Shown here: in pieces, positions 1-64,000 of the stretch
How positions within the stretch are numbered: position 1 is the first letter of the stretch
Layout of the letters: every line of letters begins with the position of its first letter
From: Paraconexibacter algicola
GTDB taxonomy: Bacteria > Actinomycetota > Thermoleophilia > Solirubrobacterales > Solirubrobacteraceae
DNA length: 64,000 nucleotides
Assembly (NCBI RefSeq): GCF_003044185.1
Contig: NZ_PYYB01000002.1
Span: forward strand, 310,001 to 374,000
Direction of reading: 5' to 3'
Notes under the pieces: generated by a model
What the model was told of the DNA's origin: nothing
Seen by the model: the letters and a program-made list of their open reading frames with translations, nothing else
The model's database searches: none
Translations under genes and position numbers: made by a program

Positions 1-569
1 TGCGCGGTCTGCCGGTCGAAGTCGTTGCACTTGCCCTTGCCGCGGCTCGCGCGCCACGAGGTCGTGCCCGGCTGGTTGACCGCGAGCGCGGGCGCCCAGG
101 TCGGCACGGTGAGCCCGACGACCCAGCCCTTCTTCACCGGGATCGACCGCTCGAGCGGGAACTGCACGGTCTGCCCGAAGTACTTGGAGAGCTTCTGCGG
201 CTCGCCCTGCGCGACCGCGCGGTAGTAGAGCTTGTTGCCGGGGCGCAGGATCGTGATCTGCGCCTGCGGCTCGCCGCCGAGGCCCTCGTTGAAGAACTTC
301 GTCTGCTCCTTGCCCGGCTTGCCGAGCGTGATCGTCCAGGCGACGATGCGCCCGTCCTTGGGGATGACGTGCACGCTGCGGTTCGTGTCGACCTTCGCCT
401 GGTAGCCGGTCGTCTTCGGGATCGCCTGGCACGGACGGTCCGGGCAGGAGGGCGCGGGGGCCGGTGTGCCCTGCAGGACCCCCACCTCGTCGAGCGTGCC
501 CAGGGCGGCCGCCGGGACGGCGAGCGCGAGGGCGACCGCAGCCACCGTGACCTTCGTCGAACGCTTCAT
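1..569 (-). CDS. secreted protein of unknown function (3' end outside window)
   Basis: The frame reads leftward from an ATG at 569 and stays open to the window edge, so at least 189 residues are present and the C-terminus is missing. Residues 1-23 (MKRSTKVTVAAVALALAVPA...) form a classic signal peptide: lysine/arginine n-region, alanine/valine core, small residues at the end. A CPDRPC motif near residue 44 could form a disulfide. The mature part looks like a beta-rich extracytoplasmic domain; I do not recognise a family. No convincing Shine-Dalgarno site is seen. It is divergent from the ABC exporter operon starting at 655. Confidence 0.72.
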   Translation of the reverse strand, partial: MKRSTKVTVAAVALALAVPAAALGTLDEVGVLQGTPAPAPSCPDRPCQAIPKTTGYQAKVDTNRSVHVIPKDGRIVAWTITLGKPGKEQTKFFNEGLGGEPQAQITILRPGNKLYYRAVAQGEPQKLSKYFGQTVQFPLERSIPVKKGWVVGLTVPTWAPALAVNQPGTTSWRASRGKGKCNDFDRQTA

Positions 570-654
570 CACGCCCCATTGAACACGACACGTCGCCGGA
601 AGGTGCGGATACGACCGCCGGGGAAGTTGCGGGCGCAATAGACTCGCCGCCGGG

Positions 655-1623
655 ATGAGCGCGATCGAGACGGTGGGGCTGGAGCGGGAGTACCGGGACG
701 GCCTGAAGGCGGTGGCGGGCGTGGACCTCGCGGTCGCGGCGGGCGAGGTGTACGGGTTCCTCGGCCCCAACGGTGCCGGGAAGACCACGACCGTGCGGAT
801 GCTCGTGACGCTCCTGCGGCCCACGGGCGGGCGGGCGACGGTCGCCGGGCACGACGTCGCCACCGAGCCGGCGAAGGTCCGCCGGCGCATCGGCGTCGCC
901 CTGCAGGAGGCGTCGCTGGACCTGCTGATGACCGGCCGGGAGCTCGTCGAGCTCCAGGCCACGCTCCACGGGATCCCGCCGCGCACGGTCGCCGGGCGTG
1001 CCACCGAGCTGATCGAGCGCGTCGGGCTCGAGCAGGCCCAGGACCGGCGCGTCGGCACGTACTCGGGCGGCATGCGCCGCCGCCTGGACCTCGCGATGGC
1101 GCTGATCCACGAGCCCGAGGTCCTGTTCCTCGACGAGCCCACCACGGGCCTGGACCCCGTCTCGCGCCTGACGCTGTGGGAGGAGGTGCGACGGCTGAAG
1201 GCCGAGGGCACCACGGTCTTCCTCACCACCCAGTACCTCGAGGAGGCCGACCAGCTCGCGGACCGCGTCGGGATCATCAGCCAGGGCCGCCTCGTCGCCG
1301 AGGGCACCCCGGCGAGCCTCAAGGCGGAGATCGACCGGCCGCGGCTGAACGTGTCGGTCGTCGACCAGGACCGGCTGGCGCAGGCGCGCGAGATCCTCGC
1401 CCGCTTCGGCGACGAGCGACCCTCGACCGAGAACGCCGACCTGTCGTTCGCCGTCGACGGCGGCGCGACCGCGATCGCCCCGGTCGTCCGGGCGCTCGAC
1501 GAGGCCGGCATCGCCGTCGCGGCGCTCCAGGTCGTCGAGCCGAGCCTCGACGACGTGTTCGTGCAGAAGACCGGCCGGCACCTCGAGGGCACCGACGCCC
1601 CGGCCGCGGAGACCCCGGCGTGA
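655..1623 (+). CDS. ABC exporter ATP-binding subunit, DrrA/multidrug type
   Basis: Predicted to hydrolyse ATP to power export of a drug, lipid or antibiotic through the two permeases encoded next. The Walker A motif GPNGAGKT is at residues 37-44, the signature SGGMRRR near 140 and Walker B LFLDEPTTGLD near 160, followed by the switch histidine region. A C-terminal extension from about residue 225 to the end is typical of the DrrA-like branch. Its TGA overlaps the GTG of the first permease, so the three genes form one operon. A TAGACT hexamer at 639-644, ten bases before the ATG, may be the -10 of a nearly leaderless transcript. The substrate cannot be read from the sequence. Confidence 0.93.
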   Translation: MSAIETVGLEREYRDGLKAVAGVDLAVAAGEVYGFLGPNGAGKTTTVRMLVTLLRPTGGRATVAGHDVATEPAKVRRRIGVALQEASLDLLMTGRELVELQATLHGIPPRTVAGRATELIERVGLEQAQDRRVGTYSGGMRRRLDLAMALIHEPEVLFLDEPTTGLDPVSRLTLWEEVRRLKAEGTTVFLTTQYLEEADQLADRVGIISQGRLVAEGTPASLKAEIDRPRLNVSVVDQDRLAQAREILARFGDERPSTENADLSFAVDGGATAIAPVVRALDEAGIAVAALQVVEPSLDDVFVQKTGRHLEGTDAPAAETPA

Positions 1624-2387
1624 TCCGCGCCGTCGTCGCGCTCGCCCGTCGCGCCCTGCGCAACGCGTTCCGCCGTCCCCAGTTCCTCGCGCCGCTGCTG
1701 ATCTTCCCGACGTTGTTCCTCGCCGTGAACACCGGCGGCCTGAACCGCACGACCGACCTCCCCGGGTTCCCGCAGGTCGACGGGTTCCTCGACTTCCAGC
1801 TCGCCGCGGCGATGACGCAGTCGCTGCTGCTCGGCGGGGTCGCGGCCGGGATCGCCCTGGCGCTCGAGATCGAGGGCGGCTTCTTCGACCGCCTCGTCGC
1901 CTCCCCCATCCCGCGGGCGGCGATCGTGCTCGGCCGGCTGGCCGCGGCGGGCGCGCTCGCCGCGATCCAGATCGTCTACTTCACGGTCCTCGGCCTCGTC
2001 TTCGGCGCGAGCATCCAGGGCGGCGTCCTCGGCTTCCTCGCCGTGCTCCTGATCGGGGTCGTCGCCGGCATGGGCTTCGGCGCGATCGGGACGACGCTGG
2101 CGCTGCGGGCCCGCAACGCGAGCACGGTCCAGGGGATCTTCCCCCTGGTGTTCGTCGTCCTGTTCATCAGCTCGGCGTTCTTCCCGCGCGATCTGCTCTC
2201 CAGCCCCGCCGACACGATCGCCCGCTACAACCCGCTGAGCTACATCGCCGACGGGATGCGCGACCCGATCATCTCCGACCTGTCGGCGACCCCGTTCCTG
2301 GAGGGGCTCGCTGCCGCCGCGCTGGTCGCCGCGGGCGGCATCGCGCTCTCGGTCGCGGCGCTGCGCGGAAGGCTGCGGGACGCATGA
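1620..2387 (+). CDS. ABC-2 type transporter permease (first)
   Basis: Membrane subunit of the exporter, 255 residues, in the ABC-2 family. The GTG start overlaps the preceding stop (GTGA), implying translational coupling; in-frame sequence further upstream lies inside the ATPase gene and is not expected to be translated. Six membrane segments can be traced, roughly at residues 20-40, 60-85, 105-130, 140-165, 170-190 and 230-250, with the family-typical cytoplasmic segment 'FFDRLVASPIPR' after TM2 and 'YNPLSYIADGMR' before the last helix. It probably pairs with the next gene as a heterodimer. Confidence 0.9.
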   Translation: MIRAVVALARRALRNAFRRPQFLAPLLIFPTLFLAVNTGGLNRTTDLPGFPQVDGFLDFQLAAAMTQSLLLGGVAAGIALALEIEGGFFDRLVASPIPRAAIVLGRLAAAGALAAIQIVYFTVLGLVFGASIQGGVLGFLAVLLIGVVAGMGFGAIGTTLALRARNASTVQGIFPLVFVVLFISSAFFPRDLLSSPADTIARYNPLSYIADGMRDPIISDLSATPFLEGLAAAALVAAGGIALSVAALRGRLRDA

Positions 2388-3148
2388 CCGCCGAGCTGAT
2401 GGTCGTCCGCGCGCTCGTCCTGCGGGCGCTGAACGAGATCACCCGCGTCCCGGGCGCCGCGATCCCCGGGGTGCTCGCCCCGACGATCTTCATGGTCGGG
2501 CTGGCGAGCGTCTTCGGGAAGGCCGCGGAGCTGCCCGGCTTCACCTCCGACGACTTCCTCACCTTCATCGTGCCGGTCGGACTGCTCCAGGGTGCGGGCT
2601 TCACCGGGGCGGCGACGGGCGTCAACCTCGCCCGCGACATCGAGCAGGGCTGGTTCGACCGGCTGCTGCTGTGCCCCGCCCCGCGCGCGGCCCTGCTCGC
2701 CGGGATCATCGCGAGCGCCGGGCTGCGCGCCCTGCTGCCCGGCACGTTCCTGTTCGGCGTCGCGCTCGCGCTCGGCGTCGACTTCCCCGGGATCGACGGG
2801 CTGCTCGTCGCCGTCCCGCTCGTGATGGGGTTCGCCTGCCTGATGGCGTGCTGGGGGGTCATCCTCGCGCTGCGCTTCCGCTCCCAGCAGGCCGCGCCGC
2901 TGATGCAGATGGGCAACTTCGTGGCGGTGCTGTTCTCCACCGCCTACGCCCCGAAGGAGCTGCTGGCCGGCTGGCTCGAGACGTTCGCGACGGTCAACCC
3001 CGTCACGCTCGTCCTCGAAGGGGTCCGCCAGGGCTTCGTCGGCGACGTCACCTGGGCGGACACCTGGCCGGCGTTCCTGGCGCTCGGCCTGCTGCTGGCG
3101 GCGTTCGGCGCGCTCGCGGTGCGGGGCCTGGGCCGCTACGGACGCTGA
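2384..3148 (+). CDS. ABC-2 type transporter permease (second)
   Basis: Second membrane subunit, 254 residues, overlapping the first by ATGA. It has the same six-helix layout and the matching signature phrases 'GWFDRLLLCPAPRAALL' and 'VNPVTLVLEGVRQGF'. Two different permeases with one ATPase is the usual arrangement of DrrABC-like exporters. It ends the operon; a short stem-loop follows the stop. Confidence 0.9.
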   Translation: MTAELMVVRALVLRALNEITRVPGAAIPGVLAPTIFMVGLASVFGKAAELPGFTSDDFLTFIVPVGLLQGAGFTGAATGVNLARDIEQGWFDRLLLCPAPRAALLAGIIASAGLRALLPGTFLFGVALALGVDFPGIDGLLVAVPLVMGFACLMACWGVILALRFRSQQAAPLMQMGNFVAVLFSTAYAPKELLAGWLETFATVNPVTLVLEGVRQGFVGDVTWADTWPAFLALGLLLAAFGALAVRGLGRYGR

Positions 3149-3166
3149 CTCCCGACTTCTGGGGAG
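3149..3166 (+). terminator. weak stem-loop after ABC operon
   Basis: CTCCC (3149-3153) and GGGAG (3162-3166) can pair across an eight-base loop directly after the permease stop. The stem is short and no T-run follows, so this is only a possible terminator. Confidence 0.25.
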
Positions 3167-3254
3167 GCGCCCGGCGGCCATCCGTCCGCGGGGGGGTCGG
3201 GTCGTGCGGTCCGCGCGCCGAGGAGAGGAGCGATCCCGAGCCACGGAGGCTGCC

Positions 3255-4547
3255 ATGCACCGCGCACGGAACGCGCGCACCCTGTCCACGACGGTCGTCG
3301 CCCTGACGCTGCTTGCCGTCGCCACCCTCGCCCCGTCCGCCTCGGCGACCTACGGCTCCTCCCGGGGCGGCCTGTGCAAGCCGTCCGGCGCCCGCAGCGC
3401 GCTGCCGACCTGCCCGACGACCACCGACTACCGCTGCTCGACGACCTCGTCGCGCTGGGCGTCGCGCTACCGCGCCGCCGGGCTGCGCTGCACGAGCAGC
3501 CGGGAGCTGCGCCGCAGCCCGCGCCAGGGCCACGGCCACGGCTGGCGCCCGCCGCACAGCGAGGAGCCCACCCCGACCCCCACGCCGACGCCGACCCCGA
3601 CGCCCAGCGGCCCGCCGGTGAGCAGCGGCCCGTACGCACTGGTCCTGCACCGCGGCGGCGAGGTCTGGTCCGGCAACGACCGCGACGGCGCGCTGGCGCG
3701 GATCTCCCCGGTGGTCGGCGACCACTACTACGACAACCCGGCCCTCAGCGCGGACGAGACCGCGGTCGTCTACGACGAGGACAACCACGCCGTGCAGATC
3801 GACGCCTTCGCCGGCGGGGACCGCACCGTCCTGTTCGCGCCCGCCGACCCGACCGACGACGCCTGGCAGCCGAGCTTCCACCCCAGCGGTGACACGGTGC
3901 TCTTCACGTACCGCAACGACCTCTACACGATCGGGGTGGACGGGACCAGCCTCACCGCGGTCACGAGCACGCCCGACGCGCTCGAGCAGGACGGCGCGTT
4001 CTCCCCCGACGGCTCGACGATCGCGTTCAGCGACCGCGGCCGGCTCGGCCTCGTCGACGCGGACGGCACGAACGTCCGGTACCTCACCGCCGCGTTCGAC
4101 TGGAGCTCCTGGGGTCCGCGCTGGTCCCCCGACGGCTCCAAGCTCCTCTTCTACGGCTTCGACGCCTCCGGCTCGGACATCTACGGGATCCGCGCCGACG
4201 GCACCGGGCTGCGCAACGTGACGAGCTCCACCGGGGACGAGCAGCTGCCGGACTACGCCCCGGACGGCGCGTCGCTGGTCTACGACCGGGACGCGGACGC
4301 CGACTTCCTGTTCGGCCTCTGGCACGCGGCGATCGACGGCTCGGGCGCTCGTGAGATCGTCGCCCAGTCCGCGTTCTCCGGCTCCTACCGGCAGCCGACG
4401 ACCGCCACGACGGAGCCCGACCCGGAGCCGACCCCCACCCCGACGCCCACGCCCACCCCGGGGACCGGTGGCGGTGGCGGGCACAGCGGCGGCGGGCACG
4501 GCGTCTGCCGCGACAAGCGCAGCAGCGCGCAGAAGCGCCGCAGCTAG
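3255..4547 (+). CDS. secreted TolB/WD40-like beta-propeller protein
   Basis: A 430-residue exported protein. The ATG at 3255 is preceded by GGAGG at 3245-3249; an earlier in-frame ATG at 3204 lacks such a site. Residues 1-32 are a signal peptide. A cysteine-containing segment (about 40-85) is joined by a Pro-Thr linker (around 105-118) to a six-bladed-type propeller with PD40 repeats such as 'FSPDGSTIAFSDRGRLGLV' and 'WSPDGSKLLFYGFD'. A second Pro-Thr linker and a Gly/His-rich tail ending in basic residues follow. Propellers of this family bind proteins or glycans; the ligand is unknown. Its stop is three bases from the convergent stop at 4551. Confidence 0.82.
   Translation: MHRARNARTLSTTVVALTLLAVATLAPSASATYGSSRGGLCKPSGARSALPTCPTTTDYRCSTTSSRWASRYRAAGLRCTSSRELRRSPRQGHGHGWRPPHSEEPTPTPTPTPTPTPSGPPVSSGPYALVLHRGGEVWSGNDRDGALARISPVVGDHYYDNPALSADETAVVYDEDNHAVQIDAFAGGDRTVLFAPADPTDDAWQPSFHPSGDTVLFTYRNDLYTIGVDGTSLTAVTSTPDALEQDGAFSPDGSTIAFSDRGRLGLVDADGTNVRYLTAAFDWSSWGPRWSPDGSKLLFYGFDASGSDIYGIRADGTGLRNVTSSTGDEQLPDYAPDGASLVYDRDADADFLFGLWHAAIDGSGAREIVAQSAFSGSYRQPTTATTEPDPEPTPTPTPTPTPGTGGGGGHSGGGHGVCRDKRSSAQKRRS
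3567..3605 (+). repeat. Pro-Thr codon repeat linker
   Basis: Thirteen alternating proline and threonine codons (CCN ACN) form a flexible linker inside the propeller gene. A related run occurs again near its 3' end (4429-4460) and, in reverse, in the NHL-repeat gene at 44453-44520. Confidence 0.7.
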
Positions 4548-4550
4548 GCG

Positions 4551-5234
4551 CTACGGACGGTTCGTGGTCGCCGCCGGCTCACGCAGCGTGAAGGTCCCGA
4601 CCTTCGGCGGCGTGGGCGCGGCGTCCACGCAGCTCGTCCGCACGCAGCCGGGGCGGGTCGCCTCGGCGGAGAAGCGCACGCTGGCAGGCTTGCCGATCGA
4701 GCTCTGCGAGAACCGCAGGACGATCGTCGTGTCGCTCGAGCGGGAGACCGAGACGGTCCCGGTGCGCGTCGGCAGGTCGTTGGCGCGCTCCTTCAGGACG
4801 CTGCCGCGGAGCTTCTCCCCGGCGGCGTCGGCCGTCACGCACGCGAGGTGCTCGGGGATGCTGCGCTCGATCTCCGTCGTCACCGTGTAGAGCCGCAGGC
4901 AGATCGAGCCGGGCGGCCCGCCCTTCTCGGCCACGAGGTCCTCGGCGGTGAACGCCTCCGACGCGGTGATCGCCGCGCGCAGGCGCCCGTCGGGCGCCTT
5001 GCCGAGCTGGACGCGCCGCAGGTCGATCGCGCCCTCGGCCGCGTCCGTGCGCGAGTCCGTGAGCACCACGGGCTTCGTCGAGACGGCGGCCACCGCGACG
5101 CCGGTCAGGAGGCTCGCGATCGCGGTGCCGGCGATCAGCCGACGGGTGTGCCGCGGACGGCGACCCGGTCCAGGTGCGCCAGCACGGCGTCCGCCGTCGG
5201 CTCCTGGGCGTCGGTCGTCATGAGATGGCCGCAT
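4551..5234 (-). CDS. membrane-anchored or secreted protein of unknown function
   Basis: A 227-residue frame with a basic, disordered N-terminus (about 1-32) followed by one hydrophobic segment (about 33-52, LIAGTAIASLLTGVAVAAVS) and an extracytoplasmic domain with four cysteines, including a C-terminal CVRTSC motif. I do not recognise the family. The only ATG lies at 5234, inside the upstream hydrolase gene, giving a 100-bp overlap; a non-standard start nearer the hydrophobic segment (CTG at 5139-5137 region) is possible. The frame is convergent with the propeller gene. Confidence 0.6.
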   Translation of the reverse strand: MRPSHDDRRPGADGGRRAGAPGPGRRPRHTRRLIAGTAIASLLTGVAVAAVSTKPVVLTDSRTDAAEGAIDLRRVQLGKAPDGRLRAAITASEAFTAEDLVAEKGGPPGSICLRLYTVTTEIERSIPEHLACVTADAAGEKLRGSVLKERANDLPTRTGTVSVSRSSDTTIVLRFSQSSIGKPASVRFSAEATRPGCVRTSCVDAAPTPPKVGTFTLREPAATTNRP

Positions 5235-5962
5235 CCCCCAATCATGACGAAGACGGCGCCCGGGATGCCCGCTGCAAGGGCGCGCCCGCGGGCCGGGGCG
5301 ACCAGCCGGTCCTCGTCCCCGTGCACGACGGTGACCGGGAACCGGCCGAGCTCGGCCAGCCGCGCGCGGACGTCGTGACGGGCGATCGCCAGCAGCTGCG
5401 CGGCGATCGTGACGGTCGGGGTGCCGTCGCGCAGGCGCAGGTCGCAGTCCTGCGCGATCCGCTCGGGCGCCTCCTCGAAGGTCCGTCGCGCGTAGAGGAC
5501 GCGGGACATCACCGGCCACGAGCGGCCGGGCCCGAGCAGCGGGCGCAGGCCGCTGCTGCCGATCAGCCGCCACGGCGGCGGCCCCGAGCGCGCCTGCGCG
5601 GTCGTGCTGCCGAGCAGCAGCGAGCGCACCCGCTGCGGGTGGTCGAGCGCGAGGTGCTGGGCGACCATGCCGCCCATCGAGACGCCGTGGACGTCGGCGA
5701 CGGGGACCTCGGCGTGATCCATGACCGCCAGGACGTCGGCGACGAGGTCGCGCAGCGACAGCGGCCCGCGGATCGGGGAGCTCTCCCCCGTGCCGCGGTT
5801 GTCGATGACGAGCAGGCGCGCCCGGTCCTGCAGGGAGGGCAGCAGCCGCCACCAGGCGTTGCCGCTGCCGCCGAGCCCCATGATCAGGACGAGCGGGGGC
5901 CCGGCGGGGTCCCCCTCGTCGCGGTAGTGGATCCGGACGGACCCGTGCTGCGCGACCGGCAC
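5135..5962 (-). CDS. alpha/beta-fold hydrolase
   Basis: A 275-residue cytoplasmic hydrolase with the canonical layout: HG-type oxyanion loop replaced by 'MGLGGSG' near residue 29, nucleophile elbow GVSMGG with Ser near 96, acidic residue in HGDEDRLV near 220 and catalytic His in GCGHL near 248. The family covers esterases, C-C bond hydrolases and haloperoxidase-like enzymes, so the substrate is open. It starts with GTG nine bases after the crotonase stop, and probably shares its transcript. Its last 100 bases overlap the next gene's frame. Confidence 0.85.
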   Translation of the reverse strand: MPVAQHGSVRIHYRDEGDPAGPPLVLIMGLGGSGNAWWRLLPSLQDRARLLVIDNRGTGESSPIRGPLSLRDLVADVLAVMDHAEVPVADVHGVSMGGMVAQHLALDHPQRVRSLLLGSTTAQARSGPPPWRLIGSSGLRPLLGPGRSWPVMSRVLYARRTFEEAPERIAQDCDLRLRDGTPTVTIAAQLLAIARHDVRARLAELGRFPVTVVHGDEDRLVAPARGRALAAGIPGAVFVMIGGCGHLMTTDAQEPTADAVLAHLDRVAVRGTPVG

Positions 5963-5971
5963 GCGCGCGGC

Positions 5972-6760
5972 TCAGCGGCCCTCGTAGGTCGCCTTCCCGG
6001 GGCCGTCGGTGAGGAACGAGCGCACCGCGTTCTTCAGGTCTTCGGTGGCGAACAGCGGGCCGCTGACCTCGCCGACGATCGCGTCGGCGGCGCGCGGGTC
6101 CTGCCGGACGCCGGCCCCGACCAGGAGCTTCGTCGCGGCGTGCGCCTTCGTCGGGCCCTCGGCGATCCGGCGGGCGAACGCGCGGGCCGCCTCGTCGAAG
6201 CCCTCGAGCGGCAGCACGCGGTTGACGACGTTCCACGACGCGAGCGTCGCGGCGTCGTAGAGCTCGCCGGTGTAGATGAGCTCCTTCGCGCGGGCGGGGC
6301 CGGCGCGCTCGGCCAGCCGCTGCGGGCCGCCCATGCTCGGCGTGAGGCCGACGACGATCTCCACGAGCCCGAACCTCGCCTTCTCGGAGGCGAGCAGCAG
6401 GTCGCAGGCGAGCGAGATCTCGAACGCGGCGGTCAGGCACAGCCCCTGGGCGGCGAACACCGTCGGGCACGGCAGGTCCTCGAGCTGCTGGATCGGCACG
6501 AGCCAGCGGTCCCACAGGTCGGCGCCCTGCTCGGGCGTGAGCCCGTCGAAGGTGTGGACGTCCACGCCGCCGCTGACGACCTTGCCCTCGGCGCGCAGCA
6601 GCACGCCGCGCGGCGGGGCGGCGACGAGCTCGGCGACCGCGGCGCCGAAGCCGTCGATCATCGCCTCGGTGAACAGGTTCAGCGGCGGGGCGTCGAACGT
6701 CAGGACCGCGAGCGGCCCGTCCTGCTCCAGGCGCACGGGCCCGAACTCCTTCGTGCTCAC
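5972..6760 (-). CDS. enoyl-CoA hydratase/isomerase family protein
   Basis: Crotonase-superfamily enzyme of 262 residues acting on CoA thioesters. The oxyanion-hole segments are visible as 'GKVVSGGVDVHTF' (about 60-72) and 'GLTPSMGGPQRLAERAG' (about 138-154). The usual hydratase glutamates are not obvious, so isomerase or another crotonase reaction is possible. GTG start overlaps the HIT gene stop (GTGA), so HIT, crotonase, hydrolase and the unknown gene form a likely operon. Confidence 0.82.
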   Translation of the reverse strand: MSTKEFGPVRLEQDGPLAVLTFDAPPLNLFTEAMIDGFGAAVAELVAAPPRGVLLRAEGKVVSGGVDVHTFDGLTPEQGADLWDRWLVPIQQLEDLPCPTVFAAQGLCLTAAFEISLACDLLLASEKARFGLVEIVVGLTPSMGGPQRLAERAGPARAKELIYTGELYDAATLASWNVVNRVLPLEGFDEAARAFARRIAEGPTKAHAATKLLVGAGVRQDPRAADAIVGEVSGPLFATEDLKNAVRSFLTDGPGKATYEGR

Positions 6761-7179
6761 GAGAGCTCCTTTCCGGCAGCGGCGATGTCGTCCATGTCAC
6801 CCGGTGCGGGCACCCACGGCAGGCGCAGCGCGTCCTTCTCGGGCTGGTCCTTGTAGCGGGGGATGACGTGGAGGTGGAAGTGGAAGACGGTCTGCCAGGC
6901 GTCGGCGCCGCAGCAGTTCAGGAGGTTCACCCCGTCGGCGCCGAGGCGGTCCTTCGCCCGCCCGGCGATCTCCTGGGCCAGTGACGCGCAGGCGGCGAGG
7001 TCGTCGGGCGCGATCTCGAGCAGGTCGCGGGAGTGCTCGCGCGGGATCACCAGCGCGTGCCCGCGGGTGCCCGGGTTGATGTCCATGAACGCGATCGCGC
7101 GCTCGGTCTCGGCGATCGTCGTCGAGGGGAGGTCCCCCGCGACGATCTTGCAGAAGATGCAGTCGGGATCGGCCGGCAT
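6757..7179 (-). CDS. HIT family nucleotide-binding protein
   Basis: A 140-residue histidine-triad hydrolase. It opens with the zinc-type 'DCIFCKIVAGDLPS' and carries the active-site triad HFHLHVIP near residue 107. Members hydrolyse nucleoside phosphoramidates or dinucleoside polyphosphates. It has no Shine-Dalgarno site; a TAGGGT hexamer six bases upstream suggests a leaderless transcript that starts the four-gene operon. Confidence 0.92.
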   Translation of the reverse strand: MPADPDCIFCKIVAGDLPSTTIAETERAIAFMDINPGTRGHALVIPREHSRDLLEIAPDDLAACASLAQEIAGRAKDRLGADGVNLLNCCGADAWQTVFHFHLHVIPRYKDQPEKDALRLPWVPAPGDMDDIAAAGKELS

Positions 7180-7185
7180 GCGCGG

Positions 7186-7191
7186 ACCCTA
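7186..7191 (-). promoter_or_regulatory. -10 element TAGGGT for HIT operon
   Basis: TAGGGT reads on the minus strand six bases before the ATG at 7179. Its first three bases are the TAG stop codon of the CCA-adding enzyme gene. No clear -35 is seen. Confidence 0.5.
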
Positions 7192-8595
7192 CCCCTCGCG
7201 GGCCGCGAGCCACGCGCGGGCGTGCGCGACCGCCCCGTCGCGGTCGGTCACCTCGCCCGCGTAGCCGGCCGCGGCGAGCTCCGCGAGCAGCTCGCCGAGC
7301 AGCGGGCCGGGTCGCAGGTCCAGGGCGGCGGCGAGCTCGTCGCCGCGCACGAGCGGGGCGGGCCGGTCCCCGTCCTCCCAGGCGCGCACGGCGGGCAGCA
7401 GCTCCCGGGCCAGCTCGAGGTGCACGGCGATCGACCGCTCGGCGTCGCGGCCGGTGGTCGCGAGGCGGTCGGCGACCGACAGGAGCGTGACGTCGAGCGC
7501 GACGGGCCCGGTGGCCACGAGGTAGGCGTGCAGGCGCCGGCGCTCGACCGGCCGGTGGTGCACGAGGAACCCGAGGCGCAGGTGGTGGCGGGCGAGCGCG
7601 GCGACGTGGGTGCGCAGCCGGTCGCTGGTCCGCAGGCGCTCGAGGATCGCGCGGGCGAGCCGCGCCCCCTCGCGGTCGTGGTCGGGGAAGCCCAGGACGG
7701 TGCCGTCGTCGCGGACCGCCTGACAGGCGGGCTTGGCGATGTCGTGCAGCAGCGCCCCGAAGCGCAGCGCGGTCCCCCGGGTCAGCTCGTCGGAGAGCGG
7801 GCGCGCCAGGAACGCCGTGAGCGCCGCGCCGTGCTCCTCCCCCAGGACGGCGCCGGGGTCGGCCTGCAGCTCGCAGGTGCGGCGCAGGACCGTCATCGTG
7901 TGGTCGTGGACGTCGGCGTCGTGGAAGACGTTCTGCTCGACGCCGTGCAGGGCGGCGAGCTCGGGCAGCACCCGTGCGGTGAGCCCGAGGTCCTCCATCA
8001 GCGCGAGGCCCTCGACGGGCCGGTCGCACGCGACGATCCGCCGCAGCTCGGCGAAGACGCGCTCGGCGGCGACCCGCTCGATGCCGGGCGCGTGCTCGCG
8101 CGCGGCGGCGACGGTCGGCGGCTCGGGCTCGAGGTCGAGCTCCGACGCGAACCGCGCGAGCCGCAGGACGCGCAGCGGGTCGTCCGGGAACGAGGCCCGG
8201 CCGACCATCCGCAGCCGCCGGCGCACGAGGTCCTCCGCCCCGCCGTGGGGGTCCAGCAGCGGCCCGCCCTGCAGCGGCTCGGCGATCGCGTTGACGGTGA
8301 AGTCCCGCAGCGCGAGGTCGGCCTCGATCGTCCCGTCGCGCAGCGGCGCGAGGTCGATCTGCCACGCGCGGTCGGGCCCGTGCACCCGCCAGGCGCCGTG
8401 CGCGTCGGAGAGCGGGAACGACGGGCCGCCGGCCTGCAGCGCGAGATGGCGGGCGGCGGCGCGCACGTCCCCGTCGACGACGAGGTCGATGTCGTCCAGC
8501 GGCCGGCCGAGCAGCCGGTCGCGGACCGCGCCGCCCACGACCCACGCGCGCTCGCCGCGCAGGGCGTCACGGGCCGCGTCCAGGGCGGCGCTCAC
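7189..8595 (-). CDS. cca: CCA-adding tRNA nucleotidyltransferase / poly(A) polymerase family
   Basis: Adds or repairs the 3' CCA of tRNA. The 468-residue protein has the nucleotidyltransferase head at the N-terminus with GGAVRDRLLGRPLDDIDLVV (residues 20-40; the two metal-binding aspartates are in DIDLVV), the RRLRMVG basic region near 130, the 'DDPLRVLRLARFASEL' segment near 145, and an HD-type domain with LLHDIAKP near 285. The GTG at 8595 overlaps the alr stop as GTGA. Head alone cannot tell CCA addition from poly(A) polymerase; a single such gene with an HD domain favours CCA addition. Confidence 0.88.
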   Translation of the reverse strand: MSAALDAARDALRGERAWVVGGAVRDRLLGRPLDDIDLVVDGDVRAAARHLALQAGGPSFPLSDAHGAWRVHGPDRAWQIDLAPLRDGTIEADLALRDFTVNAIAEPLQGGPLLDPHGGAEDLVRRRLRMVGRASFPDDPLRVLRLARFASELDLEPEPPTVAAAREHAPGIERVAAERVFAELRRIVACDRPVEGLALMEDLGLTARVLPELAALHGVEQNVFHDADVHDHTMTVLRRTCELQADPGAVLGEEHGAALTAFLARPLSDELTRGTALRFGALLHDIAKPACQAVRDDGTVLGFPDHDREGARLARAILERLRTSDRLRTHVAALARHHLRLGFLVHHRPVERRRLHAYLVATGPVALDVTLLSVADRLATTGRDAERSIAVHLELARELLPAVRAWEDGDRPAPLVRGDELAAALDLRPGPLLGELLAELAAAGYAGEVTDRDGAVAHARAWLAAREG

Positions 8596-9713
8596 GTCGC
8601 GGCGCCGACCGTGCGGCGGGTCGCGCGGGGCAGCAGCCCGCAGGTGACCTCGTAGTTGATCGTGCCGAGCGCGGCGGCGACGGTCTCCGCGAGGATCCGC
8701 TCGCCGCCGTCGGCACCCAGCAGCGTCACGGGGTCGCCGACCGTGACGCCACCCCCGTCGGGCCCCAGGTCGACGGTCACGTTGTCCATGCTCACGGTGC
8801 CGACCTGCGCGAAGCGGCGGCCGCCGATCAGGACCTCGGCCTGGTTGGTGAGGCCGCGCCGCCAGCCGTCCCCGTAGCCGATCGGGACGGTGGCGAGCAC
8901 GGTGTCCCGCTCGGCGACGAAGCGGCGCCCGTAGCCCGCGCTCTCGCCCCGCGCGCACGGCTTGACCGCGGCGACGACCGAGCGCAGCGCGAGCGCCGGG
9001 ACGAGGCCGTGCCGCTCCGGGTCGCGGTTGGCGGGGTCCATGCCGTAGATCGCGATGCCGCAGCGCACGAGGTCGAGGTGCGTGGCCGGGTCGCGGAGCG
9101 TCGCCGCGCTGTTGGCGACGTGCCGGACGAGCCCGGGGTGCACGGCCTTCAGCGGCTCCGCCCAGGCGCGGTAGCGGGCGAGCTGCTCGTCCATGAAGCG
9201 GTCGCCCTCCTCGTCGGCGGTGGCGAAGTGCGTCATCAGCCCGACGGCGTGCACGCGGTCGTCGGCCACGGCGCGCCGCACGAGCGCGGTCGCGAGGTCC
9301 GGGTCGCGCGTGCCGAGCCGGCCCATGCCGGTGTCGAGCTTGACGTGCACGCGGGCGGGCGGTGCGTCCGGCCGCGGACGCGCGGCGGCCTCGAGGAACT
9401 CGGGCGTCCACGCGACGACGTCCGCCGCCGCGCCGAGCGCGAGATCGAGCTCGTCCGGCGTCAGCGCGCCCATGACGAGCAGCGGCCCGGCGATGCCCGC
9501 GTCGCGCAGCGTCCGCGCCTCCCGCGCGGAGACGACGGCGAGCCAGTCGGCCCCCGCCGCCTGCGCGGCGCGGGCGGCGGTGAGCGCCCCGTGCCCGTAC
9601 CCGTCGGCCTTCACGACGCCCGCGAACGCCGCGCCGGGCGCCAGCCGCCCGCGCAGGGTCCGGACGTTCGCCCCGATGGCGGCGACGTCGACGAGCGCCT
9701 CGACGCGCTCCAC
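8592..9713 (-). CDS. alr: alanine racemase
   Basis: PLP enzyme converting L- to D-alanine for peptidoglycan, 373 residues. The PLP lysine is in VVKADGYGHGA near residue 33; the C-terminal domain contains the catalytic tyrosine region ESAGYGRRF near 255, 'VPIGYGDGWRRG' and SMDNVTVDLG near 300. GTG start three bases after the CBS gene stop; the following cca gene overlaps by four bases, giving one transcript. Confidence 0.95.
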   Translation of the reverse strand: MERVEALVDVAAIGANVRTLRGRLAPGAAFAGVVKADGYGHGALTAARAAQAAGADWLAVVSAREARTLRDAGIAGPLLVMGALTPDELDLALGAAADVVAWTPEFLEAAARPRPDAPPARVHVKLDTGMGRLGTRDPDLATALVRRAVADDRVHAVGLMTHFATADEEGDRFMDEQLARYRAWAEPLKAVHPGLVRHVANSAATLRDPATHLDLVRCGIAIYGMDPANRDPERHGLVPALALRSVVAAVKPCARGESAGYGRRFVAERDTVLATVPIGYGDGWRRGLTNQAEVLIGGRRFAQVGTVSMDNVTVDLGPDGGGVTVGDPVTLLGADGGERILAETVAAALGTINYEVTCGLLPRATRRTVGAAT

Positions 9714-9716
9714 CGC

Positions 9717-10184
9717 TCAGTCCTGGTGGGCGAGCGCGTCGAGCACGTCGACGCGCGTGACGAGCCCGACGAACCGGCCGTGCTCCACGACCGGGAGGCG
9801 GTTGTGCCCGCTGCCGGCGATGAGCTTCGCGGCCTCGCGCACCGTCGCGGTGCTCTCGATCGTGTCCGGGTCGGCGGTCATGAGGTCCTCCACCCGGGCG
9901 GCGAACGCCTTGCGCAGGCGCTCCTCGAAGCGCCGCAGCGGCTCGAGGTAGATGATGCCCCCGAACAGCTCGATGTAGTGCGGGAGGTGCAGGTCGCCCT
10001 GCTCGTCGCGGATGACGAGATCGGCCTCGGTGACGATGCCGACGCAGCGGCCGCCCTCGTTGACGACCGGCACCCCGGGCACGTCGGTGGAGCGCATCAG
10101 GCGGATCGCGGACTCGACGTCGGCGTCCGGCCCGATCGTCACCGCGTCGGGGTCCATGATCTCGGCGACGGTCAGGGCGGCCAT
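9717..10184 (-). CDS. tandem CBS-domain protein
   Basis: A 155-residue stand-alone protein with two CBS domains: 'IMDPDAVTIGPDADVESAI' (about 9-60) and 'LMTADPDTIESTATVREAA' (about 97-150), joined by a charged helix. Pairs of CBS domains bind adenine nucleotides and act as energy or second-messenger sensors; cyclic-di-AMP binding is one option given the riboswitch at 17420, but this is speculation. No Shine-Dalgarno site; a TAGGCT hexamer lies seven bases upstream. Confidence 0.88.
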   Translation of the reverse strand: MAALTVAEIMDPDAVTIGPDADVESAIRLMRSTDVPGVPVVNEGGRCVGIVTEADLVIRDEQGDLHLPHYIELFGGIIYLEPLRRFEERLRKAFAARVEDLMTADPDTIESTATVREAAKLIAGSGHNRLPVVEHGRFVGLVTRVDVLDALAHQD

Positions 10185-10191
10185 GCGGTCC

Positions 10192-10197
10192 AGCCTA
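10192..10197 (-). promoter_or_regulatory. -10 element TAGGCT for CBS/alr/cca genes
   Basis: TAGGCT on the minus strand, seven bases before the CBS gene ATG. The TAG is also the stop codon of the NAD(P)HX repair gene. Confidence 0.45.
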
Positions 10198-11745
10198 CCG
10201 ACCGGCGCCGCGGTCCCCGTCGCGCAGGCGCGCGCGGCCGAGCGCGGCCGCGACGTCCCCGGCGACCACGCCGTCGGGGCCGTGCTGCTCGGCGGCGAGC
10301 CGTCCGGCGCGCGCGTGCAGCTCGACGGCGGCGCAGGCGGCGCGGAACGGCTCGACGCCCTGGGCGAGCAGCGCGCCGACGAGGCCGGCGAGGACGTCCC
10401 CGGTCCCGGCGGTCGCCAGCGCCGGAGCGCCACCCTGGCTGATGGCGACGCGACCGTCCGGGTCGGCGACGAGCGTGTCGTCGCCCTTGAGGACGACGAC
10501 GGCGTGCGCGTGCTCGGCCGCGGTGTGCGCGTGCTCGAGCCGGGCGGCCTGGACGCGCTCGCTGGAGGTGTCGAGCAGCCGCGCGAGCTCGCCGGCGTGC
10601 GGGGTCAGCACGGTCGGCGCGGTGCGCGCGGCGAGGTCGGCGACGCGGCCGGCGTGCGCGCCGAGCCCGTCGGCGTCGAGGACGAGCGGCACGTCGGCCA
10701 CCGCCGCGAGGCCGCGGGCGAAGGTGCGCGAGGCGGCGGCGGTGCCGAGCCCCGGTCCGAGCACGAGCGCGCCGCCGCGCCGGGCGGCCCGCTCGGCGAC
10801 GAGCGCGGCCCCGTCGGCGACGAGCGCGCCGCCGTGGTCGGGCAGCGGGACGGTCATGGCCTCCATCAGCGCGATCGCCACGACCTCCTCGAGCGACCCG
10901 GGCACGCAGGCGGTGACGTAGCCGGCGCCGCCGCGCATCGCGCCGAGCGCGGCGAGGCACGGCGCGCCCGTGAGCCCGCGGGAGCCGCCGGCGACGAGCA
11001 CGTGCCCGCTGGTGAACTTCGTGCTGGCGGCGCCGCGTCCGGGCAGGCCGTCGAGCACCCGCTCGGTGAGCAGCCCGACGTCCGCGGGCTCGGTCGGCGC
11101 CCCGGCCGGGATGCCGATGTCGCAGACCGCCAGCACCCCGGAGCGCTCCTTGCCGGGGTTGATCCACAGGCCGGGCTTGGCGGCGTGGAAGGTGGCGGTC
11201 GCGACGGCGCGGATGGCGACGCCGGCGGCCTCGCCGGTGGAGGCGTCGACGCCGCTGGGGACGTCGCACGCGACGACGGGCACGCCGCTCTCGACGATCG
11301 CGTCGATCGCGTAGCGGGCGGCGCCGCGGGGCTCCCCGGTGACGCCGGTGCCGAGGATCGCGTCGACGACGAGCGTGACGCCGTGCAGCCCGGCAGCGGC
11401 GAACGGGACCGGCCCGGGACCGGGCAGGAGCGCCGAGTGGTGGGCGGCGTCGCCGCGCAGCTCCGCGACGGGCGCGGTGACGAGGACGCGGACGTCGCGG
11501 CCCTGCTCGCGCAGCAGCCGCGCGAGGACGTAGCCGTCGCCGCCGTTGTTGCCCTTGCCGCAGACCACGGCGATCGTGCCCTGCGGGGCGACCCGCTCGA
11601 CGACCGAGGCGAGCGCGGCCCCGGCACGGTCCATGAGGTCGACGCCGGGGATGCCGAGCTCGTCGATCGCCCAGGCGTCGGTGGCGCGCATCCGTGCCGC
11701 GTCGGGCAGCGGGTCGAGCCAGTCGGGGAGCGCCGGGCGGGTCAT
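10195..11745 (-). CDS. nnr: bifunctional NAD(P)H-hydrate epimerase / ADP-dependent dehydratase
   Basis: Repairs hydrated NAD(P)H. The N-terminal YjeF_N (epimerase) domain spans about residues 20-215 with GKGNNGGDGYVLARLL near 64 and 'ACDVPSGVDASTG' near 150; the C-terminal ribokinase-like dehydratase spans about 225-510 with 'TPHAGELARLL', 'VVLKGDDTLV' and the nucleotide-site ATAGTGDVLAG near 455. Length (516) is normal for the fused form. The ATG overlaps the acpS stop by ATGA, the common acpS-nnr pairing. Confidence 0.94.
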   Translation of the reverse strand: MTRPALPDWLDPLPDAARMRATDAWAIDELGIPGVDLMDRAGAALASVVERVAPQGTIAVVCGKGNNGGDGYVLARLLREQGRDVRVLVTAPVAELRGDAAHHSALLPGPGPVPFAAAGLHGVTLVVDAILGTGVTGEPRGAARYAIDAIVESGVPVVACDVPSGVDASTGEAAGVAIRAVATATFHAAKPGLWINPGKERSGVLAVCDIGIPAGAPTEPADVGLLTERVLDGLPGRGAASTKFTSGHVLVAGGSRGLTGAPCLAALGAMRGGAGYVTACVPGSLEEVVAIALMEAMTVPLPDHGGALVADGAALVAERAARRGGALVLGPGLGTAAASRTFARGLAAVADVPLVLDADGLGAHAGRVADLAARTAPTVLTPHAGELARLLDTSSERVQAARLEHAHTAAEHAHAVVVLKGDDTLVADPDGRVAISQGGAPALATAGTGDVLAGLVGALLAQGVEPFRAACAAVELHARAGRLAAEQHGPDGVVAGDVAAALGRARLRDGDRGAGR

Positions 11746-12107
11746 GCGGCGGGGACCGTCAGGGCGACGGCCCCGGCGGTGTCGCGGGCGTGCGTGAGAC
11801 TGACCTGGACGGCGGTGACGCCCTGCGCCCCGGCGCGCGCGGCGACGTCGCCGTGCAGGCGGATGCTCGGCGGACCGCCGTCGGCGACGACCTCGACCTC
11901 GCGCCAGGCCCAGCCGGCCTCCAGCGCGAGCGCCTTGGCGACCGCCTCCTTGGCGGCGAAGCGGGCCGCGAGGTGCTCGCCGGGGCGGCCGGTGCCGTCC
12001 GCGTAGGCGAGCTCCGCCTCGGTGAAGAGGCGCTGCGCGAGCCCGGGCCGGCGCTGCAGCGCCTCCTCCACCCGGGTGATCTCGACGAGGTCGATGCCGA
12101 CGCCCAC
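11742..12107 (-). CDS. acpS: holo-[acyl-carrier-protein] synthase
   Basis: Transfers 4'-phosphopantetheine from CoA to acyl carrier protein. The 121-residue protein shows the metal-binding Asp in GIDLVEI (residues 4-10) and the conserved 'HLAARFAAKEAVAKAL' helix near 45-60 with the second metal ligand Glu. GTG start, nine bases after the glmS stop. Confidence 0.94.
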   Translation of the reverse strand: MGVGIDLVEITRVEEALQRRPGLAQRLFTEAELAYADGTGRPGEHLAARFAAKEAVAKALALEAGWAWREVEVVADGGPPSIRLHGDVAARAGAQGVTAVQVSLTHARDTAGAVALTVPAA

Positions 12108-12116
12108 GCGACCCGC

Positions 12117-14000
12117 CTACTCGACCGTGACGGTCTTGGCGAGGTTGCGCGGCTGGTCGACGTTCAGCCCGCGCAGCCGCGCGATCCGGTAGGCCAGCAG
12201 CTGCAGCGGGATGACGGCGAGCAGCGGCTGCAGCATCCAGTCGGTCTGCGGCACGCGGATGACCGACTCGCAGTGCTCGCCGATCTCGACGTTGCCCTCG
12301 CTGGCGACGCCGATGACGTGCGCGCCGCGGGCGCGGACCTCCTGCATGTTGGAGATCATCTTGTCGAGGATCGGCGAGTCGGTGGCGATGCAGATCACCG
12401 GGGTCTGCTCGTCGAGCAGGGCGATCGGGCCGTGCTTCATCTCCCCGGCGGCATACGCGTCGGTGGCGATGTAGGAGATCTCCTTGAGCTTCAGCGCGCC
12501 CTCGAGCGCGACGGCGCGGCCGGCGTGCCGGCCGAGATAGAGGAAGAACTCGCCCGCGTGGTGCTGCTGGGCGATCTCCTCGACGTCCATCGAGTCGAGC
12601 AGCTCGCGGATCATGTGCGGGAGCCGCCTGACCTCGCCGGTGAGCCGGACGAGCTCCTCGCGCGGCAGCGCGCCGCGCAGCTCGGCGAGCCGCAGCGCCA
12701 GCAGGTAGAGGACCGCGACCTGGCAGACGAACGTCTTGGTGGCGGCGACGCTGACCTCGAGCCCGGCGCGGGTGAAGAGCACGCCGTCGGCGTCGCGGGT
12801 GGCCTGCGAGCCCATGACGTTCGTGATCGCCAGGACGTTCGCGCCGCGCTCGCGGGCGAGGCGCATGGCGGCGAGCGTGTCGGCGGTCTCGCCGGACTGG
12901 GTGATGCCGATGACGAGGTCGCGCGGCCCGAGGATCGGGTTGCGGTAGCGGTACTCGGAGGCGACGTCCATCTCCACGGGGACGCGCGCCCACTCCTCGA
13001 TGGCGTAGCGGCCGATGAGCCCGGCGTTGAACGAGGTGCCGCAGGCGACGATGACGATCCGGTCGACGTTGGCGAGGATCGACTCGTCGAGCGCGCCCTC
13101 GTCGTCGAGGTCGACGCCGTCCTCGCGCAGCGTGCGGTCGGCGAGCGTCTCGGCGACGACGTCGGACTGCTCGTAGATCTCCTTGAGCATGAACGTCTCG
13201 TAGCCGCCCTTCTCGGCGGTCTCCTCGTCCCAGTCGATCGTCGTGACCTCGCGGTCGATCGGGGCGCCGCCGGGGCTCATGAACGCGACCTCGTCGGCGG
13301 TGACGACGACGAGCTCGCCGTCCTCGATGACCTGGACGTCGCGGGTGTGCTTGAGGAACGCGGGGATCGCGGAGGCGAGGAACGTCTCGCCGTCGCCGCG
13401 GCCGATGATCAGCGGGCACTCCTTGCGGGCGGCGACGAGCGTGTCGGGGTCGTCGAGGCCCATCGCGACGAACGCGTAGTGCCCCTCGAGCTCCAGGAAC
13501 GAGCGGCGGACCGCCTCGGCGAGCGTGTCGCACTGGTCGCGGTGCGAGGAGACGAGGTGGGCGATGACCTCGGCGTCGGTCTCGGAGGTGAAGTGCGCGC
13601 CGCCGGCGATGAGGCGCTGCTTGAGCGCCATGTAGTTCTCGACGATGCCGTTGACGACGACGTGGATCCGGTTGCGGTTGTCGTAGTGCGGGTGCGCGTT
13701 CTGCTCGTTGACGCGGCCGTGGGTCGCCCACCGCGTGTGGCCGATGCCGATCGTGATCGGCGCCGCGGTGACGGTGCCGGCGAGCATCTCGGGGGTGATC
13801 GCGGCCCAGGCGCCGGTGGCCTGGACGAGGGCGGCCTCGAGGTTGTCGAGGTTGCCGACGGCGCGGACGGAGGCGATCCGGTCGCCGTCGACGACCGAGA
13901 CGCCGGCCGAGTCGTAGCCGCGGTACTCGAGCTTGCGCAGTCCGTCGAGCAGGACGGGCTGGGCGTCCTTCTTGCCGACGTATCCGACGATGCCGCACAT
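12117..14000 (-). CDS. glmS: glutamine-fructose-6-phosphate aminotransferase (isomerizing)
   Basis: Makes glucosamine-6-phosphate for peptidoglycan. The 627-residue protein begins MCGIVGYVG, exposing Cys1 as the glutaminase nucleophile after Met removal, followed by 'LEYRGYDSAG' and 'GIGHTRWATHG'. Two SIS sugar-isomerase domains follow (about 300-430 and 475-615) with 'VACGTSFNAGL' and 'ITQSGETADTLAA'; the C-terminus ends KTVTVE as in the family. GGAAGG about nine bases upstream is a good ribosome site. Gene order glmS-acpS-nnr-CBS-alr-cca puts cell-wall precursor supply on one strand. Confidence 0.97.
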   Translation of the reverse strand: MCGIVGYVGKKDAQPVLLDGLRKLEYRGYDSAGVSVVDGDRIASVRAVGNLDNLEAALVQATGAWAAITPEMLAGTVTAAPITIGIGHTRWATHGRVNEQNAHPHYDNRNRIHVVVNGIVENYMALKQRLIAGGAHFTSETDAEVIAHLVSSHRDQCDTLAEAVRRSFLELEGHYAFVAMGLDDPDTLVAARKECPLIIGRGDGETFLASAIPAFLKHTRDVQVIEDGELVVVTADEVAFMSPGGAPIDREVTTIDWDEETAEKGGYETFMLKEIYEQSDVVAETLADRTLREDGVDLDDEGALDESILANVDRIVIVACGTSFNAGLIGRYAIEEWARVPVEMDVASEYRYRNPILGPRDLVIGITQSGETADTLAAMRLARERGANVLAITNVMGSQATRDADGVLFTRAGLEVSVAATKTFVCQVAVLYLLALRLAELRGALPREELVRLTGEVRRLPHMIRELLDSMDVEEIAQQHHAGEFFLYLGRHAGRAVALEGALKLKEISYIATDAYAAGEMKHGPIALLDEQTPVICIATDSPILDKMISNMQEVRARGAHVIGVASEGNVEIGEHCESVIRVPQTDWMLQPLLAVIPLQLLAYRIARLRGLNVDQPRNLAKTVTVE

Positions 14001-14108
14001 GGCGTGGATCCTTCCGGGACGAGGTCCGGTCGCGGGCGCGCAGGGCGCGCCGACTGGCCGGGGTTTCGCTGAACCTAGCGCCGGATCCTGCCCCGGTTAC
14101 CGCATTCC

Positions 14109-14142
14109 GTACACATGTGCGATTTTTCCCGTACAGTCGTAC
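14109..14142. promoter_or_regulatory. divergent glmS/tetR control region with two palindromic sites
   Basis: Two dyads lie between the divergent genes: a perfect CACATGTG core at 14112-14119 within GTACACATGTGC, and GTAC-AGTC-GTAC at 14131-14142. The second overlaps a TACAGT hexamer (14132-14137) that sits exactly six bases before the TetR ATG. They are natural candidates for autoregulation by the TetR protein, possibly also touching glmS. Confidence 0.5.
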
Positions 14143-14143
14143 G

Positions 14144-14713
14144 ATGAGCACGCCGAAGGGCACCGCCCGTCGCGCCGAGATCGTCGCGGCCGCCGGCCGC
14201 GTCCTCGTGCGCGACGGCATCGACGCGGTCCACCACCGTGCCGTCGCCGGCGAGGCGGGGATCGGCCTGGGGACCGCGACCTACCACTTCCCCGCGGCGG
14301 AGGAGCTGCGCGCGGCCGCCCTGCGCGCGCTCGCCGACGCCGACGTCGCCCGCATGGCCAGCGCCGCCGGACGGGTCCCGCTCACGCGCCGCGACCCGCG
14401 CGACGCCGCCGCGGTCCTCGTGGGCCTGCTGCTGCCCGAGCACGACGACGAGCTCGTCGCGTGGTGCGAGCGCTGGGCACGCGGCGCCCGCCGTCCCGAC
14501 GGGGGCGACGACGCCCGCCGCGTGCGCACGGCCGCCCGCGCGCTCGTCAGCGACGTGCTCGGCCGCTCGGGACGCGCGACCGCCCCGCCCGCCGACCTCG
14601 TCCTCGCGATCGTCGACGGGGCCGTCCTCGGCGCGCTCGCGGAGGGCCAGGACGCCGAGCGGGCCCGCGCCCGCGCGGTCGCGGCGCTCGCGTTCGTGCT
14701 GCACGAGCGCTGA
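14144..14713 (+). CDS. TetR family transcriptional regulator
   Basis: A 189-residue repressor-type protein. The N-terminal helix-turn-helix is at about residues 8-52 ('RRAEIVAAAGRVLVRDG...VAGEAGIGLGTATYHF'). The rest is an all-helical ligand-binding domain of unknown specificity. The ATG at 14144 follows the conserved -10 spacing and skips an upstream in-frame ATG at 14117 that would lie in the operator. It stands alone between glmS and glmM, so it may be local to them or act elsewhere. Confidence 0.88.
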   Translation: MSTPKGTARRAEIVAAAGRVLVRDGIDAVHHRAVAGEAGIGLGTATYHFPAAEELRAAALRALADADVARMASAAGRVPLTRRDPRDAAAVLVGLLLPEHDDELVAWCERWARGARRPDGGDDARRVRTAARALVSDVLGRSGRATAPPADLVLAIVDGAVLGALAEGQDAERARARAVAALAFVLHER

Positions 14714-14724
14714 GCGGCGGGCCG

Positions 14725-14748
14725 ACCCGACCGACCGGTCGGTCGGGT
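14725..14748. terminator. 24-bp perfect palindrome between convergent genes
   Basis: ACCCGACCGACC is followed immediately by its exact reverse complement, with no loop base. It lies 12 bases after the tetR stop and four bases before the glmM stop, so it could end transcripts from both sides. The CGAC/GGTC repeats inside each arm allow slipped hairpins. Confidence 0.55.
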
Positions 14749-14751
14749 GGT

Positions 14752-16062
14752 CTAGGCGGAGCGCTCGACGACCGCGACGAGCCGCGCGCAGACCGCGTCG
14801 GTCTCGTCCTGCGTCGGCGCCTCGACCATCACGCGCACGAGCTGCTCGGTCCCCGAGGGCCGCACGAGCACGCGGCCGCGCCCCTCGAGGTCGGCGTCCT
14901 CGGCGGCGATCGCGTCGGCGAGGGCCGGGTCGGCCATCGCTGCGTCACGGTCGGGCACCGGCACGTTCACGAGCCGCTGCGGGAGCTTGCGCATCGCCTG
15001 CTGCCCGGCGAGATCGCGCCCGTCCAGCGCCTCGAGCGTCAGCAGCGCGCTCGCGATGCCGTCACCGGAGGGGACGAACTCCATGTCGATGATGTGCCCG
15101 GACTGCTCGCCCCCGAGCCGCCAGCCGCTGCGCTTGAGCTCCTCCAGCACGTAGCGGTCGCCGACGCTCGTCACCGCCACGTCGACCGCGGCGTCGCGCA
15201 TCGCGTGGTGGAAGCCGTAGTTCGTCATCACCGTGACCGCCACCCCGCCGCCGAGCCGACCGCCCGCGTGCAGGTGCGTGGCGACCAGCGCGATCAGCTC
15301 GTCGCCGTCGACGACCCGGCCGTTCCGGTCGGCCGCGAGCACCCGGTCGCCGTCCCCGTCGAACGCGAAGCCGAGATCGTGCCCGCCCGCGACCACGCGG
15401 GTCGCGAGCGCGTCCACGTGCGTGGAGCCGCAGCCCTCGTTGATGTTGCGCCCGTCGGGCTCGTGCGCGACCACCGTCACGGTGGCGCCGAGCCGCCGGA
15501 AGATCTCCGGAGCGGCGCGGAACGTCGCGCCGTTGGCGCAGTCCAGCAGCACGTCGAGGCCGTCGAGGCCGAGCGCCGCGAAGCGGGTGTGCAGCTCGCG
15601 CAAGTAGTCCTCGAGCGTGCCGTGGAGCGTCCGCACGCGGCCGATCGCCGCGGGCGCCGCCACCGGCTCCTCCAGGCGCCGCTCGATGGCCAGCTCGGTG
15701 GCGTCGGAGAGCTTCATGCCGTCCGCGCCGAAGAACTTGATGCCGTTGTCGCGGAACGGGTTGTGCGAGGCGCTGATGACCGCGGCGACGTCGAAGCCGT
15801 AGCGGCGGACCAGGAGCGGCGCGGCCGGGGTCGGCAGGATCCCGCCGAGCAGCACGTCACCGCCCGCCGAGGTCACCCCGGCGGCCAGCGCGGCCTCGAG
15901 CATCTCGCCCGACTCCCGCGTGTCGCGGATGACGAGCACCTGCGGCCGCTGCGCGGCCGCCTCCAGCGTGACGGCCCGGCCGAGCCCGAGGGCGAGCTCG
16001 GCCGTGAGCTTCTCGCCGGCGACGCCACGGACGCCGTCGGTGCCGAACAGCTTGCGAGCCAT
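14752..16062 (-). CDS. glmM: phosphoglucosamine mutase
   Basis: Converts glucosamine-6-phosphate to glucosamine-1-phosphate, the step after GlmS. The 436-residue protein has the start 'RKLFGTDGVRGVA', the phospho-serine loop ISASHNPFRDNG near 100, the metal loop AFDGDGDRV near 235, the sugar-binding GGEQSGH near 315 and the phosphate loop 'VRPSGTEQLVRVM' near 405. It is separated from glmS by the plus-strand tetR gene and lies downstream of rplM-rpsI on the same strand (18-bp gap), so it is likely co-transcribed with them. Confidence 0.96.
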   Translation of the reverse strand: MARKLFGTDGVRGVAGEKLTAELALGLGRAVTLEAAAQRPQVLVIRDTRESGEMLEAALAAGVTSAGGDVLLGGILPTPAAPLLVRRYGFDVAAVISASHNPFRDNGIKFFGADGMKLSDATELAIERRLEEPVAAPAAIGRVRTLHGTLEDYLRELHTRFAALGLDGLDVLLDCANGATFRAAPEIFRRLGATVTVVAHEPDGRNINEGCGSTHVDALATRVVAGGHDLGFAFDGDGDRVLAADRNGRVVDGDELIALVATHLHAGGRLGGGVAVTVMTNYGFHHAMRDAAVDVAVTSVGDRYVLEELKRSGWRLGGEQSGHIIDMEFVPSGDGIASALLTLEALDGRDLAGQQAMRKLPQRLVNVPVPDRDAAMADPALADAIAAEDADLEGRGRVLVRPSGTEQLVRVMVEAPTQDETDAVCARLVAVVERSA

Positions 16063-16080
16063 CGCTCGTGCGGCTGTGCG

Positions 16081-16836
16081 CTAGCGCTTGCTGAACTGCG
16101 GGCGCTTGCGGGCCTTCTTGAGGCCGGCCTTCTTCCGCTCCTTGACGCGCGCGTCACGCGTCAGGAAGCCGCGGCGCTTGAGCTCGCCACGGAGGTTCGG
16201 GTCCGCCTCGAGCAGCGCGCGGGAGATGCCGTGGCGCAGCGCACCGGCCTGCGAGCTGACCCCGCCGCCGTGCATGCGCGCGACGACGTCCATGCGCGTC
16301 TCGAAGCCGACGGCCTCGAGCGGCTGGCGGATGTTGCGCTGCAGCGTGTCGCGCGGGAAGAACTCCTCCAGCGACTTGCCGTTGATCGTGTACGCGCCGG
16401 TGCCCGGCTTCAGGATCACGCGGGCGACCGCGGTCTTGCGCTTGCCGGTCGCGCGGTAGCGCGCGCCCTCGGCGAGCACGATCGACGCGGCGATCGGCTG
16501 GTCGTCGACGACGTCCTCGTCGACCTCGTCGCCGGCGGCCGGCTCCTCGCCGTCCTCCGCGTACGGGTCGGCGGCGCCGCTCTCGCCCTCCAGGACGATG
16601 TCGACCTCGAGGTCCATGCCGGGGATCGCGGGCTTCTCGCGCGGCGTCTCCTCGACGTACTCGACGTCCTCGTCCTCGTCGGCGACCTCGGCCTCCGCGA
16701 CCGGCTCGGCCGGGACGTCGGCGGCGGGCTCGGCAGGCGCCTCGGCCGCGGGCTCCGCCGGGGCCTGGGCCTCCGGGGTCACCTCGGCCGGCGTCTCCTC
16801 CGGGGCCTGGTCGTCGTTGGGCGTCTCGTCGATCAT
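16081..16836 (-). CDS. rpsI: 30S ribosomal protein S9 with long acidic N-terminal extension
   Basis: The C-terminal 125 residues are a normal S9: [14 protein letters not shown], '[16 protein letters not shown]', '[18 protein letters not shown]' and the basic tail ending [12 protein letters not shown] that reaches the decoding site. The first about 125 residues are low-complexity Glu/Ala/Pro/Val sequence (for example '[19 protein letters not shown]'), about twice the usual actinobacterial extension. The ATG shares its A with the rplM TGA, so translation of the two is coupled. No in-frame start near the S9 core is better supported. Confidence 0.93.
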
Positions 16837-17270
16837 CAGGACTGGATCTCCATCGGCTGCGGCTTCTGGGCCTCGTGCGGGTGCTCCGGGCCGGCGTAGA
16901 CCTTGAGCTTGGTGAGCTGCTTGCGCGCCAGGCGGTTCTTGGGGAGCATCCCCTTCACGGCCTTGCGGATGACCTCCTCGGGGCGCCGGTCGATCATCTC
17001 CTCGAACGTGCGCGACTTGAGGCCGCCCGGGAAGCCCGAGTGGCGGTAGTACATCTTGTCGTTGCGCTTGTTGCCGGTGACGACGATCTTCTCCGCGTTG
17101 ATCACGACGACGAAGTCGCCGGTGTCCACGTGCGGGGTGTAGTCCGGCTTGCGCTTGCCCCGCAGCTGGTCGGCGATCTGGGTCGCGAGGCGACCGAGCG
17201 TCTGCCCGGAGGCGTCGACGACGACCCAGTTCCGCTCGCGGGTGGTGGGGTTGGCGACGTACGTCTTCAT
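16836..17270 (-). CDS. rplM: 50S ribosomal protein L13
   Basis: A 144-residue L13 with '[19 protein letters not shown]', '[21 protein letters not shown]', '[10 protein letters not shown]' and '[14 protein letters not shown]'. First gene of the rplM-rpsI unit. The leader of about 40 bases begins after a TACACT -10 at 17313-17318. Confidence 0.97.
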
Positions 17271-17312
17271 AAGAGAGAGGGCGCAGCACGACAGGGCGCG
17301 CGGCGGCGGTGA

Positions 17313-17318
17313 AGTGTA
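17313..17318 (-). promoter_or_regulatory. -10 element TACACT for rplM-rpsI
   Basis: TACACT on the minus strand about 42 bases before the L13 ATG. The identical hexamer occurs before murI, cysM and ispH. The -35 region is not conserved. Confidence 0.45.
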
Positions 17319-17374
17319 GGGGATCGCGCCGCGCGACGACGTCCGCCCCCTCCCCGCCCCGGACGGACGTGCGG

Positions 17375-17403
17375 CTGACAGCGACCGGCGCCGCCGCTAT
17401 CGT
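17375..17403 (+). promoter_or_regulatory. sigma-70-type promoter for the riboswitch transcript
   Basis: CTGACA (17375-17380) and TATCGT (17398-17403) are separated by exactly 17 bases. Transcription would start near 17410, just before the riboswitch. Confidence 0.6.
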
Positions 17404-17419
17404 CCCGGTCGACGTCTGC

Positions 17420-17568
17420 AGCAAACGCCGAGTCCGTCGCTCCCGCCCGGGGAGCGGTGGAGCGGGGGACCCAACGGATCCATGATCCAGGGGCGAATCC
17501 GGACACCCGTCCGGTAGCGCGGCACTCGACCGCGCGAGCCCGTCAGCTCACCCCGTAGGCCGTCATAC
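17420..17568 (+). promoter_or_regulatory. cyclic-di-AMP riboswitch (ydaO/yuaA class)
   Basis: Three landmarks of the ydaO/yuaA aptamer occur in order with proper spacing: GCGGGGGACCCAA (17462-17474), GGGGCGAATCC (17490-17500) and GAGCCCGTCAGCTCACC (17536-17552) followed by CCGTAGGC. The 5' GCCGAG segment can pair with the 3' GGC to close the outer helix. In Actinobacteria this class (known from Rfam RF00379) controls cell-wall hydrolases, and here an M23 peptidase follows directly. Ligand binding normally turns expression off. Confidence 0.88.
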
Positions 17569-17611
17569 GAGGAGCTGAGGACCCATCCATCGCGTCCATC
17601 TGTCGTTCGCC

Positions 17612-18748
17612 GTGCTGTCCGCCGCGTTCCTGGCGGGCCCGGCCGTCGCCGTCGCCGCCAGCGGCTCGGGCGGGTCGTTCGCGTCCGAGACGCCGCAGGT
17701 CACCGGGATCGCGTGCGTCACCGCGTGCACGGGCCTGGACAGCGCCGGCCCCGGCAGCGTCGTGCGGCTCAGCGGCGAGGCGCTCGACCGGGTGAGCGCG
17801 GTCGCGTTCCTCGGCGCCGACGGCATCGCCGACGACCGCATGGCCGCGCCGACGGCGACGGGCCCCGGGTCCGTCACCGTGACCGTCCCGGCGGGCGCCG
17901 CCAGCGGGCCGGTCGCGGTCGCCAACGACGACGGGAACGCGTCCGGCCCGTCGCGGGCCCGGCTCGCGGTGGTCTCCCCCGCCACGGCCGTGTCGAGCGG
18001 TGGCGTCGAGGCCCGGGTCGAGGCCCGACGGGTCTTCTACGCCGGACGCCGCAAGGCACGGCTCAGCTACTTCGTGCGCAGCGCCGGGCCCGCGAGCGCC
18101 CGCGCCGAGCTCGTCAAGGCGCGCACCGGCACGGTCGTGCGCTCCTACCCGGCGGTCACCGTGCCGGGCCGCACCGTCCAGAGCCTCGAGTGGGACGGCA
18201 CGGTCGGCGGCAAGGTGCCCAGCGACGGCACCTACCTGTGGCGGCTGCGGCTGCGGCCCGCCGGGACCACCGCGACGATGGCCCAGTCCGGCGAGACCGT
18301 CGTCGAGCAGCCCTTCGAGTTCGTGCGCGACCGCTTCCCGATCCTCGGCCGCTACCGGTTCGGGACGGGGGCCGGCGAGTTCGGTGCCGCGCGCGGCGGG
18401 CGCTCCCACCAGGGCCGCGACGTCTTCGCCGCCTGCGGCACCCCGCTGGGCGCCGTCCGCGGCGGCCGCGTGAAGTTCGCGGGCGTGCAGTCGCGCGCCG
18501 GGAACTACCTCGTCATCGACCCGGACGGCACCGGGCAGGACCACGTCTACATGCACCTGCGCCGCAAGGTGACCTTCCGCAAGGGCGACCGGGTGTTCAC
18601 CGGCCAGCGGATCGGCGAGGTCGGCGACACCGGCGTCGCCGACGGCTGCCACCTGCACTTCGAGCTGTGGACCGCCCCGGGCTGGTACTCCGGCGGGCGA
18701 CCGATCGACCCGTCGTCGGCGCTGCGCCGGTGGGAGCGCCGCTCCTAG
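17612..18748 (+). CDS. secreted M23 family metallopeptidase
   Basis: Cell-wall endopeptidase under the c-di-AMP riboswitch. A signal peptide leads into an IPT/TIG-like beta domain (about 25-120), a middle beta region, and the C-terminal lysostaphin-type domain (about 255-375) with zinc ligands in SHQGRDV and GCHLHFELW plus an upstream 'HVYMHL'. The GTG at 17612 is the only ordinary start after the in-frame stop at 17576, but it gives a signal peptide without basic residues; translation might begin at the non-standard ATC (17585) or CTG (17600), which would add His/Arg residues and sit near the TGAGGA site at 17576-17581. Confidence 0.88.
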   Translation: MLSAAFLAGPAVAVAASGSGGSFASETPQVTGIACVTACTGLDSAGPGSVVRLSGEALDRVSAVAFLGADGIADDRMAAPTATGPGSVTVTVPAGAASGPVAVANDDGNASGPSRARLAVVSPATAVSSGGVEARVEARRVFYAGRRKARLSYFVRSAGPASARAELVKARTGTVVRSYPAVTVPGRTVQSLEWDGTVGGKVPSDGTYLWRLRLRPAGTTATMAQSGETVVEQPFEFVRDRFPILGRYRFGTGAGEFGAARGGRSHQGRDVFAACGTPLGAVRGGRVKFAGVQSRAGNYLVIDPDGTGQDHVYMHLRRKVTFRKGDRVFTGQRIGEVGDTGVADGCHLHFELWTAPGWYSGGRPIDPSSALRRWERRS

Positions 18749-18769
18749 GAGCCGCAGGACGCTAGGCCG

Positions 18770-19234
18770 CTAGGCCGCGACGGGTGCGCGACGCCGGGCG
18801 CGGTCGAAGCCCGCCAGGAGCCGGCCCATCGCCACGACGTGCGCCCCGGTGCCGATCACCAGGGCGCGGTACACGCGGCCGCGGCGGCCGCGGAACGTGG
18901 CGAGCGTCCGCACCCGCACGACGACGCGCCCGTCGGCGGGCGGGTCGAGCAGCACCTCCAGGCGGTAGCGCGCGAAGCGGTGGTGGCCCGAGAGGTCCAG
19001 CCGCTCGCCGGGCTCGAACGCGGTGACCGTGAAGCCCGGCCCCCAGGAGCCCACCTGCAGCGGCCGCGGGCCGCCCGGCCGGGGCGGCTGGAAGCCCCAC
19101 ACGTGCGTCAGCGGGCCGAGCGACCGGTCCAGCGCGCGCCCAAGGACGGCGACCACCGCGTCCCATGCCTGCGCCGAGTCGCCGGGCAGCGCCCGCACGT
19201 GCTCGTCGATCAGCGGCAGCGGCGCGGGCTCCAT
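18770..19234 (-). CDS. DUF2867/SRPBCC-like protein
   Basis: A 154-residue soluble protein. The phrase 'LSGHHRFARYRLEVLL' and the later 'TFRGRRGRVYRALVIGTGAH' fit the DUF2867-type helix-grip fold as I remember it; no enzymatic residues are evident. Start taken at the ATG at 19234; a GTG at 19258 is in frame. Convergent with the M23 gene. Confidence 0.65.
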   Translation of the reverse strand: MEPAPLPLIDEHVRALPGDSAQAWDAVVAVLGRALDRSLGPLTHVWGFQPPRPGGPRPLQVGSWGPGFTVTAFEPGERLDLSGHHRFARYRLEVLLDPPADGRVVVRVRTLATFRGRRGRVYRALVIGTGAHVVAMGRLLAGFDRARRRAPVAA

Positions 19235-19303
19235 GCCCCGGCTACGTCCGCCGCGCACGGCGGGGATCAGCCCCCGGCGCCCGGGCCGCGCCAGCGGGAG
19301 CCC

Positions 19304-19380
19304 GGCGCGGGGCGTGTCCCGCGCGGCATCCGCGTCGGTGCCGGAGGCACCGACCCGCAGCGCGGGACACGGCCCGCGCC
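19304..19380 (-). terminator. nested inverted repeat downstream of guaA
   Basis: An outer stem (GTGTCCCGCGC at 19314-19324 with GCGCGGGACAC at 19360-19370, extendable by ten more pairs with one mismatch to 19304 and 19380) encloses an inner perfect hairpin GTCGGTGCC/GGCACCGAC (19334-19354). It starts 19 bases beyond the guaA stop, consistent with a structured terminator or a dispersed palindromic repeat. There is no T-run. Confidence 0.55.
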
Positions 19381-19398
19381 GGGCGGCGCCTCAGCCGC

Positions 19399-21027
19399 TC
19401 ACTCCCACTCGATCGTGCCGGGCGGCTTGGACGTGATGTCCAGGACCACCCGGTTGACCTCGCGCAGCTCGCCGATCATGCGCGCGGCGATCTGCTCGAG
19501 CAGGTCGTAGGGCAGGCGGGCCCAGTCGGCGGTCATGGCGTCGTCGGACGTGACGGCCCGGATGACGACGACGTAGCCGTAGGTGCGCTCGTCGCCCTGG
19601 ACGCCGACGGTGCGGACGTCCGGCAGGACGCAGAACGACTGCCACAGGTCGCGGTACAGACCGGCCTTGCGGATCTCGTCCTGGAGGATCGCGTCGGCGT
19701 CGCGCAGCAGGTCGAGCCGCTCCTTGGTGGCCTCCCCGCCGACGACGCGGATCGCGAGCCCGGGCCCCGGGAACGGCTGACGCCAGACCAGGCGCTCGGG
19801 CAGCCCGAGCTCGGCACCGACCGCGCGGACCTCGTCCTTGAACAGGGCGCGCAGCGGCTCGACGAGCTCGAACTGGAGGTCGTCGGGCAGGCCGCCGACG
19901 TTGTGGTGCGACTTGATCGTCGACGCGCCGGTGCCGCCGCCGGACTCGATGACGTCCGAGTAGAGCGTGCCCTGCACGAGGTACCGGGCCCCCTCCTCGC
20001 CCTGGGCGAGCTTGGCGGCCTCCTCCTCGAACACGCGGATGAACTCGGTGCCGATGATCTTGCGCTTGGCCTCCGGCTCGGTCGTCCCGCGGAGCTTGGT
20101 GAGGAAGCGCTCCTCGGCGTCGACGGCGACGAGCGGGACCTTGAAGGTGTCGCGGAACGTCTGGACGACCTGGTCGCCCTCGTTCTTGCGCATCATCCCG
20201 TGGTCGACGAACACGCAGGTGAGCTGGTCGCCGACCGCGCGGTGGACGAGCAGCGCGGCGACCGAGGAGTCGACGCCCCCGGACAGGCCGCAGATGACCT
20301 TCTTGTCGCCGACCTGCTCGCGGATCCGCGCGAGCTGCTCCTCGACGATCGACGCCGCCGACCAGGTCAGGTCGCAGCCGCACACGTCGCGGAGGAAGTT
20401 CTTGAGGATGTCCTGGCCGAACGGCGTGTGGACGACCTCGGGGTGGAACTGGATGCCGTAGATGTCCCGCTCGGTCGACTCGAGCGCGGCGACCGGCGAG
20501 GCGGTCGACGCGGCGAGCGCGGTGAAGCCGGGCGGCGGCGCGAACACCGTGTCGCGGTGGCTCATCCAGCAGGGCTGCTCGGCCGGGGTGCCCGCGAGCA
20601 CCCGGCCGTGCTCGCGCACGGTCAGGGTGCTGCGGCCGTACTCGCCGACCTCCGCGCTCTCGACGGTGCCGCCGAGCTCGAGCGCGACGAGCTGCATGCC
20701 GTAGCAGATGCCCAGCACGGGGATCCCGAGCTCGAGCAGGCCCGGATCGAGCTTCGGCGCGTTCGGCGCGTACACCGACGCGGGCCCGCCCGAGAGGATC
20801 AGGCCCTTGGGCTTGCGCTTGGCGACCTCCGCCGCACCGACGTGGTGCGGCAGGAGCTCGCTGAACACCCCGCACTCCCGCACGCGGCGGGCGATGAGCT
20901 GCGAGTACTGCCCGCCGTAGTCCAGGACGACGACCTCGTCGACCGACCGCGGCGCCTCGATCGGCGCCGACTCGTCGGCCAGCTCGGTCACCGCCGTCGC
21001 GGCGGTCGGGAGGTTGTCGGTGCTCAA
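19399..21027 (-). CDS. guaA: GMP synthase (glutamine-hydrolysing)
   Basis: Converts XMP to GMP. The 542-residue protein has a class I glutaminase (about 30-220) with GICYGMQ carrying the nucleophile Cys and '[11 protein letters not shown]' carrying the His, the PP-loop [12 protein letters not shown] near 255, and the C-terminal dimerisation domain ending KPPGTIEWE. It begins with TTG at 21027, unusual in this window. It lies 18 bases after guaB3 on the same strand. Confidence 0.97.
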
Positions 21028-21045
21028 GCCGGTCCCCGCCCGCGC

Positions 21046-22287
21046 CTACGCCTGCGCGAGGGTCGGGGTCTTGCCGCTGCCGTTGGAGCCGTCCTCGCCG
21101 GTGGAGTGCGCGCCGACGGCGGAGCCGCGGGAGCCCATCCCGACCTGCTGGGAGGTCTGCAGGAGCTTGCCCTCGGTCTGCAGCGCCGGGGCGACGAGGA
21201 CCTCCGCGCGGTTGAACTCCGCGAGGTCCTGGTAGCCGCAGGTCGCCATCGAGGTGCGCAGCGCGCCCATGAGGTTGAACGTGCCGTCGTTCTCGTGCGC
21301 GGGACCGCTGATGATCTCCTCGAGCGTGCCGTTCTGCACCGTCTGCACGCGCGCGCCGCGCGGGAGCGTCGGGTGGAACGTCGCCATGCCCCAGTGGAAG
21401 CCGCGACCCGGCGCCTCGTGGGCGCGCGCGAACGGCGAGCCGACCATCACGGCGTCGGCGCCGCAGGCGATCGCCTTGGAGATGTCGCCGCCCGTGCGCA
21501 TGCCGCCGTCGGCGATGACCTGCACGTACTCGCCGGTCTCGAGCATGTGCGTCGAGCGGGCGCCCGCGACGTCGGCGATCGCCGTCGCCTGCGGGACCCC
21601 GAGGCCGAGCACGCCGCGCGTGGTGCACGCCGCGCCGGGACCGACGCCGACGAGCACGCCGGCCGCGCCGGTGCGCATCAGGTGCAGGCCCGTGTGGTAG
21701 CTCGCACAGCCGCCGACGACGACCGGGACGCCGACCTCGCGGATGAACTCCTTGAGGTTCAGGGCCTCGGCCGTCTGCGAGACGTGCTCGGCGGAGACGA
21801 CGGTGCCCTGGATGACGAGGATGTCGAGACCGGCCTCGAGCGCGAGCTCGTAGTACTCGGTGACGCGCTGCGGGGTCAGGGACGCGGCGGTGACGACGCC
21901 CTGGTCCTTGATCTCCTTGACGCGCTGCGCGATCAGGTGCGGCTTGATCGGCTCCTGGTAGATCGCCTGCATCTCCCGCGTGGCGAGGTCCTTCGGCAGC
22001 TTGGCGATGCGCTCGAGCTGGTCCTCGGCGTCCTCGTAGCGGGTGAAGATGCCCTCGAGGTTGAGGACGCCCAGGCCGCCGAGCTTGCCGATGATCCCCG
22101 CGGTGCGCGGCGAGACCACGCCGTCCATCGCGGAGGCGAGCAGCGGCAGGTCGAAGCGGTAGGGACCGAGCTTCCAGCTGATGTCGACGTCGTCGGGGTC
22201 CCGGGTCCGGCGCGACGGCACGATCGCGATGTCGTCGAATCCGTAAGCCCGGCGGGCCTTCTTCCCGCGTCCGATCTCGATGTCCAT
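21046..22287 (-). CDS. guaB3: GuaB3 family IMP dehydrogenase-related protein
   Basis: A 413-residue TIM-barrel protein lacking the CBS domains of true IMP dehydrogenase. It starts with the GuaB3 hallmark 'MDIEIGRGKKARRAYGFDDI' and keeps the flap/catalytic loop 'VGPGAACTTRGVLG' near 225. Mycobacterial GuaB3 sits next to guaB2; recent work on cyanobacterial/actinobacterial GuaB3 points to GMP reductase-like activity, but the role here is inferred. A TAGGAT hexamer ten bases before the ATG is a possible -10. Confidence 0.92.
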   Translation of the reverse strand: MDIEIGRGKKARRAYGFDDIAIVPSRRTRDPDDVDISWKLGPYRFDLPLLASAMDGVVSPRTAGIIGKLGGLGVLNLEGIFTRYEDAEDQLERIAKLPKDLATREMQAIYQEPIKPHLIAQRVKEIKDQGVVTAASLTPQRVTEYYELALEAGLDILVIQGTVVSAEHVSQTAEALNLKEFIREVGVPVVVGGCASYHTGLHLMRTGAAGVLVGVGPGAACTTRGVLGLGVPQATAIADVAGARSTHMLETGEYVQVIADGGMRTGGDISKAIACGADAVMVGSPFARAHEAPGRGFHWGMATFHPTLPRGARVQTVQNGTLEEIISGPAHENDGTFNLMGALRTSMATCGYQDLAEFNRAEVLVAPALQTEGKLLQTSQQVGMGSRGSAVGAHSTGEDGSNGSGKTPTLAQA

Positions 22288-22318
22288 AGAGCGCCCGATC
22301 CTAGGTCTGAGGGGTGAC

Positions 22319-22345
22319 GAAAAGACCCCGCGCAGGCGGGGTCAC
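22319..22345 (-). terminator. intrinsic terminator after pfkB-type kinase gene
   Basis: On the minus strand GACCCCGC and GCGGGGTC (22343-22324) form an eight-pair stem with a four-base loop followed by TTTTC. This is the best rho-independent terminator in the window. It ends the kinase/carboxypeptidase/LysM transcript before guaB3. Confidence 0.75.
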
Positions 22346-22400
22346 GATGGGGTTGAAGCAGGCTGTGAGGCGGCAACTCACTGCCAGCGGCACGATAGCA

Positions 22401-22444
22401 CCGGGGCCGGACGGTTCGGGGGCGAAGGAAGACCCCCGCCCCGG
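22401..22444 (-). terminator. GC-rich structured region just after kinase stop
   Basis: CCGGGGC (22401-22407) can pair with GCCCCGG (22438-22444), enclosing CGGGGG/CCCCCG (22417-22422, 22433-22438). It begins ten bases past the kinase stop and probably acts with the stronger hairpin at 22319-22345. Confidence 0.35.
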
Positions 22445-22453
22445 ACCGGTCGG

Positions 22454-23413
22454 TCAGCCGACCTCCGCCGGGGCGACGATCCGCTGCACGTCGACCTCCG
22501 CGGTCAGCTTCTCGACCTCGCGCGGGTCGATCAGGCCTGCCCCGAGACGCTTCGTCGACTCCGCGCCGCAGGCGACGCCGAACCGCAGGCAGTCCTCGAC
22601 CGAGCCGCCGCCGTAGCGGGACGCCACGTAGCCGGCGAGGAACGCGTCGCCCGAGCCGACGGCGGCGACCGTCTCGCGCGGCTCGACCGTGACGCGCAGC
22701 AGCTGCCGCTCGCCGTCGACGTGCATCGCGGCGACGCAGCCGTCGGGGGCGGTCATGATCGCCTCGCGCGCGCCGAGCTGGACCATCTCGCGCACGGCGA
22801 TCGCGCGGTCCTCGTCGTCGTTGAACTCGTGGCCGACGAGCTCCTCGGCCTCCAGCACGTTGGGCGAGATGAGGTCGGGCTCGGCGCGCACGGCGTGGCG
22901 CAGCGGCTCCCCGTCGGTGTCGACGATCACCAGGACGTCCATGCGGCGCAGCTCGCGCACCAGCCCGGCGTAGACGTCGACCTCGACCCCACGGGGCAGC
23001 GAGCCCGCCAGCACGACGATGTCGGCGCCGCGCGCGAGGTACAGGAGCTTGTCGCGGAACAGCTCCACCTCCTTGGCGGTGATCGCCGGGCCGCGCTCGT
23101 TGATCTCCGTCATCTGCCCGTTGGTCGGGTCGTAGACGGCGGTGTTCGTCCGCGACTCCTCGCGGATCCGCACGAAGTCGTTGAGGATCGAGTCCTCGGT
23201 GAGCTGCTCGACGATCCGCGTGCCCGTCGGCCCGCCTTGGAAGCCGGTGGCGATCACGGGCTGCCCGAGCGTCTTGAGCGTGCGCGCGACGTTGACGCCC
23301 TTGCCGCCCGCCATCGTCGTCTGCTCGACCGTCCGGTGACGGCGGCCGAGCCGGAAGCTCGGCACGTTCAGCGACTTGTCGATCGCCGCGTTGAGGGTGA
23401 CGGTGATGATCAT
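22454..23413 (-). CDS. PfkB family sugar kinase, 1-phosphofructokinase-like
   Basis: A 319-residue ribokinase-fold enzyme beginning 'MIITVTLNAAIDKSLNVP', typical of the 1-phosphofructokinase/tagatose kinase branch. 'GGKGVNVARTLKTLG' near 36 binds the sugar; VGSGDAFLAGYVA near 255 holds the catalytic Asp and anion hole. No PTS fructose genes are nearby, so a 6-phosphofructokinase-type role is equally possible. Its ATG overlaps the carboxypeptidase stop (ATGA). Confidence 0.9.
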   Translation of the reverse strand: MIITVTLNAAIDKSLNVPSFRLGRRHRTVEQTTMAGGKGVNVARTLKTLGQPVIATGFQGGPTGTRIVEQLTEDSILNDFVRIREESRTNTAVYDPTNGQMTEINERGPAITAKEVELFRDKLLYLARGADIVVLAGSLPRGVEVDVYAGLVRELRRMDVLVIVDTDGEPLRHAVRAEPDLISPNVLEAEELVGHEFNDDEDRAIAVREMVQLGAREAIMTAPDGCVAAMHVDGERQLLRVTVEPRETVAAVGSGDAFLAGYVASRYGGGSVEDCLRFGVACGAESTKRLGAGLIDPREVEKLTAEVDVQRIVAPAEVG

Positions 23414-24666
23414 GCGATCTCGGTCCCGCTCGTCTGCCGGCCGGTCCGGGCGCCCATGCGACGCCGCAGCAGGACCAGCAGGAGGCTACACCCGACGAGG
23501 GCCCCGAGCAGGATCTTCGTGCCCGGCCGTCCCGCGAAGTCCTTCAGCCGGTCGGTCGCCGTCGCCTCCACCACCTCGGTGGCGGTGACCAGCGGGACCC
23601 GGTCGACGACCCGGCCCCGGAAGCGGACCTCGACCGTGCCGACGCGCGAGCGGGCGGGCAGCGGGCCGTCGAGCACCTTCGGCGCGCCGAGCACGCGGGT
23701 GGTCAGCCGCTCGTCGCGGCGCGTGACGCGCGAGGAGGAGCGGGCGGCCACCAGCTCGACGCGCTGGTCGTCGCGGTACTCGAGCGTGGCGCTGCCCAGC
23801 GGCTGCCCGGTGCGCAGCGCCCGCGTGACGCGGTAGCGGCGCAGGCCGTAGCGCAGCAGCGCGGCGGAGTCCCGCACGCGGGCCTCCTCGCTGGGCTCCC
23901 CGAGCACGACGCTCACCACGGAGACGCCGTCGCGCGAGCCGCTGCCGACGAGCACGAAGCCCGCCTGGGTCGTGCGGCCGGTCTTGACGCCGTTGACGAA
24001 GCCGAAGCGCCGGACGAGCAGGTTGCGGTTCTGGACCACGCGGCGGCGGGCGCCCGAGCGCAGCGTCGCCTGCTCGAGGTTCATCGTCTCGCGCGCGAAC
24101 GCGTTGCGGCGCAGGACGAGCGCGAGCTTCGCGAGGTCCGTGGCCGTCGAGTAGTTGTCCGGGTCGTCGAGGCCGATCGGGTTGGCGAAGCGCGTGTTCG
24201 TGAGGCCGATCTCGCGCGCCTTCTGGTTCATGAGCCGCACGAACCGCTCGCGCGAGCCGCCGATCCGCACCGCCAGCGTGACGGCCGCGTCGTTGCCGGA
24301 CGCCAGCAGCAGGCCGCGCAGCAGGTCGCGGACCGTCAGCCGCTCGCCCGGCTGCAGCCCGATCTGCGACTCGACCGGGGCCGGACGGTAGTCGGTGGTC
24401 GTGAGGACGTCGTCCAGCGACGCCCGCTCGAGCGTCACCAGCGCGGTCATCATCTTCGTCGTCGACGCGATCGCCCGGCGGGTGTCGGCGCGCTTCTCCA
24501 CGACGATGTCGCCGGTGGCGGGCTCGACGAGGATCGCCGAGGAGGCCGACCGCAGCGACGGCTCGCCGTCCTGCGCGCGCGCGGGACCGGCGGCCACGAG
24601 GGCGCCGAGCAGCACCACGAGCGCGGCGAGGACCGCCGCGCCCGGCCGGGACGTCCGCGACGTCAT
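23410..24666 (-). CDS. D-alanyl-D-alanine carboxypeptidase (PBP5/6 type, S11)
   Basis: Trims D-Ala from peptidoglycan stem peptides. The 418-residue protein has a signal peptide (about 1-32), the SxxK motif ASTTKM near 68, SGN in LASGNDAA near 123, and KTG in VKTGRTTQ near 222, followed by a linker and a C-terminal membrane helix (LLGALVGCSLLLVLL) with basic residues in the cytoplasm. Overlaps the LysM gene by ATGA, linking two cell-wall proteins. Confidence 0.94.
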   Translation of the reverse strand: MTSRTSRPGAAVLAALVVLLGALVAAGPARAQDGEPSLRSASSAILVEPATGDIVVEKRADTRRAIASTTKMMTALVTLERASLDDVLTTTDYRPAPVESQIGLQPGERLTVRDLLRGLLLASGNDAAVTLAVRIGGSRERFVRLMNQKAREIGLTNTRFANPIGLDDPDNYSTATDLAKLALVLRRNAFARETMNLEQATLRSGARRRVVQNRNLLVRRFGFVNGVKTGRTTQAGFVLVGSGSRDGVSVVSVVLGEPSEEARVRDSAALLRYGLRRYRVTRALRTGQPLGSATLEYRDDQRVELVAARSSSRVTRRDERLTTRVLGAPKVLDGPLPARSRVGTVEVRFRGRVVDRVPLVTATEVVEATATDRLKDFAGRPGTKILLGALVGCSLLLVLLRRRMGARTGRQTSGTEIA

Positions 24667-24977
24667 CGCCGCAGCTTGATCTTCTGCCCGGCGCGCAGCG
24701 CCTGCGGATCGAGGTCCGGGTTGAGCTCGATGATCCGCTCGAGCGGGACCCCGGTGCTCTCGGCGATTGCCGAGAGGACGTCCCCGGACTTCACCGTGTA
24801 GCTCTTGCGCGTCGTCCCGCCGCTGCCCGAGCCGGACGTGGTCCGCGTCGTCGAGGTCGTCGTGGCGGGCTCGTCGGACTGCTCCTCGGAGCTCGGCTTG
24901 ACCACGAGGTAGACCGACAGGAACGCCGCGACGAGCGCGAGCGGTGCGAGGAAGCGGGCAGGACTGCGGTACGGCAC
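24663..24977 (-). CDS. membrane-anchored LysM-domain protein
   Basis: A 104-residue protein with one N-terminal membrane segment (about 10-26), a Ser/Thr/Gly-rich linker (about 30-58) and one LysM module (about 59-103: 'SYTVKSGDVLSAIAESTGV' ... 'LRAGQKIKLRR'). LysM binds the glycan backbone of peptidoglycan; here it may recruit the carboxypeptidase encoded next. GTG start. Confidence 0.9.
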   Translation of the reverse strand: MPYRSPARFLAPLALVAAFLSVYLVVKPSSEEQSDEPATTTSTTRTTSGSGSGGTTRKSYTVKSGDVLSAIAESTGVPLERIIELNPDLDPQALRAGQKIKLRR

Positions 24978-24986
24978 GGTCCAGGG

Positions 24987-24992
24987 ATTCTA
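24987..24992 (-). promoter_or_regulatory. -10 element TAGAAT for LysM/carboxypeptidase/kinase unit
   Basis: TAGAAT on the minus strand nine bases before the GTG at 24977; a near-consensus hexamer in GC-rich DNA. Confidence 0.45.
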
Positions 24993-25016
24993 GAGCGGCG
25001 GGCGCCGCGACCGACG

Positions 25017-25955
25017 TCACGCAAGCGACCATGCGGCGTCCCGCAGACGCTCGGCCTCCGCGCGGGCCGCGGCCGCCGGGGTCCCGACGCCGCCACGCTC
25101 GGCCGCCTGCACGATCGAGCGCGAGGCCGTCGCGAGGCCGCCGGCGGGACCGGGCGCCCAGGCGGGCGCGAGGTCCTCGACGCGGCCACCCTGGGCGCCG
25201 ACGCCGGGGAGCAGGAACACGGCGCGCGGCATCAGCTCGCGCATGCGGGCGACGTGCTCGGGCCGCGTCGCGCCGACGACCGCGCCGACGTCGTGCAGGG
25301 CCGCCCCGTCGCCCTCGCCGAGCCGGTCGACGATGCGCGCCACGTGCTCCCACAGCGGGCCGCCGCCGGCGAGCTCGAGGTCCTCGACGTCGGCCGCCCC
25401 GGGGTTCGAGGTCCGCACGAGCACGAACACGCCCGCGCCCGCGGGCCGCGTGACGGCCAGCAGCGAGTCGATCGTGTCGACCCCCATGTAGGGCGCCGCG
25501 GTCAGGGCGTCGGCCCCGAGCCCCGGGACGTCCCCGTACGGCGTCGGCGTCGTCCCGACCAGGGACTGGGCGTACGCGGTGGCCGACACGTCGATGTCGC
25601 CGCGCTTGCCGTCGGCGACGACGAGCAGGCCGTGCTCGTGCGCGGCCTCCACCGCGGCGCCGAGCGCGGCGCGGCCGGGCGCGCCGAGCCGCTCGAAGCA
25701 GGCCAGCTGGGGCTTGACCGCCACGACCGCCGGGGCGACGGCGGCGATCACCGCGCGGCAGTGGGCGGCGACCGCGGCCGCCGCACGGGCGGCCGGTGGG
25801 CCGTCGGCGGGCACGCCGTCGCCGCTCCCGGGCCACAGCCGGGAGGGGTCGGGGTCGAGGCCCAGGACGATCTGGGACTCGCGCGCGGCGACGTGGTCCG
25901 TGACCCGGTCGCCGAAGCGGCGACCGGTCGCGGCGACTGCCGACGGACCCGTCAG
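25017..25955 (-). CDS. pyrF: orotidine 5'-phosphate decarboxylase (type 2)
   Basis: Last step of UMP synthesis. The catalytic D-K-x-x-D array is in 'ADGKRGDI'; 'SNPGAADVEDLEL' and 'PGVGAQGGR' (phosphate loop) follow. An ordinary start exists only at GTG 25814, but that would remove the conserved N-terminal strand. Upstream in the same open frame lie 'FGDRVTDHVAARESQIVLGL' and the substrate-binding DPDP, matching family N-termini. The only plausible start before them is CTG at 25955, which overlaps the HU stop as CTGA, mirroring the ATGA/GTGA couplings elsewhere. That gives 312 residues. Confidence 0.85.
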   Translation of the reverse strand: MTGPSAVAATGRRFGDRVTDHVAARESQIVLGLDPDPSRLWPGSGDGVPADGPPAARAAAAVAAHCRAVIAAVAPAVVAVKPQLACFERLGAPGRAALGAAVEAAHEHGLLVVADGKRGDIDVSATAYAQSLVGTTPTPYGDVPGLGADALTAAPYMGVDTIDSLLAVTRPAGAGVFVLVRTSNPGAADVEDLELAGGGPLWEHVARIVDRLGEGDGAALHDVGAVVGATRPEHVARMRELMPRAVFLLPGVGAQGGRVEDLAPAWAPGPAGGLATASRSIVQAAERGGVGTPAAAARAEAERLRDAAWSLA

Positions 25956-26227
25956 GACTTGACGGCCTTCTTGAGCGCGGTGCCCGCGGTGAACTTCGGG
26001 GCCTTCGACGCGGCGATCTGGATCCGCTCGCCGGTCTGCGGGTTGACGCCCTGGCGGGCGCCGCGCTCGGTCACGTGGAACTTCCCGAAGCCGGAGAACG
26101 TGACCTCACCACCGTCGGCGAGCGTCCCCTCGATCGTCTTCAGCACGGCGTCGACCGCGGCCGCGGCGTCCTTCTTGTCGAGTCCTGCCGTCGTGGCGAC
26201 GGCGTCAACGAACTCCGACTTGGTCAC
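25952..26227 (-). CDS. hup: HU family histone-like DNA-binding protein
   Basis: A 91-residue nucleoid protein. It starts at GTG 26227 with GGGAGG about seven bases upstream: 'TKSEFVDAVATTAGLDKKDA', the 'GFGKFHVTERGAR' beta arm base and 'NPQTGERIQIAASKAPKFTAG'. It lacks the long lysine/alanine tail of mycobacterial HupB. Longer in-frame readings upstream are not supported. Its stop overlaps the likely pyrF start. Confidence 0.95.
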   Translation of the reverse strand: MTKSEFVDAVATTAGLDKKDAAAAVDAVLKTIEGTLADGGEVTFSGFGKFHVTERGARQGVNPQTGERIQIAASKAPKFTAGTALKKAVKS

Positions 26228-26372
26228 TGGGTGCCTCCCTCGGGAATTGGTCGGGCAGGGCGACGCTAGCAGCGGGAACGGACGAAAACCCCAGGAAACA
26301 TCGGGCCGCGCCGCCGGGATTCCCGCACGTTGCGGAAATCCGGGGATCCGGGACGTCTGGCACGATGCGCGC

Positions 26373-26513
26373 ATGTCCCTGGACCGCATCGCGTGGAGCG
26401 CCACGGTCGGCGTCTGCGCCCTCACCGTCGTCCTGCTGCTGCTCGCCGGCTACCAGGGCTACGCGGCCGTCGCGGGCGCCGTGGGCCTCGCGGCCGCGGT
26501 CAACCTGCGCTGA
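26373..26513 (+). CDS. 46-residue single-span membrane peptide
   Basis: The frame MSLDRIAWSATVGVCALTVV... encodes a short N-terminal stretch, about 30 hydrophobic residues (one or two helices with a Gly-Tyr-Gln-Gly turn) and ends NLR. A CACGAT hexamer at 26361-26366 lies six bases before the ATG, matching the spacing of leaderless genes around it. It is convergent with rdgB, six bases between stops. Function unknown; smallness keeps confidence moderate. Confidence 0.5.
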   Translation: MSLDRIAWSATVGVCALTVVLLLLAGYQGYAAVAGAVGLAAAVNLR

Positions 26514-26519
26514 GCGGCG

Positions 26520-27137
26520 TCAGCCCGCGGCGCGGCCGTCGAGCCACGCCAGCAGCAGCCGCGCCGCGTGGCCGCGGTGGCTGATCGACGCCTTCTCCTG
26601 CGGGGACAGCTGGGCCATGGTGCGGGGGCGGCCGTCCGCGCCGGCCGGGTCGCGCGCCAGCGGGTCGTCGGGCACGAACGCGGGGTCGTAGCCGAAGCCA
26701 CCGGTGCCGCGCGGGTCGTGGTCCAGCGTGCCGGTGCAGCGCCCCTCGAAGACCCGCTCGGTGCCGTCGTGCGGGTCGACGAACGCGATCGCGCAGACGT
26801 ACGCGACGGCGCTGCCCGCCGGGGCCTCGCGCAGCAGCTTGGAGAGGTTCTCCGCGTCGGTCGCGTCCGGGCCGGCGAAGCGGGCGGAGCGCACCCCGGG
26901 TCGACCGTCGAGCGCCGCCGCCTCGATGCCCGAGTCGTCGGCGATCGCGGGCACGCCCAGCGCGGCGGCGGCCGCCCGCGCCTTGCCCAGCGCGTTCTCG
27001 GCGAACGTGTCGCCGTCCTCGGGCGGCAGCACGACCGCGTCGGGCAGCGGCGCGACGGCGTGCGGCGCGAGCAGGTCGCCGAACTCGCGGGCCTTGTGGT
27101 CGTTGCGGGTTGAGAGGACGAGCTGCAGCGGGGTCAT
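26520..27137 (-). CDS. rdgB: XTP/dITP pyrophosphatase (HAM1/RdgB)
   Basis: Removes non-canonical purine triphosphates. The 205-residue protein has the substrate-site 'STRNDHKAREF' at the N-terminus, 'TFAENALGKARAAA', the catalytic ADDSGIE near 68 and 'GTGGFGYDPAFVP' near 150 and 'SHRGHAARL' near the end. Its ATG overlaps the rph stop by ATGA; murI-rph-rdgB is a common actinobacterial order. Confidence 0.95.
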   Translation of the reverse strand: MTPLQLVLSTRNDHKAREFGDLLAPHAVAPLPDAVVLPPEDGDTFAENALGKARAAAAALGVPAIADDSGIEAAALDGRPGVRSARFAGPDATDAENLSKLLREAPAGSAVAYVCAIAFVDPHDGTERVFEGRCTGTLDHDPRGTGGFGYDPAFVPDDPLARDPAGADGRPRTMAQLSPQEKASISHRGHAARLLLAWLDGRAAG

Positions 27138-27865
27138 GCGGGGCTCCCTGCGGTGATCGCGGTCCGCTGCGCGGCGCGCAGCGCGGTGATGCCGGTCTCG
27201 GCGAGCGTCAGCAGCTCGTCGAGGTGGGCGCGGCTGAGCGGCGTGCGCTCGGCGGTGGCCTGGACCTCGACCAGCCCGCCGTCGCCGGTCATGACGACGT
27301 TCGCGTCGACCTGGGCGCGCGCGTCCTCGCGGTGGTCGAGGTCCAGCAGCGGCCGGCCGCCGACCACCCCGCACGAGACGGCCGCCACGGAGCCCGTGAG
27401 GGGCGAGGCGTCCAGGCGCCCGTCGGCGCGCAGCACCTCGACCGCGAGCGCGAGCGCCACGTACGCGCCGGTGATCGACGCGCAGCGGGTGCCGCCGTCG
27501 GCCTGCAGGACGTCGCAGTCGAGGTGCACGGTCCGCTCGCCGAGGCGGTCGAGGGCGACGACGCCGCGCAGCGAGCGGCCGATCAGCCGCTGGATCTCCA
27601 CGGAGCGGCCGTCGGGCCGGACGCCGTCGCGCCGCTTGCGCTGCCGCGTGGACCCGGGGAGCATCCCGTACTCGGCGGTGACCCAGCCGCTGCCGCGGCC
27701 GCGCATCCAGACCGGCACCTGCTCCTCGACGGTCGCGGTGCAGATGACGCGCGTCTCCCCCGCGCTCAGCAGCGCGGAGCCGGTGGCGGTGCGCACGAAC
27801 CCCGGCTCGATCGTCACGGGACGGAGCTCGTCGGCGGCCCGGCCGCCCGTCCGCTGGGCGCTCAC
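27134..27865 (-). CDS. rph: ribonuclease PH
   Basis: Phosphorolytic 3' trimming of tRNA, 243 residues. Family phrases: 'GSALLSAGETRVICTATVEE', 'GWVTAEYGMLPGSTRQR', 'EIQRLIGRSLRGVVAL' and 'DCDVLQADGGTRCASI'. GTG start overlapping the murI stop (GTGA). Confidence 0.96.
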   Translation of the reverse strand: MSAQRTGGRAADELRPVTIEPGFVRTATGSALLSAGETRVICTATVEEQVPVWMRGRGSGWVTAEYGMLPGSTRQRKRRDGVRPDGRSVEIQRLIGRSLRGVVALDRLGERTVHLDCDVLQADGGTRCASITGAYVALALAVEVLRADGRLDASPLTGSVAAVSCGVVGGRPLLDLDHREDARAQVDANVVMTGDGGLVEVQATAERTPLSRAHLDELLTLAETGITALRAAQRTAITAGSPA

Positions 27866-28737
27866 GGCAGCAGCAGCGCGCCGTCGGCGGTCGGCAGGAC
27901 CTGCTCGACCGGCCCGAGCGGGAGCTGCAGGAAGCGGGTCCCCAGCGCGCGGAACGCCTCCGGATCACCGGTCGAGAGGAACGAGTAGGTCCCCTCCCCC
28001 GTGCGCCGCGTGTCGAGCCCGCGGGACGTGAGCGCGTGCTCGGCCTGCCGCGCGAGCGCCGCGCCGGAGCTGACGATCGCCACGCCGCGCCCGAGCGCGC
28101 GCTGCAGCAGCGGCCGGATCAGCGGGTAGTGCGTGCAGCCGAGGATGACCGTGTCCACCTCCGCGTCGCGCAGCGGCGCGCACGAGGCACGGACGACGTC
28201 GACGAGGTGCTCGTCGAACAGGTCGCCGCCGGCGCCGCCCGCCTGGATGATCGGCGCGAGGTCGGGGCACGGGACCGAGGTCAGCGTGACGTGCGGGTCC
28301 GCGCTCTGCACCGCCCGGTCGTAGGCCCCGGAGTCGACCGTCGCCGGGGTGGCGAGCAGCCCGATCCGACCGCTGCGGGTCGTCGCGACGGCCTGCAGCG
28401 CCTCGGGGCGCACGACGCCGATGACGTCGACGCCCAGCGTCGTCTGCAGCATCCGCGACTGGAGCGCCGGCAGGGCCGCGGCGGTCGCGCTGTTGCAGGC
28501 GACGACGAGGAGCTTCACCCGCCGGCGCAGCAGCTCCTCGGCGATCTGCATCGCGAATCCCTCGAGCTCCTGCGGCGTGCGCTCGCCGTACGGGAAGCGG
28601 GCCGTGTCCCCGAGGTAGACGAAGTCCTCCTCCGGCAGCGACACGAGCAGCTCGTGGAGCACGGTGAGCCCGCCGACGCCGGAGTCGAAGACCCCGATGG
28701 GGCGGTCGCGGGGGTGCGGGGACGCGGGGGCCGGCAC
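27862..28737 (-). CDS. murI: glutamate racemase
   Basis: Supplies D-glutamate for peptidoglycan; 291 residues. The two catalytic cysteines are in VVACNSATA (near 80) and LGCTHYPLI (near 195), with 'IGVFDSGVGGLTVL' at the N-terminus and 'YLGDTARFPYG' following. First gene of the murI-rph-rdgB operon; a TACACT hexamer lies exactly six bases before the GTG start, so the transcript is probably leaderless. Confidence 0.95.
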   Translation of the reverse strand: MPAPASPHPRDRPIGVFDSGVGGLTVLHELLVSLPEEDFVYLGDTARFPYGERTPQELEGFAMQIAEELLRRRVKLLVVACNSATAAALPALQSRMLQTTLGVDVIGVVRPEALQAVATTRSGRIGLLATPATVDSGAYDRAVQSADPHVTLTSVPCPDLAPIIQAGGAGGDLFDEHLVDVVRASCAPLRDAEVDTVILGCTHYPLIRPLLQRALGRGVAIVSSGAALARQAEHALTSRGLDTRRTGEGTYSFLSTGDPEAFRALGTRFLQLPLGPVEQVLPTADGALLLP

Positions 28738-28743
28738 GGGGCC

Positions 28744-28749
28744 AGTGTA
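28744..28749 (-). promoter_or_regulatory. -10 element TACACT for murI operon
   Basis: TACACT on the minus strand, six bases before the murI GTG. Same hexamer as before ispH, cysM and rplM. Confidence 0.55.
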
Positions 28750-28768
28750 GGCCCCGCGCCGGTGGCGC

Positions 28769-29017
28769 CTACTTCTTGCCCGGGGCCTCGCCGACGCCGT
28801 CGACGGAGTCCTTGAGCTTGCCCATGATCGTCTCGCCGAGGTCGAACTCCTTGCCGACGCCGGCCGTCACGACGGCCGCCAGGACGCCGGCGACGAGCAG
28901 GATCAGCGCGACGTACTCGACGGTGCCCTGCCCCGTCTCGGCGGCGAGGCGACGGCGCAGGTCGGTGGTGCAGTGGTGCAGGGCGGCGTGGGCGCGGCCC
29001 ATCATGCGGTGTCCCAT
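28769..29017 (-). CDS. Flp/TadE-like type IVb pilin
   Basis: An 82-residue protein with a basic leader, then GQGTVEYVALILLVAGVL (about 28-45), the hallmark of Flp pilins with Glu at the +5-like position, and a short amphipathic tail. A strong GGAGG precedes the ATG by seven bases. No tad secretion genes (prepilin peptidase, TadA ATPase) are present in the window, so assembly would depend on a locus elsewhere. Confidence 0.8.
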   Translation of the reverse strand: MGHRMMGRAHAALHHCTTDLRRRLAAETGQGTVEYVALILLVAGVLAAVVTAGVGKEFDLGETIMGKLKDSVDGVGEAPGKK

Positions 29018-29111
29018 GGGGGTCCTCCAGGGGTCGGTGGCTGGTCTGCACCGCAGTCAAGGCGAGGGCGCGTGACGGCGAAAGACGCACCTGTGGAGAA
29101 TCTGCGACGGG

Positions 29112-30071
29112 ATGCGAACGATCGTCGTCACGAACATGGCCGCGGCGCCCGAGGCGCCCGGACGCGGCATCTTCGTGCGCGACCAGGTGGCCGCCCTGCG
29201 GCGGCTGGGCGCCGACGTGACGCTCACCGAGTTCGCGCCCGGCGACTACGCACAGGCGGTCCGGCGGCTGCGCGGGCTCGCCCGCCGCGAGGGGCCGTTC
29301 GACCTCGTGCACGCGCACTTCGGCCTCACCGCGTTCCCCGCGCTCGCGATCCCGGCCCGGGCCCGGGTCCTCACCGTCCACGGGACCGACGTGCGGCACC
29401 CGCGGACCGGCCGCCTGACGCGGCTCGTCGCGCGGCGCATGGACCTCGTCGCCGCGGTCTCGCACGACCTCGGCGTCGACCTCGCGGGTCCCGCCCCGCG
29501 CGGGACGCCGCTGCCGTCGCTGGGGCGTCGCGGGCTGCCCACCGCGGTGCTGCCGTGCGGCGTCGCGGTCGACCGCTTCCGCCCGATCCCCCGCGCCGAG
29601 GCCCGCGCACGCCTCGGCCTCCCGCCCGACGAGCCGTGCGTGCTGTTCCCCGCCGATCCCGGCCGCACCGGCAAGCGGTTCGACCTCGCGCAGGAGGCCG
29701 TGGACGGCGCGCGCCTGCACACGCTCGGGACCGTCGACCCCGCGGACGTCCCCCTCTGGATGAACGCCGCGAGCGTCGTCGTCCTCCCCAGCGACGCCGA
29801 GGGCTTCGGGCTCGCGGTGCTCGAGGCGCTCGCCTGCGACGTCCCGGTGATCACGACCCCGGTGGGCATCCACCCGCAGGCGCTGCAGGGCGTCGCCGGC
29901 GCCCTCTGCGCGCCCTACGAGCGCGACCGCTGGCGGCGGGCGATCGCGGCGGCGCTGGCGCAGCCCGACCCGCGCGTGGACGGGCGCTCGGTCGTCGCGC
30001 CGTGGTCGGCCGACCGGATGGCCGAGCGGGTCCACGACGCCTGGCGGGCGCTGCTGCCCGATGCCGGGTGA
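29112..30071 (+). CDS. glycosyltransferase family 4
   Basis: A 319-residue GT-B enzyme. The N-terminal half has 'GRGIFVRDQVAALRRLGADV', 'DLVHAHFGLTAFPAL' and 'VLTVHGTDVR'; the C-terminal half has the donor site 'VVLPSDAEGFGLAVLEALAC' with the E-x7-E motif. Acceptor and sugar cannot be told. It is shorter than usual GT4 enzymes (about 370), mainly in the linker. Divergent from the pilin gene. Confidence 0.9.
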   Translation: MRTIVVTNMAAAPEAPGRGIFVRDQVAALRRLGADVTLTEFAPGDYAQAVRRLRGLARREGPFDLVHAHFGLTAFPALAIPARARVLTVHGTDVRHPRTGRLTRLVARRMDLVAAVSHDLGVDLAGPAPRGTPLPSLGRRGLPTAVLPCGVAVDRFRPIPRAEARARLGLPPDEPCVLFPADPGRTGKRFDLAQEAVDGARLHTLGTVDPADVPLWMNAASVVVLPSDAEGFGLAVLEALACDVPVITTPVGIHPQALQGVAGALCAPYERDRWRRAIAAALAQPDPRVDGRSVVAPWSADRMAERVHDAWRALLPDAG

Positions 30072-30107
30072 CCGCGGGCCCGCCGCATCGATCGGGCGCG
30101 TCGCGGG

Positions 30108-30138
30108 TATAGTGGCCGCAGGCGCCGACATCGGCGCC
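30108..30138 (+). promoter_or_regulatory. -10 TATAGT with palindrome in the leader
   Basis: TATAGT (30108-30113) is a near-consensus -10. Eight bases later, GGCGCCGA-CA-TCGGCGCC (30121-30138) forms a perfect dyad lying in the transcribed leader of the zinc-ribbon gene, so it could be an operator or a 5' hairpin. Confidence 0.5.
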
Positions 30139-30146
30139 GTCTGCGT

Positions 30147-30962
30147 ATGAGAGGCCTCCTGAACCGTCTTCGCCGGCCCCGCACTGCGGACCCGGCCCCC
30201 GTCGTCCCGCCCCCGGGCGGTCCCGCCGGGCTGGCCCCGCAGGACCCCGCGGCGCCCCCCGAGCCGAGCTTCCGCGACCGCGGTCGGCTGCGCCGCCGCC
30301 TGCGGCACCTGCGGCGCGTCCGCGAGCTCGGGTTCCGTGACCTCGGCGGCCTCGTCTTCGACCTGCACCGCTTCGGCCGCCGCGGCGACGAGCTCGTCGC
30401 GCAGAAGCTCAACGCGCTCGCCGCCGTCGACCTCGAGCTCCGCGCGCTGGAGCGCGCGCTCCAGGACCAGCGGCCGTTCCACGAGCTCCGCGAGCCCGGG
30501 CTGGCGGCCTGCCCGCGGTGCGCGGCGATCCACGGCAGCGACGCGCGGTTCTGCCCCTCCTGCGGCATCGGGCTGCGCGGGCCGCTCGCGGTCGGCGAGG
30601 TCGGCGACGCGACCGCGCCCGCCCCGGCCGGCACGCCCGCCGCCCCGCAGGTCGTCGTCAGCGCGGCCGCCGGCGGCGCCACCGCACCCGCGCCGCCGCC
30701 GACGCCCGCTCCCGGCCCGACCGCCCCCGAGGCGCCGGTGATGCCCGCCGTCAGCGCCGCCGAGACGGGCGCCACGCCGGTGTCGGCGACGCTCGCCGCC
30801 GAGGCGCAGGCCACCCAGGCGATCCCGACCACCCCCGCCCCGTCCGCGCCCGCCGCCGACGCGCCCGCGACCGCCGCGGCGGAGCCGGCCGACCAGCCGA
30901 CGACCGAGGCCCCGGCGGACGACCTGACCGTCGTGCGGCGCCCGGACGACCAGGCCTCGTGA
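30147..30962 (+). CDS. zinc-ribbon protein with helical N-terminus and Ala/Pro-rich tail
   Basis: A 271-residue protein of unknown function. Residues about 38-115 are charged and likely helical ('RRLRHLRRVRELGFRDLGGL' onward), followed by a C-x2-C/C-x2-C zinc ribbon (CPRCAAIHGSDARFCPSCG, about 124-142) and a long low-complexity Ala/Pro/Thr tail. No signal peptide. Its TGA overlaps the GTG of the next gene, which also encodes a zinc ribbon, so the two probably act together. Confidence 0.75.
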   Translation: MRGLLNRLRRPRTADPAPVVPPPGGPAGLAPQDPAAPPEPSFRDRGRLRRRLRHLRRVRELGFRDLGGLVFDLHRFGRRGDELVAQKLNALAAVDLELRALERALQDQRPFHELREPGLAACPRCAAIHGSDARFCPSCGIGLRGPLAVGEVGDATAPAPAGTPAAPQVVVSAAAGGATAPAPPPTPAPGPTAPEAPVMPAVSAAETGATPVSATLAAEAQATQAIPTTPAPSAPAADAPATAAAEPADQPTTEAPADDLTVVRRPDDQAS

Positions 30963-31462
30963 GCACCCCGCCGCTCCCGCCCGGGACGGTCCGCTGCCCC
31001 CGCTGCGCCGCACCGGTCGGCCCGGAGCAGGACTGGTGCCTGAACTGCGGCGCGGCGGCGCGCACCCGCCTCGCGCCGACCCCGAACTGGCGGCTGCCGA
31101 TCGCCGGGCTCGCCGCGGTCGTCGTCGTCGCGGTCCTCGCCCTCGTCGTCGCGTTCGCGGCGCTCACCGACACCGACGACGGCACCGTGCCGGGCGTCAC
31201 CCCGACGGAGACGGCCGCGTCGACCCCGCCCCCGGGCGCGGCGGGCGGGGCGCCGACGACGACCCCGGCGGTCACCGCCGTCACGGGTGCCACCGGCGTG
31301 ACCGGGACGCCGGGCGCCCCGGGCGTGACCGGGCCGACCGGCTCCTCGGGCCTGCCGCCGGTCGCCACCGCGACGCCGCAGGCCGACGACGGATCGGGCG
31401 CGGACTCCGGGACGACCACGACGGACGGCGACGCCGACAGCGGCGGCGCGTCGGGCCCGTAG
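30959..31462 (+). CDS. zinc-ribbon membrane protein with collagen-like tail
   Basis: A 167-residue protein coupled by GTGA to the previous gene. An N-terminal zinc ribbon (CPRCAAPVGPEQDWCLNCG, about 12-30) faces the cytoplasm, a single membrane helix follows (about 45-66, rich in Val/Ala), and the extracytoplasmic part is Thr/Gly/Pro-rich with Gly-X-Y triplets (TGATGVTGTPGAPGVTGPTG). The pair could link an intracellular sensor to the cell surface; no enzyme domain is seen. Convergent with the HDAC-like gene, three bases apart. Confidence 0.75.
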   Translation: MSTPPLPPGTVRCPRCAAPVGPEQDWCLNCGAAARTRLAPTPNWRLPIAGLAAVVVVAVLALVVAFAALTDTDDGTVPGVTPTETAASTPPPGAAGGAPTTTPAVTAVTGATGVTGTPGAPGVTGPTGSSGLPPVATATPQADDGSGADSGTTTTDGDADSGGASGP

Positions 31463-31465
31463 CGC

Positions 31466-32497
31466 TCAGGCCAGCGCGGGCCAGTGCGGGGCGAGGCGCG
31501 TGCGTGCCGCCTGCGCGAGCGGGTGCTCGTCGATCGCGGGCGCGGCCGGGGCCTGGGCCGCGCCGAGCACCTCCAGCGAGCCGACCACGCAGCGCGCGAG
31601 CGCCGCGACGTCGTAGCCGCCCTCCAGCACGAGCCCGAGCGGGACGGCGAGCTCGTCGGCGAGGCGGCGCACCGAGCCGGTCATCGTCGCGAAGCCGTCG
31701 TCGCTGACGCGACAGCCGGCGAGCGGGTCGTCGGCGTGCGCGTCGTAGCCGGCCGAGACGAGCAGCAGCTGCGGCCGGTACGCGCGCGCCAGCGGCAGTG
31801 CGACGTGCTCGACGAGCGACGTGAACGCCGCGTCGCCCGAGCCCCCCGGCACCGGCAGGTTCACGGTGTAGCCCTCCCCCGGTCCGCGTCCGATCTCCGA
31901 CGCCGGCCCGGTCCCCGGGTACAGCGGCGACTCGTGGATCGAGACGAACAGGACCTCGGCGCTGTCGCGGAACACGTCCTCGGTCCCGTTGCCGTGGTGG
32001 ACGTCCCAGTCGAGGACCATGACCCGCTCGAGGCCGTGCGCGTCCCGCGCGTGGCGGGCGGCCACCGCGACGGTGCTGAACAGGCAGAAGCCCATCGCGC
32101 GGTCGATCTCGGCGTGATGGCCGGGCGGACGGTGCAGCGCCGCCCCGGCGGGGCGCCCCTCGCCCAGCAGCGCGTCGACGAGCGCGCAGGCGCCCCCGGC
32201 GGCGTGGGCCGCGGCGGCGAACGACTGCGGGCCGCAGTACGTGTCCCCGTCGATCCAGCCGCCGCCGCGCGCGCTGAGGGCACGGATGCCCGCGACGTGC
32301 GCGGGCGGGTGCACGGCCGTCAGCTGGGCGTCCGTCGCCGCCGGGGAGTCCCGCGCCTCCCAGCCCAGGTCCGGGCGGGCCGCGACGGCCCGGTCGATCG
32401 CGCGGACGCGCTCGGCGCGCTCGGGGTGGTCGCCCGTGTCGTGCTCCAGCGAGGAGGGGTGGCGCAGGAGCACCGGGGCGGGCGTGCGGACGGTCAT
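31466..32497 (-). CDS. histone deacetylase family (acetoin utilisation/APAH-like) protein
   Basis: Zinc-dependent deacetylase fold, 343 residues from the ATG at 32497. Motifs: 'RPPGHHAEIDRAMGFCLF' (catalytic His pair), 'VLDWDVHHGNGTEDVF' and 'SAGYDAHADDPLA' (zinc ligands) and 'LEGGYDVAALA'. Bacterial members deacetylate polyamines or small acetylated compounds. The ATG is chosen because TACGGT lies seven bases upstream; a GTG at 32518 is in frame. Confidence 0.92.
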   Translation of the reverse strand: MTVRTPAPVLLRHPSSLEHDTGDHPERAERVRAIDRAVAARPDLGWEARDSPAATDAQLTAVHPPAHVAGIRALSARGGGWIDGDTYCGPQSFAAAAHAAGGACALVDALLGEGRPAGAALHRPPGHHAEIDRAMGFCLFSTVAVAARHARDAHGLERVMVLDWDVHHGNGTEDVFRDSAEVLFVSIHESPLYPGTGPASEIGRGPGEGYTVNLPVPGGSGDAAFTSLVEHVALPLARAYRPQLLLVSAGYDAHADDPLAGCRVSDDGFATMTGSVRRLADELAVPLGLVLEGGYDVAALARCVVGSLEVLGAAQAPAAPAIDEHPLAQAARTRLAPHWPALA

Positions 32498-32504
32498 CGC
32501 CGGA

Positions 32505-32610
32505 ACCGTACCCGGCACCCACCGCGCCCACCCGGCCCGCCGGTCGTGGCGCGCGCGACGGGCCGCCGGTGGGGACGGGGCGCGGTCCAGCGCCCGGCGG
32601 CGGATACGCT
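32505..32610. promoter_or_regulatory. divergent leaderless promoters of HDAC-like gene and nadB
   Basis: Minus strand: TACGGT at 32510-32505, seven bases before the HDAC-like ATG. Plus strand: TACGCT at 32605-32610, six bases before the nadB GTG. The two genes share a 119-bp gap. Confidence 0.45.
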
Positions 32611-32616
32611 GCGGCG

Positions 32617-34080
32617 GTGCCCGATCCGCACCTGCACGAGACCGAGATCGCCGTCGTCGGCGCCGGCGGCGCCGGCCTGTACGCGGCGCTGACCGCCGCC
32701 CGCGCCGGAGCCCGCGTGACGCTCGTCTCCGCGACGCCGCTGGCGTTCACAGCGAGCTACTGGGCCCAGGGCGGGATCGCGGCCGCGCTGGCCGCCGACG
32801 ACTCCCCGGACCTGCACCGCCAGGACACCGAGGTCGCCGGCCGGGGCCTCGTGCGCCGCAGCGCCGCGAACGTCCTCGTGCGCGAGGCGCCCGGGGTCGT
32901 CGACGACCTGCAGCGGCTCGGCGTGCGCTTCGACGCCGACCGCCACGGCCGCCTCTCGCTGGGCCTGGAGGGCGGGCACTCCGTGCGGCGCGTCGTCCAC
33001 GCGGGCGGCTCGGCGACCGGCCGCCGGGTCGTGCGCCAGCTGTCCGCGGTCGTCGCGGAGGATCCGCGGATCACGGTCTTCGAGGGCACGCGCGTCTCCG
33101 CGCTGTGGACCGACGGGGGCCGCGTGGTCGGTCTCGCCTGCGAGGACGGGCGAGCCGTGCGCGCCCGGGCGACGATCCTCGCGACCGGCGGCGCGGCGGC
33201 GCTGTGGTCGCGCACGACGAACCCGCCCGGCTCGCTGGGCATCGGGCTGATGCTCGCCCACGCGGCGGGCGCCGCGCTCGCGGACCTCGAGTTCGCGCAG
33301 TTCCACCCGACCGCGGTGACCGGGATCCCGGGCCGCGAGGGGTTCCTCGTCACCGAGGCGATCCGCGGCGAGGGCGCCCGGCTGCTGGACCGCGACGGCG
33401 AGCGGTTCGTCGAGGAGCTCTCGCCCCGCGACGAGGTCTCGCGCGCCGTCTGGGCGACGATGCGCGCGCAGGGCACCGACCACGTCGACCTGGACATGCG
33501 GATGGTCGACGCCGGGAAGTTCCCGAACGTCGTCGGCGCGCTGCGGGAGTCCGGGCTCGACCCGGCGACGACGCTCGTGCCGGTCGCGCCGGCCGCCCAC
33601 TACGTGATGGGCGGGATCGTCGCCGACCTCGACGGGGCCACCACCGTCCCGGGCCTGTACGCGGTCGGCGAGTCCGCCTGCACCGGGCTGCACGGCGCCA
33701 ACCGCCTCGCCTCCAACTCGCTGACCGAGTGCTTCGTGCTCGGCGGCCGTGCCGCCCAGGCCGCGCTCGGGGAGCCCGCGCCGCGCGCGGCCACGGCGCT
33801 GCCCGCCCCGCCCCGGGAGGCGACGATCGTGCTGCCCGAGCGGGCGACCCAGGAGGCCCTGTGGACGCACGCGGGCATCGAGCGCACCGCGGAGGGCCTG
33901 CGCACGCTGCTGGACGATCCCCACCCGCTGGCGCGGTTCGTCGCGCGCTGCGCGCTGCTGCGCGAGGAGTCGCGCGGCGCCCACCGCCGCACCGACTTCC
34001 CGGAGCTCGATCCGGCGCTCGACGGGCACCACGCGGTCGTGCGCGGCGAGGACGAGCCGCGCCTGGAGCACTGGGCCTGA
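32617..34080 (+). CDS. nadB: L-aspartate oxidase
   Basis: FAD flavoenzyme making iminoaspartate for NAD synthesis; 487 residues. It has the FAD dinucleotide fold 'EIAVVGAGGAGLYAALTAA', 'SYWAQGGIAAAL', 'ATGGAAALWSRTTNPPGS', 'EFAQFHPTAV', the active-site 'VTEAIRGEGARL', 'HYVMGGIVADLDG' and 'TGLHGANRLASNSLTE'. GTG start fixed by the -10 hexamer six bases upstream. No nadA or nadC is adjacent here, unlike the common nadABC order. Confidence 0.94.
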   Translation: MPDPHLHETEIAVVGAGGAGLYAALTAARAGARVTLVSATPLAFTASYWAQGGIAAALAADDSPDLHRQDTEVAGRGLVRRSAANVLVREAPGVVDDLQRLGVRFDADRHGRLSLGLEGGHSVRRVVHAGGSATGRRVVRQLSAVVAEDPRITVFEGTRVSALWTDGGRVVGLACEDGRAVRARATILATGGAAALWSRTTNPPGSLGIGLMLAHAAGAALADLEFAQFHPTAVTGIPGREGFLVTEAIRGEGARLLDRDGERFVEELSPRDEVSRAVWATMRAQGTDHVDLDMRMVDAGKFPNVVGALRESGLDPATTLVPVAPAAHYVMGGIVADLDGATTVPGLYAVGESACTGLHGANRLASNSLTECFVLGGRAAQAALGEPAPRAATALPAPPREATIVLPERATQEALWTHAGIERTAEGLRTLLDDPHPLARFVARCALLREESRGAHRRTDFPELDPALDGHHAVVRGEDEPRLEHWA

Positions 34081-34088
34081 GCGCAGCT

Positions 34089-34120
34089 GCGACGTGGCGC
34101 GCAGGAGTGCGCAACGTCGC
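34089..34120 (+). terminator. two-tier hairpin after nadB
   Basis: GCGACGT (34089-34095) pairs with ACGTCGC (34114-34120), enclosing GCGCA-GGAG-TGCGC (34099-34112). It starts nine bases after the nadB stop; no T-run. Confidence 0.45.
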
Positions 34121-34283
34121 CGGACCTCGCGTGTTCGGGGGGACAGGTCGGTGAACGGCCGGTCAGCCGCTTAACGCGAAGTCAACAGAAGGCCGGTTTC
34201 AGCGTTCATACACCCTCGGCACGATCCGTGTCGCACCAGGGTTGGACGGGAGCCAGCCGGACGAGGAGAGCAAGGGTCCGCTC

Positions 34284-34715
34284 ATGTACCAGTTCAGTCG
34301 AGCCATCTACCGCGAGCTCGCGCCGCTCGTGCACGACCACGCCGGCGACGCCCGCGTCGCCCACGCGTCGGTCCTGCGCTCGTGCGAGAGCGCGATGAAC
34401 CGCCTCGCGACCGACCGCCACTACTTCGCGCGGCCGGCACGCACGCTGTTCAACGACATCCGCATCCACTTCCCGATGGCCGCCCAGGCGCGCGTCTGGC
34501 TCGTCGTGCAGCGCTACGTCGCCTGCGCCGAGGAGTTCGTCGCCCGGCAGCCCCGCCACGGGGTCGACGCCAACGGCGACCCGCTGCGCTGCCGCGCCAC
34601 GACGCGCCGAGGCACCGCGTGCCAGCGGGAGCCGCTCGCGCACAACGGCTACTGCCCGTCGCACCAGCACCTCGCCGAGACCGAAGAGGTCGAGGCCGCC
34701 CCGCTCGCGGCCTGA
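34284..34715 (+). CDS. small protein with C-terminal Cys/His zinc-binding motif
   Basis: A 143-residue protein. The first 95 residues are helical ('YQFSRAIYRELAPLVHDHAG', 'VLRSCESAMNRLATDRHYFA'). The C-terminal part 'RCRATTRRGTACQREPLAHN' followed by GYCPSHQH has the C-x9-C...C-x2-H spacing seen in small zinc knuckles of phage and bacterial proteins. GAGGAGAG at 34263-34270 and AAGGG at 34272-34276 precede the ATG; an in-frame ATG at 34242 is less likely. Function unknown. Confidence 0.68.
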   Translation: MYQFSRAIYRELAPLVHDHAGDARVAHASVLRSCESAMNRLATDRHYFARPARTLFNDIRIHFPMAAQARVWLVVQRYVACAEEFVARQPRHGVDANGDPLRCRATTRRGTACQREPLAHNGYCPSHQHLAETEEVEAAPLAA

Positions 34716-34739
34716 GCCCCGCCTCCGGGCGCCCCGGTC

Positions 34740-34745
34740 TACGCT
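34740..34745 (+). promoter_or_regulatory. -10 element TACGCT for hyuA
   Basis: TACGCT lies six bases before the hyuA GTG, the same hexamer and spacing as for nadB. Confidence 0.5.
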
Positions 34746-34751
34746 GCCGGG

Positions 34752-36614
34752 GTGCTCCTCGGGGTCGACGTCGGCGGGACCTTCACGGACGCCGTCCTCG
34801 TGGACGGCGACCGCGTCCTGACCGCGAAGTCCCCGACGACGCCGCAGGACCAGTCGCTCGGCGTCCTCGCCGCCGTCGAGGCGGTGCTCGCGCTCGCCGC
34901 GGCCGCGCCCGGCGCGGTCACCGGCTTCGCGCACGGCATGACGGTGGCGACGAACGCGCTCCTGGAGGGCCGCGGCGCGCGGACGGCGCTCGTGGCGACC
35001 GAGGGCTTCTGCGACCTCGTCGAGCTCGGACGGCAGGACCGCGCCGACCTCTACCGGCTCGACGCCGCGCACCCCGCCCCGCTCGTCCCGCCGCAGCGAC
35101 GCGTCCCCGCGCCGGAGCGTCACGCGGCCGACGGCACGGTCCTGCGCCCGCTGGACGAGGCCGCCGCCGAGCGGGTCGCGCAGGCGGTCGCCGCGCTCGA
35201 TCCCGAGGCCGTCGCCGTCTGCCTGCTGCACGCCGACCGCCATACCGCGCACGAGCAGCGCCTCGGCGCGGCGCTGCGGCGCCGCCTGCCCGGCGTGCAC
35301 GTGTCGCTCAGCCACGAGGTCGTCGGGACGTTCCGCGAGGCCGAGCGCGCCGCCACGACCGAGGTCGACGCGGCGCTCTCGCCGCTGCTGCGCGACTACC
35401 TGCGGCGGCTGCTGGACCGCGCGGGCGCCGCCGGGCTGCCCGAGCCCTCGATCATGCAGAGCAGCGGCGGGCTGACGACCGCCGCCCACGCGGCCGGGCA
35501 CGCCGCGCTCACCGTGCTCAGCGGTCCGGCGGGCGGCGCGGCGGCCGCGGCGCTCGTGGCGCGCGCGACCGGGGTGCCCGATCTCCTGTGCTTCGACATG
35601 GGCGGCACCTCCTGCGACGTCTGCGTCGTGCAGGACGGCCGGGTGCGCGAGACCGCGGGGCGCGAGGTCGGCGGCCGTGAGATCGCGTTGCCGATGGTCG
35701 ACATCCACACCGTCGGAGCGGGCGGCGGCTCGATCGCCTGGTGCGACGCCGGCGGCGCGCTGCGCGTGGGTCCCCGCTCGGCCGGCGCCCGGCCCGGGCC
35801 GGCCGCGTACGGGCACGGCGGCACCGAGCCGACCGTGACCGACGCCCACGTCGTGCTCGGGCACCTCCCCGGGGGGACGCCGCTCCCGGGCGGCCTCACG
35901 ATCGACGCGGAGGCCGCCCACGCCGCGGTCGCCGCGCTCGGGGACCGGATCGGGCTCGACGCGCGCGCGACCGCCGCCGGGATGGTGCGCGTCGCGGACG
36001 CGGAGATGGTCCGCGCGCTCCGGGTGATGACGGTCGAGCGCGGCGTCGACCCGCGCGACTTCGCGCTGCTGGCCTTCGGCGGCGCCGGCCCGCTGCACGC
36101 GGTCGGGATCGCCGAGCAGCTCGGGATCCGCCGCGTGGTCGTGCCCCGGGCCGGCGGCGTCCTCAGCGCGCTCGGGCTCGCGGCGGCCGACCGGCGGACC
36201 GACGAGGTCCGCACGGTCCTGCTGCGCGGCCCCGAGGTGACCGCCGCCGCGCTGCGCGACGCGGCCGGCGACGCCCGGGAGGTCGCGTGGGATGCGCGCT
36301 ACGCCGGCCAGTCCTTCGAGCTGACGCTCACCGACGTCCCGCCGGATCCCGCGGCGCTGCGCCACGCCTTCGACACCGAGCACCACGCCCGCTACGGCTA
36401 CGCCGACGCGGAGGCGGTGCTCGAGGTCGTCGCGGTGCGGCGCACGCGGCGCGCGCCGGGCCCGGCGATCGACCTCGCCGCCGGGGACCCCGACCCCACC
36501 GCGGTCCGCGGGCCCGCGGTCGTCGGGCTCCCGGGCGCGACGCTCGTCGTCCCGGCGGGCTGGAGCGGCGCGCCGGACGCGACCGGGACGCTGCTGCTGG
36601 AGCGGGCGGCATGA
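34752..36614 (+). CDS. hyuA: hydantoinase/oxoprolinase subunit A
   Basis: ATP-dependent amidohydrolase subunit of the N-methylhydantoinase/5-oxoprolinase/acetone carboxylase family, 620 residues. It has the actin-like phosphate loop 'LGVDVGGTFTDAVLV', 'HGMTVATNALLEGRGARTAL', 'VLSGPAGGAAAAAL' and 'CFDMGGTSCDVCVV', plus 'PAYGHGGTEPTVTDAHVVLG'. It overlaps hyuB by ATGA. The real substrate may be a hydantoin, oxoproline or a related lactam. Confidence 0.92.
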   Translation: MLLGVDVGGTFTDAVLVDGDRVLTAKSPTTPQDQSLGVLAAVEAVLALAAAAPGAVTGFAHGMTVATNALLEGRGARTALVATEGFCDLVELGRQDRADLYRLDAAHPAPLVPPQRRVPAPERHAADGTVLRPLDEAAAERVAQAVAALDPEAVAVCLLHADRHTAHEQRLGAALRRRLPGVHVSLSHEVVGTFREAERAATTEVDAALSPLLRDYLRRLLDRAGAAGLPEPSIMQSSGGLTTAAHAAGHAALTVLSGPAGGAAAAALVARATGVPDLLCFDMGGTSCDVCVVQDGRVRETAGREVGGREIALPMVDIHTVGAGGGSIAWCDAGGALRVGPRSAGARPGPAAYGHGGTEPTVTDAHVVLGHLPGGTPLPGGLTIDAEAAHAAVAALGDRIGLDARATAAGMVRVADAEMVRALRVMTVERGVDPRDFALLAFGGAGPLHAVGIAEQLGIRRVVVPRAGGVLSALGLAAADRRTDEVRTVLLRGPEVTAAALRDAAGDAREVAWDARYAGQSFELTLTDVPPDPAALRHAFDTEHHARYGYADAEAVLEVVAVRRTRRAPGPAIDLAAGDPDPTAVRGPAVVGLPGATLVVPAGWSGAPDATGTLLLERAA

Positions 36615-38113
36615 GCCTCGACCCCGTCGCCCTCCAGGTCACCGGCGGCGCGCTGCGCGCCGCGTGCGAGGAGATGGGCGCGGTCCTGATCCGCGCGGCG
36701 CACTCCTCGAACATCAAGGAGCGTCGCGACTGCTCCACCGCGCTGTTCGACGCCGCCGGCGCGATGGTCGCCCAGGCCGAGCACATCCCGGTGCATCTCG
36801 GGGCGATGCCCGCAGCGGTCGCCGCGGTGCTCTCTGAGGACCACGCCCCCGGGCGCTCCTGGGTGCTCAACGACCCCTACCGGGGCGGCACGCACCTGCC
36901 GGACATCACGGTGATCACGCCGGTGTTCGAGCGGCCGGACGGCGGGCCGCTGCTGGGCTTCGCGGCGAGCCGCGCCCACCACGCCGACGTCGGGGCGCGC
37001 GTGCCCGGCTCGATGCCCGCGGACTCCCGCACCCTGGACGAGGAGGGCGTGGTGATCGCCCCGCGGGTGCTCGACGACGCCGCGATCGACGAGCTCGTCG
37101 CGCGGATGCGCGGGCCGCGCCAGCGCCGGGCGGACCTCCGCGCGCAGCTCGCCGCGGGCGCCGTCGGCGTGCGACGGCTGCAGGAGCTCGCGCAGCGGCT
37201 CGGCGTCGACGGCCTCGCCGCCGCGACCGCGGCCAGCCTCGACTACGCCGAGCGCCGGGCCCGGGCGTCGCTCGCCGCGCTCCCGGACGGCACCCGGCAC
37301 GCCACCGACGTGCTCGAGGCCGCCGACGGGGATCTCGAGCTGCGGCTCGCCGCGACGGTCGCCGGCGACCGGATCGTCCTGGACTTCACGGGCAGCGCCG
37401 CGCAGCACGACGGCAACCTCAACTGCCCGCTCGCCGTGACCCGGTCGGCGTGCGTGTTCGCGGTGAAGGTCCTGACCGACCCGGACCTCCCGGCCAGCGC
37501 CGGGGCGCACCGGCCGATCGAGGTCGTGGTCCCCGAGGGCTCGCTGCTGCACGCGCGGTCGCCCGCCGCGGTCGCCGCCGGGAACGTCGAGACGTCCTCG
37601 CGGGTGGCCGACCTCGTGCTCGCCGCGTTCGGTCGCGCGCTCGGCCAGGGGACGATGAACAACCTGACCCTCGGCAACGACACGTTCGCGTACTACGAGA
37701 CCGTCGGCGGCGGCCAGGGCGCGAGCCCGGACGCCGACGGCCCCAGCGGCGTGCACGTGGCGATGAGCAACACCCGCAACACGCCGGTGGAGGCGCTGGA
37801 GCTCGAGTTCCCGCTGCGCTGCACGACGTACGCGGTCCGGCGCGGCAGCGGCGGCGCCGGGCGCCACCGGGGCGGCGACGGCGTGGTGCGCGAGTTCGAG
37901 GCGCTGGAGCCGATGACCGCGTCGCTCATCACCGAGCGTCGCCGTCACGCACCACCCGGCGCCGCCGGCGGCGGCGCCGGCGCGGTCGGCCGCACGCTGC
38001 TCAACGGCCGCGAGCTGCCCGCCAAGTGGACCGGGAAGCTCGCCCCGGGCGACCGGCTGCGGCTGGAGACCCCGGGCGGCGGCGGCCACGGGACGGCGGA
38101 CCAGGAGGCGTAG
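36611..38113 (+). CDS. hyuB: hydantoinase/oxoprolinase subunit B
   Basis: Partner subunit, 500 residues. Typical phrases are 'RAAHSSNIKERRDCSTALFD', 'HIPVHLGAMP', 'NDPYRGGTHLPDITVITPVF', 'FAASRAHHADVGARVPGSMP' and 'GGQGASPDADGPSGVHVAMS'. ATG overlaps the hyuA stop. Its TAG stop is also the start of a TAGGAT hexamer for the next gene. Confidence 0.93.
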   Translation: MSLDPVALQVTGGALRAACEEMGAVLIRAAHSSNIKERRDCSTALFDAAGAMVAQAEHIPVHLGAMPAAVAAVLSEDHAPGRSWVLNDPYRGGTHLPDITVITPVFERPDGGPLLGFAASRAHHADVGARVPGSMPADSRTLDEEGVVIAPRVLDDAAIDELVARMRGPRQRRADLRAQLAAGAVGVRRLQELAQRLGVDGLAAATAASLDYAERRARASLAALPDGTRHATDVLEAADGDLELRLAATVAGDRIVLDFTGSAAQHDGNLNCPLAVTRSACVFAVKVLTDPDLPASAGAHRPIEVVVPEGSLLHARSPAAVAAGNVETSSRVADLVLAAFGRALGQGTMNNLTLGNDTFAYYETVGGGQGASPDADGPSGVHVAMSNTRNTPVEALELEFPLRCTTYAVRRGSGGAGRHRGGDGVVREFEALEPMTASLITERRRHAPPGAAGGGAGAVGRTLLNGRELPAKWTGKLAPGDRLRLETPGGGGHGTADQEA

Positions 38114-38116
38114 GAT
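38111..38116 (+). promoter_or_regulatory. -10 element TAGGAT overlapping hyuB stop
   Basis: TAGGAT lies six bases before the ATG at 38123, and its TAG is the stop codon of hyuB. Confidence 0.5.
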
Positions 38117-38122
38117 CGGCCG

Positions 38123-39004
38123 ATGGAGATCGGCTTTCTCGGACTGGGGATCATGGGCTCGCGGATGGCGGCGAACGTCGCCCGCGCCGGCCACCAGGTC
38201 ACCGTCTACAACCGCACGACCGCGACCGCGCATGCCTGGGTCGCCGAGCACGGCGGCACCGTCGCGCAGACCCCGGCGCAGGCCGCCGCGGCGGCGGACG
38301 TGGTGATCTCGATGGTCGTCGACGGCGCGCAGGTCGAGCAGGTGCTGCTCGGGCCCGACGGCGCCGCCGACGGCGCGCGACCCGGCGCGCTGTTCGTGGA
38401 CATGTCGACGATCTCCCCGGACGACACGCGGCGCATCGGCGCCGGGCTCGCCGAGCGGGGCGTGGCGTTCGTCGACGCGCCGGTGACCGGCTCGAGCCCG
38501 AAGGCGCAGGACGGCACGCTGACGATCATGGCCGGCGGCGCGGAGGAGGACGTGCGGCGGGCGTGGCCGCTGTTCGAGGCGATGGGCTCGCTCGTGCTGC
38601 ACGTCGGCGGGCTCGGCCAGGGCGAGATGGTGAAGCTCATCAACAACGCCACGGCGGCGGCGAACACGCTCGCGGTCGCCCAGGCGCTGGTCGTGGGACG
38701 CGCCACGGGCGTCGATCTCGGCGCGCTCGTGCAGGTGATGTCGGCGGGGTCGGGCGGCAGCGCGATGCTCGACCTCAAGGCGCCGGTGATGCAGGAGCAC
38801 GACTACACCACGCTGTTCAAGCTCGAGCACATGCTCAAGGACGTGCGCCTGTGCCTGGAGCAGGCGCGGGCCGCCGGGGTCGGCTTCGACGCCGCGGCGG
38901 CCGCGGGCGGTGCGCTGGAGCACGGTCTCGAGCAGGGCCTGGGCGAGGCGGACTTCGCGGCCCTCCTGGAGGCGGTCGAGGCGGCGTCCGGGGTGCGCCT
39001 GTAG
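38123..39004 (+). CDS. NAD(P)-dependent beta-hydroxyacid dehydrogenase (3-hydroxyisobutyrate dehydrogenase family)
   Basis: A 293-residue two-domain oxidoreductase. Rossmann motif GFLGLGIMGSRMAANVARAG at residues 4-23, 'VDMSTISPDDTRRI' near 92, substrate loop 'DAPVTGSSPKAQDGTL' near 118 and the catalytic Lys in 'GQGEMVKLINNATAAAN' near 170. The family also includes tartronate semialdehyde reductases and imine reductases; placement behind hyuAB hints at a shared catabolic route, but it also has its own promoter. Confidence 0.9.
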   Translation: MEIGFLGLGIMGSRMAANVARAGHQVTVYNRTTATAHAWVAEHGGTVAQTPAQAAAAADVVISMVVDGAQVEQVLLGPDGAADGARPGALFVDMSTISPDDTRRIGAGLAERGVAFVDAPVTGSSPKAQDGTLTIMAGGAEEDVRRAWPLFEAMGSLVLHVGGLGQGEMVKLINNATAAANTLAVAQALVVGRATGVDLGALVQVMSAGSGGSAMLDLKAPVMQEHDYTTLFKLEHMLKDVRLCLEQARAAGVGFDAAAAAGGALEHGLEQGLGEADFAALLEAVEAASGVRL

Positions 39005-39240
39005 CGCCTGCCATCCGGTCGGGGTGCGGTTGTCCACACGGTCGAGCGGCAGAGCTTTTATGCGCCAGTTCAAGCGTCTACGCGCCAGCTGAGAAGGGCA
39101 AAAAACCGCTGCTTTGCAGGGACATTTGAACTTCGCACGATCGTTTGCGAACATCCTTCACATCCCGCGCCGTCGTCCTGCTGGTTCGGACGCGCTCTCG
39201 CGGGATCTTCTTTGTCCTCCCCTCCCCCTCGGAAACCCTT
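39005..39240 (+). promoter_or_regulatory. A/T-richer intergenic region with promoter candidate and direct repeats
   Basis: This 236-base gap is noticeably less GC-rich than its surroundings. GCGCCAGTT (39062-39070) recurs as GCGCCAGCT (39082-39090), 20 bases apart, as a regulator bound to one DNA face might need. TTGAAC (39126-39131) and GAACAT (39149-39154), 17 bases apart, form a plausible promoter for the DUF1802 gene with a leader of about 80 bases. I see no credible small gene in it. Confidence 0.4.
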
Positions 39241-39870
39241 ATGCCTATCGCGTTCAAGGAATGGGCTGTCACCGTCCGCGCCCTCGCAGAGGGTGAGCAG
39301 CTGCTCACCCTGCGGAAGGGCGGGATCCGCGAGCCGGAGAAGCACTTCGCGCTCGACCACGACCGCTTCTTCCTCTACCCCACGTTCGACCACCAGAAGA
39401 ACGACCTGGTGCGCGACTCCCACCTGCCCGAGCTGCGCCGCGCGCTCGAGGAGGGTGTCTGGGCGGACGGCGAGCCGCCCGTGCACGCGCTGACGCGCGA
39501 CGGTGGCATCGCCCAGCCCGAGCGCGTCCGGATCCGCGCGTGGGCCGAGGTCGCCGGCCACTTCACGATCGACGACCCCCGCACGGTCAACGATCTGTCG
39601 CCGTTCTACGTGTGGACGACCGACTACGCCGAGAAGCGCCTCGCGTGGAAGCGTCACCACCCGCTGCACGTGCTGCTCCTGCGCACGTACCGCATCCCGC
39701 GCCCGGTCACCGTCAAGGTCCGTGACGACTTCGGGGGCTGCCGCTCCTGGCTGGAGATCAACCGCGACCTCCCGTTCGAGGGCACCCCGGTGCTGTCCGA
39801 CGAGGAGTTCGAGCGCGCGACCGAGACGATCGCCGAGATCTGCGCCGGCCGCGTCCCCGCGCTGGTCTAG
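39241..39870 (+). CDS. DUF1802 family protein
   Basis: A 209-residue protein beginning 'MPIAFKEWAVTVRALAEGEQ' with 'LLTLRKGGIREPEKHFALDH', 'FFLYPTFDHQKNDLV' and 'SPFYVWTTDYAEKRLAWK', the pattern of DUF1802 proteins of cyanobacteria and actinobacteria as I recall them. Activity unknown. ATG at 39241 starts right at the conserved domain; no ribosome site is visible and an in-frame ATG at 39145 would only add an atypical leader. Confidence 0.8.
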   Translation: MPIAFKEWAVTVRALAEGEQLLTLRKGGIREPEKHFALDHDRFFLYPTFDHQKNDLVRDSHLPELRRALEEGVWADGEPPVHALTRDGGIAQPERVRIRAWAEVAGHFTIDDPRTVNDLSPFYVWTTDYAEKRLAWKRHHPLHVLLLRTYRIPRPVTVKVRDDFGGCRSWLEINRDLPFEGTPVLSDEEFERATETIAEICAGRVPALV

Positions 39871-39921
39871 CCGCATCCGCCTGACCGCAGCAGCCGTGCC
39901 CGTCGATCCCCGCCCGTCCCG

Positions 39922-40899
39922 GTGACGAGCGGGGATCGCGCGTTTCCGGCCCCGACCTGGGCCGCCGACCGCGTGCGCTCGGCCGACCGCCTGCTCGTCG
40001 TCGGCATCGGCGGGGGCGGTGACGTCGTCGGCGCCCTGGCGGTCGCCGAGGCCGCCCGGGCGCTCGGGACCGCCGCGGTCGTCGGCGGCCTCACCTGGGA
40101 ACGACGCCCCGTCGACCCCCTCCCCGGCCCGCGGCGCATCGACGAGCTCGTCGACGCCCGGACCGTCCTGCACCCCACCGTCGCGCTCGCCGGGCCCGAG
40201 ACCACCGGACCGGGCGGCTTCGCGTTCGCCGAGAGCCGCATGGCCGCGTTCCTGCAGGCCGACACCGTCCTCGTCGACCCGGGCCCCGGCCCCGCCGCCG
40301 TCGGCGACGGGCTCGTCGCCGCGACGCAGGCGCTCGGCTGCGACCTCGTCGTGCTGCTCGACGTCGGCGGCGACGTCCTCGCCCACGGGGACGAGGCCGG
40401 GCTCGCGAGCCCGCTGGCCGACGCCGTCCTGCTCGCCGCCGCGCCCGTCCTCGCCGCGGTCGGCATCCCGGCGATCCTCACCGTCTTCGGCGCCGGCTGC
40501 GACGGCGAGCTGCGACCCGACGAGGTCGCCGCCCGCCATGACGAGGTGACCGCTGCCGGCGGCGACCTCGGCGACCTCGAGCTCACCGCCCCGATGCTCG
40601 ACCGCCTCGAGTCCGCGATGGGCACCGTGGTGACCGAGGCGAGCGCGATGGCCGTGCGCTGCGCGCGCGGCGAGACCGGCACGGCGACGATCCGCGACGG
40701 GCGCCGGACCGTCGAGCTGACCGCCGACGGCGGGCGCCTGCGCTGCGTCGACCCCGTGACCGCGATGCGCAGCGCCGCCCGGCTGGCCGCCGCCCTCGAT
40801 CCGCACGAGGACCTCACCGCCGCCCACGAGCGGCTGACCGCGATGGGCGTGCGCACCGAGCTCGCCCACGAGCTCGACGCGGCCGCCGACGACGCCTGA
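39922..40899 (+). CDS. DUF1152 family protein
   Basis: A 325-residue protein with the glycine-rich loop 'LLVVGIGGGGDVVGALAVAE' near residue 25, reminiscent of a nucleotide-binding Rossmann turn, and repeated 'VVLLDVGGDVLAHGDE'. The loop is what I associate with DUF1152, mainly known from archaea. No biochemical role is established. GTG start 51 bases after the DUF1802 gene. Confidence 0.68.
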   Translation: MTSGDRAFPAPTWAADRVRSADRLLVVGIGGGGDVVGALAVAEAARALGTAAVVGGLTWERRPVDPLPGPRRIDELVDARTVLHPTVALAGPETTGPGGFAFAESRMAAFLQADTVLVDPGPGPAAVGDGLVAATQALGCDLVVLLDVGGDVLAHGDEAGLASPLADAVLLAAAPVLAAVGIPAILTVFGAGCDGELRPDEVAARHDEVTAAGGDLGDLELTAPMLDRLESAMGTVVTEASAMAVRCARGETGTATIRDGRRTVELTADGGRLRCVDPVTAMRSAARLAAALDPHEDLTAAHERLTAMGVRTELAHELDAAADDA

Positions 40900-40955
40900 C
40901 CCTCGCCCCCGGTGCCCCGAGAGGACCGCCGCCGCGCGCGGCGAAGTCCGCAGGG

Positions 40956-41708
40956 ATGCCCTGGGTCGAGACGAGCAGCCCGAACTTCGCGGCCCGCCAC
41001 GAGCTGCGCGACGAGGACGACGTCGCGAGCGTCCTGGAGCTGCTCGAGGACACCCGCGAGCGGCTCGTGCAGACGTTCCCGGAGCCCGAGCACGAGATCA
41101 CCGTCGTCGTGCACGGCTCGACCGGCTCGCTCGCGCTCGCCCAGCCGTACCTGCCGCTGCTGCAGCGGCTGACCGCCCCCGCGTCCCGCCGCTACCTCGC
41201 GGGCTGGCCGGGCGCGCGCGAGCTGCACCTGCTCGCCCCCCGCCGGCTCGAGGCGCGCGCGTCCTCGGTCCCCGGGTCGCGCGAGATGGCGCTGCTGGCC
41301 CCCGCGGGCCTCTACGCGCAGATGCTCGTCGGGCTCGCGAACCCGCGCCTCGCGCCACCCTGGCGGCCCGGGCCGACCCGCCGGACGCTGCAGTGGGCGT
41401 GGCTCGCGCTCGGCGCCGGCCAGTACTTCGGCGGCCAGACGGCGTTCGCGCGCCCGGCGGTCGGGCGGCGCCTGCGCGAGGGCGACGAGCCGTCCTTCCC
41501 CCCGGGCCTGCGCGACGCGGCCCTGCTCGGGGGCACCGTCCTGGACCTGCTGGCCCGTGAGCGCGGCGAGCACGCCGTGGTCGAGCTCGTCCTGGGCCTC
41601 CACGAGGACGGCCCGCGGGCCGCGCTGCAGCGCGCCTTCGGGCGCGAGCTCGTCCACACCAGCGGCGTCTGGCGCGCCCACCTCGCCACCATGGGCGGGC
41701 AGGCCTGA
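40956..41708 (+). CDS. conserved protein, possibly degenerate gluzincin-like fold
   Basis: A 250-residue protein starting 'MPWVETSSPNFAARHELRDE', a phrase I associate with peptidase-MA-like proteins, and with 'ITVVVHGSTGSLALAQPYLP' and 'LLAPAGLYAQMLVGLANPRL'. The place where a zinc HExxH helix would be expected reads 'WAWLALGAGQYFGGQT', so peptidase activity is unlikely. Third gene of a plus-strand run with DUF1802 and DUF1152. Confidence 0.6.
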   Translation: MPWVETSSPNFAARHELRDEDDVASVLELLEDTRERLVQTFPEPEHEITVVVHGSTGSLALAQPYLPLLQRLTAPASRRYLAGWPGARELHLLAPRRLEARASSVPGSREMALLAPAGLYAQMLVGLANPRLAPPWRPGPTRRTLQWAWLALGAGQYFGGQTAFARPAVGRRLREGDEPSFPPGLRDAALLGGTVLDLLARERGEHAVVELVLGLHEDGPRAALQRAFGRELVHTSGVWRAHLATMGGQA

Positions 41709-41711
41709 GCG

Positions 41712-42209
41712 TCAGCCGCTCGCGAGGTCGAGCACCCAGACGATCACGCCGACGACGCCCAGGACGGCGAGCAGCCCGCCCATGAGGCGGGCGGGCGTCG
41801 GGCCGACGGGCCCCGGCTCGGCCAGCAGCTCGGCCTCGAGCAGCACCTCGCGGGCGGCGTCGACGCCGGAGGCCGGGACCAGGACGTCGCGCGGACCGGC
41901 CGCGAGCATGTCGGGCACGTCGAAGCCGCGCGAGCGGCGGACGAGGCTGGGGATCCCCTCCTCCAGCAGCAGGCCGCAGAGGAACTCCGCCTCCGCCTGG
42001 TGGCGGCCGCCGGCGACGCGGACGAGCTCGCCCTCCGCGTACTGGGGCTTGATCTTGCGGGCGCGGGCGTGCCGGTCGGTGACCTGTGGGTCGTCCGGCG
42101 CCCCGGCCCACGTGAGCGGCATCGCGCACGCGGTGCAGAAGCGGGCGGGCGGCGCGTGGAGGGCGCCGCACCGCGGGCAGACGAGCGGGGGCGCGCCGCC
42201 GCCGTCCAC
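41712..42209 (-). CDS. zinc-ribbon/DUF2007 membrane protein
   Basis: A 165-residue protein with a zinc ribbon (CPRCGALHAPPARFCTACA, about 11-29), a DUF2007-like domain (about 60-125: 'LVRVAGGRHQAEAEFLCGLL', 'DVLVPASGVDAAREVLLEAE') and a C-terminal membrane helix (about 142-162). DUF2007 is a small PII-like fold of unknown function. GTG start, four bases after the Mec stop, so it ends the cysteine gene run. Convergent with the previous gene. Confidence 0.8.
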   Translation of the reverse strand: MDGGGAPPLVCPRCGALHAPPARFCTACAMPLTWAGAPDDPQVTDRHARARKIKPQYAEGELVRVAGGRHQAEAEFLCGLLLEEGIPSLVRRSRGFDVPDMLAAGPRDVLVPASGVDAAREVLLEAELLAEPGPVGPTPARLMGGLLAVLGVVGVIVWVLDLASG

Positions 42210-42212
42210 CGG

Positions 42213-42608
42213 CTACTCCGACGTGAGGGCGACCTCGCGGTAGTCCCCGTCCTCGATCAGCCAGGACCGGACCTCGGGCTCGGCGTCCTTGAGGCCGACG
42301 ATGATCCACTCGACGCCGGGCCACAGCGCGCCGAAGTTCAGGTCGGTCTGGGACGGCTCGGGCGCCGACATGACGTGCGAGTGGTAGATCGCGCCGAGCT
42401 CCTCGCCGCGGTCCTCGAGCTCGTCGACGAGCCGCAGCAGGACGAGGCCGTCGATCTCGAAGCGGCGCTTGTCGTGCGCGGTGTTCTCGAGCTCGTGCAC
42501 GGCGACCGCGACGCCGTCGCGCGTGGCGACGACGCCGCAGCACTCCTCGGACACGTCGCGGCGCGCGTGCTCGACGATCTGCTCGAGCAGGGCGGGAGCG
42601 ATCTGCAT
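42213..42608 (-). CDS. mec: JAMM/MPN metalloprotease, Mec-like CysO-cysteine peptidase
   Basis: A 131-residue stand-alone JAMM protein. The zinc site is 'YHSHVMSAPEPSQTD' (H-x-H-x7-S-x2-D) near 75-89 with the upstream Glu in 'VSEECCGVV'. In Mycobacterium, Mec releases cysteine from the CysO carrier. Close linkage to cysM and cysO supports the same role; the protein could also trim the two extra residues of this CysO. ATG start with no clear ribosome site. Confidence 0.88.
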   Translation of the reverse strand: MQIAPALLEQIVEHARRDVSEECCGVVATRDGVAVAVHELENTAHDKRRFEIDGLVLLRLVDELEDRGEELGAIYHSHVMSAPEPSQTDLNFGALWPGVEWIIVGLKDAEPEVRSWLIEDGDYREVALTSE

Positions 42609-42620
42609 CCGTCGGGGCGC

Positions 42621-42803
42621 TCAGTCCGCCTTGAGGGCGCGGCGGTCGTCCTCGTCGTCGCGGCGCTCGCCCGAGATCGACTCCTTGAACTCACGCAGGC
42701 CGTTGCCGACCGAGCGGCCGACCTCCGGGAGCTTCTTGGGGCCGAGGACGATGAGGGCGATCGCGAGGACGATCACGAGCTCCATGGGACCGATGTTGGG
42801 CAT
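42621..42803 (-). CDS. tatA: Sec-independent translocase subunit TatA
   Basis: A 60-residue protein: short N-terminus, membrane helix 'PMELVIVLAIALIVLGPKKL' (about 6-25), the conserved FG/LGPKKLPE hinge, an amphipathic helix 'VGRSVGNGLREFKESI' and a charged tail. It forms the pore of the twin-arginine exporter. No tatC is nearby. GTG at 42806 directly before the ATG is an alternative start. Confidence 0.92.
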   Translation of the reverse strand: MPNIGPMELVIVLAIALIVLGPKKLPEVGRSVGNGLREFKESISGERRDDEDDRRALKAD

Positions 42804-42867
42804 CACTGGCTCAGTTCTCCGTGGGTGAGGGGGGTGCGCGGACGGACTTCCCGGGTTCCTACGTGGA

Positions 42868-43842
42868 TTACCACCAGACGGTTGAGTCGAGGTTCTCGAC
42901 CTCGTCGACCGGCAGCGTGTAGATCCCGCTGCTCAGGTACTTCCAACCGTCGTCGCAGATGATGAAGACGACGTTGCCCTCGTCCATCTCGTTGGCGATC
43001 CGCACCGCCACGCGCGCGATCGCCCCCGAGGAGACGCCCGCGAACAGGCCCTCCTCGTCGAGCAGCTTGCGCGTCCAGATGATCGCGTCGCGGTTCGTGA
43101 CGAAGATCTTCCGGTCCAGGAGGGTCAGGTCGATGATCTCGGGGATGAACCCGTCGTCGAGCGAGCGCAGCCCCTGCACGGGCTCGCCCTGCATCGGCTC
43201 GGCGGCGACGATCTTCACGCGGTCCCCGAGCTCCTCCTTGAAGCGGCGGGCGTTGCCCATCAGCGTGCCGCCGGTGCCGAGACCCGCGACGAACGCGTCG
43301 ACGTTGCCGTCGAGCTCGGTGAGGATCTCCCGCGCGGTGCCGTTGTAGTGCGCCAGCGGGTTCGCGGGGTTCCCGTACTGGTAGGGCATGTAGTACGAGG
43401 CGTCGGCGTTCGCCATCTCGACGGCCATCGCGACCGCGCCGTTGGAGCCCTGGTTGCCCGGCGAGTAGACGATCTCGGCGCCGTACATCTGCAGCAGCTG
43501 CGTGCGCTCGGGCGTGACGTTGTCGGGCATCACGACCTTGAGCTTGTAGCCCTTGCGCCGACAGATCATCGCCAGTGCGATGCCGGTGTTCCCGGAGGTC
43601 GGCTCGAGGATCGTCTGGCCGGGGCTGATCGCGCCCTTGGCCTCCGCGTCCTCGATCAGCGACTTCGCGACGCGATCCTTGATCGACCCGGTCGGGTTCG
43701 CCGACTCGAGCTTGGCCCAGATGCGGACGCCCGGCTTGGGCGAGAGCCGCTTGAGCTCCACGAGGGGGGTGTTCCCGATCGCCTCGACGATGTCGCCGTA
43801 GCGACCGCCGCAGGGTCGGGTCTCCAGGGGCGGGAGAGCCAT
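42868..43842 (-). CDS. cysM: CysO-dependent cysteine synthase CysM
   Basis: PLP enzyme of 324 residues that adds the thiocarboxylate sulfur of CysO to O-phosphoserine. The PLP lysine is in 'NPTGSIKDRVAK' near 49, followed by 'TILEPTSGNTGIALAM', 'PYQYGNPANPLAHYNGT', 'AGLGTGGTLMGNARR' and the C-terminal 'DDGWKYLSSGIY', which closely matches mycobacterial CysM rather than CysK. ATG 43842 is used; the in-frame GTG at 43899 would lie in a terminator hairpin. A TACACT -10 lies ten bases upstream. Confidence 0.94.
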   Translation of the reverse strand: MALPPLETRPCGGRYGDIVEAIGNTPLVELKRLSPKPGVRIWAKLESANPTGSIKDRVAKSLIEDAEAKGAISPGQTILEPTSGNTGIALAMICRRKGYKLKVVMPDNVTPERTQLLQMYGAEIVYSPGNQGSNGAVAMAVEMANADASYYMPYQYGNPANPLAHYNGTAREILTELDGNVDAFVAGLGTGGTLMGNARRFKEELGDRVKIVAAEPMQGEPVQGLRSLDDGFIPEIIDLTLLDRKIFVTNRDAIIWTRKLLDEEGLFAGVSSGAIARVAVRIANEMDEGNVVFIICDDGWKYLSSGIYTLPVDEVENLDSTVWW

Positions 43843-43852
43843 GACTTCACGA

Positions 43853-43858
43853 AGTGTA
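43853..43858 (-). promoter_or_regulatory. -10 element TACACT for cysM
   Basis: TACACT on the minus strand ten bases before the cysM ATG, giving cysM its own promoter downstream of the NHL gene terminator. Confidence 0.5.
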
Positions 43859-43861
43859 GCG

Positions 43862-43910
43862 GGGCCCCGGAGGCGGCCCCGGAGACGGCGGCGCGCCACC
43901 TCCGGGGCCC
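43862..43910 (-). terminator. 12-bp-stem hairpin after NHL-repeat gene
   Basis: GGGCCCCGGAGG (43862-43873) pairs perfectly with CCTCCGGGGCCC (43899-43910) across a 25-base loop, six bases after the NHL gene stop. It separates that gene from cysM. Confidence 0.6.
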
Positions 43911-43915
43911 GCGAC

Positions 43916-45430
43916 CTAGCGACGCCTGACGCGCACCCAGCGGCCCGCGTTGCCCGCGCGGTCGACGACCCGCACGTACGGCCGGCGGCCGAGCTTGCGC
44001 GACACCTTCACGGCCTTGCCGTAGCGCGCGGTCAGGCGCCGCGAGCGCGCCGTCGTGCCGGTCGCGACCTGGACGAAGCCGACGCCGGAGACCGCGTCGC
44101 GGGCGCTGACCCGCAGCGTCGTCCCGCGCAGCGAGACGGTCCGCACCGCCGGCGCCGTGGTGTCGAGGACGATGTCGTCGGTGTAGGTCTGCGTCGGGTT
44201 CGCCGAGCCTGGGAAGCGGACGTACACGGTGCGTGGCAGGCGCTCCGCCAGCCCGCTGACGGGCAGCCGCCAGGCGTAGCGCTGGTCGGCGGCGATCGGC
44301 CGCTGCTCGGCGAAGTCGAAGCCACCATCGTTGGAGATCAGCACCGAGGTCGCACCCGCGGGCGGGCTGATGCGCAGCTCCACGTCGCGGCTGTTGACGT
44401 ACGCGGCGTGGAACTCGATCGTGACGCCGACGGGGCGGCCCGCACCCGTGCCCGGGTCGGGCGTGGGGGTCGGGGTCGGCGTGGGCGTCGGGTCGGGCGT
44501 CGGCGTGGGCGTCGGCCCCGGCGTCGAGGTCGTGTCCAGCGGCGTCGCGTAGAACGTGTAGCCGCCCGAGCTCCACCGCTGCACGCGCGCGTTGGAGTAC
44601 TCGCCGACGAACACGTTGCCCGCGAGGTCGCCGCCGTACTGGCCGAAGACGTCGATCGCGAGCGCGTTGTCGAGCTTGCCGGGCGCGGACCCGAAGCCGC
44701 CGAGGGTGCGGAACTCAACGCCGTCGCAGCCGATCAGCCGGACCGTGTGGCTGTCGATGTCCGACGCGAAGACGACGCCGAAGTCGTCGAGGTAGACGTC
44801 CGGGACGCGACCGCCGATGACGCGGCTGCCGACGCGGTCGAGGTCGGTGTCGTAGAGCGTGACCTCCTTGCTGCCGTGGCCGGCGACCGCGACGCGGTAG
44901 CCGCAGGAGGCGTACTGGTTGTAGGAGATGCCGTCGGGGTTGTCCAGCGTGACGGAGCGGCGACCGGCGAGCGTGGCCTTGTCGAGGCGCACGACCTCGT
45001 CCGAGCAGACGCTCGTCGCGAACACGTACGCGCTCGAGACGTCGAGTCCGCCTCGGCTCCAGGTCTCGGCGGGCTCGGTGCACGGGGACAGCGTGAAGCC
45101 GCGCTGGTAGACGCCGTCGCGCGTGAACTCCTGCACGCGGTTGGCGCCGTCGAGCGTCCAGACGCGGTTCTGCGGGTCGACGCTGATCGCGGCGATGCCG
45201 CCGCTGATCTGGCCGGGCGCGTCGCCGCTGCTGCCCCACTGGCGCAGCAGCGCGCCCGAGGGGCTGAGGACCTTCACGACGCCGTCGAGCCCGGCGTAGG
45301 CGTTGCCCTCGGTGTCGACGCCGAGCGCCTGCGGGGGATACGGGGCGGCGTGCGCACTGCCGGCGACGCCGAGCGCGAGCGCGGCGGCGGTGAGCGCCGC
45401 GCCCGTCAGCTTCCTGCGATGACCCTTCAC
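43916..45430 (-). CDS. secreted NHL-repeat beta-propeller protein with Pro-Thr linker
   Basis: A 504-residue exported protein. Signal peptide at about 1-29 (ending SAHA), then NHL/SMP30-type blades (about 30-290: 'GVDTEGNAYAGLDGVVKV', 'ISVDPQNRVWTLDGANRV', 'LAIDVFGQYGGDLAGNVFV'), a linker of alternating Pro and Thr (about 300-325), and C-terminal immunoglobulin-like beta repeats ('AVRTVSLRGTTLRVSARDAV'). GGAGG precedes the GTG start. It sits between cysO and cysM without obvious link to cysteine synthesis. Confidence 0.85.
   Translation of the reverse strand: MKGHRRKLTGAALTAAALALGVAGSAHAAPYPPQALGVDTEGNAYAGLDGVVKVLSPSGALLRQWGSSGDAPGQISGGIAAISVDPQNRVWTLDGANRVQEFTRDGVYQRGFTLSPCTEPAETWSRGGLDVSSAYVFATSVCSDEVVRLDKATLAGRRSVTLDNPDGISYNQYASCGYRVAVAGHGSKEVTLYDTDLDRVGSRVIGGRVPDVYLDDFGVVFASDIDSHTVRLIGCDGVEFRTLGGFGSAPGKLDNALAIDVFGQYGGDLAGNVFVGEYSNARVQRWSSGGYTFYATPLDTTSTPGPTPTPTPDPTPTPTPTPTPDPGTGAGRPVGVTIEFHAAYVNSRDVELRISPPAGATSVLISNDGGFDFAEQRPIAADQRYAWRLPVSGLAERLPRTVYVRFPGSANPTQTYTDDIVLDTTAPAVRTVSLRGTTLRVSARDAVSGVGFVQVATGTTARSRRLTARYGKAVKVSRKLGRRPYVRVVDRAGNAGRWVRVRRR
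44453..44520 (-). repeat. Pro-Thr codon repeat linker
   Basis: Alternating proline/threonine codons (seen on the plus strand as GGNGTN units) with two Asp interruptions. The linker resembles that in the propeller gene at 3567-3605. Confidence 0.65.
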
Positions 45431-45558
45431 GGGGGTGCCTCCACGAGTCGAAACGGGAACGTTCGACCCTGCCCGCGGCGCAGTCTACGGGTCCAGCTGC
45501 GACAGGTGCGGCCTTTCGGTGGGCCGCCCGCGACGGCGGACGGCCCGCGAGCGGCGGA

Positions 45559-45837
45559 TCAGGCGGCGCCGCCGGCCATCGCCGGCAGGATGACGAGGCT
45601 GTCGGACGCGCCGACGGCCGTCTGCAGCCCGTCGAGGACGCGGACGTCCTCGTCGTTGAGGTAGACGTTGACGTACCGGTTGAGGTCGCCGTCGGCGCCG
45701 AAGATCTGCGCCTTCGTCTCGGGGTGCTGCTCGGTCAGCGCGGTGAGTACCGCGCCGACGTCGGCACCCTCTGCGACGACCTCGCGCTCGCCGCCGACGG
45801 CGGGACGGAGGACCGGGGGGATGCGAATCGTGGCCAT
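45559..45837 (-). CDS. cysO: CysO/MoaD-like sulfur carrier with Ala-Ala C-terminal extension
   Basis: A 92-residue beta-grasp sulfur carrier. 'TIRIPPVLRPAVGGEREVVA', 'NRYVNVYLNDEDVRVLDGLQ' and 'DSLVILPAMAGG' match mycobacterial CysO closely. Carriers normally end in Gly-Gly, but this reading frame continues GGC GCC GCC TGA, adding two alanines, so the glycine carboxylate is not free in the primary product. It lies 69 bases after the moeZ-like gene and upstream of cysM and mec on the same strand. Confidence 0.94.
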   Translation of the reverse strand: MATIRIPPVLRPAVGGEREVVAEGADVGAVLTALTEQHPETKAQIFGADGDLNRYVNVYLNDEDVRVLDGLQTAVGASDSLVILPAMAGGAA

Positions 45838-45906
45838 AGGTTCAGGAGATGATTCCGGAGTCGGGGGTCGGAGTGCCGGCCGGGGCCGACGGAGGGCGCC
45901 GGGCGG

Positions 45907-47088
45907 TCAGCCCGCCGCGGCGCAGAACGCCTCGTAGTCGGGGAAGACACCGAGCTCGTCGTCGGAGATCTCCTCCGGGTCGCGCGAGCAGATCGGGCAC
46001 TCCGGGTCACGGCGCACCTTCAGCTCGGTCGTCGACGCGTCGAGGGCGTCGTACATGAGCAGACGGCCGATCAGCGGGTCGCCGGCGCCGAGGATGAGCT
46101 TGATGACCTCGGTGGCCTGGAGCAGGCCCATCGTGCCCGGCAGGACGCCGAGGACGCCGTTGGCCCCGCACGACGGCGCGAGCTCGGCCGGCGGCGGCTG
46201 CCGGAAGAGGCAGCGGTAGCACGGGCCCTCGTAGGGCTTGAAGACGCTGAGCTGGCCCTCGAAGCCGAGGATCGCGGCGCTGACGACCGGGATCTTCAGC
46301 CGCACCGTCGCGTCGTTGAGCAGGTACCGCGTCGGGAAGTTGTCGACGCCGTCGACGATGATGTCGTAGTCCTTGATGATGTCGACGATGTTCGAGGCGT
46401 CCAGGCGCGTCTCGTACTTCACGACCTTCACGTCGGGGTTCAGCGCGTTGATCGCCTGCTCGGCCGAGTCGACCTTCGCGACGCCGACGGTGTCGGTGCG
46501 GTGGATGATCTGGCGCTGCAGGTTCGAGACGTCGACGGTGTCGTCGTCGACGATGCCGAGCGTGCCGACGCCCGCGGCGGCGAGGTAGAACGCCGTCGGC
46601 GAGCCGAGCCCGCCGGCGCCGAGCAGCAGGACCTTCGACTCGAGCAGCTTCTGCTGGCCGTCCTCCCCGACCTCCGGGAGCAGGAAGTGCCGGGAGTAGC
46701 GCTGGCGCTGGTCGCCGCTCCACTGGAACGGGACCTCGACGTCGTAGCCGCGGTCCTTCCAGAGGGTGTAGCCGCCGGTCATCGACTCGACGTGCTCGTA
46801 GCCGAGGTCGTCGATGAGCGTCTTGGCGGCGAGCGCCGAGCGGTTGCCGGAGGCGCAGTAGAGGATCACGCGCTGCGAGCGGTCGGGGGCGACCGACTCG
46901 ATGCGCGACTCGAGGAAGCCGCGGGCCACGTGGGCGGCGCCCGGCAGCTTGCCGGCGCTGACCTCGTCGGTCTCGCGGACGTCGACGATCGCGACGTCCT
47001 CTCCGAGGAGCTGGGCGACCTCGGAGGGGTCGACCTCCGTGATCTCGCTCTTGACCTGCTTGATGAACTCGCTGCCCGAGGGGGTCAT
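45907..47088 (-). CDS. moeZ: rhodanese-ThiF adenylyltransferase/sulfurtransferase (MoeZ-like, domains in reversed order)
   Basis: Would adenylate the C-terminal glycine of CysO and load it with sulfur. In this 393-residue protein the rhodanese domain comes first (about 15-110, active loop CASGNR) and the E1-like ThiF domain second (about 120-370: GAGGLGSPTAFYLAAAG ATP site, 'QRQIIHRTDTVG', zinc pairs CYRC and CPIC). Known MoeZ has the opposite order. The ATG is preceded by AGGTG; a GTG at 47100 is in frame. A clean TATACT -10 at 47132-47137 starts the cysteine gene run. Confidence 0.9.
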   Translation of the reverse strand: MTPSGSEFIKQVKSEITEVDPSEVAQLLGEDVAIVDVRETDEVSAGKLPGAAHVARGFLESRIESVAPDRSQRVILYCASGNRSALAAKTLIDDLGYEHVESMTGGYTLWKDRGYDVEVPFQWSGDQRQRYSRHFLLPEVGEDGQQKLLESKVLLLGAGGLGSPTAFYLAAAGVGTLGIVDDDTVDVSNLQRQIIHRTDTVGVAKVDSAEQAINALNPDVKVVKYETRLDASNIVDIIKDYDIIVDGVDNFPTRYLLNDATVRLKIPVVSAAILGFEGQLSVFKPYEGPCYRCLFRQPPPAELAPSCGANGVLGVLPGTMGLLQATEVIKLILGAGDPLIGRLLMYDALDASTTELKVRRDPECPICSRDPEEISDDELGVFPDYEAFCAAAG

Positions 47089-47131
47089 CCCGTTAATCAC
47101 CTGAATCGCGGTCGGGTATTCGACTTCAGAA

Positions 47132-47137
47132 AGTATA
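47132..47137 (-). promoter_or_regulatory. -10 element TATACT for moeZ-cysO
   Basis: TATACT on the minus strand, 43 bases before the moeZ ATG; the closest to consensus in the window. The leader contains an AGGTG ribosome site. Confidence 0.6.
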
Positions 47138-47159
47138 GCGACACCGTTGCGCCAACGAC

Positions 47160-47200
47160 ACGAGCCCGGAGCGCCGGTCCTTCCGGCGCTCCGGGCTCGT
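47160..47200. terminator. 18-bp perfect hairpin between divergent moeZ and histidine kinase genes
   Basis: ACGAGCCCGGAGCGCCGG (47160-47177) and its exact complement (47183-47200) enclose a TCCTT loop. Both neighbours point away from it, so it terminates neither of the called genes; it might end an unrecognised transcript, insulate the two promoters or bind a regulator. Confidence 0.5.
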
Positions 47201-47344
47201 CGTGTCCACAGGCCCACGCGCGTCTCCGTCGGCCGCAATCCGGCGGGCGCCTCCCGGTCCGCTGCGGGCAGGTCTCGGGTGGTGGGGGGCGCGATCTCCG
47301 TGGCGCGCCCACCAGGGGTATCGGACCGCGGCGGCGGCGCCGAT

Positions 47345-48385
47345 ATGGGGTGCAGACCCCATCCCATGCTCCGCCGCTCCCCCACCCGCCGCCGCCCCTC
47401 CCTGGCGGCCCAGGTCCTCGCCGTCAACGCGCTGCTCGTCTGCGCGGCCATCCTCGCCTCCGCGGTCGGCGACGACGTCCGCATCCAGGACCTCGCCTCC
47501 ACCCAGAGCCAGCTGCTGCTCACCGCCGCGATCCTCGCGTCGATCCTCGTCAACGGCCTCGTCCTGCGCCGCCGCTTCGCCCCGCTGGAGGAGCTCATCG
47601 CCACGATGGAGCGCGTCGACCTCGCCCACCCGGGCGTCCGCGCGACGGTCGGGCACGCGGACACCGAGGAGGTCGCCCGGCTGCAGCAGGCGTTCAACCG
47701 GATGCTCGCGCGCGTCGAGGAGGAGCGCGCCACGACCTCGCGCGCCGTCCTGCGCGGCCAGGAGGCCGAGCGCGCCCGCATCGCCCGCGACCTGCACGAC
47801 GAGGCCAACCAGTCGCTCACCGGCCTGCTGCTGCGGCTCCAGGCCGCCGCGCACGACGCGCCGCCGGCGCTGGCGGCCGAGCTCGCCGAGACGCGCGAGC
47901 TGGCCTCCCGGGCGATGCACGAGCTGCTGCGGCTCGCCCGCGAGCTGCGGCCCGCCGCGCTCGACGACCACGGACTGCACGAGGCGCTCCACGGCCAGGT
48001 CGACCGCTTCCGCACGCCGGGCGGGGCCCGCGCCCGGCTCGACCTCGCCCCCACCGTCGACCTCGACGCGCTCGACCCCGACGAGCAGCTCGTCGTCTAC
48101 CGGGTCGTCCAGGAGAGCCTCTCCAACGTCTTCCGCCACGCCCGCGCGCGCCACGTGACCGTCGAGGTCACCCCGGGCGCCGCCGGTCCCGTCGTGCGCG
48201 TCTGCGACGACGGGTGCGGCTTCGCGCCCCGGCACGCCGACGGCACCGGCCTCGAGGGCATGCGCGAGCGCGCGCGGCTCGTCGGCGGGCGCCTGTCGGT
48301 CCGCTCGCGCCCCGGTGCGGGGACCACCGTCGAGCTGGCCCTCGCCGTCCGCGCCCCCACCCCCATCCCGATCGGAGCCCCGTGA
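47345..48385 (+). CDS. sensor histidine kinase, NarL/DegS type (HisKA_3)
   Basis: A 346-residue membrane kinase. Two membrane helices (about 20-42 and 58-78) bracket a very short outer loop, followed by a HAMP-like linker, a coiled coil, the phospho-acceptor 'ERARIARDLHDEANQSLTGL' near 140 and a GHKL ATPase (N-box 'VVQESLSNVFRHARA', G-boxes 'VCDDGCGF' and 'GTGLEGMRERARL'). The tiny sensor region suggests membrane or intramembrane sensing. Starts at 47345 and 47366 are both possible; coupled to the response regulator by GTGA. Confidence 0.9.
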   Translation: MGCRPHPMLRRSPTRRRPSLAAQVLAVNALLVCAAILASAVGDDVRIQDLASTQSQLLLTAAILASILVNGLVLRRRFAPLEELIATMERVDLAHPGVRATVGHADTEEVARLQQAFNRMLARVEEERATTSRAVLRGQEAERARIARDLHDEANQSLTGLLLRLQAAAHDAPPALAAELAETRELASRAMHELLRLARELRPAALDDHGLHEALHGQVDRFRTPGGARARLDLAPTVDLDALDPDEQLVVYRVVQESLSNVFRHARARHVTVEVTPGAAGPVVRVCDDGCGFAPRHADGTGLEGMRERARLVGGRLSVRSRPGAGTTVELALAVRAPTPIPIGAP

Positions 48386-49014
48386 AGCTGCTCGTCGCCG
48401 ACGACCACGGCGTCGTCCGCGGAGGCCTGCGCCTCCTCCTGGACCGCCAGCCCGACATGGAGGTCGTCGCCGAGGCGGCCGACGGCGCCGAGGCGGTCGC
48501 ACAGGCGCTGCGCCACCGGCCCGACCTGTGCGTGCTCGACGTGTCGATGCCGAAGCTCACCGGGCTGCAGGCCACGCGCGAGATCAAGGCGCAGGCGCCC
48601 GCGGTCCACGTGCTCGTGCTGTCGATGCACGACGACGAGCGCTACCTCTTCGAGGCGCTGAAGGCCGGCGCCGGCGGCTACGTCCTGAAGACCGAGGCCG
48701 ACCACGACCTCGTCGACGCCGTGCGCGCCGTCTCGCGCGGCGAGCCGTTCCTCACCAGCGCCGGGCAGCGGCGGCTCGTGCGCGAGTGGCTCGCCGACCC
48801 CGGGTCCGGGCCGAGCGAGCCGCTCTCCCCGCGCGAGCAGGAGGTCCTGAAGCTCATCGCCGAGGCGCACACCAACCGCGAGATCGGGGCGATCCTCCAC
48901 CTGTCGGAGAAGACCGTGGAGTCCCACCGCGGGAACCTGCTGCGCAAGCTCGGCATGCGCGACCGCGTCGAGCTCGTGCGCTACGCGATCCGGCGCGGGC
49001 TCGTCGAGCCCTGA
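48382..49014 (+). CDS. NarL/LuxR-type response regulator
   Basis: A 210-residue regulator: receiver domain (about 1-120) with acidic pair 'VADDHGVVRGGL', phospho-acceptor Asp in 'LCVLDVSMPKLTG' near 53 and Lys in 'GYVLKTEAD', then a LuxR helix-turn-helix (about 145-205: 'LSPREQEVLKLIAEAHTNRE', 'SEKTVESHRGNLLRKLGM'). GTG start overlaps the kinase stop, so they form a cognate pair. Targets are unknown; its own promoter and the neighbouring moeZ promoter are candidates. Confidence 0.95.
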   Translation: MKLLVADDHGVVRGGLRLLLDRQPDMEVVAEAADGAEAVAQALRHRPDLCVLDVSMPKLTGLQATREIKAQAPAVHVLVLSMHDDERYLFEALKAGAGGYVLKTEADHDLVDAVRAVSRGEPFLTSAGQRRLVREWLADPGSGPSEPLSPREQEVLKLIAEAHTNREIGAILHLSEKTVESHRGNLLRKLGMRDRVELVRYAIRRGLVEP

Positions 49015-49029
49015 GCGGCCGTCCTCAGG
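49010..49029. terminator. short bidirectional stem with both stop codons
   Basis: CCTGAG (49010-49015) and CTCAGG (49024-49029) form a stem that contains the response regulator TGA in one arm and the SCO gene TGA in the other. Confidence 0.3.
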
Positions 49030-49639
49030 ACGGCTCGGCCTCGAGCTTGGCGATGTCGTGGGCCAGCGCCTCGGGGGTCAGCTGGTCGATCGGGAACGCG
49101 ATGCGCTGGCGGCCGCTGCGGTCGATCAGCAGGACGCGCGCGGTGTGGTCGAACTCGTCGCCCTGCGGGGCCACGCCGTAGAACTTCCAGATCGGCGCGA
49201 GGGTCTGCCGGTCGCCGAGCAGGAACCGCATGCGGCCGTTCGTCAGGCGCCGCTTGAGCAGGAACTTCCGGGCCTGGTCGGCGTCGTCGTTGGCCGGGTC
49301 GACGGACACCGCCAGCGCCGGGACGTCGTGGCCGAGACGATCGAACGCCGCGCGGATCTGGTCGGCGGCGATCGGGCAGGTGTCCTCGCAGGTCGTGTAG
49401 AGGAACGTGAGGGCCACGACCTTCCCCCGGTACTCCTTCAGCGACGCGACGCGGCCGTCCTGGTCGCGCAGGCGGAAGTCCTTCGGCGGCACCCCCGCGG
49501 GCGCGAGCGCGCCGCGGAAGCCCGGGGCCTGCGTGGGCTCGTCGTCCTGCCCGGCGGTGGCGAGGAGCGCGCCGCACAGGGCGGCGAACGTGCACGCCAG
49601 CAGCGTGGCGAGCGCGAGGTGGAGGCGCGTGACCCGCAT
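49025..49639 (-). CDS. SCO1/SenC family copper chaperone
   Basis: A 204-residue membrane-anchored thioredoxin-fold protein for copper delivery to cytochrome oxidase. N-terminal anchor at about 7-27; copper ligands in 'LYTTCEDTCPIAADQI' (C-x3-C) near 92 and the His in 'EFDHTARVLLI' near 172. A TACCCT hexamer lies six bases before the ATG, suggesting a leaderless transcript. Confidence 0.92.
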   Translation of the reverse strand: MRVTRLHLALATLLACTFAALCGALLATAGQDDEPTQAPGFRGALAPAGVPPKDFRLRDQDGRVASLKEYRGKVVALTFLYTTCEDTCPIAADQIRAAFDRLGHDVPALAVSVDPANDDADQARKFLLKRRLTNGRMRFLLGDRQTLAPIWKFYGVAPQGDEFDHTARVLLIDRSGRQRIAFPIDQLTPEALAHDIAKLEAEPS

Positions 49640-49645
49640 GCCCAC

Positions 49646-49651
49646 AGGGTA
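49646..49651 (-). promoter_or_regulatory. -10 element TACCCT for SCO gene
   Basis: TACCCT on the minus strand, exactly six bases before the ATG. Confidence 0.45.
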
Positions 49652-49738
49652 CGCAGGCAGGACCGCGGGCGCGCGCCGCGAAGCTGCGACACAACTTCTG
49701 AACCGTCCCGGGGTTCGATCCGTTCTAGAGGAAGAACG

Positions 49739-50002
49739 ATGCGCCGATCGACCATCCACGAGCTGCTGGACGAGCTGCACGACACGTGCGAGATCGTCGT
49801 GCGCCACTGGCGCCCCGGCTGCGAGCTGCACGACGCCTGGCGCGCCGCGCAGGACGAGGCGCTCGACGCGTACGCCGCCTGGGCCGCGTCCCCCGGCCGC
49901 ACCGCCTACGCGGTCTACGTCGCGGCCGCCGACCGGGCCGACGCCGCCGCCGACGCGTACGCGGCGGCCGTACGGCCGCTCAGCGCGGCGCCCGCGGGCT
50001 GA
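49739..50002 (+). CDS. small Ala-rich helical protein of unknown function
   Basis: An 87-residue protein preceded by AGAGGAAG five bases before the ATG, one of the clearer ribosome sites here. The N-terminal half ('RRSTIHELLDELHDTCEIVV', 'HWRPGCELHDAWRAAQDEAL') is amphipathic and the rest is an Ala/Asp/Tyr-rich helix. No family recognised. Its 3' end overlaps the convergent small membrane gene by 23 bases. Confidence 0.55.
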   Translation: MRRSTIHELLDELHDTCEIVVRHWRPGCELHDAWRAAQDEALDAYAAWAASPGRTAYAVYVAAADRADAAADAYAAAVRPLSAAPAG

Positions 50003-50165
50003 GGTCGTCGTCGAAGGCCCCGTCCGCGAAGACGGGGTCGTCGTCGTCCTCGAAGCCCTCGTCGCGGGCGCGCGCGACCATCAGCGCACCGACGAGGATC
50101 ACGACGGGCGCGAGGTAGAGCAGCGAGACGAGCCAGTGGCCCGCGTGGGCGATCGGGAGGGTCAT
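49980..50165 (-). CDS. 61-residue single-span membrane protein
   Basis: Begins 'MTLPIAHAGHWLVSLLYLAP', continues with one membrane helix (about 12-32) and an acidic cytoplasmic tail (EGFEDDDDP). It overlaps the large membrane gene by ATGA, so the two are co-translated and may form a complex. Histidines before the helix could bind metal. Function unknown. Confidence 0.68.
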   Translation of the reverse strand: MTLPIAHAGHWLVSLLYLAPVVILVGALMVARARDEGFEDDDDPVFADGAFDDDLSPRAPR

Positions 50166-51589
50166 GAGGCCTGCGCGGAGAGGAGCCAGAGCCCCAGGCT
50201 GGTGAATCCGACCATCACCGCGAGCATCCAGTATTGACTGCGGGTGGCATCGCGTGCGCGCCGATAGAGCACGAGCGCCCGCTCGTGCGCCAGCACGAGC
50301 CCGGCGACATGCCCGAGGACGAGCGCCCCGACCTGCACGTACCAGATCGCGTTGGCGGTCAGGATGCCGTAGTCGATCGTCGCGGTCGCGGTGCCGAAGA
50401 GGTCGGAGCCGTCGCCCAGCGGGTCGGAGGCGAGGTAGGCGATCGACTGCCCGTTGTAGGCCAGCAGCGAGAAGTAGTGGGCGATGACGTACGCGAGCGC
50501 GATCGGCACGAGCGTGTGGGCGAAGCGGCGCGAGAGCATCTCGGCGTCCATGCCGCCGCCGATCGAGCGCATACCGACGACCCCGAGGCGGTACAGCCCG
50601 GCGACCAGCAGCACGACCGCGGCCATCCCGATCGAGAACGCCACCTCGAGCGCCGCCCCGCTGGACAGGCCGAGGTCGATGAACGCCTGCTGCAGGTCGG
50701 GCGCGAGGTCGGTCCAGACCTCGCCGCCGCTGAGCCCGTCGAAGCTCGTCGTGCCGATCATGACGGCGAGCAGCGCGACCGTCCCGGGCACCGCGACGAT
50801 CCGCGTCGCGCCGACGAGCGGCCGGCGGCGACGCAGCGTGCGGCCCTCCCAGTGCAGCGGCGAGAGCGTCGCGAAGAGCGAGAAGTAGACGGAGAAGCCG
50901 TCCGCGTTGCGGGTCCACGGCTCGATGCCGTAGAGGCTCATCCCGACGAGCTGGAGCGCCGCGTAGGCGAGCGCGAGCAGCGCCAGCGTCGACGGGTCGC
51001 CGCCGTTGCCGTACACGAGCTCCACCCACGTGAACGCGAGGATCACGACCGCGGCGGGCCACTGGCCGAGCCGCGCCGGGTAGGCGGTCGGCTCGGGCAG
51101 CTCGCCGCTCCCGGCCACCCGGCCCGCCACCCAGGACGCCGCACGGGCGATCGCGCGCCAGGGGTTCAGCGCCCGGAACACGTCGCCGAAGACGAGCGAC
51201 AGCACCGGGATCCCGACCCAGAAGTAGACGTAGACGAGCGTCGGGGCGAGGTTCGCGGACTCCGTCTGCGTGCCCGCCAGGCCCGCGTAGACCGCCAGCA
51301 CGAACAGCAGCACGCCGACCGCCCCCGCGAGCACCTCGAGGACGACGGGCACCGACAGGACCCGTGTGCCGTCCGCGTCCTGGCGCTCGAGCCGTGGCCT
51401 GGGCCACAGGACCGCGAGCGCGACGAAGCTCACGACGAGCACCACCGCGGCCGCCCAGGTGAACAGCCAGCGCGGGATCGGCAGGTCCTGCTTGCCGACG
51501 AGGCCGTGCGCGGCAGCGACCTCCGGTCCGAGGACGGAGAGGAGCAGCAGCCCCGCGAGGAGGACGAGCGTCGTCGGGAGCCGGCGCAT
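50162..51589 (-). CDS. polytopic membrane protein, fenitrothion hydrolase-like
   Basis: A 475-residue protein with a cleavable-looking N-terminal segment ending AAA before 'HGLVGKQDLPIPRWLF' and about ten membrane helices. The HGLVGKQDLPIP phrase is what I associate with proteins annotated as fenitrothion hydrolase in actinobacteria, though that name comes from one Burkholderia enzyme and is unlikely to be the native role. A mature N-terminal His resembles copper-binding proteins such as CopC, and an SCO chaperone gene lies close by; a copper or respiratory role is an inference. Confidence 0.75.
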   Translation of the reverse strand: MRRLPTTLVLLAGLLLLSVLGPEVAAAHGLVGKQDLPIPRWLFTWAAAVVLVVSFVALAVLWPRPRLERQDADGTRVLSVPVVLEVLAGAVGVLLFVLAVYAGLAGTQTESANLAPTLVYVYFWVGIPVLSLVFGDVFRALNPWRAIARAASWVAGRVAGSGELPEPTAYPARLGQWPAAVVILAFTWVELVYGNGGDPSTLALLALAYAALQLVGMSLYGIEPWTRNADGFSVYFSLFATLSPLHWEGRTLRRRRPLVGATRIVAVPGTVALLAVMIGTTSFDGLSGGEVWTDLAPDLQQAFIDLGLSSGAALEVAFSIGMAAVVLLVAGLYRLGVVGMRSIGGGMDAEMLSRRFAHTLVPIALAYVIAHYFSLLAYNGQSIAYLASDPLGDGSDLFGTATATIDYGILTANAIWYVQVGALVLGHVAGLVLAHERALVLYRRARDATRSQYWMLAVMVGFTSLGLWLLSAQAS

Positions 51590-51610
51590 CCACCTGATTC
51601 TAGGAAGCGC

Positions 51611-51643
51611 GAGGGGGCGGGGTCGCGCCGACCCCGCCCCCTC
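51611..51643 (-). terminator. 14-bp-stem hairpin terminator
   Basis: GAGGGGGCGGGGTC (51611-51624) pairs exactly with GACCCCGCCCCCTC (51630-51643) over a five-base loop, downstream of the secreted protein gene stop at 51679 and upstream of the membrane protein start at 51589. No T-run. Confidence 0.65.
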
Positions 51644-51678
51644 GGTGCGTCAGGCCCTCGGGGCCCGGCGCGCGGTCG

Positions 51679-52392
51679 CTACTTCTTGCAGGCCACCGAG
51701 TCCGTCGCGGAGGCCTTCGTGCCGTCGCTGAAGACGAAGTCGCCCTTGAACGCGAGCTTGCCGCCCGAGCAGCCCTTCAGCCCGACGTACGGCTTGCCCT
51801 TGGAGGTCTTCTTGTCGATCGTGGTGACGAACGAGGTCAGCGTCGCGAACACGCCCGGCAGCGGCTGCTGCAGGTTCGCCGGGATCGTGACGGTGAGCTT
51901 CGTGCCGTACTTGCCCGACGCCTTGCCGAGCTTGCCGACGATGACCGAGTCGATCGCCAGCGGCGCCGAGCCCGTCACGTGCAGGTTCAGCGTGTTCTTC
52001 GGGCCGTTGAAGGCCGAGACCTTGAGGTTGGCGACCTGGCCGAGGGCCTCGCCGACCGCGGTGCCGCTGCCGACCTTCGAGCCCTTCGCGCAGCCGGCCT
52101 CGTTGGCCTGGACGGTCGCCTGGGTGCAGGTCGCGAACGACGACGGGTTGAACACGAGGTTCTTGTCGAACGAGATGACCGCAGAACGGGTCGCGAACGT
52201 CTCCGACGCGACCTTCTTCTTCGTCTTGATGTCGACCTTGAGCTTCACGGCGGCCGGCTTCTTCGCCGTGCCGGCCTTCGACGGGCTGACCGTCACGTCG
52301 ATGGACTGGTCGACGGTCGCCGCGTAGGCGACACCGGCGACGGGGACGGCGACGACCGAGAGGGCCGTCGCGAGCAGCGCGGACTTGCGCAT
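51679..52392 (-). CDS. secreted Lys-rich beta protein of unknown function
   Basis: A 237-residue exported protein with an excellent ribosome site (GGAGGAAG) before the ATG at 52392. Signal peptide at about 1-25 (KSALLATALSVVAVPVAGVAYA). The mature part is beta-strand-like with many Lys/Thr/Val and four cysteines ('FATCTQATVQANEAGCAKGS', a C-terminal GCSGG and ACKK). Strong translation signals suggest abundance. No family recognised. Codon positions are less GC-skewed than neighbours because of the many Lys AAG and Phe TTC codons. Confidence 0.75.
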   Translation of the reverse strand: MRKSALLATALSVVAVPVAGVAYAATVDQSIDVTVSPSKAGTAKKPAAVKLKVDIKTKKKVASETFATRSAVISFDKNLVFNPSSFATCTQATVQANEAGCAKGSKVGSGTAVGEALGQVANLKVSAFNGPKNTLNLHVTGSAPLAIDSVIVGKLGKASGKYGTKLTVTIPANLQQPLPGVFATLTSFVTTIDKKTSKGKPYVGLKGCSGGKLAFKGDFVFSDGTKASATDSVACKK

Positions 52393-52640
52393 TCTTCCTC
52401 CTGCTACTGGGGACTGATGGGGATGGGGTGGGTGACCAGCTCTACCAGGGTGGGAGACCCCGGTGGGAAATCCCGCCGGCCGGCCCGCTGCTTCCGTATC
52501 GGACATGCGTCCAAGAACCTTGAGCGCGGATCCAGAGCACGGCGCCCACGGGCGAGATGCTGCATCCTGAACGCCCCGACCGCGTCCGTGTTGCGGGCCC
52601 CGGCCCGCGCGGACGGATGTACTACGGTCCCGGCCCTCCC

Positions 52641-53384
52641 ATGCGTGCCCCCGTCGACACCATCGCCGCCCCGCCGTTCCCGGCCCGCCTGCCGTGGGTC
52701 AACGTCGCGCCGCTGCGGATGGACAAGCAGATCGGCCGTCCCGTGCTCATCGAGTTCTGGGACTTCTGCCGGCCCAACTCGCTGCACACGCTCCCGTACG
52801 TGCAGGCCTGGCACGAGCGCTACGAGGCCGCGGGCCTGCGCGTCATCTCGGTGCACGCCGCGGGCTTCCCGCCCGGGCACGACGAGGACGCGGTGCGCGC
52901 GGCGGTCGCGCGCCTGGGGATCGAGCACCCGGTCGTGCTCGACCCGCAGCTGGAGATCTGGACGTGGTTCGCCAACCGTGGCTGGCCGTCGCGCTACCTG
53001 TTCGATCAGCAGGGCAAGCTGTTCGAGTACCACCACGGCGAGGGCGACTACCACGGCACCGAGCGGGCGATCCAGGAGCTGCTCGGCGTCGAGCGCGAGC
53101 CGGTCCCCTACGTCCGCCCGCAGGACGACCCGGCGGCGATGGTCGTCGTTCCCACGGCGGACGTGGAGGGCGCCTACAGCGGCCCCTACGAGGCGGGCGA
53201 GGTCTGGGCGGTCGTGTCGGGCGCCGGCGCCCTGCACGTCGACGGACGCACGGTGACGGTCGAGCACCCGGGCGCGGTCCTGCTGGTCGAGCACGACCGC
53301 CACACCGAGGGCGTCCTGGCCCTCGAGCCCGGCGACGGCGTGACCGTGCACGCCACCTGCTTCGGCGCCGGCCTCGCCGCCTGA
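52641..53384 (+). CDS. thioredoxin-fold protein lacking the CxxC pair
   Basis: A 247-residue cytoplasmic protein with a TlpA/AhpC-like domain (about 25-150: 'PVLIEFWDFCRPNSLHTLPY', 'VISVHAAGFPPGHDEDAVRA', 'GWPSRYLFDQQGKLFEYHHG') and a C-terminal beta domain (about 170-245) like the extra domain of DipZ-type proteins. Where redox relatives have FWxxxCxxC, this one has FWDFCRPNS: both CxxC positions are replaced and a single Cys lies one residue earlier. The ATG 52641 opens 'MRAPVDTIAAPPFPARLPWV'; earlier in-frame ATGs at 52617 and 52557 are less likely. Confidence 0.75.
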   Translation: MRAPVDTIAAPPFPARLPWVNVAPLRMDKQIGRPVLIEFWDFCRPNSLHTLPYVQAWHERYEAAGLRVISVHAAGFPPGHDEDAVRAAVARLGIEHPVVLDPQLEIWTWFANRGWPSRYLFDQQGKLFEYHHGEGDYHGTERAIQELLGVEREPVPYVRPQDDPAAMVVVPTADVEGAYSGPYEAGEVWAVVSGAGALHVDGRTVTVEHPGAVLLVEHDRHTEGVLALEPGDGVTVHATCFGAGLAA

Positions 53385-53408
53385 GCGCCGGGTCGCCGGG
53401 CCGGGCGG

Positions 53409-54512
53409 TCAGTCGAGCGCGGCGACGAGCCGCTCCAGGCGCGGCGGCGCGTCGTCGTCCAGGACGACGGCGCGGCCCGCGAAGTACGGGCCGTCGGGGT
53501 CGCCGCCGGAGAAGACCGGCTCGTCGACCCAGCTGCCCCCGTTCCACAGCCGCGCGCCGGTGCCGGGGACGAGCCACTCGTGCCGGTGGTCGCCGGGCAG
53601 TGGGCCCGCACGGTGGGTGTGACCGAAGATCACGTGCTCGGCCGTGATGCCGAGCCGCCAGACGACCTCGCCGATCGCGCCCAGGCCGGCACGGCGCAGC
53701 TCCGGCGCGGAGATGTCGGCGCTCAGCGGGCCGATCCTCGCCCGGTTGAGCGCTCCGACCGCGAGCGGGAACGCGCGGGTGAGCAGCAGCTCGCGCGGGC
53801 TGCGGCGGCGGTCGCCGAGGTCGCCGGCGAGGACCTTCCAGGTCGAGGCCGAGGTCTTCTGGGTGCCTGCCGACCAGGTGCCCGCCGGGCTCTGCGCGAG
53901 GGCGTGCATCCACGCGTAGAGGGGCTGCAGGCCCGCCTCGAAGTCCTCGGCGGTCGCCGCGCCGCGCCCCTCGGGCACCTCGCCGACGACGCGCGCCATC
54001 GCCCCGAGCGCCAGCCGCTCGAAGCTCGGCAGCGTCGTGACGCGGTCGAGGTAGTGGCCGTGCAGGGCGTACACGTCGTCGCGCAGCGCGACACCGGGGA
54101 ACGCGACGACCAGGCGGGCTGGCCGGACCGCGTCGCGGATCGCCCGCAGCGCCGGGACCCGCTCGAGCTCGCGCACGGTCAGGCGTCGCTCGAGCCCGAG
54201 CGGCGGCGGCGGGTCGGGGACCGCGCGCGCCTCCAGCCACGGGGCGATCAGGTGGTGGTCGTGGTTGCCGGTGACGAGGACGATCTCGCCGTTCGGGCCG
54301 AGCGTCTCGCCGAGTGCGGCGAGGACGGGGAGCGCCGCGGCGAGCGCGTCGCGCAGCGGGCCCTGCCGCAGCTCGACGACGTCGCCGAGCAGGACGAGCC
54401 GGTCGGTCCCGGCGAGCGCGGCGCGCAGGCCCGCGAGCGGGCCGGGCCGGCGCAGCACGTCGACCGCGCGATGGGCGCCGAGGTGCAGGTCGCTGATGAC
54501 GGTCGTGCGCAC
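53409..54512 (-). CDS. metallophosphoesterase
   Basis: A 367-residue calcineurin-like phosphoesterase. Metal motifs in order: 'TVISDLHLG' (DxH) at the N-terminus, 'LVLLGDVVEL' (GDxxE), 'VLVTGNHDHH' (GNHD), 'YALHGHYLD' and 'HVIFGHTHRAG' (GHxH) near the C-terminus. The layout resembles UDP-2,3-diacylglucosamine hydrolases, but a lipid A role makes no sense in an actinobacterium. GTG start ten bases after a TAGCCT hexamer that begins in the upstream gene's stop codon. Confidence 0.88.
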   Translation of the reverse strand: MRTTVISDLHLGAHRAVDVLRRPGPLAGLRAALAGTDRLVLLGDVVELRQGPLRDALAAALPVLAALGETLGPNGEIVLVTGNHDHHLIAPWLEARAVPDPPPPLGLERRLTVRELERVPALRAIRDAVRPARLVVAFPGVALRDDVYALHGHYLDRVTTLPSFERLALGAMARVVGEVPEGRGAATAEDFEAGLQPLYAWMHALAQSPAGTWSAGTQKTSASTWKVLAGDLGDRRRSPRELLLTRAFPLAVGALNRARIGPLSADISAPELRRAGLGAIGEVVWRLGITAEHVIFGHTHRAGPLPGDHRHEWLVPGTGARLWNGGSWVDEPVFSGGDPDGPYFAGRAVVLDDDAPPRLERLVAALD

Positions 54513-54522
54513 GCGGCGAGGG

Positions 54523-54528
54523 AGGCTA
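54523..54528 (-). promoter_or_regulatory. -10 element TAGCCT overlapping methyltransferase stop
   Basis: TAGCCT on the minus strand; its TAG is the stop of the SpoU-type methyltransferase gene and it lies ten bases before the phosphoesterase GTG. Confidence 0.4.
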
Positions 54529-55227
54529 CCCGGCGGCGCCCGGCCGCCCGTAGAGGACCGCGGCGACGGACGTGGCGAGGTTGAGGCTGCTGACCCCGGC
54601 CCGCATCGGGATCGCGACCGTCCGGTCGGCCCGGGCGCGGACCGCCGCGCCGAGTCCGTGGCGCTCGGTGCCGAAGGCGAGGACCGGGGCGGGTGGGCCG
54701 GCGGGCTCGTCCGCGAGCCGCCGGTCGCCGTCGGCGTCGAGCGCCACGAGCGGCCGTCCGGCGAGGTCGTCGGGGAGCGCGTCGAGCCGCAGCACCGGCT
54801 GGGCGAACTGGAGCCCGGCACCGCCGCGCAGGCACACCGGGTGCCAGGGGTCGAGCCGCCCGACCACGAGCACGGCGGCGGCCCCGGCGGCCGCGGCGAC
54901 GCGCACCGCGGCACCGACGTTCCCGGGGTCGCGCGGGTCGTCGAGCAGGACGACCGGCCCCGGGGCGCGCAGCGCGTCCTCGAGCGTCGGCCGCGGGTGC
55001 CGGGCGCGGGCCAGCACCCCGGTCGGGACGGGCCGCGCGGTGGCGGCGGCGATGCCCGCCTCCCCCACCTCGTCCGCGGCCTGGAGCAGCGGCACGAGGT
55101 CCGGGGCGAGCGTCGCGGCCAGCTCCAGCGCCGCGGGGCGCGCCGCGACGCGCACGTCGGTGACGGCCGCGCCGAAGCGCCGCGCGTGCTTCAGGGCGTG
55201 CAGGCCCTCCAGGAGGACGTCGTCCAC
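54526..55227 (-). CDS. SpoU/TrmH family RNA 2'-O-methyltransferase
   Basis: A 233-residue trefoil-knot methyltransferase. Motif 1 'VVLLDDPRDPGNVGAAVRVA' near 92, motif 2 'PVLAFGTERHGL' near 185 and motif 3 'IPMRAGVSSLNLATSVAAVL' near 208. An N-terminal substrate-binding region (about 1-75) is present. Target nucleotide (tRNA or rRNA) not determinable. GTG start. Confidence 0.9.
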   Translation of the reverse strand: MDDVLLEGLHALKHARRFGAAVTDVRVAARPAALELAATLAPDLVPLLQAADEVGEAGIAAATARPVPTGVLARARHPRPTLEDALRAPGPVVLLDDPRDPGNVGAAVRVAAAAGAAAVLVVGRLDPWHPVCLRGGAGLQFAQPVLRLDALPDDLAGRPLVALDADGDRRLADEPAGPPAPVLAFGTERHGLGAAVRARADRTVAIPMRAGVSSLNLATSVAAVLYGRPGAAG

Positions 55228-55249
55228 GCGCGCATCATCGCGCGCGCGG

Positions 55250-56293
55250 TCAGCGTGCGGCGACCGGCTCGCGCCGGTGGGCCTTCTCGCGGCGCAGCGC
55301 GTCGTCGGAGCGCGCGAGCAGCTCCTCGACGGTGGTGCCGTCCTGGGGGTAGACCGCGATGCCGATCGATGCGCGGACCTCCTCGCGGTCCTCGACGCGG
55401 ATCTCCTGCAGGGCGCGCTCGATCCGGGCCGCGAGCAGCTGCGCGCCGTGCTCGTCGGTCTCGGGGGCCAGCACGGCGAACTCGTCGCCGCCCTGGCGGG
55501 CGACGACGTCCTTGCCGCGGACGTTGTCGACCAGCGCGCGACCGACCTCCCGCAGCAGCCGGTCGCCCTCGAGGTGGCCGTAGCGGTCGTTGACCGCCTT
55601 GAAGTGGTCGACGTCCATCGTCAGCAGGGCGAAGCGGCGCGGGTCGCGGGCGACGGTCTCCGCGAGGCGCTCGTGCAGCCGGCGATAGTTGCCCACGCCG
55701 GTGAGCGGGTCGCGCCGGGCGAGCGCCCGGTAGGCGAGCTCGCGGCGGATGGCGTGCTCGTGCAGGACGGCGATGAGCACGCCGACCGCGGCGACCGCGG
55801 GCGCGAGGCCCAGGGCGGTCGGCAGCGCGTCGGGCGCGCGCTCGGGGGCGAGGCCGGCGATCAGGACGGGGGCCGTCGCGGCGACGGCCACGTGGAGGCC
55901 CGCGAGGACCGGCGGGCGCAGGACCGCGCCCGCGAACGCGGCGGCGAGGACGAAGCCGCCGACGGTGGCCGCCCCGGAGCCGTCGAGGGCCAGCGCCGCG
56001 GCCGCGGCGTGCAGCGTGACGGTGCCCGCGAGCACCTGGCGGGCGGCGCGACCGTGACGGACGGTGCGGGCCCGGCACAGCAGCGCGCCGACGAGGGTGC
56101 CGGTGGAGGCGACGACGAGCGCGAGGTCCGCGGCCGGGGCGGGATCGCCGCCCAGCAGGGCGCCGCAGAGCGCCAGGAGCCAGACGAGCGCGACGAGGCG
56201 CCCGGCGACGGCGCCGAGCCGGGCGACCTGCTCGTGCTCGGTCTCGACGTACGGGAGGTCCAGGGACGGGCGGCGCTCGGTGGGCTCGGTCAC
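55250..56293 (-). CDS. membrane-bound diguanylate cyclase (GGDEF)
   Basis: Makes cyclic-di-GMP. The 347-residue protein has six or so N-terminal membrane helices (about 25-175) without a recognisable sensor domain, then a GGDEF domain (about 195-335): 'RDPLTGVGNYRRLHERL', 'LLTMDVDHFKAVNDRYGHLE', intact catalytic RQGGDEFAVL, and an RGKD I-site five residues ahead of GGDEF, implying product inhibition. 'GIAVYPQDGTTVEELLARSD' completes it. GTG start. Confidence 0.94.
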   Translation of the reverse strand: MTEPTERRPSLDLPYVETEHEQVARLGAVAGRLVALVWLLALCGALLGGDPAPAADLALVVASTGTLVGALLCRARTVRHGRAARQVLAGTVTLHAAAAALALDGSGAATVGGFVLAAAFAGAVLRPPVLAGLHVAVAATAPVLIAGLAPERAPDALPTALGLAPAVAAVGVLIAVLHEHAIRRELAYRALARRDPLTGVGNYRRLHERLAETVARDPRRFALLTMDVDHFKAVNDRYGHLEGDRLLREVGRALVDNVRGKDVVARQGGDEFAVLAPETDEHGAQLLAARIERALQEIRVEDREEVRASIGIAVYPQDGTTVEELLARSDDALRREKAHRREPVAAR

Positions 56294-56387
56294 GCCCCGG
56301 TCGTCGGCGCGGACGGACCGCGGTGCGATCCCCCTGGACGGATGACCGATGCGGCGGGCGCGCGGTGCGGCGACCGCGCGCGGGCCG

Positions 56388-57353
56388 TCAGCCCTTCGCC
56401 GCCGCCATCGCCTGGCGGATCGGCTTGGGGAGCATGAAGCGGACGTCCTCCTGCATGACCTCGAACTCGCTGACGTCCTGCACCCCGTGGGAGCGGAAGA
56501 ACGCGACGAGCCGCTGCACGAGCTCCTCGGGCGCGCTGGCGCCGGAGCTGATGCCGACCGTGCGCGGCCCGTCGAGCCACGCCTCGTCGACCTCGGACTC
56601 GTTGTCGATGAGGTACGAGGCCGCGCCGTGCTCCTGCGCGACCTGCACGAGCCGGTTGGAGTTCGACGAGTTCCGCGAGCCGATGACGAGCACGAGGTCG
56701 CAGTGCTGCGCCATCTGCTTGACGGCCGCCTGCCGGTTGGTCGTGGCGTAGCAGATGTCGTCGGTGCGGGGCCCGGTGATGTTCGGGAACCGCTCGCGCA
56801 GCCGGTTGATGATCTGGCGGGTCTCGTCGACGGACAGCGTCGTCTGCGAGATGTAGGCGAGCCGGTCGGGGTCGGCGACCTCGAGCGCGTCGACGTCGGC
56901 CTCGGTCTCGACGAGGACGATCGCCTCGGGCGCCTCGCCCATCGTGCCCTCGACCTCCTCGTGGCCGTCGTGGCCGATGAGCACGATCGTGTAGCCCTCG
57001 GAGGCGAACTTCACGGCCTCGCGGTGGACCTTCGTGACGAGCGGGCAGGTCGCGTCGATCGTGCGGAGCTTGCGGCGCTCGGCGTCCGCGTGGACCATCG
57101 GCGAGACGCCGTGGGCGCTGAAGACGGTGATCGCGCCCTCGGGGATGGAGTCGTCGAGCTCGTCGACGAAGATCGCGCCGCGCTCGCGCAGCTGCTCGAC
57201 GACGTGCTTGTTGTGGACGATCTCCTTGCGCACGTAGACCGGCGCGCCGTGCAGCTCGAGCGCGCGCTCGACGGTCTGGACCGCCCGGTCGACGCCGGCG
57301 CAGTAGCCGCGCGGGGCGGCGAGCAGGAGCTTCTCGACGGTGCTCGTGGCCAT
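56388..57353 (-). CDS. ispH: 4-hydroxy-3-methylbut-2-enyl diphosphate reductase
   Basis: Final iron-sulfur step of the MEP isoprenoid pathway; 321 residues. The three cluster cysteines are in '[14 protein letters not shown]' (near 18), '[13 protein letters not shown]' (near 103) and '[12 protein letters not shown]' (near 200); '[12 protein letters not shown]' binds diphosphate. A TACACT hexamer lies six bases before the ATG. Confidence 0.97.
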
Positions 57354-57359
57354 GTGCCC

Positions 57360-57365
57360 AGTGTA
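57360..57365 (-). promoter_or_regulatory. -10 element TACACT for ispH
   Basis: TACACT on the minus strand six bases before the ispH ATG; leaderless layout. Confidence 0.55.
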
Positions 57366-57400
57366 CGGACGGGTCGGGGTGGCACGACCACCGCGGCATT

Positions 57401-57444
57401 TCTGCGCTCAGTGCAGGTCTGCAGCCGCTGCACAATGCTACGGT
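57401..57444 (+). promoter_or_regulatory. operator and -10 of the tetR gene upstream of MMPL exporter
   Basis: CTGCGCTCAGTGCAG (57402-57416) is an imperfect dyad nearly identical to the site before the MMPL gene. GTGCAG (57411-57416) also pairs with CTGCAC (57428-57433). TACGGT (57439-57444) lies seven bases before the ATG. This arrangement predicts autoregulation. Confidence 0.6.
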
Positions 57445-57451
57445 GACGGTG

Positions 57452-58087
57452 ATGAGCGACGCCGGCGGACTGCGGGAGCGCAAGAAGCGCCAGACGCGCG
57501 AGACGATCGCGCGCGAGGCCCTCCAGCTGTTCCGCGAGCGCGGGTTCGACGGTGTCACGGTCGCCGACATCGCGGCCGCCTCGAACATCGCCCCGCGCAC
57601 GTTCTTCGCCTACTTCCCCACCAAGGAGGACGTGGTCTTCGCCGACCACGAGCAGGCCCTCGACGGGTTCTCCGCGCTCCTGCGCGAGCGCGAGGACGCG
57701 GAGTCGACGATCGACGCGCTGCGCCGCTGGATCGCCGACCTGCTGGCCGACCACGACCCCGACGACCCCGCGGAGACGTGCCGCAAGGAGCTGATCCGCG
57801 GCACGCCGTCGCTGGCGGCCCAGCGGCTGTCGAAGATGAGCGAGTTCGAGCACGTGCTGCGCGAGGGCATCGCCCGCGACCTCGGGGACGACCCGGACGG
57901 CATGCGCCCCCGGCTCGTCGCCGCCGCGGCGGTCGCCGCGCTGATGTCGCTGGACGAGCTGGACGCCGACCACTGGGAGCTGCTCGGCAGCGAGGACCCG
58001 CTCGAGGTCCTCGACGTCGCCCTGGCGTTCCTGCGCGGCGGCCTCGACGCGCTGCAGTCCGGCGACCGCCGCCCGCACTCGCGGTAA
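57452..58087 (+). CDS. TetR family regulator of the adjacent MMPL exporter
   Basis: A 211-residue repressor-type protein. The helix-turn-helix spans about residues 10-56 ('RQTRETIAREALQLFRERGF', 'VTVADIAAASNIAPRTFFAY'). The C-terminal domain has Asp/Glu-rich helices. The ATG at 57452 is preferred over GTG 57443 by spacing from the -10. The shared operator and 78-base gap to the MMPL gene point to local control of export, as with many TetR/efflux pairs. Confidence 0.9.
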   Translation: MSDAGGLRERKKRQTRETIAREALQLFRERGFDGVTVADIAAASNIAPRTFFAYFPTKEDVVFADHEQALDGFSALLREREDAESTIDALRRWIADLLADHDPDDPAETCRKELIRGTPSLAAQRLSKMSEFEHVLREGIARDLGDDPDGMRPRLVAAAAVAALMSLDELDADHWELLGSEDPLEVLDVALAFLRGGLDALQSGDRRPHSR

Positions 58088-58089
58088 TT

Positions 58090-58127
58090 CTGCACTCAGT
58101 GCAGTCTTGCACTGAGTGTGGTACTGT
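58090..58127 (+). promoter_or_regulatory. tandem TetR operators and -10 for MMPL gene
   Basis: CTGCACT-C-AGTGCAG (58090-58104) is a perfect 7-bp dyad around one base; TTGCACT-G-AGTGTGG (58107-58121) is a weaker second copy 17 bases on. The two together also form an 11-bp inverted repeat (58093-58103 with 58108-58118). TACTGT (58122-58127) is a plausible -10, so a bound repressor would block it. Confidence 0.7.
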
Positions 58128-58165
58128 CCGCGTCGCCGTCCACCCCTCCCCCCTCAGGAGCCCAC

Positions 58166-60349
58166 ATGTCGTCCCTCCTCGCGCGGATCGCCCGTGCGAT
58201 CTCCCACCGCTGGAAGCGCTCGCTCGCGTTTGCGCTCGCCACGCTGGTCGTCCTCGGCGTCCTCGCCGGCACGGCCAACCCGCCGGCCGACAGCTTCGAC
58301 GTCCCCGGCGCCGACTCGCAGCAGGCCTACGACCTCTTCCGCGACCACACGCCGGCCTTCGCCGGCGGCGACGCGACGCTCGTCTACACCGTCGAGCAGG
58401 GGCGCATCACCGACGCCCGCCCGAAGGCCGCGGTCCAGGCCGCGCTGGCGAAGGTCAAGCAGCTCGACGGCGTCATCTCCGTCGCCGACCCGTTCGCCCA
58501 GGGCGGCGCGCTCTCGCGCGACGGTCGGCTCGCGTCGGTCGACGTGCGGTACTCCACGGAGGCCGCCGACATCAAGAAGAAGGACGGCGAGGACCTCGAG
58601 AAGGCCGCCGAGGTCCCCGAGGCATCCGGCGTGCAGATGTCCCAGCGCGGCATCGTCGTCGACACCGCCCAGCAGCAGGCCCAGGCGCCCGTCGGCGAGC
58701 TCGTCGGCGTCGGCATCGCGATCATCCTGCTGACGCTCCTGTTCCGCTCCAAGGCCGCCATGGGCGCGACCCTCTTCGGCGCGATCATCGGCGTCGCCGT
58801 CGGGCAGATGCTCCTCGCCGCGCTCGCCGAGCCGCTCGGGCTGCCGAGCTTCGCGACCACGATCGCGATCATGCTCGGCCTCGGCGCCGGCATCGACTAC
58901 TCGCTGCTCATCATCGGACGGTTCCGCGAGCAGCTCGCCGCCGGCGACTCGACACGCGACGCGGCGGCGAAGGCCGCCGCCACCGCCGGCACCGCCGTCG
59001 TCGCCGCGGGCCTCATCGTCATGGTCGCCATCGCCGGCCTGCTCGTCGTCGGCATCCCGGCGATCGGCAAGATGGGCCTCGGCGCCGCGATCGGCGTGTT
59101 CGCCGTCGTCCTCTCCGCGCTGCTGATCCTCCCGATCATGATGGGCGCGATCGCCAAGCGCCTGCGCCCGAAGGAGGCCGCGCACGTCGACCCCTCCCCC
59201 GGCTTCGCCCGCTGGGGCTCGATCATCACGGCGCGCCCGTGGCTGGCGATCGCCGCCGGCACGCTCGCGCTGCTCGTGTTCGCGTTCCCCGCGCTGGACC
59301 TGCGCCTCGGCCAGCCCGACGACGGCAACCAGCCGACCTCCAAGACCCAGCGCGTCGCCTACGACGCCCTGAGCGAGGCCTTCGGGCCCGGCTCCAACGG
59401 CCCGCTGCTGCTTGCCGTCGACACCCCGGACCGCGACGCGCAGACCGACGCACAGGTGCAGCGGATCTCCGCGGCCGTCGCCGCCCAGCCCGGCATCGCC
59501 AGCGTCCAGCCGCCGATCACCAGCGAGGACGGCGAGATGGCGACGATCTTCGCGGTCCCCACGACCTCCCCGCAGGACGCGCGCACCAGCGACCTGATCG
59601 AGCGCCTCCGCGACGACGTGCTGCCCGCGGCCACCCGCGGCACCGGGCTCGACGTGTACGTCGGCGGCACCACCGCCACGTTCGAGGACTTCTCGGCCAA
59701 GGTCGCGTCGCGGCTGCCGCTGTTCATCGGCGTCGTCGTCGGCCTCTCCGTGCTGCTGCTGGTGATGGCGTTCCGCTCGCTGCTGATCCCGCTCCTGTCC
59801 GCCGTGCTGAACCTGCTGTCGATCGTCGCCGCCTACGGCGCCGTGACCGCGGTCTTCCAGGACGGCTTCGGCGCGAGCCTCATCGGCGTCGACAGCGGCA
59901 TCCCGATCGTGTCGTTCGTGCCGGTGCTCATGTTCGCGATCCTGTTCGGGCTGAGCATGGACTACAACGTCTTCCTGCTCTCGCGGATGCACGAGGCCTA
60001 CAACAACGGCGACGGCCCGCGCGACAGCGTCGTGCACGGCATGGCCCGCATCGGCAAGGTCGTGCTCTTCGCCGGCCTGATCATGGCCGCCGTGTTCCTC
60101 GCCTTCGTGACCACCGACGACGTGATCTCGAAGATGTTCGGCGTCGGGCTCGGCCTCGCGATCCTCATCGACGTGCTCATCGTCCGGCTCGTCATCACCC
60201 CGGCCGTCGTGCTGCTGCTCGGCGACCGCGCCTGGTGGCTGCCCGGCTGGCTCGACCGGCTGCTGCCGAACGTCTCGCTCGAGGGCCACGCGGTCGAGAG
60301 CGTCGACCCGCAGGCACCCGCGGCGCCGCGCGAGAAGGTCCTCGCCTGA
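58166..60349 (+). CDS. MMPL family RND transporter
   Basis: A 727-residue lipid/drug exporter of the MmpL type. It has two repeats, each with a periplasmic loop (about 40-185 and 400-530) and a block of membrane helices; the proton-relay region 'GLGAGIDYSLLIIGRFREQL' near 245 and its equivalent 'LFGLSMDYNVFLLSRMHEAY' near 605 are intact. AGGAG five bases before the ATG fixes the start; an upstream in-frame GTG at 58118 lies in the operator. Substrate unknown. Confidence 0.93.
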   Translation: MSSLLARIARAISHRWKRSLAFALATLVVLGVLAGTANPPADSFDVPGADSQQAYDLFRDHTPAFAGGDATLVYTVEQGRITDARPKAAVQAALAKVKQLDGVISVADPFAQGGALSRDGRLASVDVRYSTEAADIKKKDGEDLEKAAEVPEASGVQMSQRGIVVDTAQQQAQAPVGELVGVGIAIILLTLLFRSKAAMGATLFGAIIGVAVGQMLLAALAEPLGLPSFATTIAIMLGLGAGIDYSLLIIGRFREQLAAGDSTRDAAAKAAATAGTAVVAAGLIVMVAIAGLLVVGIPAIGKMGLGAAIGVFAVVLSALLILPIMMGAIAKRLRPKEAAHVDPSPGFARWGSIITARPWLAIAAGTLALLVFAFPALDLRLGQPDDGNQPTSKTQRVAYDALSEAFGPGSNGPLLLAVDTPDRDAQTDAQVQRISAAVAAQPGIASVQPPITSEDGEMATIFAVPTTSPQDARTSDLIERLRDDVLPAATRGTGLDVYVGGTTATFEDFSAKVASRLPLFIGVVVGLSVLLLVMAFRSLLIPLLSAVLNLLSIVAAYGAVTAVFQDGFGASLIGVDSGIPIVSFVPVLMFAILFGLSMDYNVFLLSRMHEAYNNGDGPRDSVVHGMARIGKVVLFAGLIMAAVFLAFVTTDDVISKMFGVGLGLAILIDVLIVRLVITPAVVLLLGDRAWWLPGWLDRLLPNVSLEGHAVESVDPQAPAAPREKVLA

Positions 60350-60353
60350 GCCG

Positions 60354-61340
60354 TCAGTAGCCCGAGGCGTCCAGGCCGCGCAGGAGCTCGACGACCGTCT
60401 CGCCGACGGCGTCGAGCGCCTGCTCGGAGGTCTTGTCGGGCGTGTCCTGCACCGTGTCGCGGTGCTCGTAGGTGAAGTCGATCAGGTCGATCGCCGGGAT
60501 GCCCTCGTTGAGGAACGGCGTGTGGTCGTCGAACAGCGTGGCGCCCGTGCCCTTCGGGAAGACGTCGAGGACCCCGGCGCGGCGTGCCGCGACCCGCAGC
60601 CGCCGCCACAGGCCCTCGTCGCTGGATCCCTCGCGCGGGATGCGCTGCCCGATCCCGGCGACGTAGTCCAGGAGGATCATCGCGCGCGTCGAGCGCGCGT
60701 TGGCGCGCGCGTAGGCCTTCGAGCCGCGCAGCGCGACCTCGTAGAAGTCCGCGTCGGACTGCCCCAGCGGCTCCTCCTCCCCGTCGAACAGCACGAACCG
60801 CAGCTCGCGCGCGTCCTTCGGCCGCGACAGCTTGCGCATCGCCCGTGCCACCTCGATGACCCCGGCGGTCCCGGCGGCGCCGTCGTTGGCGCCGACGAAC
60901 CCCGGTGGCTGCGCCTCGGTGTCGTAGTGCGCGCCGATGACGATCGCGGGCCGGCGGCCCGGGATGCGACCGACGACGTTCTGCAGTCCCGGATGGCCGG
61001 GCACCGGGACGAGCCGCCCGCGGGGCAGCCGCCGGGCGAGCTGCGGCGCGAGCTTCCGCAGGGCCGTCGAGCCGGCGGGCCGCTGCCCGAACGAGACCTG
61101 GTAGCGCAGCAGCGACATCGCCCGCGCGCCGTCGAACCGCGTGAGCGTCGCCGTCGGGACCGCCGGGTCGGGGTCCGCGGCGGACCGGGCGGCGGTCGCG
61201 GTCGCCGTCGGGGCCGTCGCCCGCGCCTCCCCGTCGGAGGAGTCGCCGCAGGCGGCGAGCGCGACGGTCGCCGCCGTCGCGGCCAGGACGGCGAGCACGG
61301 TCGAGATCACGGGGCGGGGCACGGGCGGATCATCGCGCAC
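60354..61340 (-). CDS. M28 family zinc peptidase, lipoprotein
   Basis: A 328-residue exported aminopeptidase-like enzyme. Residues 1-31 form a lipoprotein signal ending VALAAC-G, so the mature protein is likely lipid-anchored, followed by a Thr/Ala linker. Zinc ligands and catalytic residues of M28 are in 'IVIGAHYDTE', 'VGANDGAAGTAGV', 'FVLFDGEEEPLG', 'LLDYVAG' and 'LFDDHTPFL'. Close to bacterial glutaminyl-cyclase-like M28 enzymes, so cyclase activity is an alternative. GTG start overlaps the TenA stop by 11 bases; GTG 61322 is another option. Confidence 0.88.
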   Translation of the reverse strand: MRDDPPVPRPVISTVLAVLAATAATVALAACGDSSDGEARATAPTATATAARSAADPDPAVPTATLTRFDGARAMSLLRYQVSFGQRPAGSTALRKLAPQLARRLPRGRLVPVPGHPGLQNVVGRIPGRRPAIVIGAHYDTEAQPPGFVGANDGAAGTAGVIEVARAMRKLSRPKDARELRFVLFDGEEEPLGQSDADFYEVALRGSKAYARANARSTRAMILLDYVAGIGQRIPREGSSDEGLWRRLRVAARRAGVLDVFPKGTGATLFDDHTPFLNEGIPAIDLIDFTYEHRDTVQDTPDKTSEQALDAVGETVVELLRGLDASGY

Positions 61341-61992
61341 GGGTCCATCCCATCTCCCAGAAGGCGAGCTCCAGCCGGGAGCACCCGGCGAACGCCGCGT
61401 GCATCCGGGCGCGGTGGGCCTCGGGCAGGCCGTCGGCCGCCCGGTCGACGAGCGCGCGGCTCCACGCGGCGAGCCGCTGGAACTCCGGGTCGGCGTACGT
61501 GGCGATCCAGGCCGTGTACGCGGCCGGCCGGTCGGCGGGCGCGGGCTCCCGGGCGAGGCGCTCCCCGATCTCCGCGTAGCCCCACATGCACGGCAGCAGC
61601 GCCGCGGCGAGCTCGGCGAAGTCCCCGAGCGTCGCGGTGCGCAGCAGGAAGTCCGTGTAGGCCCGCGTCGCGGCCGCCGGCGCCTCGCGCTCCAGCGCGG
61701 CGGCGTCGATCCCGAGATCGCGGGCGACCCCCCGGTGCAGCTCCATCTCCTCCCCCAGGATCGCCTGCGCGAGGTCGGCGAAGCGGCGCATCGTCTCCAG
61801 GTCGGGCGCCCGGGCCGCGCCGAGGGCCAGCAGCCGCGCGTACTCGATGAGGAACACGTAGTCCTGGCGGACGTAGTGCTCGAAGCACCGCGGGTCGAGC
61901 GTGCCGTCGGCGATCCCGCGGACGAACGGGTGCGCGTGCTGGGCCTCCCAGAGATCGGCGCTCCGCGCGCGGAGCTCGTCGCTGAAGCTCAC
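61330..61992 (-). CDS. tenA: TenA/thiaminase II family protein
   Basis: A 220-residue helical enzyme that hydrolyses aminopyrimidines in thiamine salvage. Conserved residues present: Asp/Tyr in 'EHYVRQDYVFLIEYARLL', nucleophile Cys in 'ALLPCMWGYAEIG' and the C-terminal Glu in 'CSRLELAFWEMGW'. ATG overlaps the subtilase stop (ATGA), an odd partner for a vitamin salvage gene; no other thi genes are near. Confidence 0.9.
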   Translation of the reverse strand: MSFSDELRARSADLWEAQHAHPFVRGIADGTLDPRCFEHYVRQDYVFLIEYARLLALGAARAPDLETMRRFADLAQAILGEEMELHRGVARDLGIDAAALEREAPAAATRAYTDFLLRTATLGDFAELAAALLPCMWGYAEIGERLAREPAPADRPAAYTAWIATYADPEFQRLAAWSRALVDRAADGLPEAHRARMHAAFAGCSRLELAFWEMGWTRAR

Positions 61993-63680
61993 CGGCGCGG
62001 CTCCCGTGCGGGCACGCGCACGCGGGTGTCCGGGCGCGGCGGTGGCGCCTCGCGGTTGCCCGCCCGGTCGACCGCCACGGTGTAGAAGGCGTAGCGACTG
62101 CCGCGCGCGACCCGCACGCGCGCGCTGCCCGTGCGCGAGCTCGCGATGCGCCGCGCCGGACGCCCGTTGGCCGAGCGCCAGAGCTCCACCCGGGCGACGC
62201 CGCTGGCGGTCAGGCGGGCCGGTGCGCGATCGGCGCTCGTCCAGCGCAGGGTCAGGCGGCCGTCACGCGGCCGACCGGGGCGGCGCAGCCGCGAGGTCGG
62301 CGCGGCACGGTCCAGGGCGCGTGCCGCGGTGACGGCGGCTCCCGCGTCGACGATGCCCCAGCCGAGCTCCGCGGTCCAGCCGGTCCCGGCCGGCCGGCGC
62401 GCGGTCTCCTTCAGCAGCCGCACGACCTCCGCGACCGACAGGTCCGGGTTGAGGTCGCGCACGAGCGCGGCGACCGCGGCCACGATCGGGGTCGCCATCG
62501 AGGTGCCCTGCAGGTAGGCGTAGCGGTCGTCCCCGTTCAGGGTCGCGCGGCAGCTGCAGCCGGCGTCGAACAGGCCGCCCCGCTCGAGCTCGGTGGTCTG
62601 TCCGGGGAACGCGCCGAAGAGGCCGCGCGGCCCGCCGCTGACGTTGAACGCCCCGTAGGCCGCGAGGGAGATCTGGGAGCCGAAGCCGGCGAAGCTCGCC
62701 CGCTCGTCGACGAAGTTCGCGGCGGTCACCGACAGGCCTAGGCCCTGGGTGATGTCGGGCCCGGTCCCGGTGGGCTGCAGGACGTTGCTCGGGTCGCCCT
62801 GCTCCTGCACCGGCTCGTCGGCGGCCGCGGCCACCGGCACCGCGCCCTGGTCGACCGCGTACCGCAGGGCCTCGACGAGGACGCGTGCGGCGGGCTGCCG
62901 GCCGTCGGTGCCGAAGCTCATCGTGATCGCGTGCGCCCCCGCGTCGGCGGCCGCGACGATCGCCCGGGCGATGCTCGAGTCCGACAGGTCGGACTTGTAG
63001 ACGAGCATCCGGCAGCCGAGCCCCGCGCCGGTGATGCCGATCCCGTCGTCACCGGCCGCGCACGCCATCGAGGCGACGTGGGTGCCGTGCCCCGTCTCGT
63101 CGGTGCGCGCGTCCCCACCGCCACGGTCGTCGAGGTCGACGGCGTCGATGATCCGGCCGGCGAAGTCCGGGTGCGCGGCGTCCACGCCGGTGTCGATCAC
63201 CGCGACGCGCGCGCCCTCGCCGCGGGTGACGTCCCAGGCCGCGAACAGCCCGGTCCGCGCGACCCACCACTGCAGCGGCGTGTCCGGTGACGCCCGCGGC
63301 TCGGGCGTCACGAGGGCCGGGTCGTCGGGCACGAACCGCGGGGTGTGCCGCTGCTCGGCCTCCGCGTGGGCCACGCCCGGCAGGGCGCGCAGCCGGGACG
63401 CGAACGCCGCGGGGCCGACCCCGGCCGGCGGGCGCACGACGACGGTGTCCAGGTGCGGCACCGCGATCCCGGTCGCGCGGGCACCGGCGCGCGCCGTGAG
63501 CGCCCGGACCGCCGCGGCGGTCGCGCGCGGGCCCTCGGCCGACCCGGCGGGCCGGTCGAGCGTCACGAGGACCCGGCCGGTCGCGGTGCTCGCGGTGGCC
63601 GTCGGCGCCGGGCCGAGGACCATGGCGAACAGAGCGAGGACCGTGAGCGTTCCTCCGCGCTGTCGGGTCGGGCCGGGCAT
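61989..63680 (-). CDS. secreted subtilisin-like serine protease (S8) with Asp at the oxyanion position
   Basis: A 563-residue exported protease: signal peptide (about 1-31), an I9-like inhibitor propeptide (about 38-120), catalytic domain (about 135-430) with Asp in 'VAVIDTGVDAAHPDF', His in 'ETGHGTHVASMAC' and Ser in 'LQGTSMATPIVAAVAAL', and a C-terminal beta domain (about 450-560). The oxyanion Asn, normally AAAGN, reads AAAADE here. ATG 63680 is preferred (GTG 63692 in frame) because TATCGT lies ten bases upstream and the signal peptide then starts cleanly. Confidence 0.9.
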   Translation of the reverse strand: MPGPTRQRGGTLTVLALFAMVLGPAPTATASTATGRVLVTLDRPAGSAEGPRATAAAVRALTARAGARATGIAVPHLDTVVVRPPAGVGPAAFASRLRALPGVAHAEAEQRHTPRFVPDDPALVTPEPRASPDTPLQWWVARTGLFAAWDVTRGEGARVAVIDTGVDAAHPDFAGRIIDAVDLDDRGGGDARTDETGHGTHVASMACAAGDDGIGITGAGLGCRMLVYKSDLSDSSIARAIVAAADAGAHAITMSFGTDGRQPAARVLVEALRYAVDQGAVPVAAAADEPVQEQGDPSNVLQPTGTGPDITQGLGLSVTAANFVDERASFAGFGSQISLAAYGAFNVSGGPRGLFGAFPGQTTELERGGLFDAGCSCRATLNGDDRYAYLQGTSMATPIVAAVAALVRDLNPDLSVAEVVRLLKETARRPAGTGWTAELGWGIVDAGAAVTAARALDRAAPTSRLRRPGRPRDGRLTLRWTSADRAPARLTASGVARVELWRSANGRPARRIASSRTGSARVRVARGSRYAFYTVAVDRAGNREAPPPRPDTRVRVPAREPRR

Positions 63681-63690
63681 CTGCAGGAGC

Positions 63691-63696
63691 ACGATA
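63691..63696 (-). promoter_or_regulatory. -10 element TATCGT for subtilase-tenA-M28 operon
   Basis: TATCGT on the minus strand ten bases before the ATG; the same hexamer as in the riboswitch promoter. Confidence 0.45.
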
Positions 63697-63753
63697 ACTC
63701 CGCGGCCGGGTGTCCCGCAGCGGTTGCGGGCGGCGCGCCCGCGACCGCTCAGC

Positions 63754-64000
63754 TCAGTAGCCGAGCGCGAACTTGGCGTCCTCGCTCATCCGCTCCGCCG
63801 TCCACGGCGGCGTGAACGTCATCTCCGACTCGACGGACTCGACGCCCTCGAGCTCGCTGACGAACTCGTCGATCTGCTCGATGACCTGCGGGCCGATCGG
63901 GCAGCCGGGCGAGGTCAGCGTGAACGTCACGTGGACGTGCCCGCCGTCCACCGAGATGCCGTAGATCAGCCCGAGCTCCGGGAAGCTCAGCCCGAGCTCC
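63754..64000 (-). CDS. MIP18/SufT-type metal-sulfur cluster assembly protein (5' end outside window)
   Basis: The frame enters from the right edge; about 82 C-terminal residues are present. 'FPELGLIYGISVDGGHVHV', 'FTLTSPGCPIGPQVIEQIDE' (conserved Cys) and the ending 'RMSEDAKFALGY' fit the MIP18/DUF59 family, which assists iron-sulfur cluster assembly or aromatic oxygenase maturation. An internal ATG at 63951 would remove the conserved N-terminal half and is not the start. Confidence 0.9.
   Translation of the reverse strand, partial: ELGLSFPELGLIYGISVDGGHVHVTFTLTSPGCPIGPQVIEQIDEFVSELEGVESVESEMTFTPPWTAERMSEDAKFALGY

What the first reader, a model, noticed from the sequence alone, without database searches (positions are those of the whole stretch)
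45559..45837. Sulfur carrier CysO encoded as a Gly-Gly-Ala-Ala precursor
The 3' end reads GCC GGC GGC GCC GCC TGA, so the di-glycine needed for adenylation is masked by two alanines. Mycobacterial CysO ends in Gly-Gly. Known precedents of C-terminally extended carriers (QbsE, PdtH; Gly-Gly-Cys-Phe trimmed by JAMM proteins) make a pro-CysO processed by the linked JAMM protein at 42213-42608 plausible. That would give one protease two jobs: carrier maturation and cysteine release.
Basis: partly seen in the sequence, partly recalled or inferred. Interest (0 to 1): 0.68.

Follow-up and report, generated by a model that had tools for sequence, protein, structure and literature searches.

The report
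Capped sulfur carrier trimmed by JAMM
The small protein that carries sulfur for making cysteine is encoded here with two extra residues covering its working end, and a survey of related genomes indicates that the neighbouring JAMM protease cuts such caps off; capped carriers were already known, but here the cap turns out to be widespread, fast-changing and found essentially only where that protease is present.

Summary
In detail: the minus-strand gene 45559-45837 encodes a CysO-type sulfur carrier ending ...ILPAMAGG-Ala-Ala. GGAA itself is not conserved. Nearest relatives end GGA, GGR or GGAA, and some end exactly at GG. Having a cap is the rule: of 169 distinct JAMM-operon-type CysOs, 138 have a tail, 7 are fused in frame to CysM, and 24 end at GG. 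The GG never changes while the tail changes at least 113 times on the tree. Tails are mostly 1-2 residues; the first residue is nearly always small or polar, never Pro. In 35 JAMM-less actinobacterial genomes, 0 of 82 sulfur carriers are capped; in 26 JAMM-bearing Thermoleophilia genomes, 25 hold at least one capped or fused carrier. The window's genome has one JAMM and three masked carriers. Best explanation: the linked JAMM (Mec type) cuts after GG, both to mature pro-CysO and to release cysteine from CysO-Cys. This is inferred, not shown biochemically. Capped carriers plus JAMM are known (QbsE, HcyS; Streptomyces PtmS2/PtmS3/PtmS1, PMC6006322), so this is a new member of a known kind. The JAMM-cap rule and the CysO-CysM and CysO-MoeZ fusions are the newer parts.

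The parts
45559..45837 (-). cysO-type sulfur carrier (pro-CysO), 92 aa, ends ILPAMAGGAA
   Evidence: PF02597 E 2e-12; best solved relative M. tuberculosis CysO 3dwg/3dwm, E 5e-19
45562..45567 (-). the two cap codons GCC GCC (Ala-Ala) before the TGA at 45559-45561
   Evidence: read directly
45568..45573 (-). Gly-Gly codons GGC GGC; last Gly is the predicted cleavage and thiocarboxylation point
   Evidence: invariant in all carriers with the CysO motif
42213..42608 (-). JAMM metalloprotease of Mec type, 131 aa, only Prok-JAB of the genome; active-site residues E22, H76, H78, S86, D89
   Evidence: PF14464 E 2.8e-18; single copy; invariant motif; model pLDDT 96, best fold match P. furiosus JAMM1, also in its complex with SAMP2
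42868..43842 (-). cysM, cysteine synthase of the M. tuberculosis O-phosphoserine / CysO-dependent type
   Evidence: PF00291; best solved relatives 3dki and 3dwg (CysM-CysO complex), E 1e-92, well ahead of CysK
45907..47157 (-). rhodanese + ThiF/MoeB (MoeZ-like) activating enzyme; exact start uncertain
   Evidence: PF00581 and PF00899; NF006444 MoeB above cut-off
43916..45430 (-). secreted NHL-repeat-like protein lying between cysO and cysM; no evident part in the pathway
   Evidence: weak NHL-type match only; no Pfam match

Best explanation
The gene encodes a precursor of the sulfur carrier CysO whose C-terminal Gly-Gly is covered by Ala-Ala. The JAMM metalloprotease of the same cluster hydrolyses the bond after the second Gly (inferred). 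The freed GG is adenylated and thiocarboxylated by the adjacent rhodanese-ThiF enzyme, CysM joins it to the aminoacrylate of O-phosphoserine to give CysO-Cys, and the same JAMM cuts the Gly-Cys bond to release cysteine (pathway established for M. tuberculosis, PMC3227635; assigned here by homology). Maturation and release are therefore one reaction on two amides. Because the JAMM is always there, short caps are tolerated and drift freely in sequence, provided they are short and begin with a residue the protease accepts. The same tolerance would explain in-frame fusions of carriers to CysM, MoeZ, MoaE and ThiG with GG at the junction.
For: GG is invariant although not C-terminal in 145 of 169 distinct CysOs of this type, with at least 113 changes of tail on the tree; pairs at least 90% identical in the core share the tail less than half the time. 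Tails are short: 80% are 2 aa or less, versus 5% expected if the present stop codons were simply lost. First cap residue: Pro 0/145 versus 15/178 at later positions, bulky hydrophobic 1/145 versus 29/178, A/G/S/C 105/145 versus 69/178; this holds at 80% clustering. JAMM-less genomes: 0 of 82 carriers masked in 35 genomes of 16 families; JAMM-bearing class sample: 25 of 26 genomes hold a masked carrier (Fisher 3e-16 by genome, 4e-7 by family). CysO-CysM fusions with GG at the junction and JAMM nearby, and a CysO-MoeZ fusion with JAMM beside it. One JAMM in the own genome, complete JAMM motif in all 163 full-length relatives, best fold match PfJAMM1 including its complex with the carrier-like SAMP2. 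Literature: deleting JAMM ptmS1 stops use of capped carriers in Streptomyces (PMC6006322); DRJAMM cleaves a MoaD-MoaE fusion after Gly (PMC8832034).
Against: No cleavage, mass or activity data for this protein. 24 of 169 orthologues need no trimming, so the cap is dispensable. Three genomes (G065, G105, G177) have a tailed or fused CysO but no JAMM found; in each, cysO lies 0.6-1.3 kb from a contig end on the side where relatives carry the JAMM, so this is probably assembly loss, but it is not proven. The co-occurrence could in part reflect shared ancestry. In JAMM-less genomes the carriers are mostly MoaD and ThiS, not CysO.
Confidence: 0.8

Rival explanations
1. The cap is an adaptive gate: it keeps newly made CysO away from the activating enzyme until JAMM is available, so carrier supply is regulated by the protease.
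For: Caps stay short and have a constrained first residue, and are kept in most lineages.
Against: The cap is lost or changed often (at least 24 changes of state, 113 of sequence) and its sequence is not conserved even between near relatives; JAMM is encoded beside the carrier, so little gating is expected.
Confidence: 0.13
2. Another peptidase (a carboxypeptidase or a housekeeping protease) removes the cap, and JAMM acts only on CysO-Cys.
For: JAMM is kept in lineages with exact-GG CysO (18 such loci), so it has another job; short caps could be nibbled by a carboxypeptidase.
Against: Caps and fusions are absent from the JAMM-less genomes surveyed, which should also have general peptidases; trimming from the end cannot mature fusions to CysM, MoeZ or MoaE; in Streptomyces loss of the JAMM abolishes use of capped carriers (PMC6006322).
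Confidence: 0.08
3. The cap is not removed: this CysO is not a thiocarboxylate carrier, or works with its extension (for example as a protein modifier or a scaffold).
For: NCBIfam places it in the SAMP1 family just above cut-off (63.5 versus 60 bits).
Against: GG would not be expected to stay invariant beneath a drifting tail; the operon has CysM, a rhodanese-ThiF enzyme and JAMM as in M. tuberculosis; MoaD needs a free GG (PMC4326299).
Confidence: 0.03

Closest known systems
Capped sulfur carriers PtmS2 (cap MV) and PtmS3 (cap C) with JAMM PtmS1, Streptomyces platensis (PMC6006322)
   Same: Actinobacterial ThiS/MoaD-like carrier with one or two residues after GG; capped carrier gene clustered with a JAMM; JAMM needed in vivo for the product made with capped carriers.
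   Different: Shown for thiocarboxylic acid natural products; the caps differ and no role in CysM-dependent cysteine synthesis was tested there.
M. tuberculosis CysO / CysM / Mec / MoeZ cysteine pathway (PMC3227635; structures 3dwg, 3dki)
   Same: Same carrier family, same CysM type, linked JAMM, rhodanese-ThiF enzyme.
   Different: M. tuberculosis CysO ends at Gly-Gly, so its Mec only releases cysteine; here the carrier also needs trimming, and the rhodanese domain is N-terminal to ThiF.
QbsE/QbsD (Gly-Gly-Cys-Phe) and PdtH, Pseudomonas; HcyS/HcyD (Gly-Gly-Ala), Wolinella (own knowledge; QbsD also cited in PMC6006322)
   Same: Carrier made with residues after GG that a JAMM protein removes before activation.
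   Different: Siderophore or homocysteine pathways; unrelated cap sequences.
DRJAMM and the MoaD-MoaE fusion of Deinococcus (PMC8832034); MoaX of M. tuberculosis (PMC4326299)
   Same: Carrier fused in frame to its partner enzyme, freed by cleavage after GG (by JAMM in Deinococcus).
   Different: Molybdenum cofactor, not cysteine; in relatives of the window CysO the fused partner is CysM or MoeZ.

Membership tests
CysO-type sulfur carrier (ThiS/MoaD superfamily) | ThiS beta-grasp domain ending in Gly-Gly | tested here: met
   PF02597 residues 6-90, GG at 89-90; M. tuberculosis CysO best solved relative
CysO-type sulfur carrier (ThiS/MoaD superfamily) | gene linked to CysM, JAMM and a ThiF/rhodanese enzyme | tested here: met
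   all four within 42.2-47.2 kb on the minus strand
CysO-type sulfur carrier (ThiS/MoaD superfamily) | free C-terminal Gly-Gly in the encoded protein | tested here: not met
   two Ala follow; expected for a precursor, so the claim is 'precursor of a CysO-type carrier'
CysO-type sulfur carrier (ThiS/MoaD superfamily) | forms a C-terminal thiocarboxylate and CysO-Cys | not testable with these tools
   needs biochemistry
JAMM-matured capped sulfur carrier (QbsE, PtmS2, HcyS type) | one to a few residues after GG | tested here: met
   Ala-Ala here; 138 tails in 169 distinct relatives
JAMM-matured capped sulfur carrier (QbsE, PtmS2, HcyS type) | JAMM protease encoded nearby or in the genome | tested here: met
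   42213-42608, only Prok-JAB in the genome
JAMM-matured capped sulfur carrier (QbsE, PtmS2, HcyS type) | cap removed by the JAMM before activation | not testable with these tools
   inferred from co-occurrence and fusions
JAMM / Mec metalloprotease | E...HSH-x7-S-x2-D zinc motif and JAMM fold | tested here: met
   E22, H76, H78, S86, D89 invariant; fold match PfJAMM1 TM 0.88-0.89
JAMM / Mec metalloprotease | hydrolyses CysO-Cys | not testable with these tools
   known for M. tuberculosis Mec (PMC3227635)

The most novel reading that the evidence does not exclude
In Actinobacteria a Mec-type JAMM is the general and obligate maturase of sulfur carriers. Once it exists, carriers may end in almost any short cap or be fused to their own enzymes (CysM, MoeZ, MoaE, ThiG), a ratchet that makes the cysteine-releasing protease indispensable for several sulfur pathways at once.
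Probability: 0.55. Interest if true: 0.62.

Novelty: new member of a known kind. Interest (0 to 1): 0.5.

Why it matters
Sulfur carriers are normally annotated as if GG were the end; here most members of a whole class of bacteria make them as precursors or polyproteins. It predicts that one metalloprotease gates cysteine and molybdenum cofactor synthesis (and, in relatives with the fusion, thiamine) together. It gives a genomic test for JAMM function (caps are absent from surveyed JAMM-less genomes) and parallels ubiquitin precursors, which are also made with tails or as fusions and cut after Gly-Gly.

Tried and rejected
Conserved GGAA motif: rejected, tails vary even between near relatives. 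Annotation or stop-codon artefact: rejected, the frame and stop are plain and tails recur across families. Random stop loss: rejected as the sole origin, since observed tails are far shorter than reading on would give, although R, S, Q, C, G and E as first residue are one step from a stop codon. Several JAMMs sharing the work in the own genome: rejected, only one Prok-JAB. Two family-search calls failed on wrong coordinates and were repeated correctly. Paper searches for a described CysO-CysM fusion found none in the open library, which does not prove that none is known. Four PF02597 hits that do not end in GG (L290, L291, L292, L318) were left out of the counts.

Full report
What is there. 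The gene at 45559-45837 (minus strand) encodes a 92-residue ThiS-family protein (PF02597) whose nearest solved relative is M. tuberculosis CysO (3dwg/3dwm). It ends ...LVILPAMAGG followed by GCC GCC TGA, i.e. Ala-Ala-stop. Around it on the same strand lie a rhodanese-ThiF enzyme (45907-47157), a secreted NHL-repeat-like protein (43916-45430), a CysM whose best solved relatives are the M. tuberculosis O-phosphoserine sulfhydrylase and the CysM-CysO complex (42868-43842), and a JAMM protease (42213-42608). The JAMM is the only Prok-JAB in the 4.7-Mb genome. Its active-site residues are invariant in relatives, and a confident model (pLDDT 96) matches P. furiosus JAMM1 best, including the complex of that enzyme with the carrier-like protein SAMP2.

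Is the tail conserved? The sequence is not; the presence of a tail is. From 80 named loci and genomes of the class I read the C-termini directly. After removing duplicates there are 169 distinct CysOs of the PAMAGG type: 138 with a tail, 7 fused to CysM, 24 ending at GG. The Gly-Gly is always there. The nearest relatives end in GGA (same genus), GGR (Paraconexibacter antarcticus) or GGAA. Pairs with at least 90% identical cores share the tail in fewer than half of cases, and pairs at 80-90% in under 10%. On a tree of the cores there are at least 24 changes between exact, tailed and fused and 113 changes of tail sequence; a 90-residue tree is noisy, so these are rough.

Signs that the tail is cut. 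(1) An invariant Gly-Gly below a drifting tail makes sense only if GG becomes the end. (2) Tails are short: 80% are one or two residues, whereas loss of the present stops would give a median of 42 and only 5% of two or fewer. (3) The residue after GG is restricted: no Pro in 145, one bulky hydrophobic residue, 72% A/G/S/C, against 8%, 16% and 39% at later tail positions; this holds at 85% and 80% clustering and, for A/G/S/C, at 75%. This is what a protease's P1' pocket would impose, although part of the pattern could reflect codons near stop codons. (4) In several lineages CysO is fused in frame to CysM with GG at the junction, in one genome to the MoeZ-type activating enzyme (L403), and in others carriers are fused to MoaE or ThiG. 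A fused GG cannot be thiocarboxylated without a cut.

JAMM and masked carriers go together. In 35 actinobacterial genomes without a Prok-JAB (12 of the class, 23 of other classes; 16 families), all 82 ThiS-family carriers ending in GG end exactly there (one has an extra Gly). In the class sample of 41 genomes, 25 of the 26 JAMM-bearing genomes with carriers hold at least one masked carrier. Of 28 JAMM-bearing families read, 22 have a masked carrier; of 16 JAMM-less families none has. Fisher tests: 3e-16 by genome and 4e-7 by family. The matched comparison within MoaD points the same way: fused to MoaE in most JAMM-bearing genomes of the class, always free in JAMM-less ones. Three genomes (G065, G105, G177) show a tailed or fused CysO but no JAMM; in all three cysO lies close to a contig end on the side where relatives have the JAMM, so assembly gaps are likely.

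How it works. Established for M. tuberculosis: MoeZ thiocarboxylates CysO, CysM makes CysO-Cys, Mec hydrolyses it (PMC3227635). Inferred here: the JAMM also cuts Gly-Ala in pro-CysO. In several relatives the encoded cap is Cys (L020/L070, L128, and the own second carrier L001); GG-Cys has the same covalent structure as the CysO-Cys intermediate that Mec already hydrolyses, which makes cutting of caps the default expectation. The own genome further holds a MoaD-MoaE fusion (L003), so one JAMM would serve at least three masked carriers plus cysteine release. Persistence of JAMM beside exact-GG CysOs (18 loci) fits its second role.

What is known. Capped carriers trimmed by JAMM proteins are known from QbsE/QbsD, PdtH and HcyS/HcyD (own knowledge) and, closest, from Streptomyces platensis, where PtmS2 and PtmS3 carry caps MV and C and loss of JAMM PtmS1 abolishes the product that depends on them (PMC6006322). 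DRJAMM cleaves a MoaD-MoaE fusion in Deinococcus (PMC8832034), MoaX must be cleaved in mycobacteria (PMC4326299), and E. coli seems to lack the system for cleaving MoaX (PMC3227635). The operon type was catalogued in 2006 (PMC1779556). I found no description of CysO-CysM or CysO-MoeZ fusions in the open library. The window gene is therefore a new member of a known kind; the broad rule and the fusions are the fresher part.

Limits. No biochemistry. E-values and Fisher tests ignore relatedness except through clustering and family counts. Many genomes are draft assemblies; most JAMM-less genomes used are at least 90% complete. Most JAMM-bearing families outside the class were read at only one or two carriers.

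Noticed in passing
L180:5998-7224, L181:6001-7224, L182:6001-7230, L184:6004-7239, L185:5029-6264, L191:9-1232, L252:574-1773: In-frame CysO-CysM fusions (399-411 aa) with Gly-Gly at the junction and a very short linker, in at least three lineages; a JAMM lies within 1.4 kb in all but L191, whose contig ends there.
   Followed up: partly
L403:813-2330 (minus): A CysO fused in frame to its own ThiF-rhodanese activating enzyme (ThiS + ThiF + rhodanese, 505-codon open frame), with a JAMM gene about 0.3 kb away.
   Followed up: partly
L001:1489-1767 (own genome, contig C4): A second CysO-like carrier ending GG-Cys directly downstream of a threonine-synthase-like gene; an encoded GG-Cys has the same covalent structure as the CysO-Cys intermediate.
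   Followed up: partly
L003:1486-2127 (own genome, contig C1): MoaD-MoaE fusion with PPVSGG at the junction; the same single JAMM would have to cut it.
   Followed up: yes
L316:1147-2508, L323:667-1926 (minus): ThiS-ThiG-like fusions with GG at the junction in two JAMM-bearing genomes.
   Followed up: no
L329:127-3738: A different JAMM operon in family f9: cysteine-synthase-like gene, TusA/SirA-like protein, a ThiS-like carrier with a 16-residue tail after GGG, MoeB/ThiF, JAMM and a LarE-like gene; tails vary among relatives (L324-L328).
   Followed up: partly
L244:1375-1857 (minus): CysO with a 41-residue tail made of repeats like GSGGLMPSPPAAR, an apparent coding minisatellite containing further Gly-Gly pairs.
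   Followed up: no
window 43916-45430 (minus): A secreted NHL-repeat-like protein sits between cysO and cysM; in other families cysO, cysM and JAMM are adjacent (about 1.3 kb from cysO to JAMM).
   Followed up: no
window 45907-47157 (minus): The activating enzyme has its rhodanese domain before ThiF, the reverse of the usual MoeZ/MoeBR order.
   Followed up: no
L292 (G010), L318 (G006): Carrier-like proteins ending PAVGAC and PAVSG, i.e. without Gly-Gly; possibly degenerate or not sulfur carriers.
   Followed up: no
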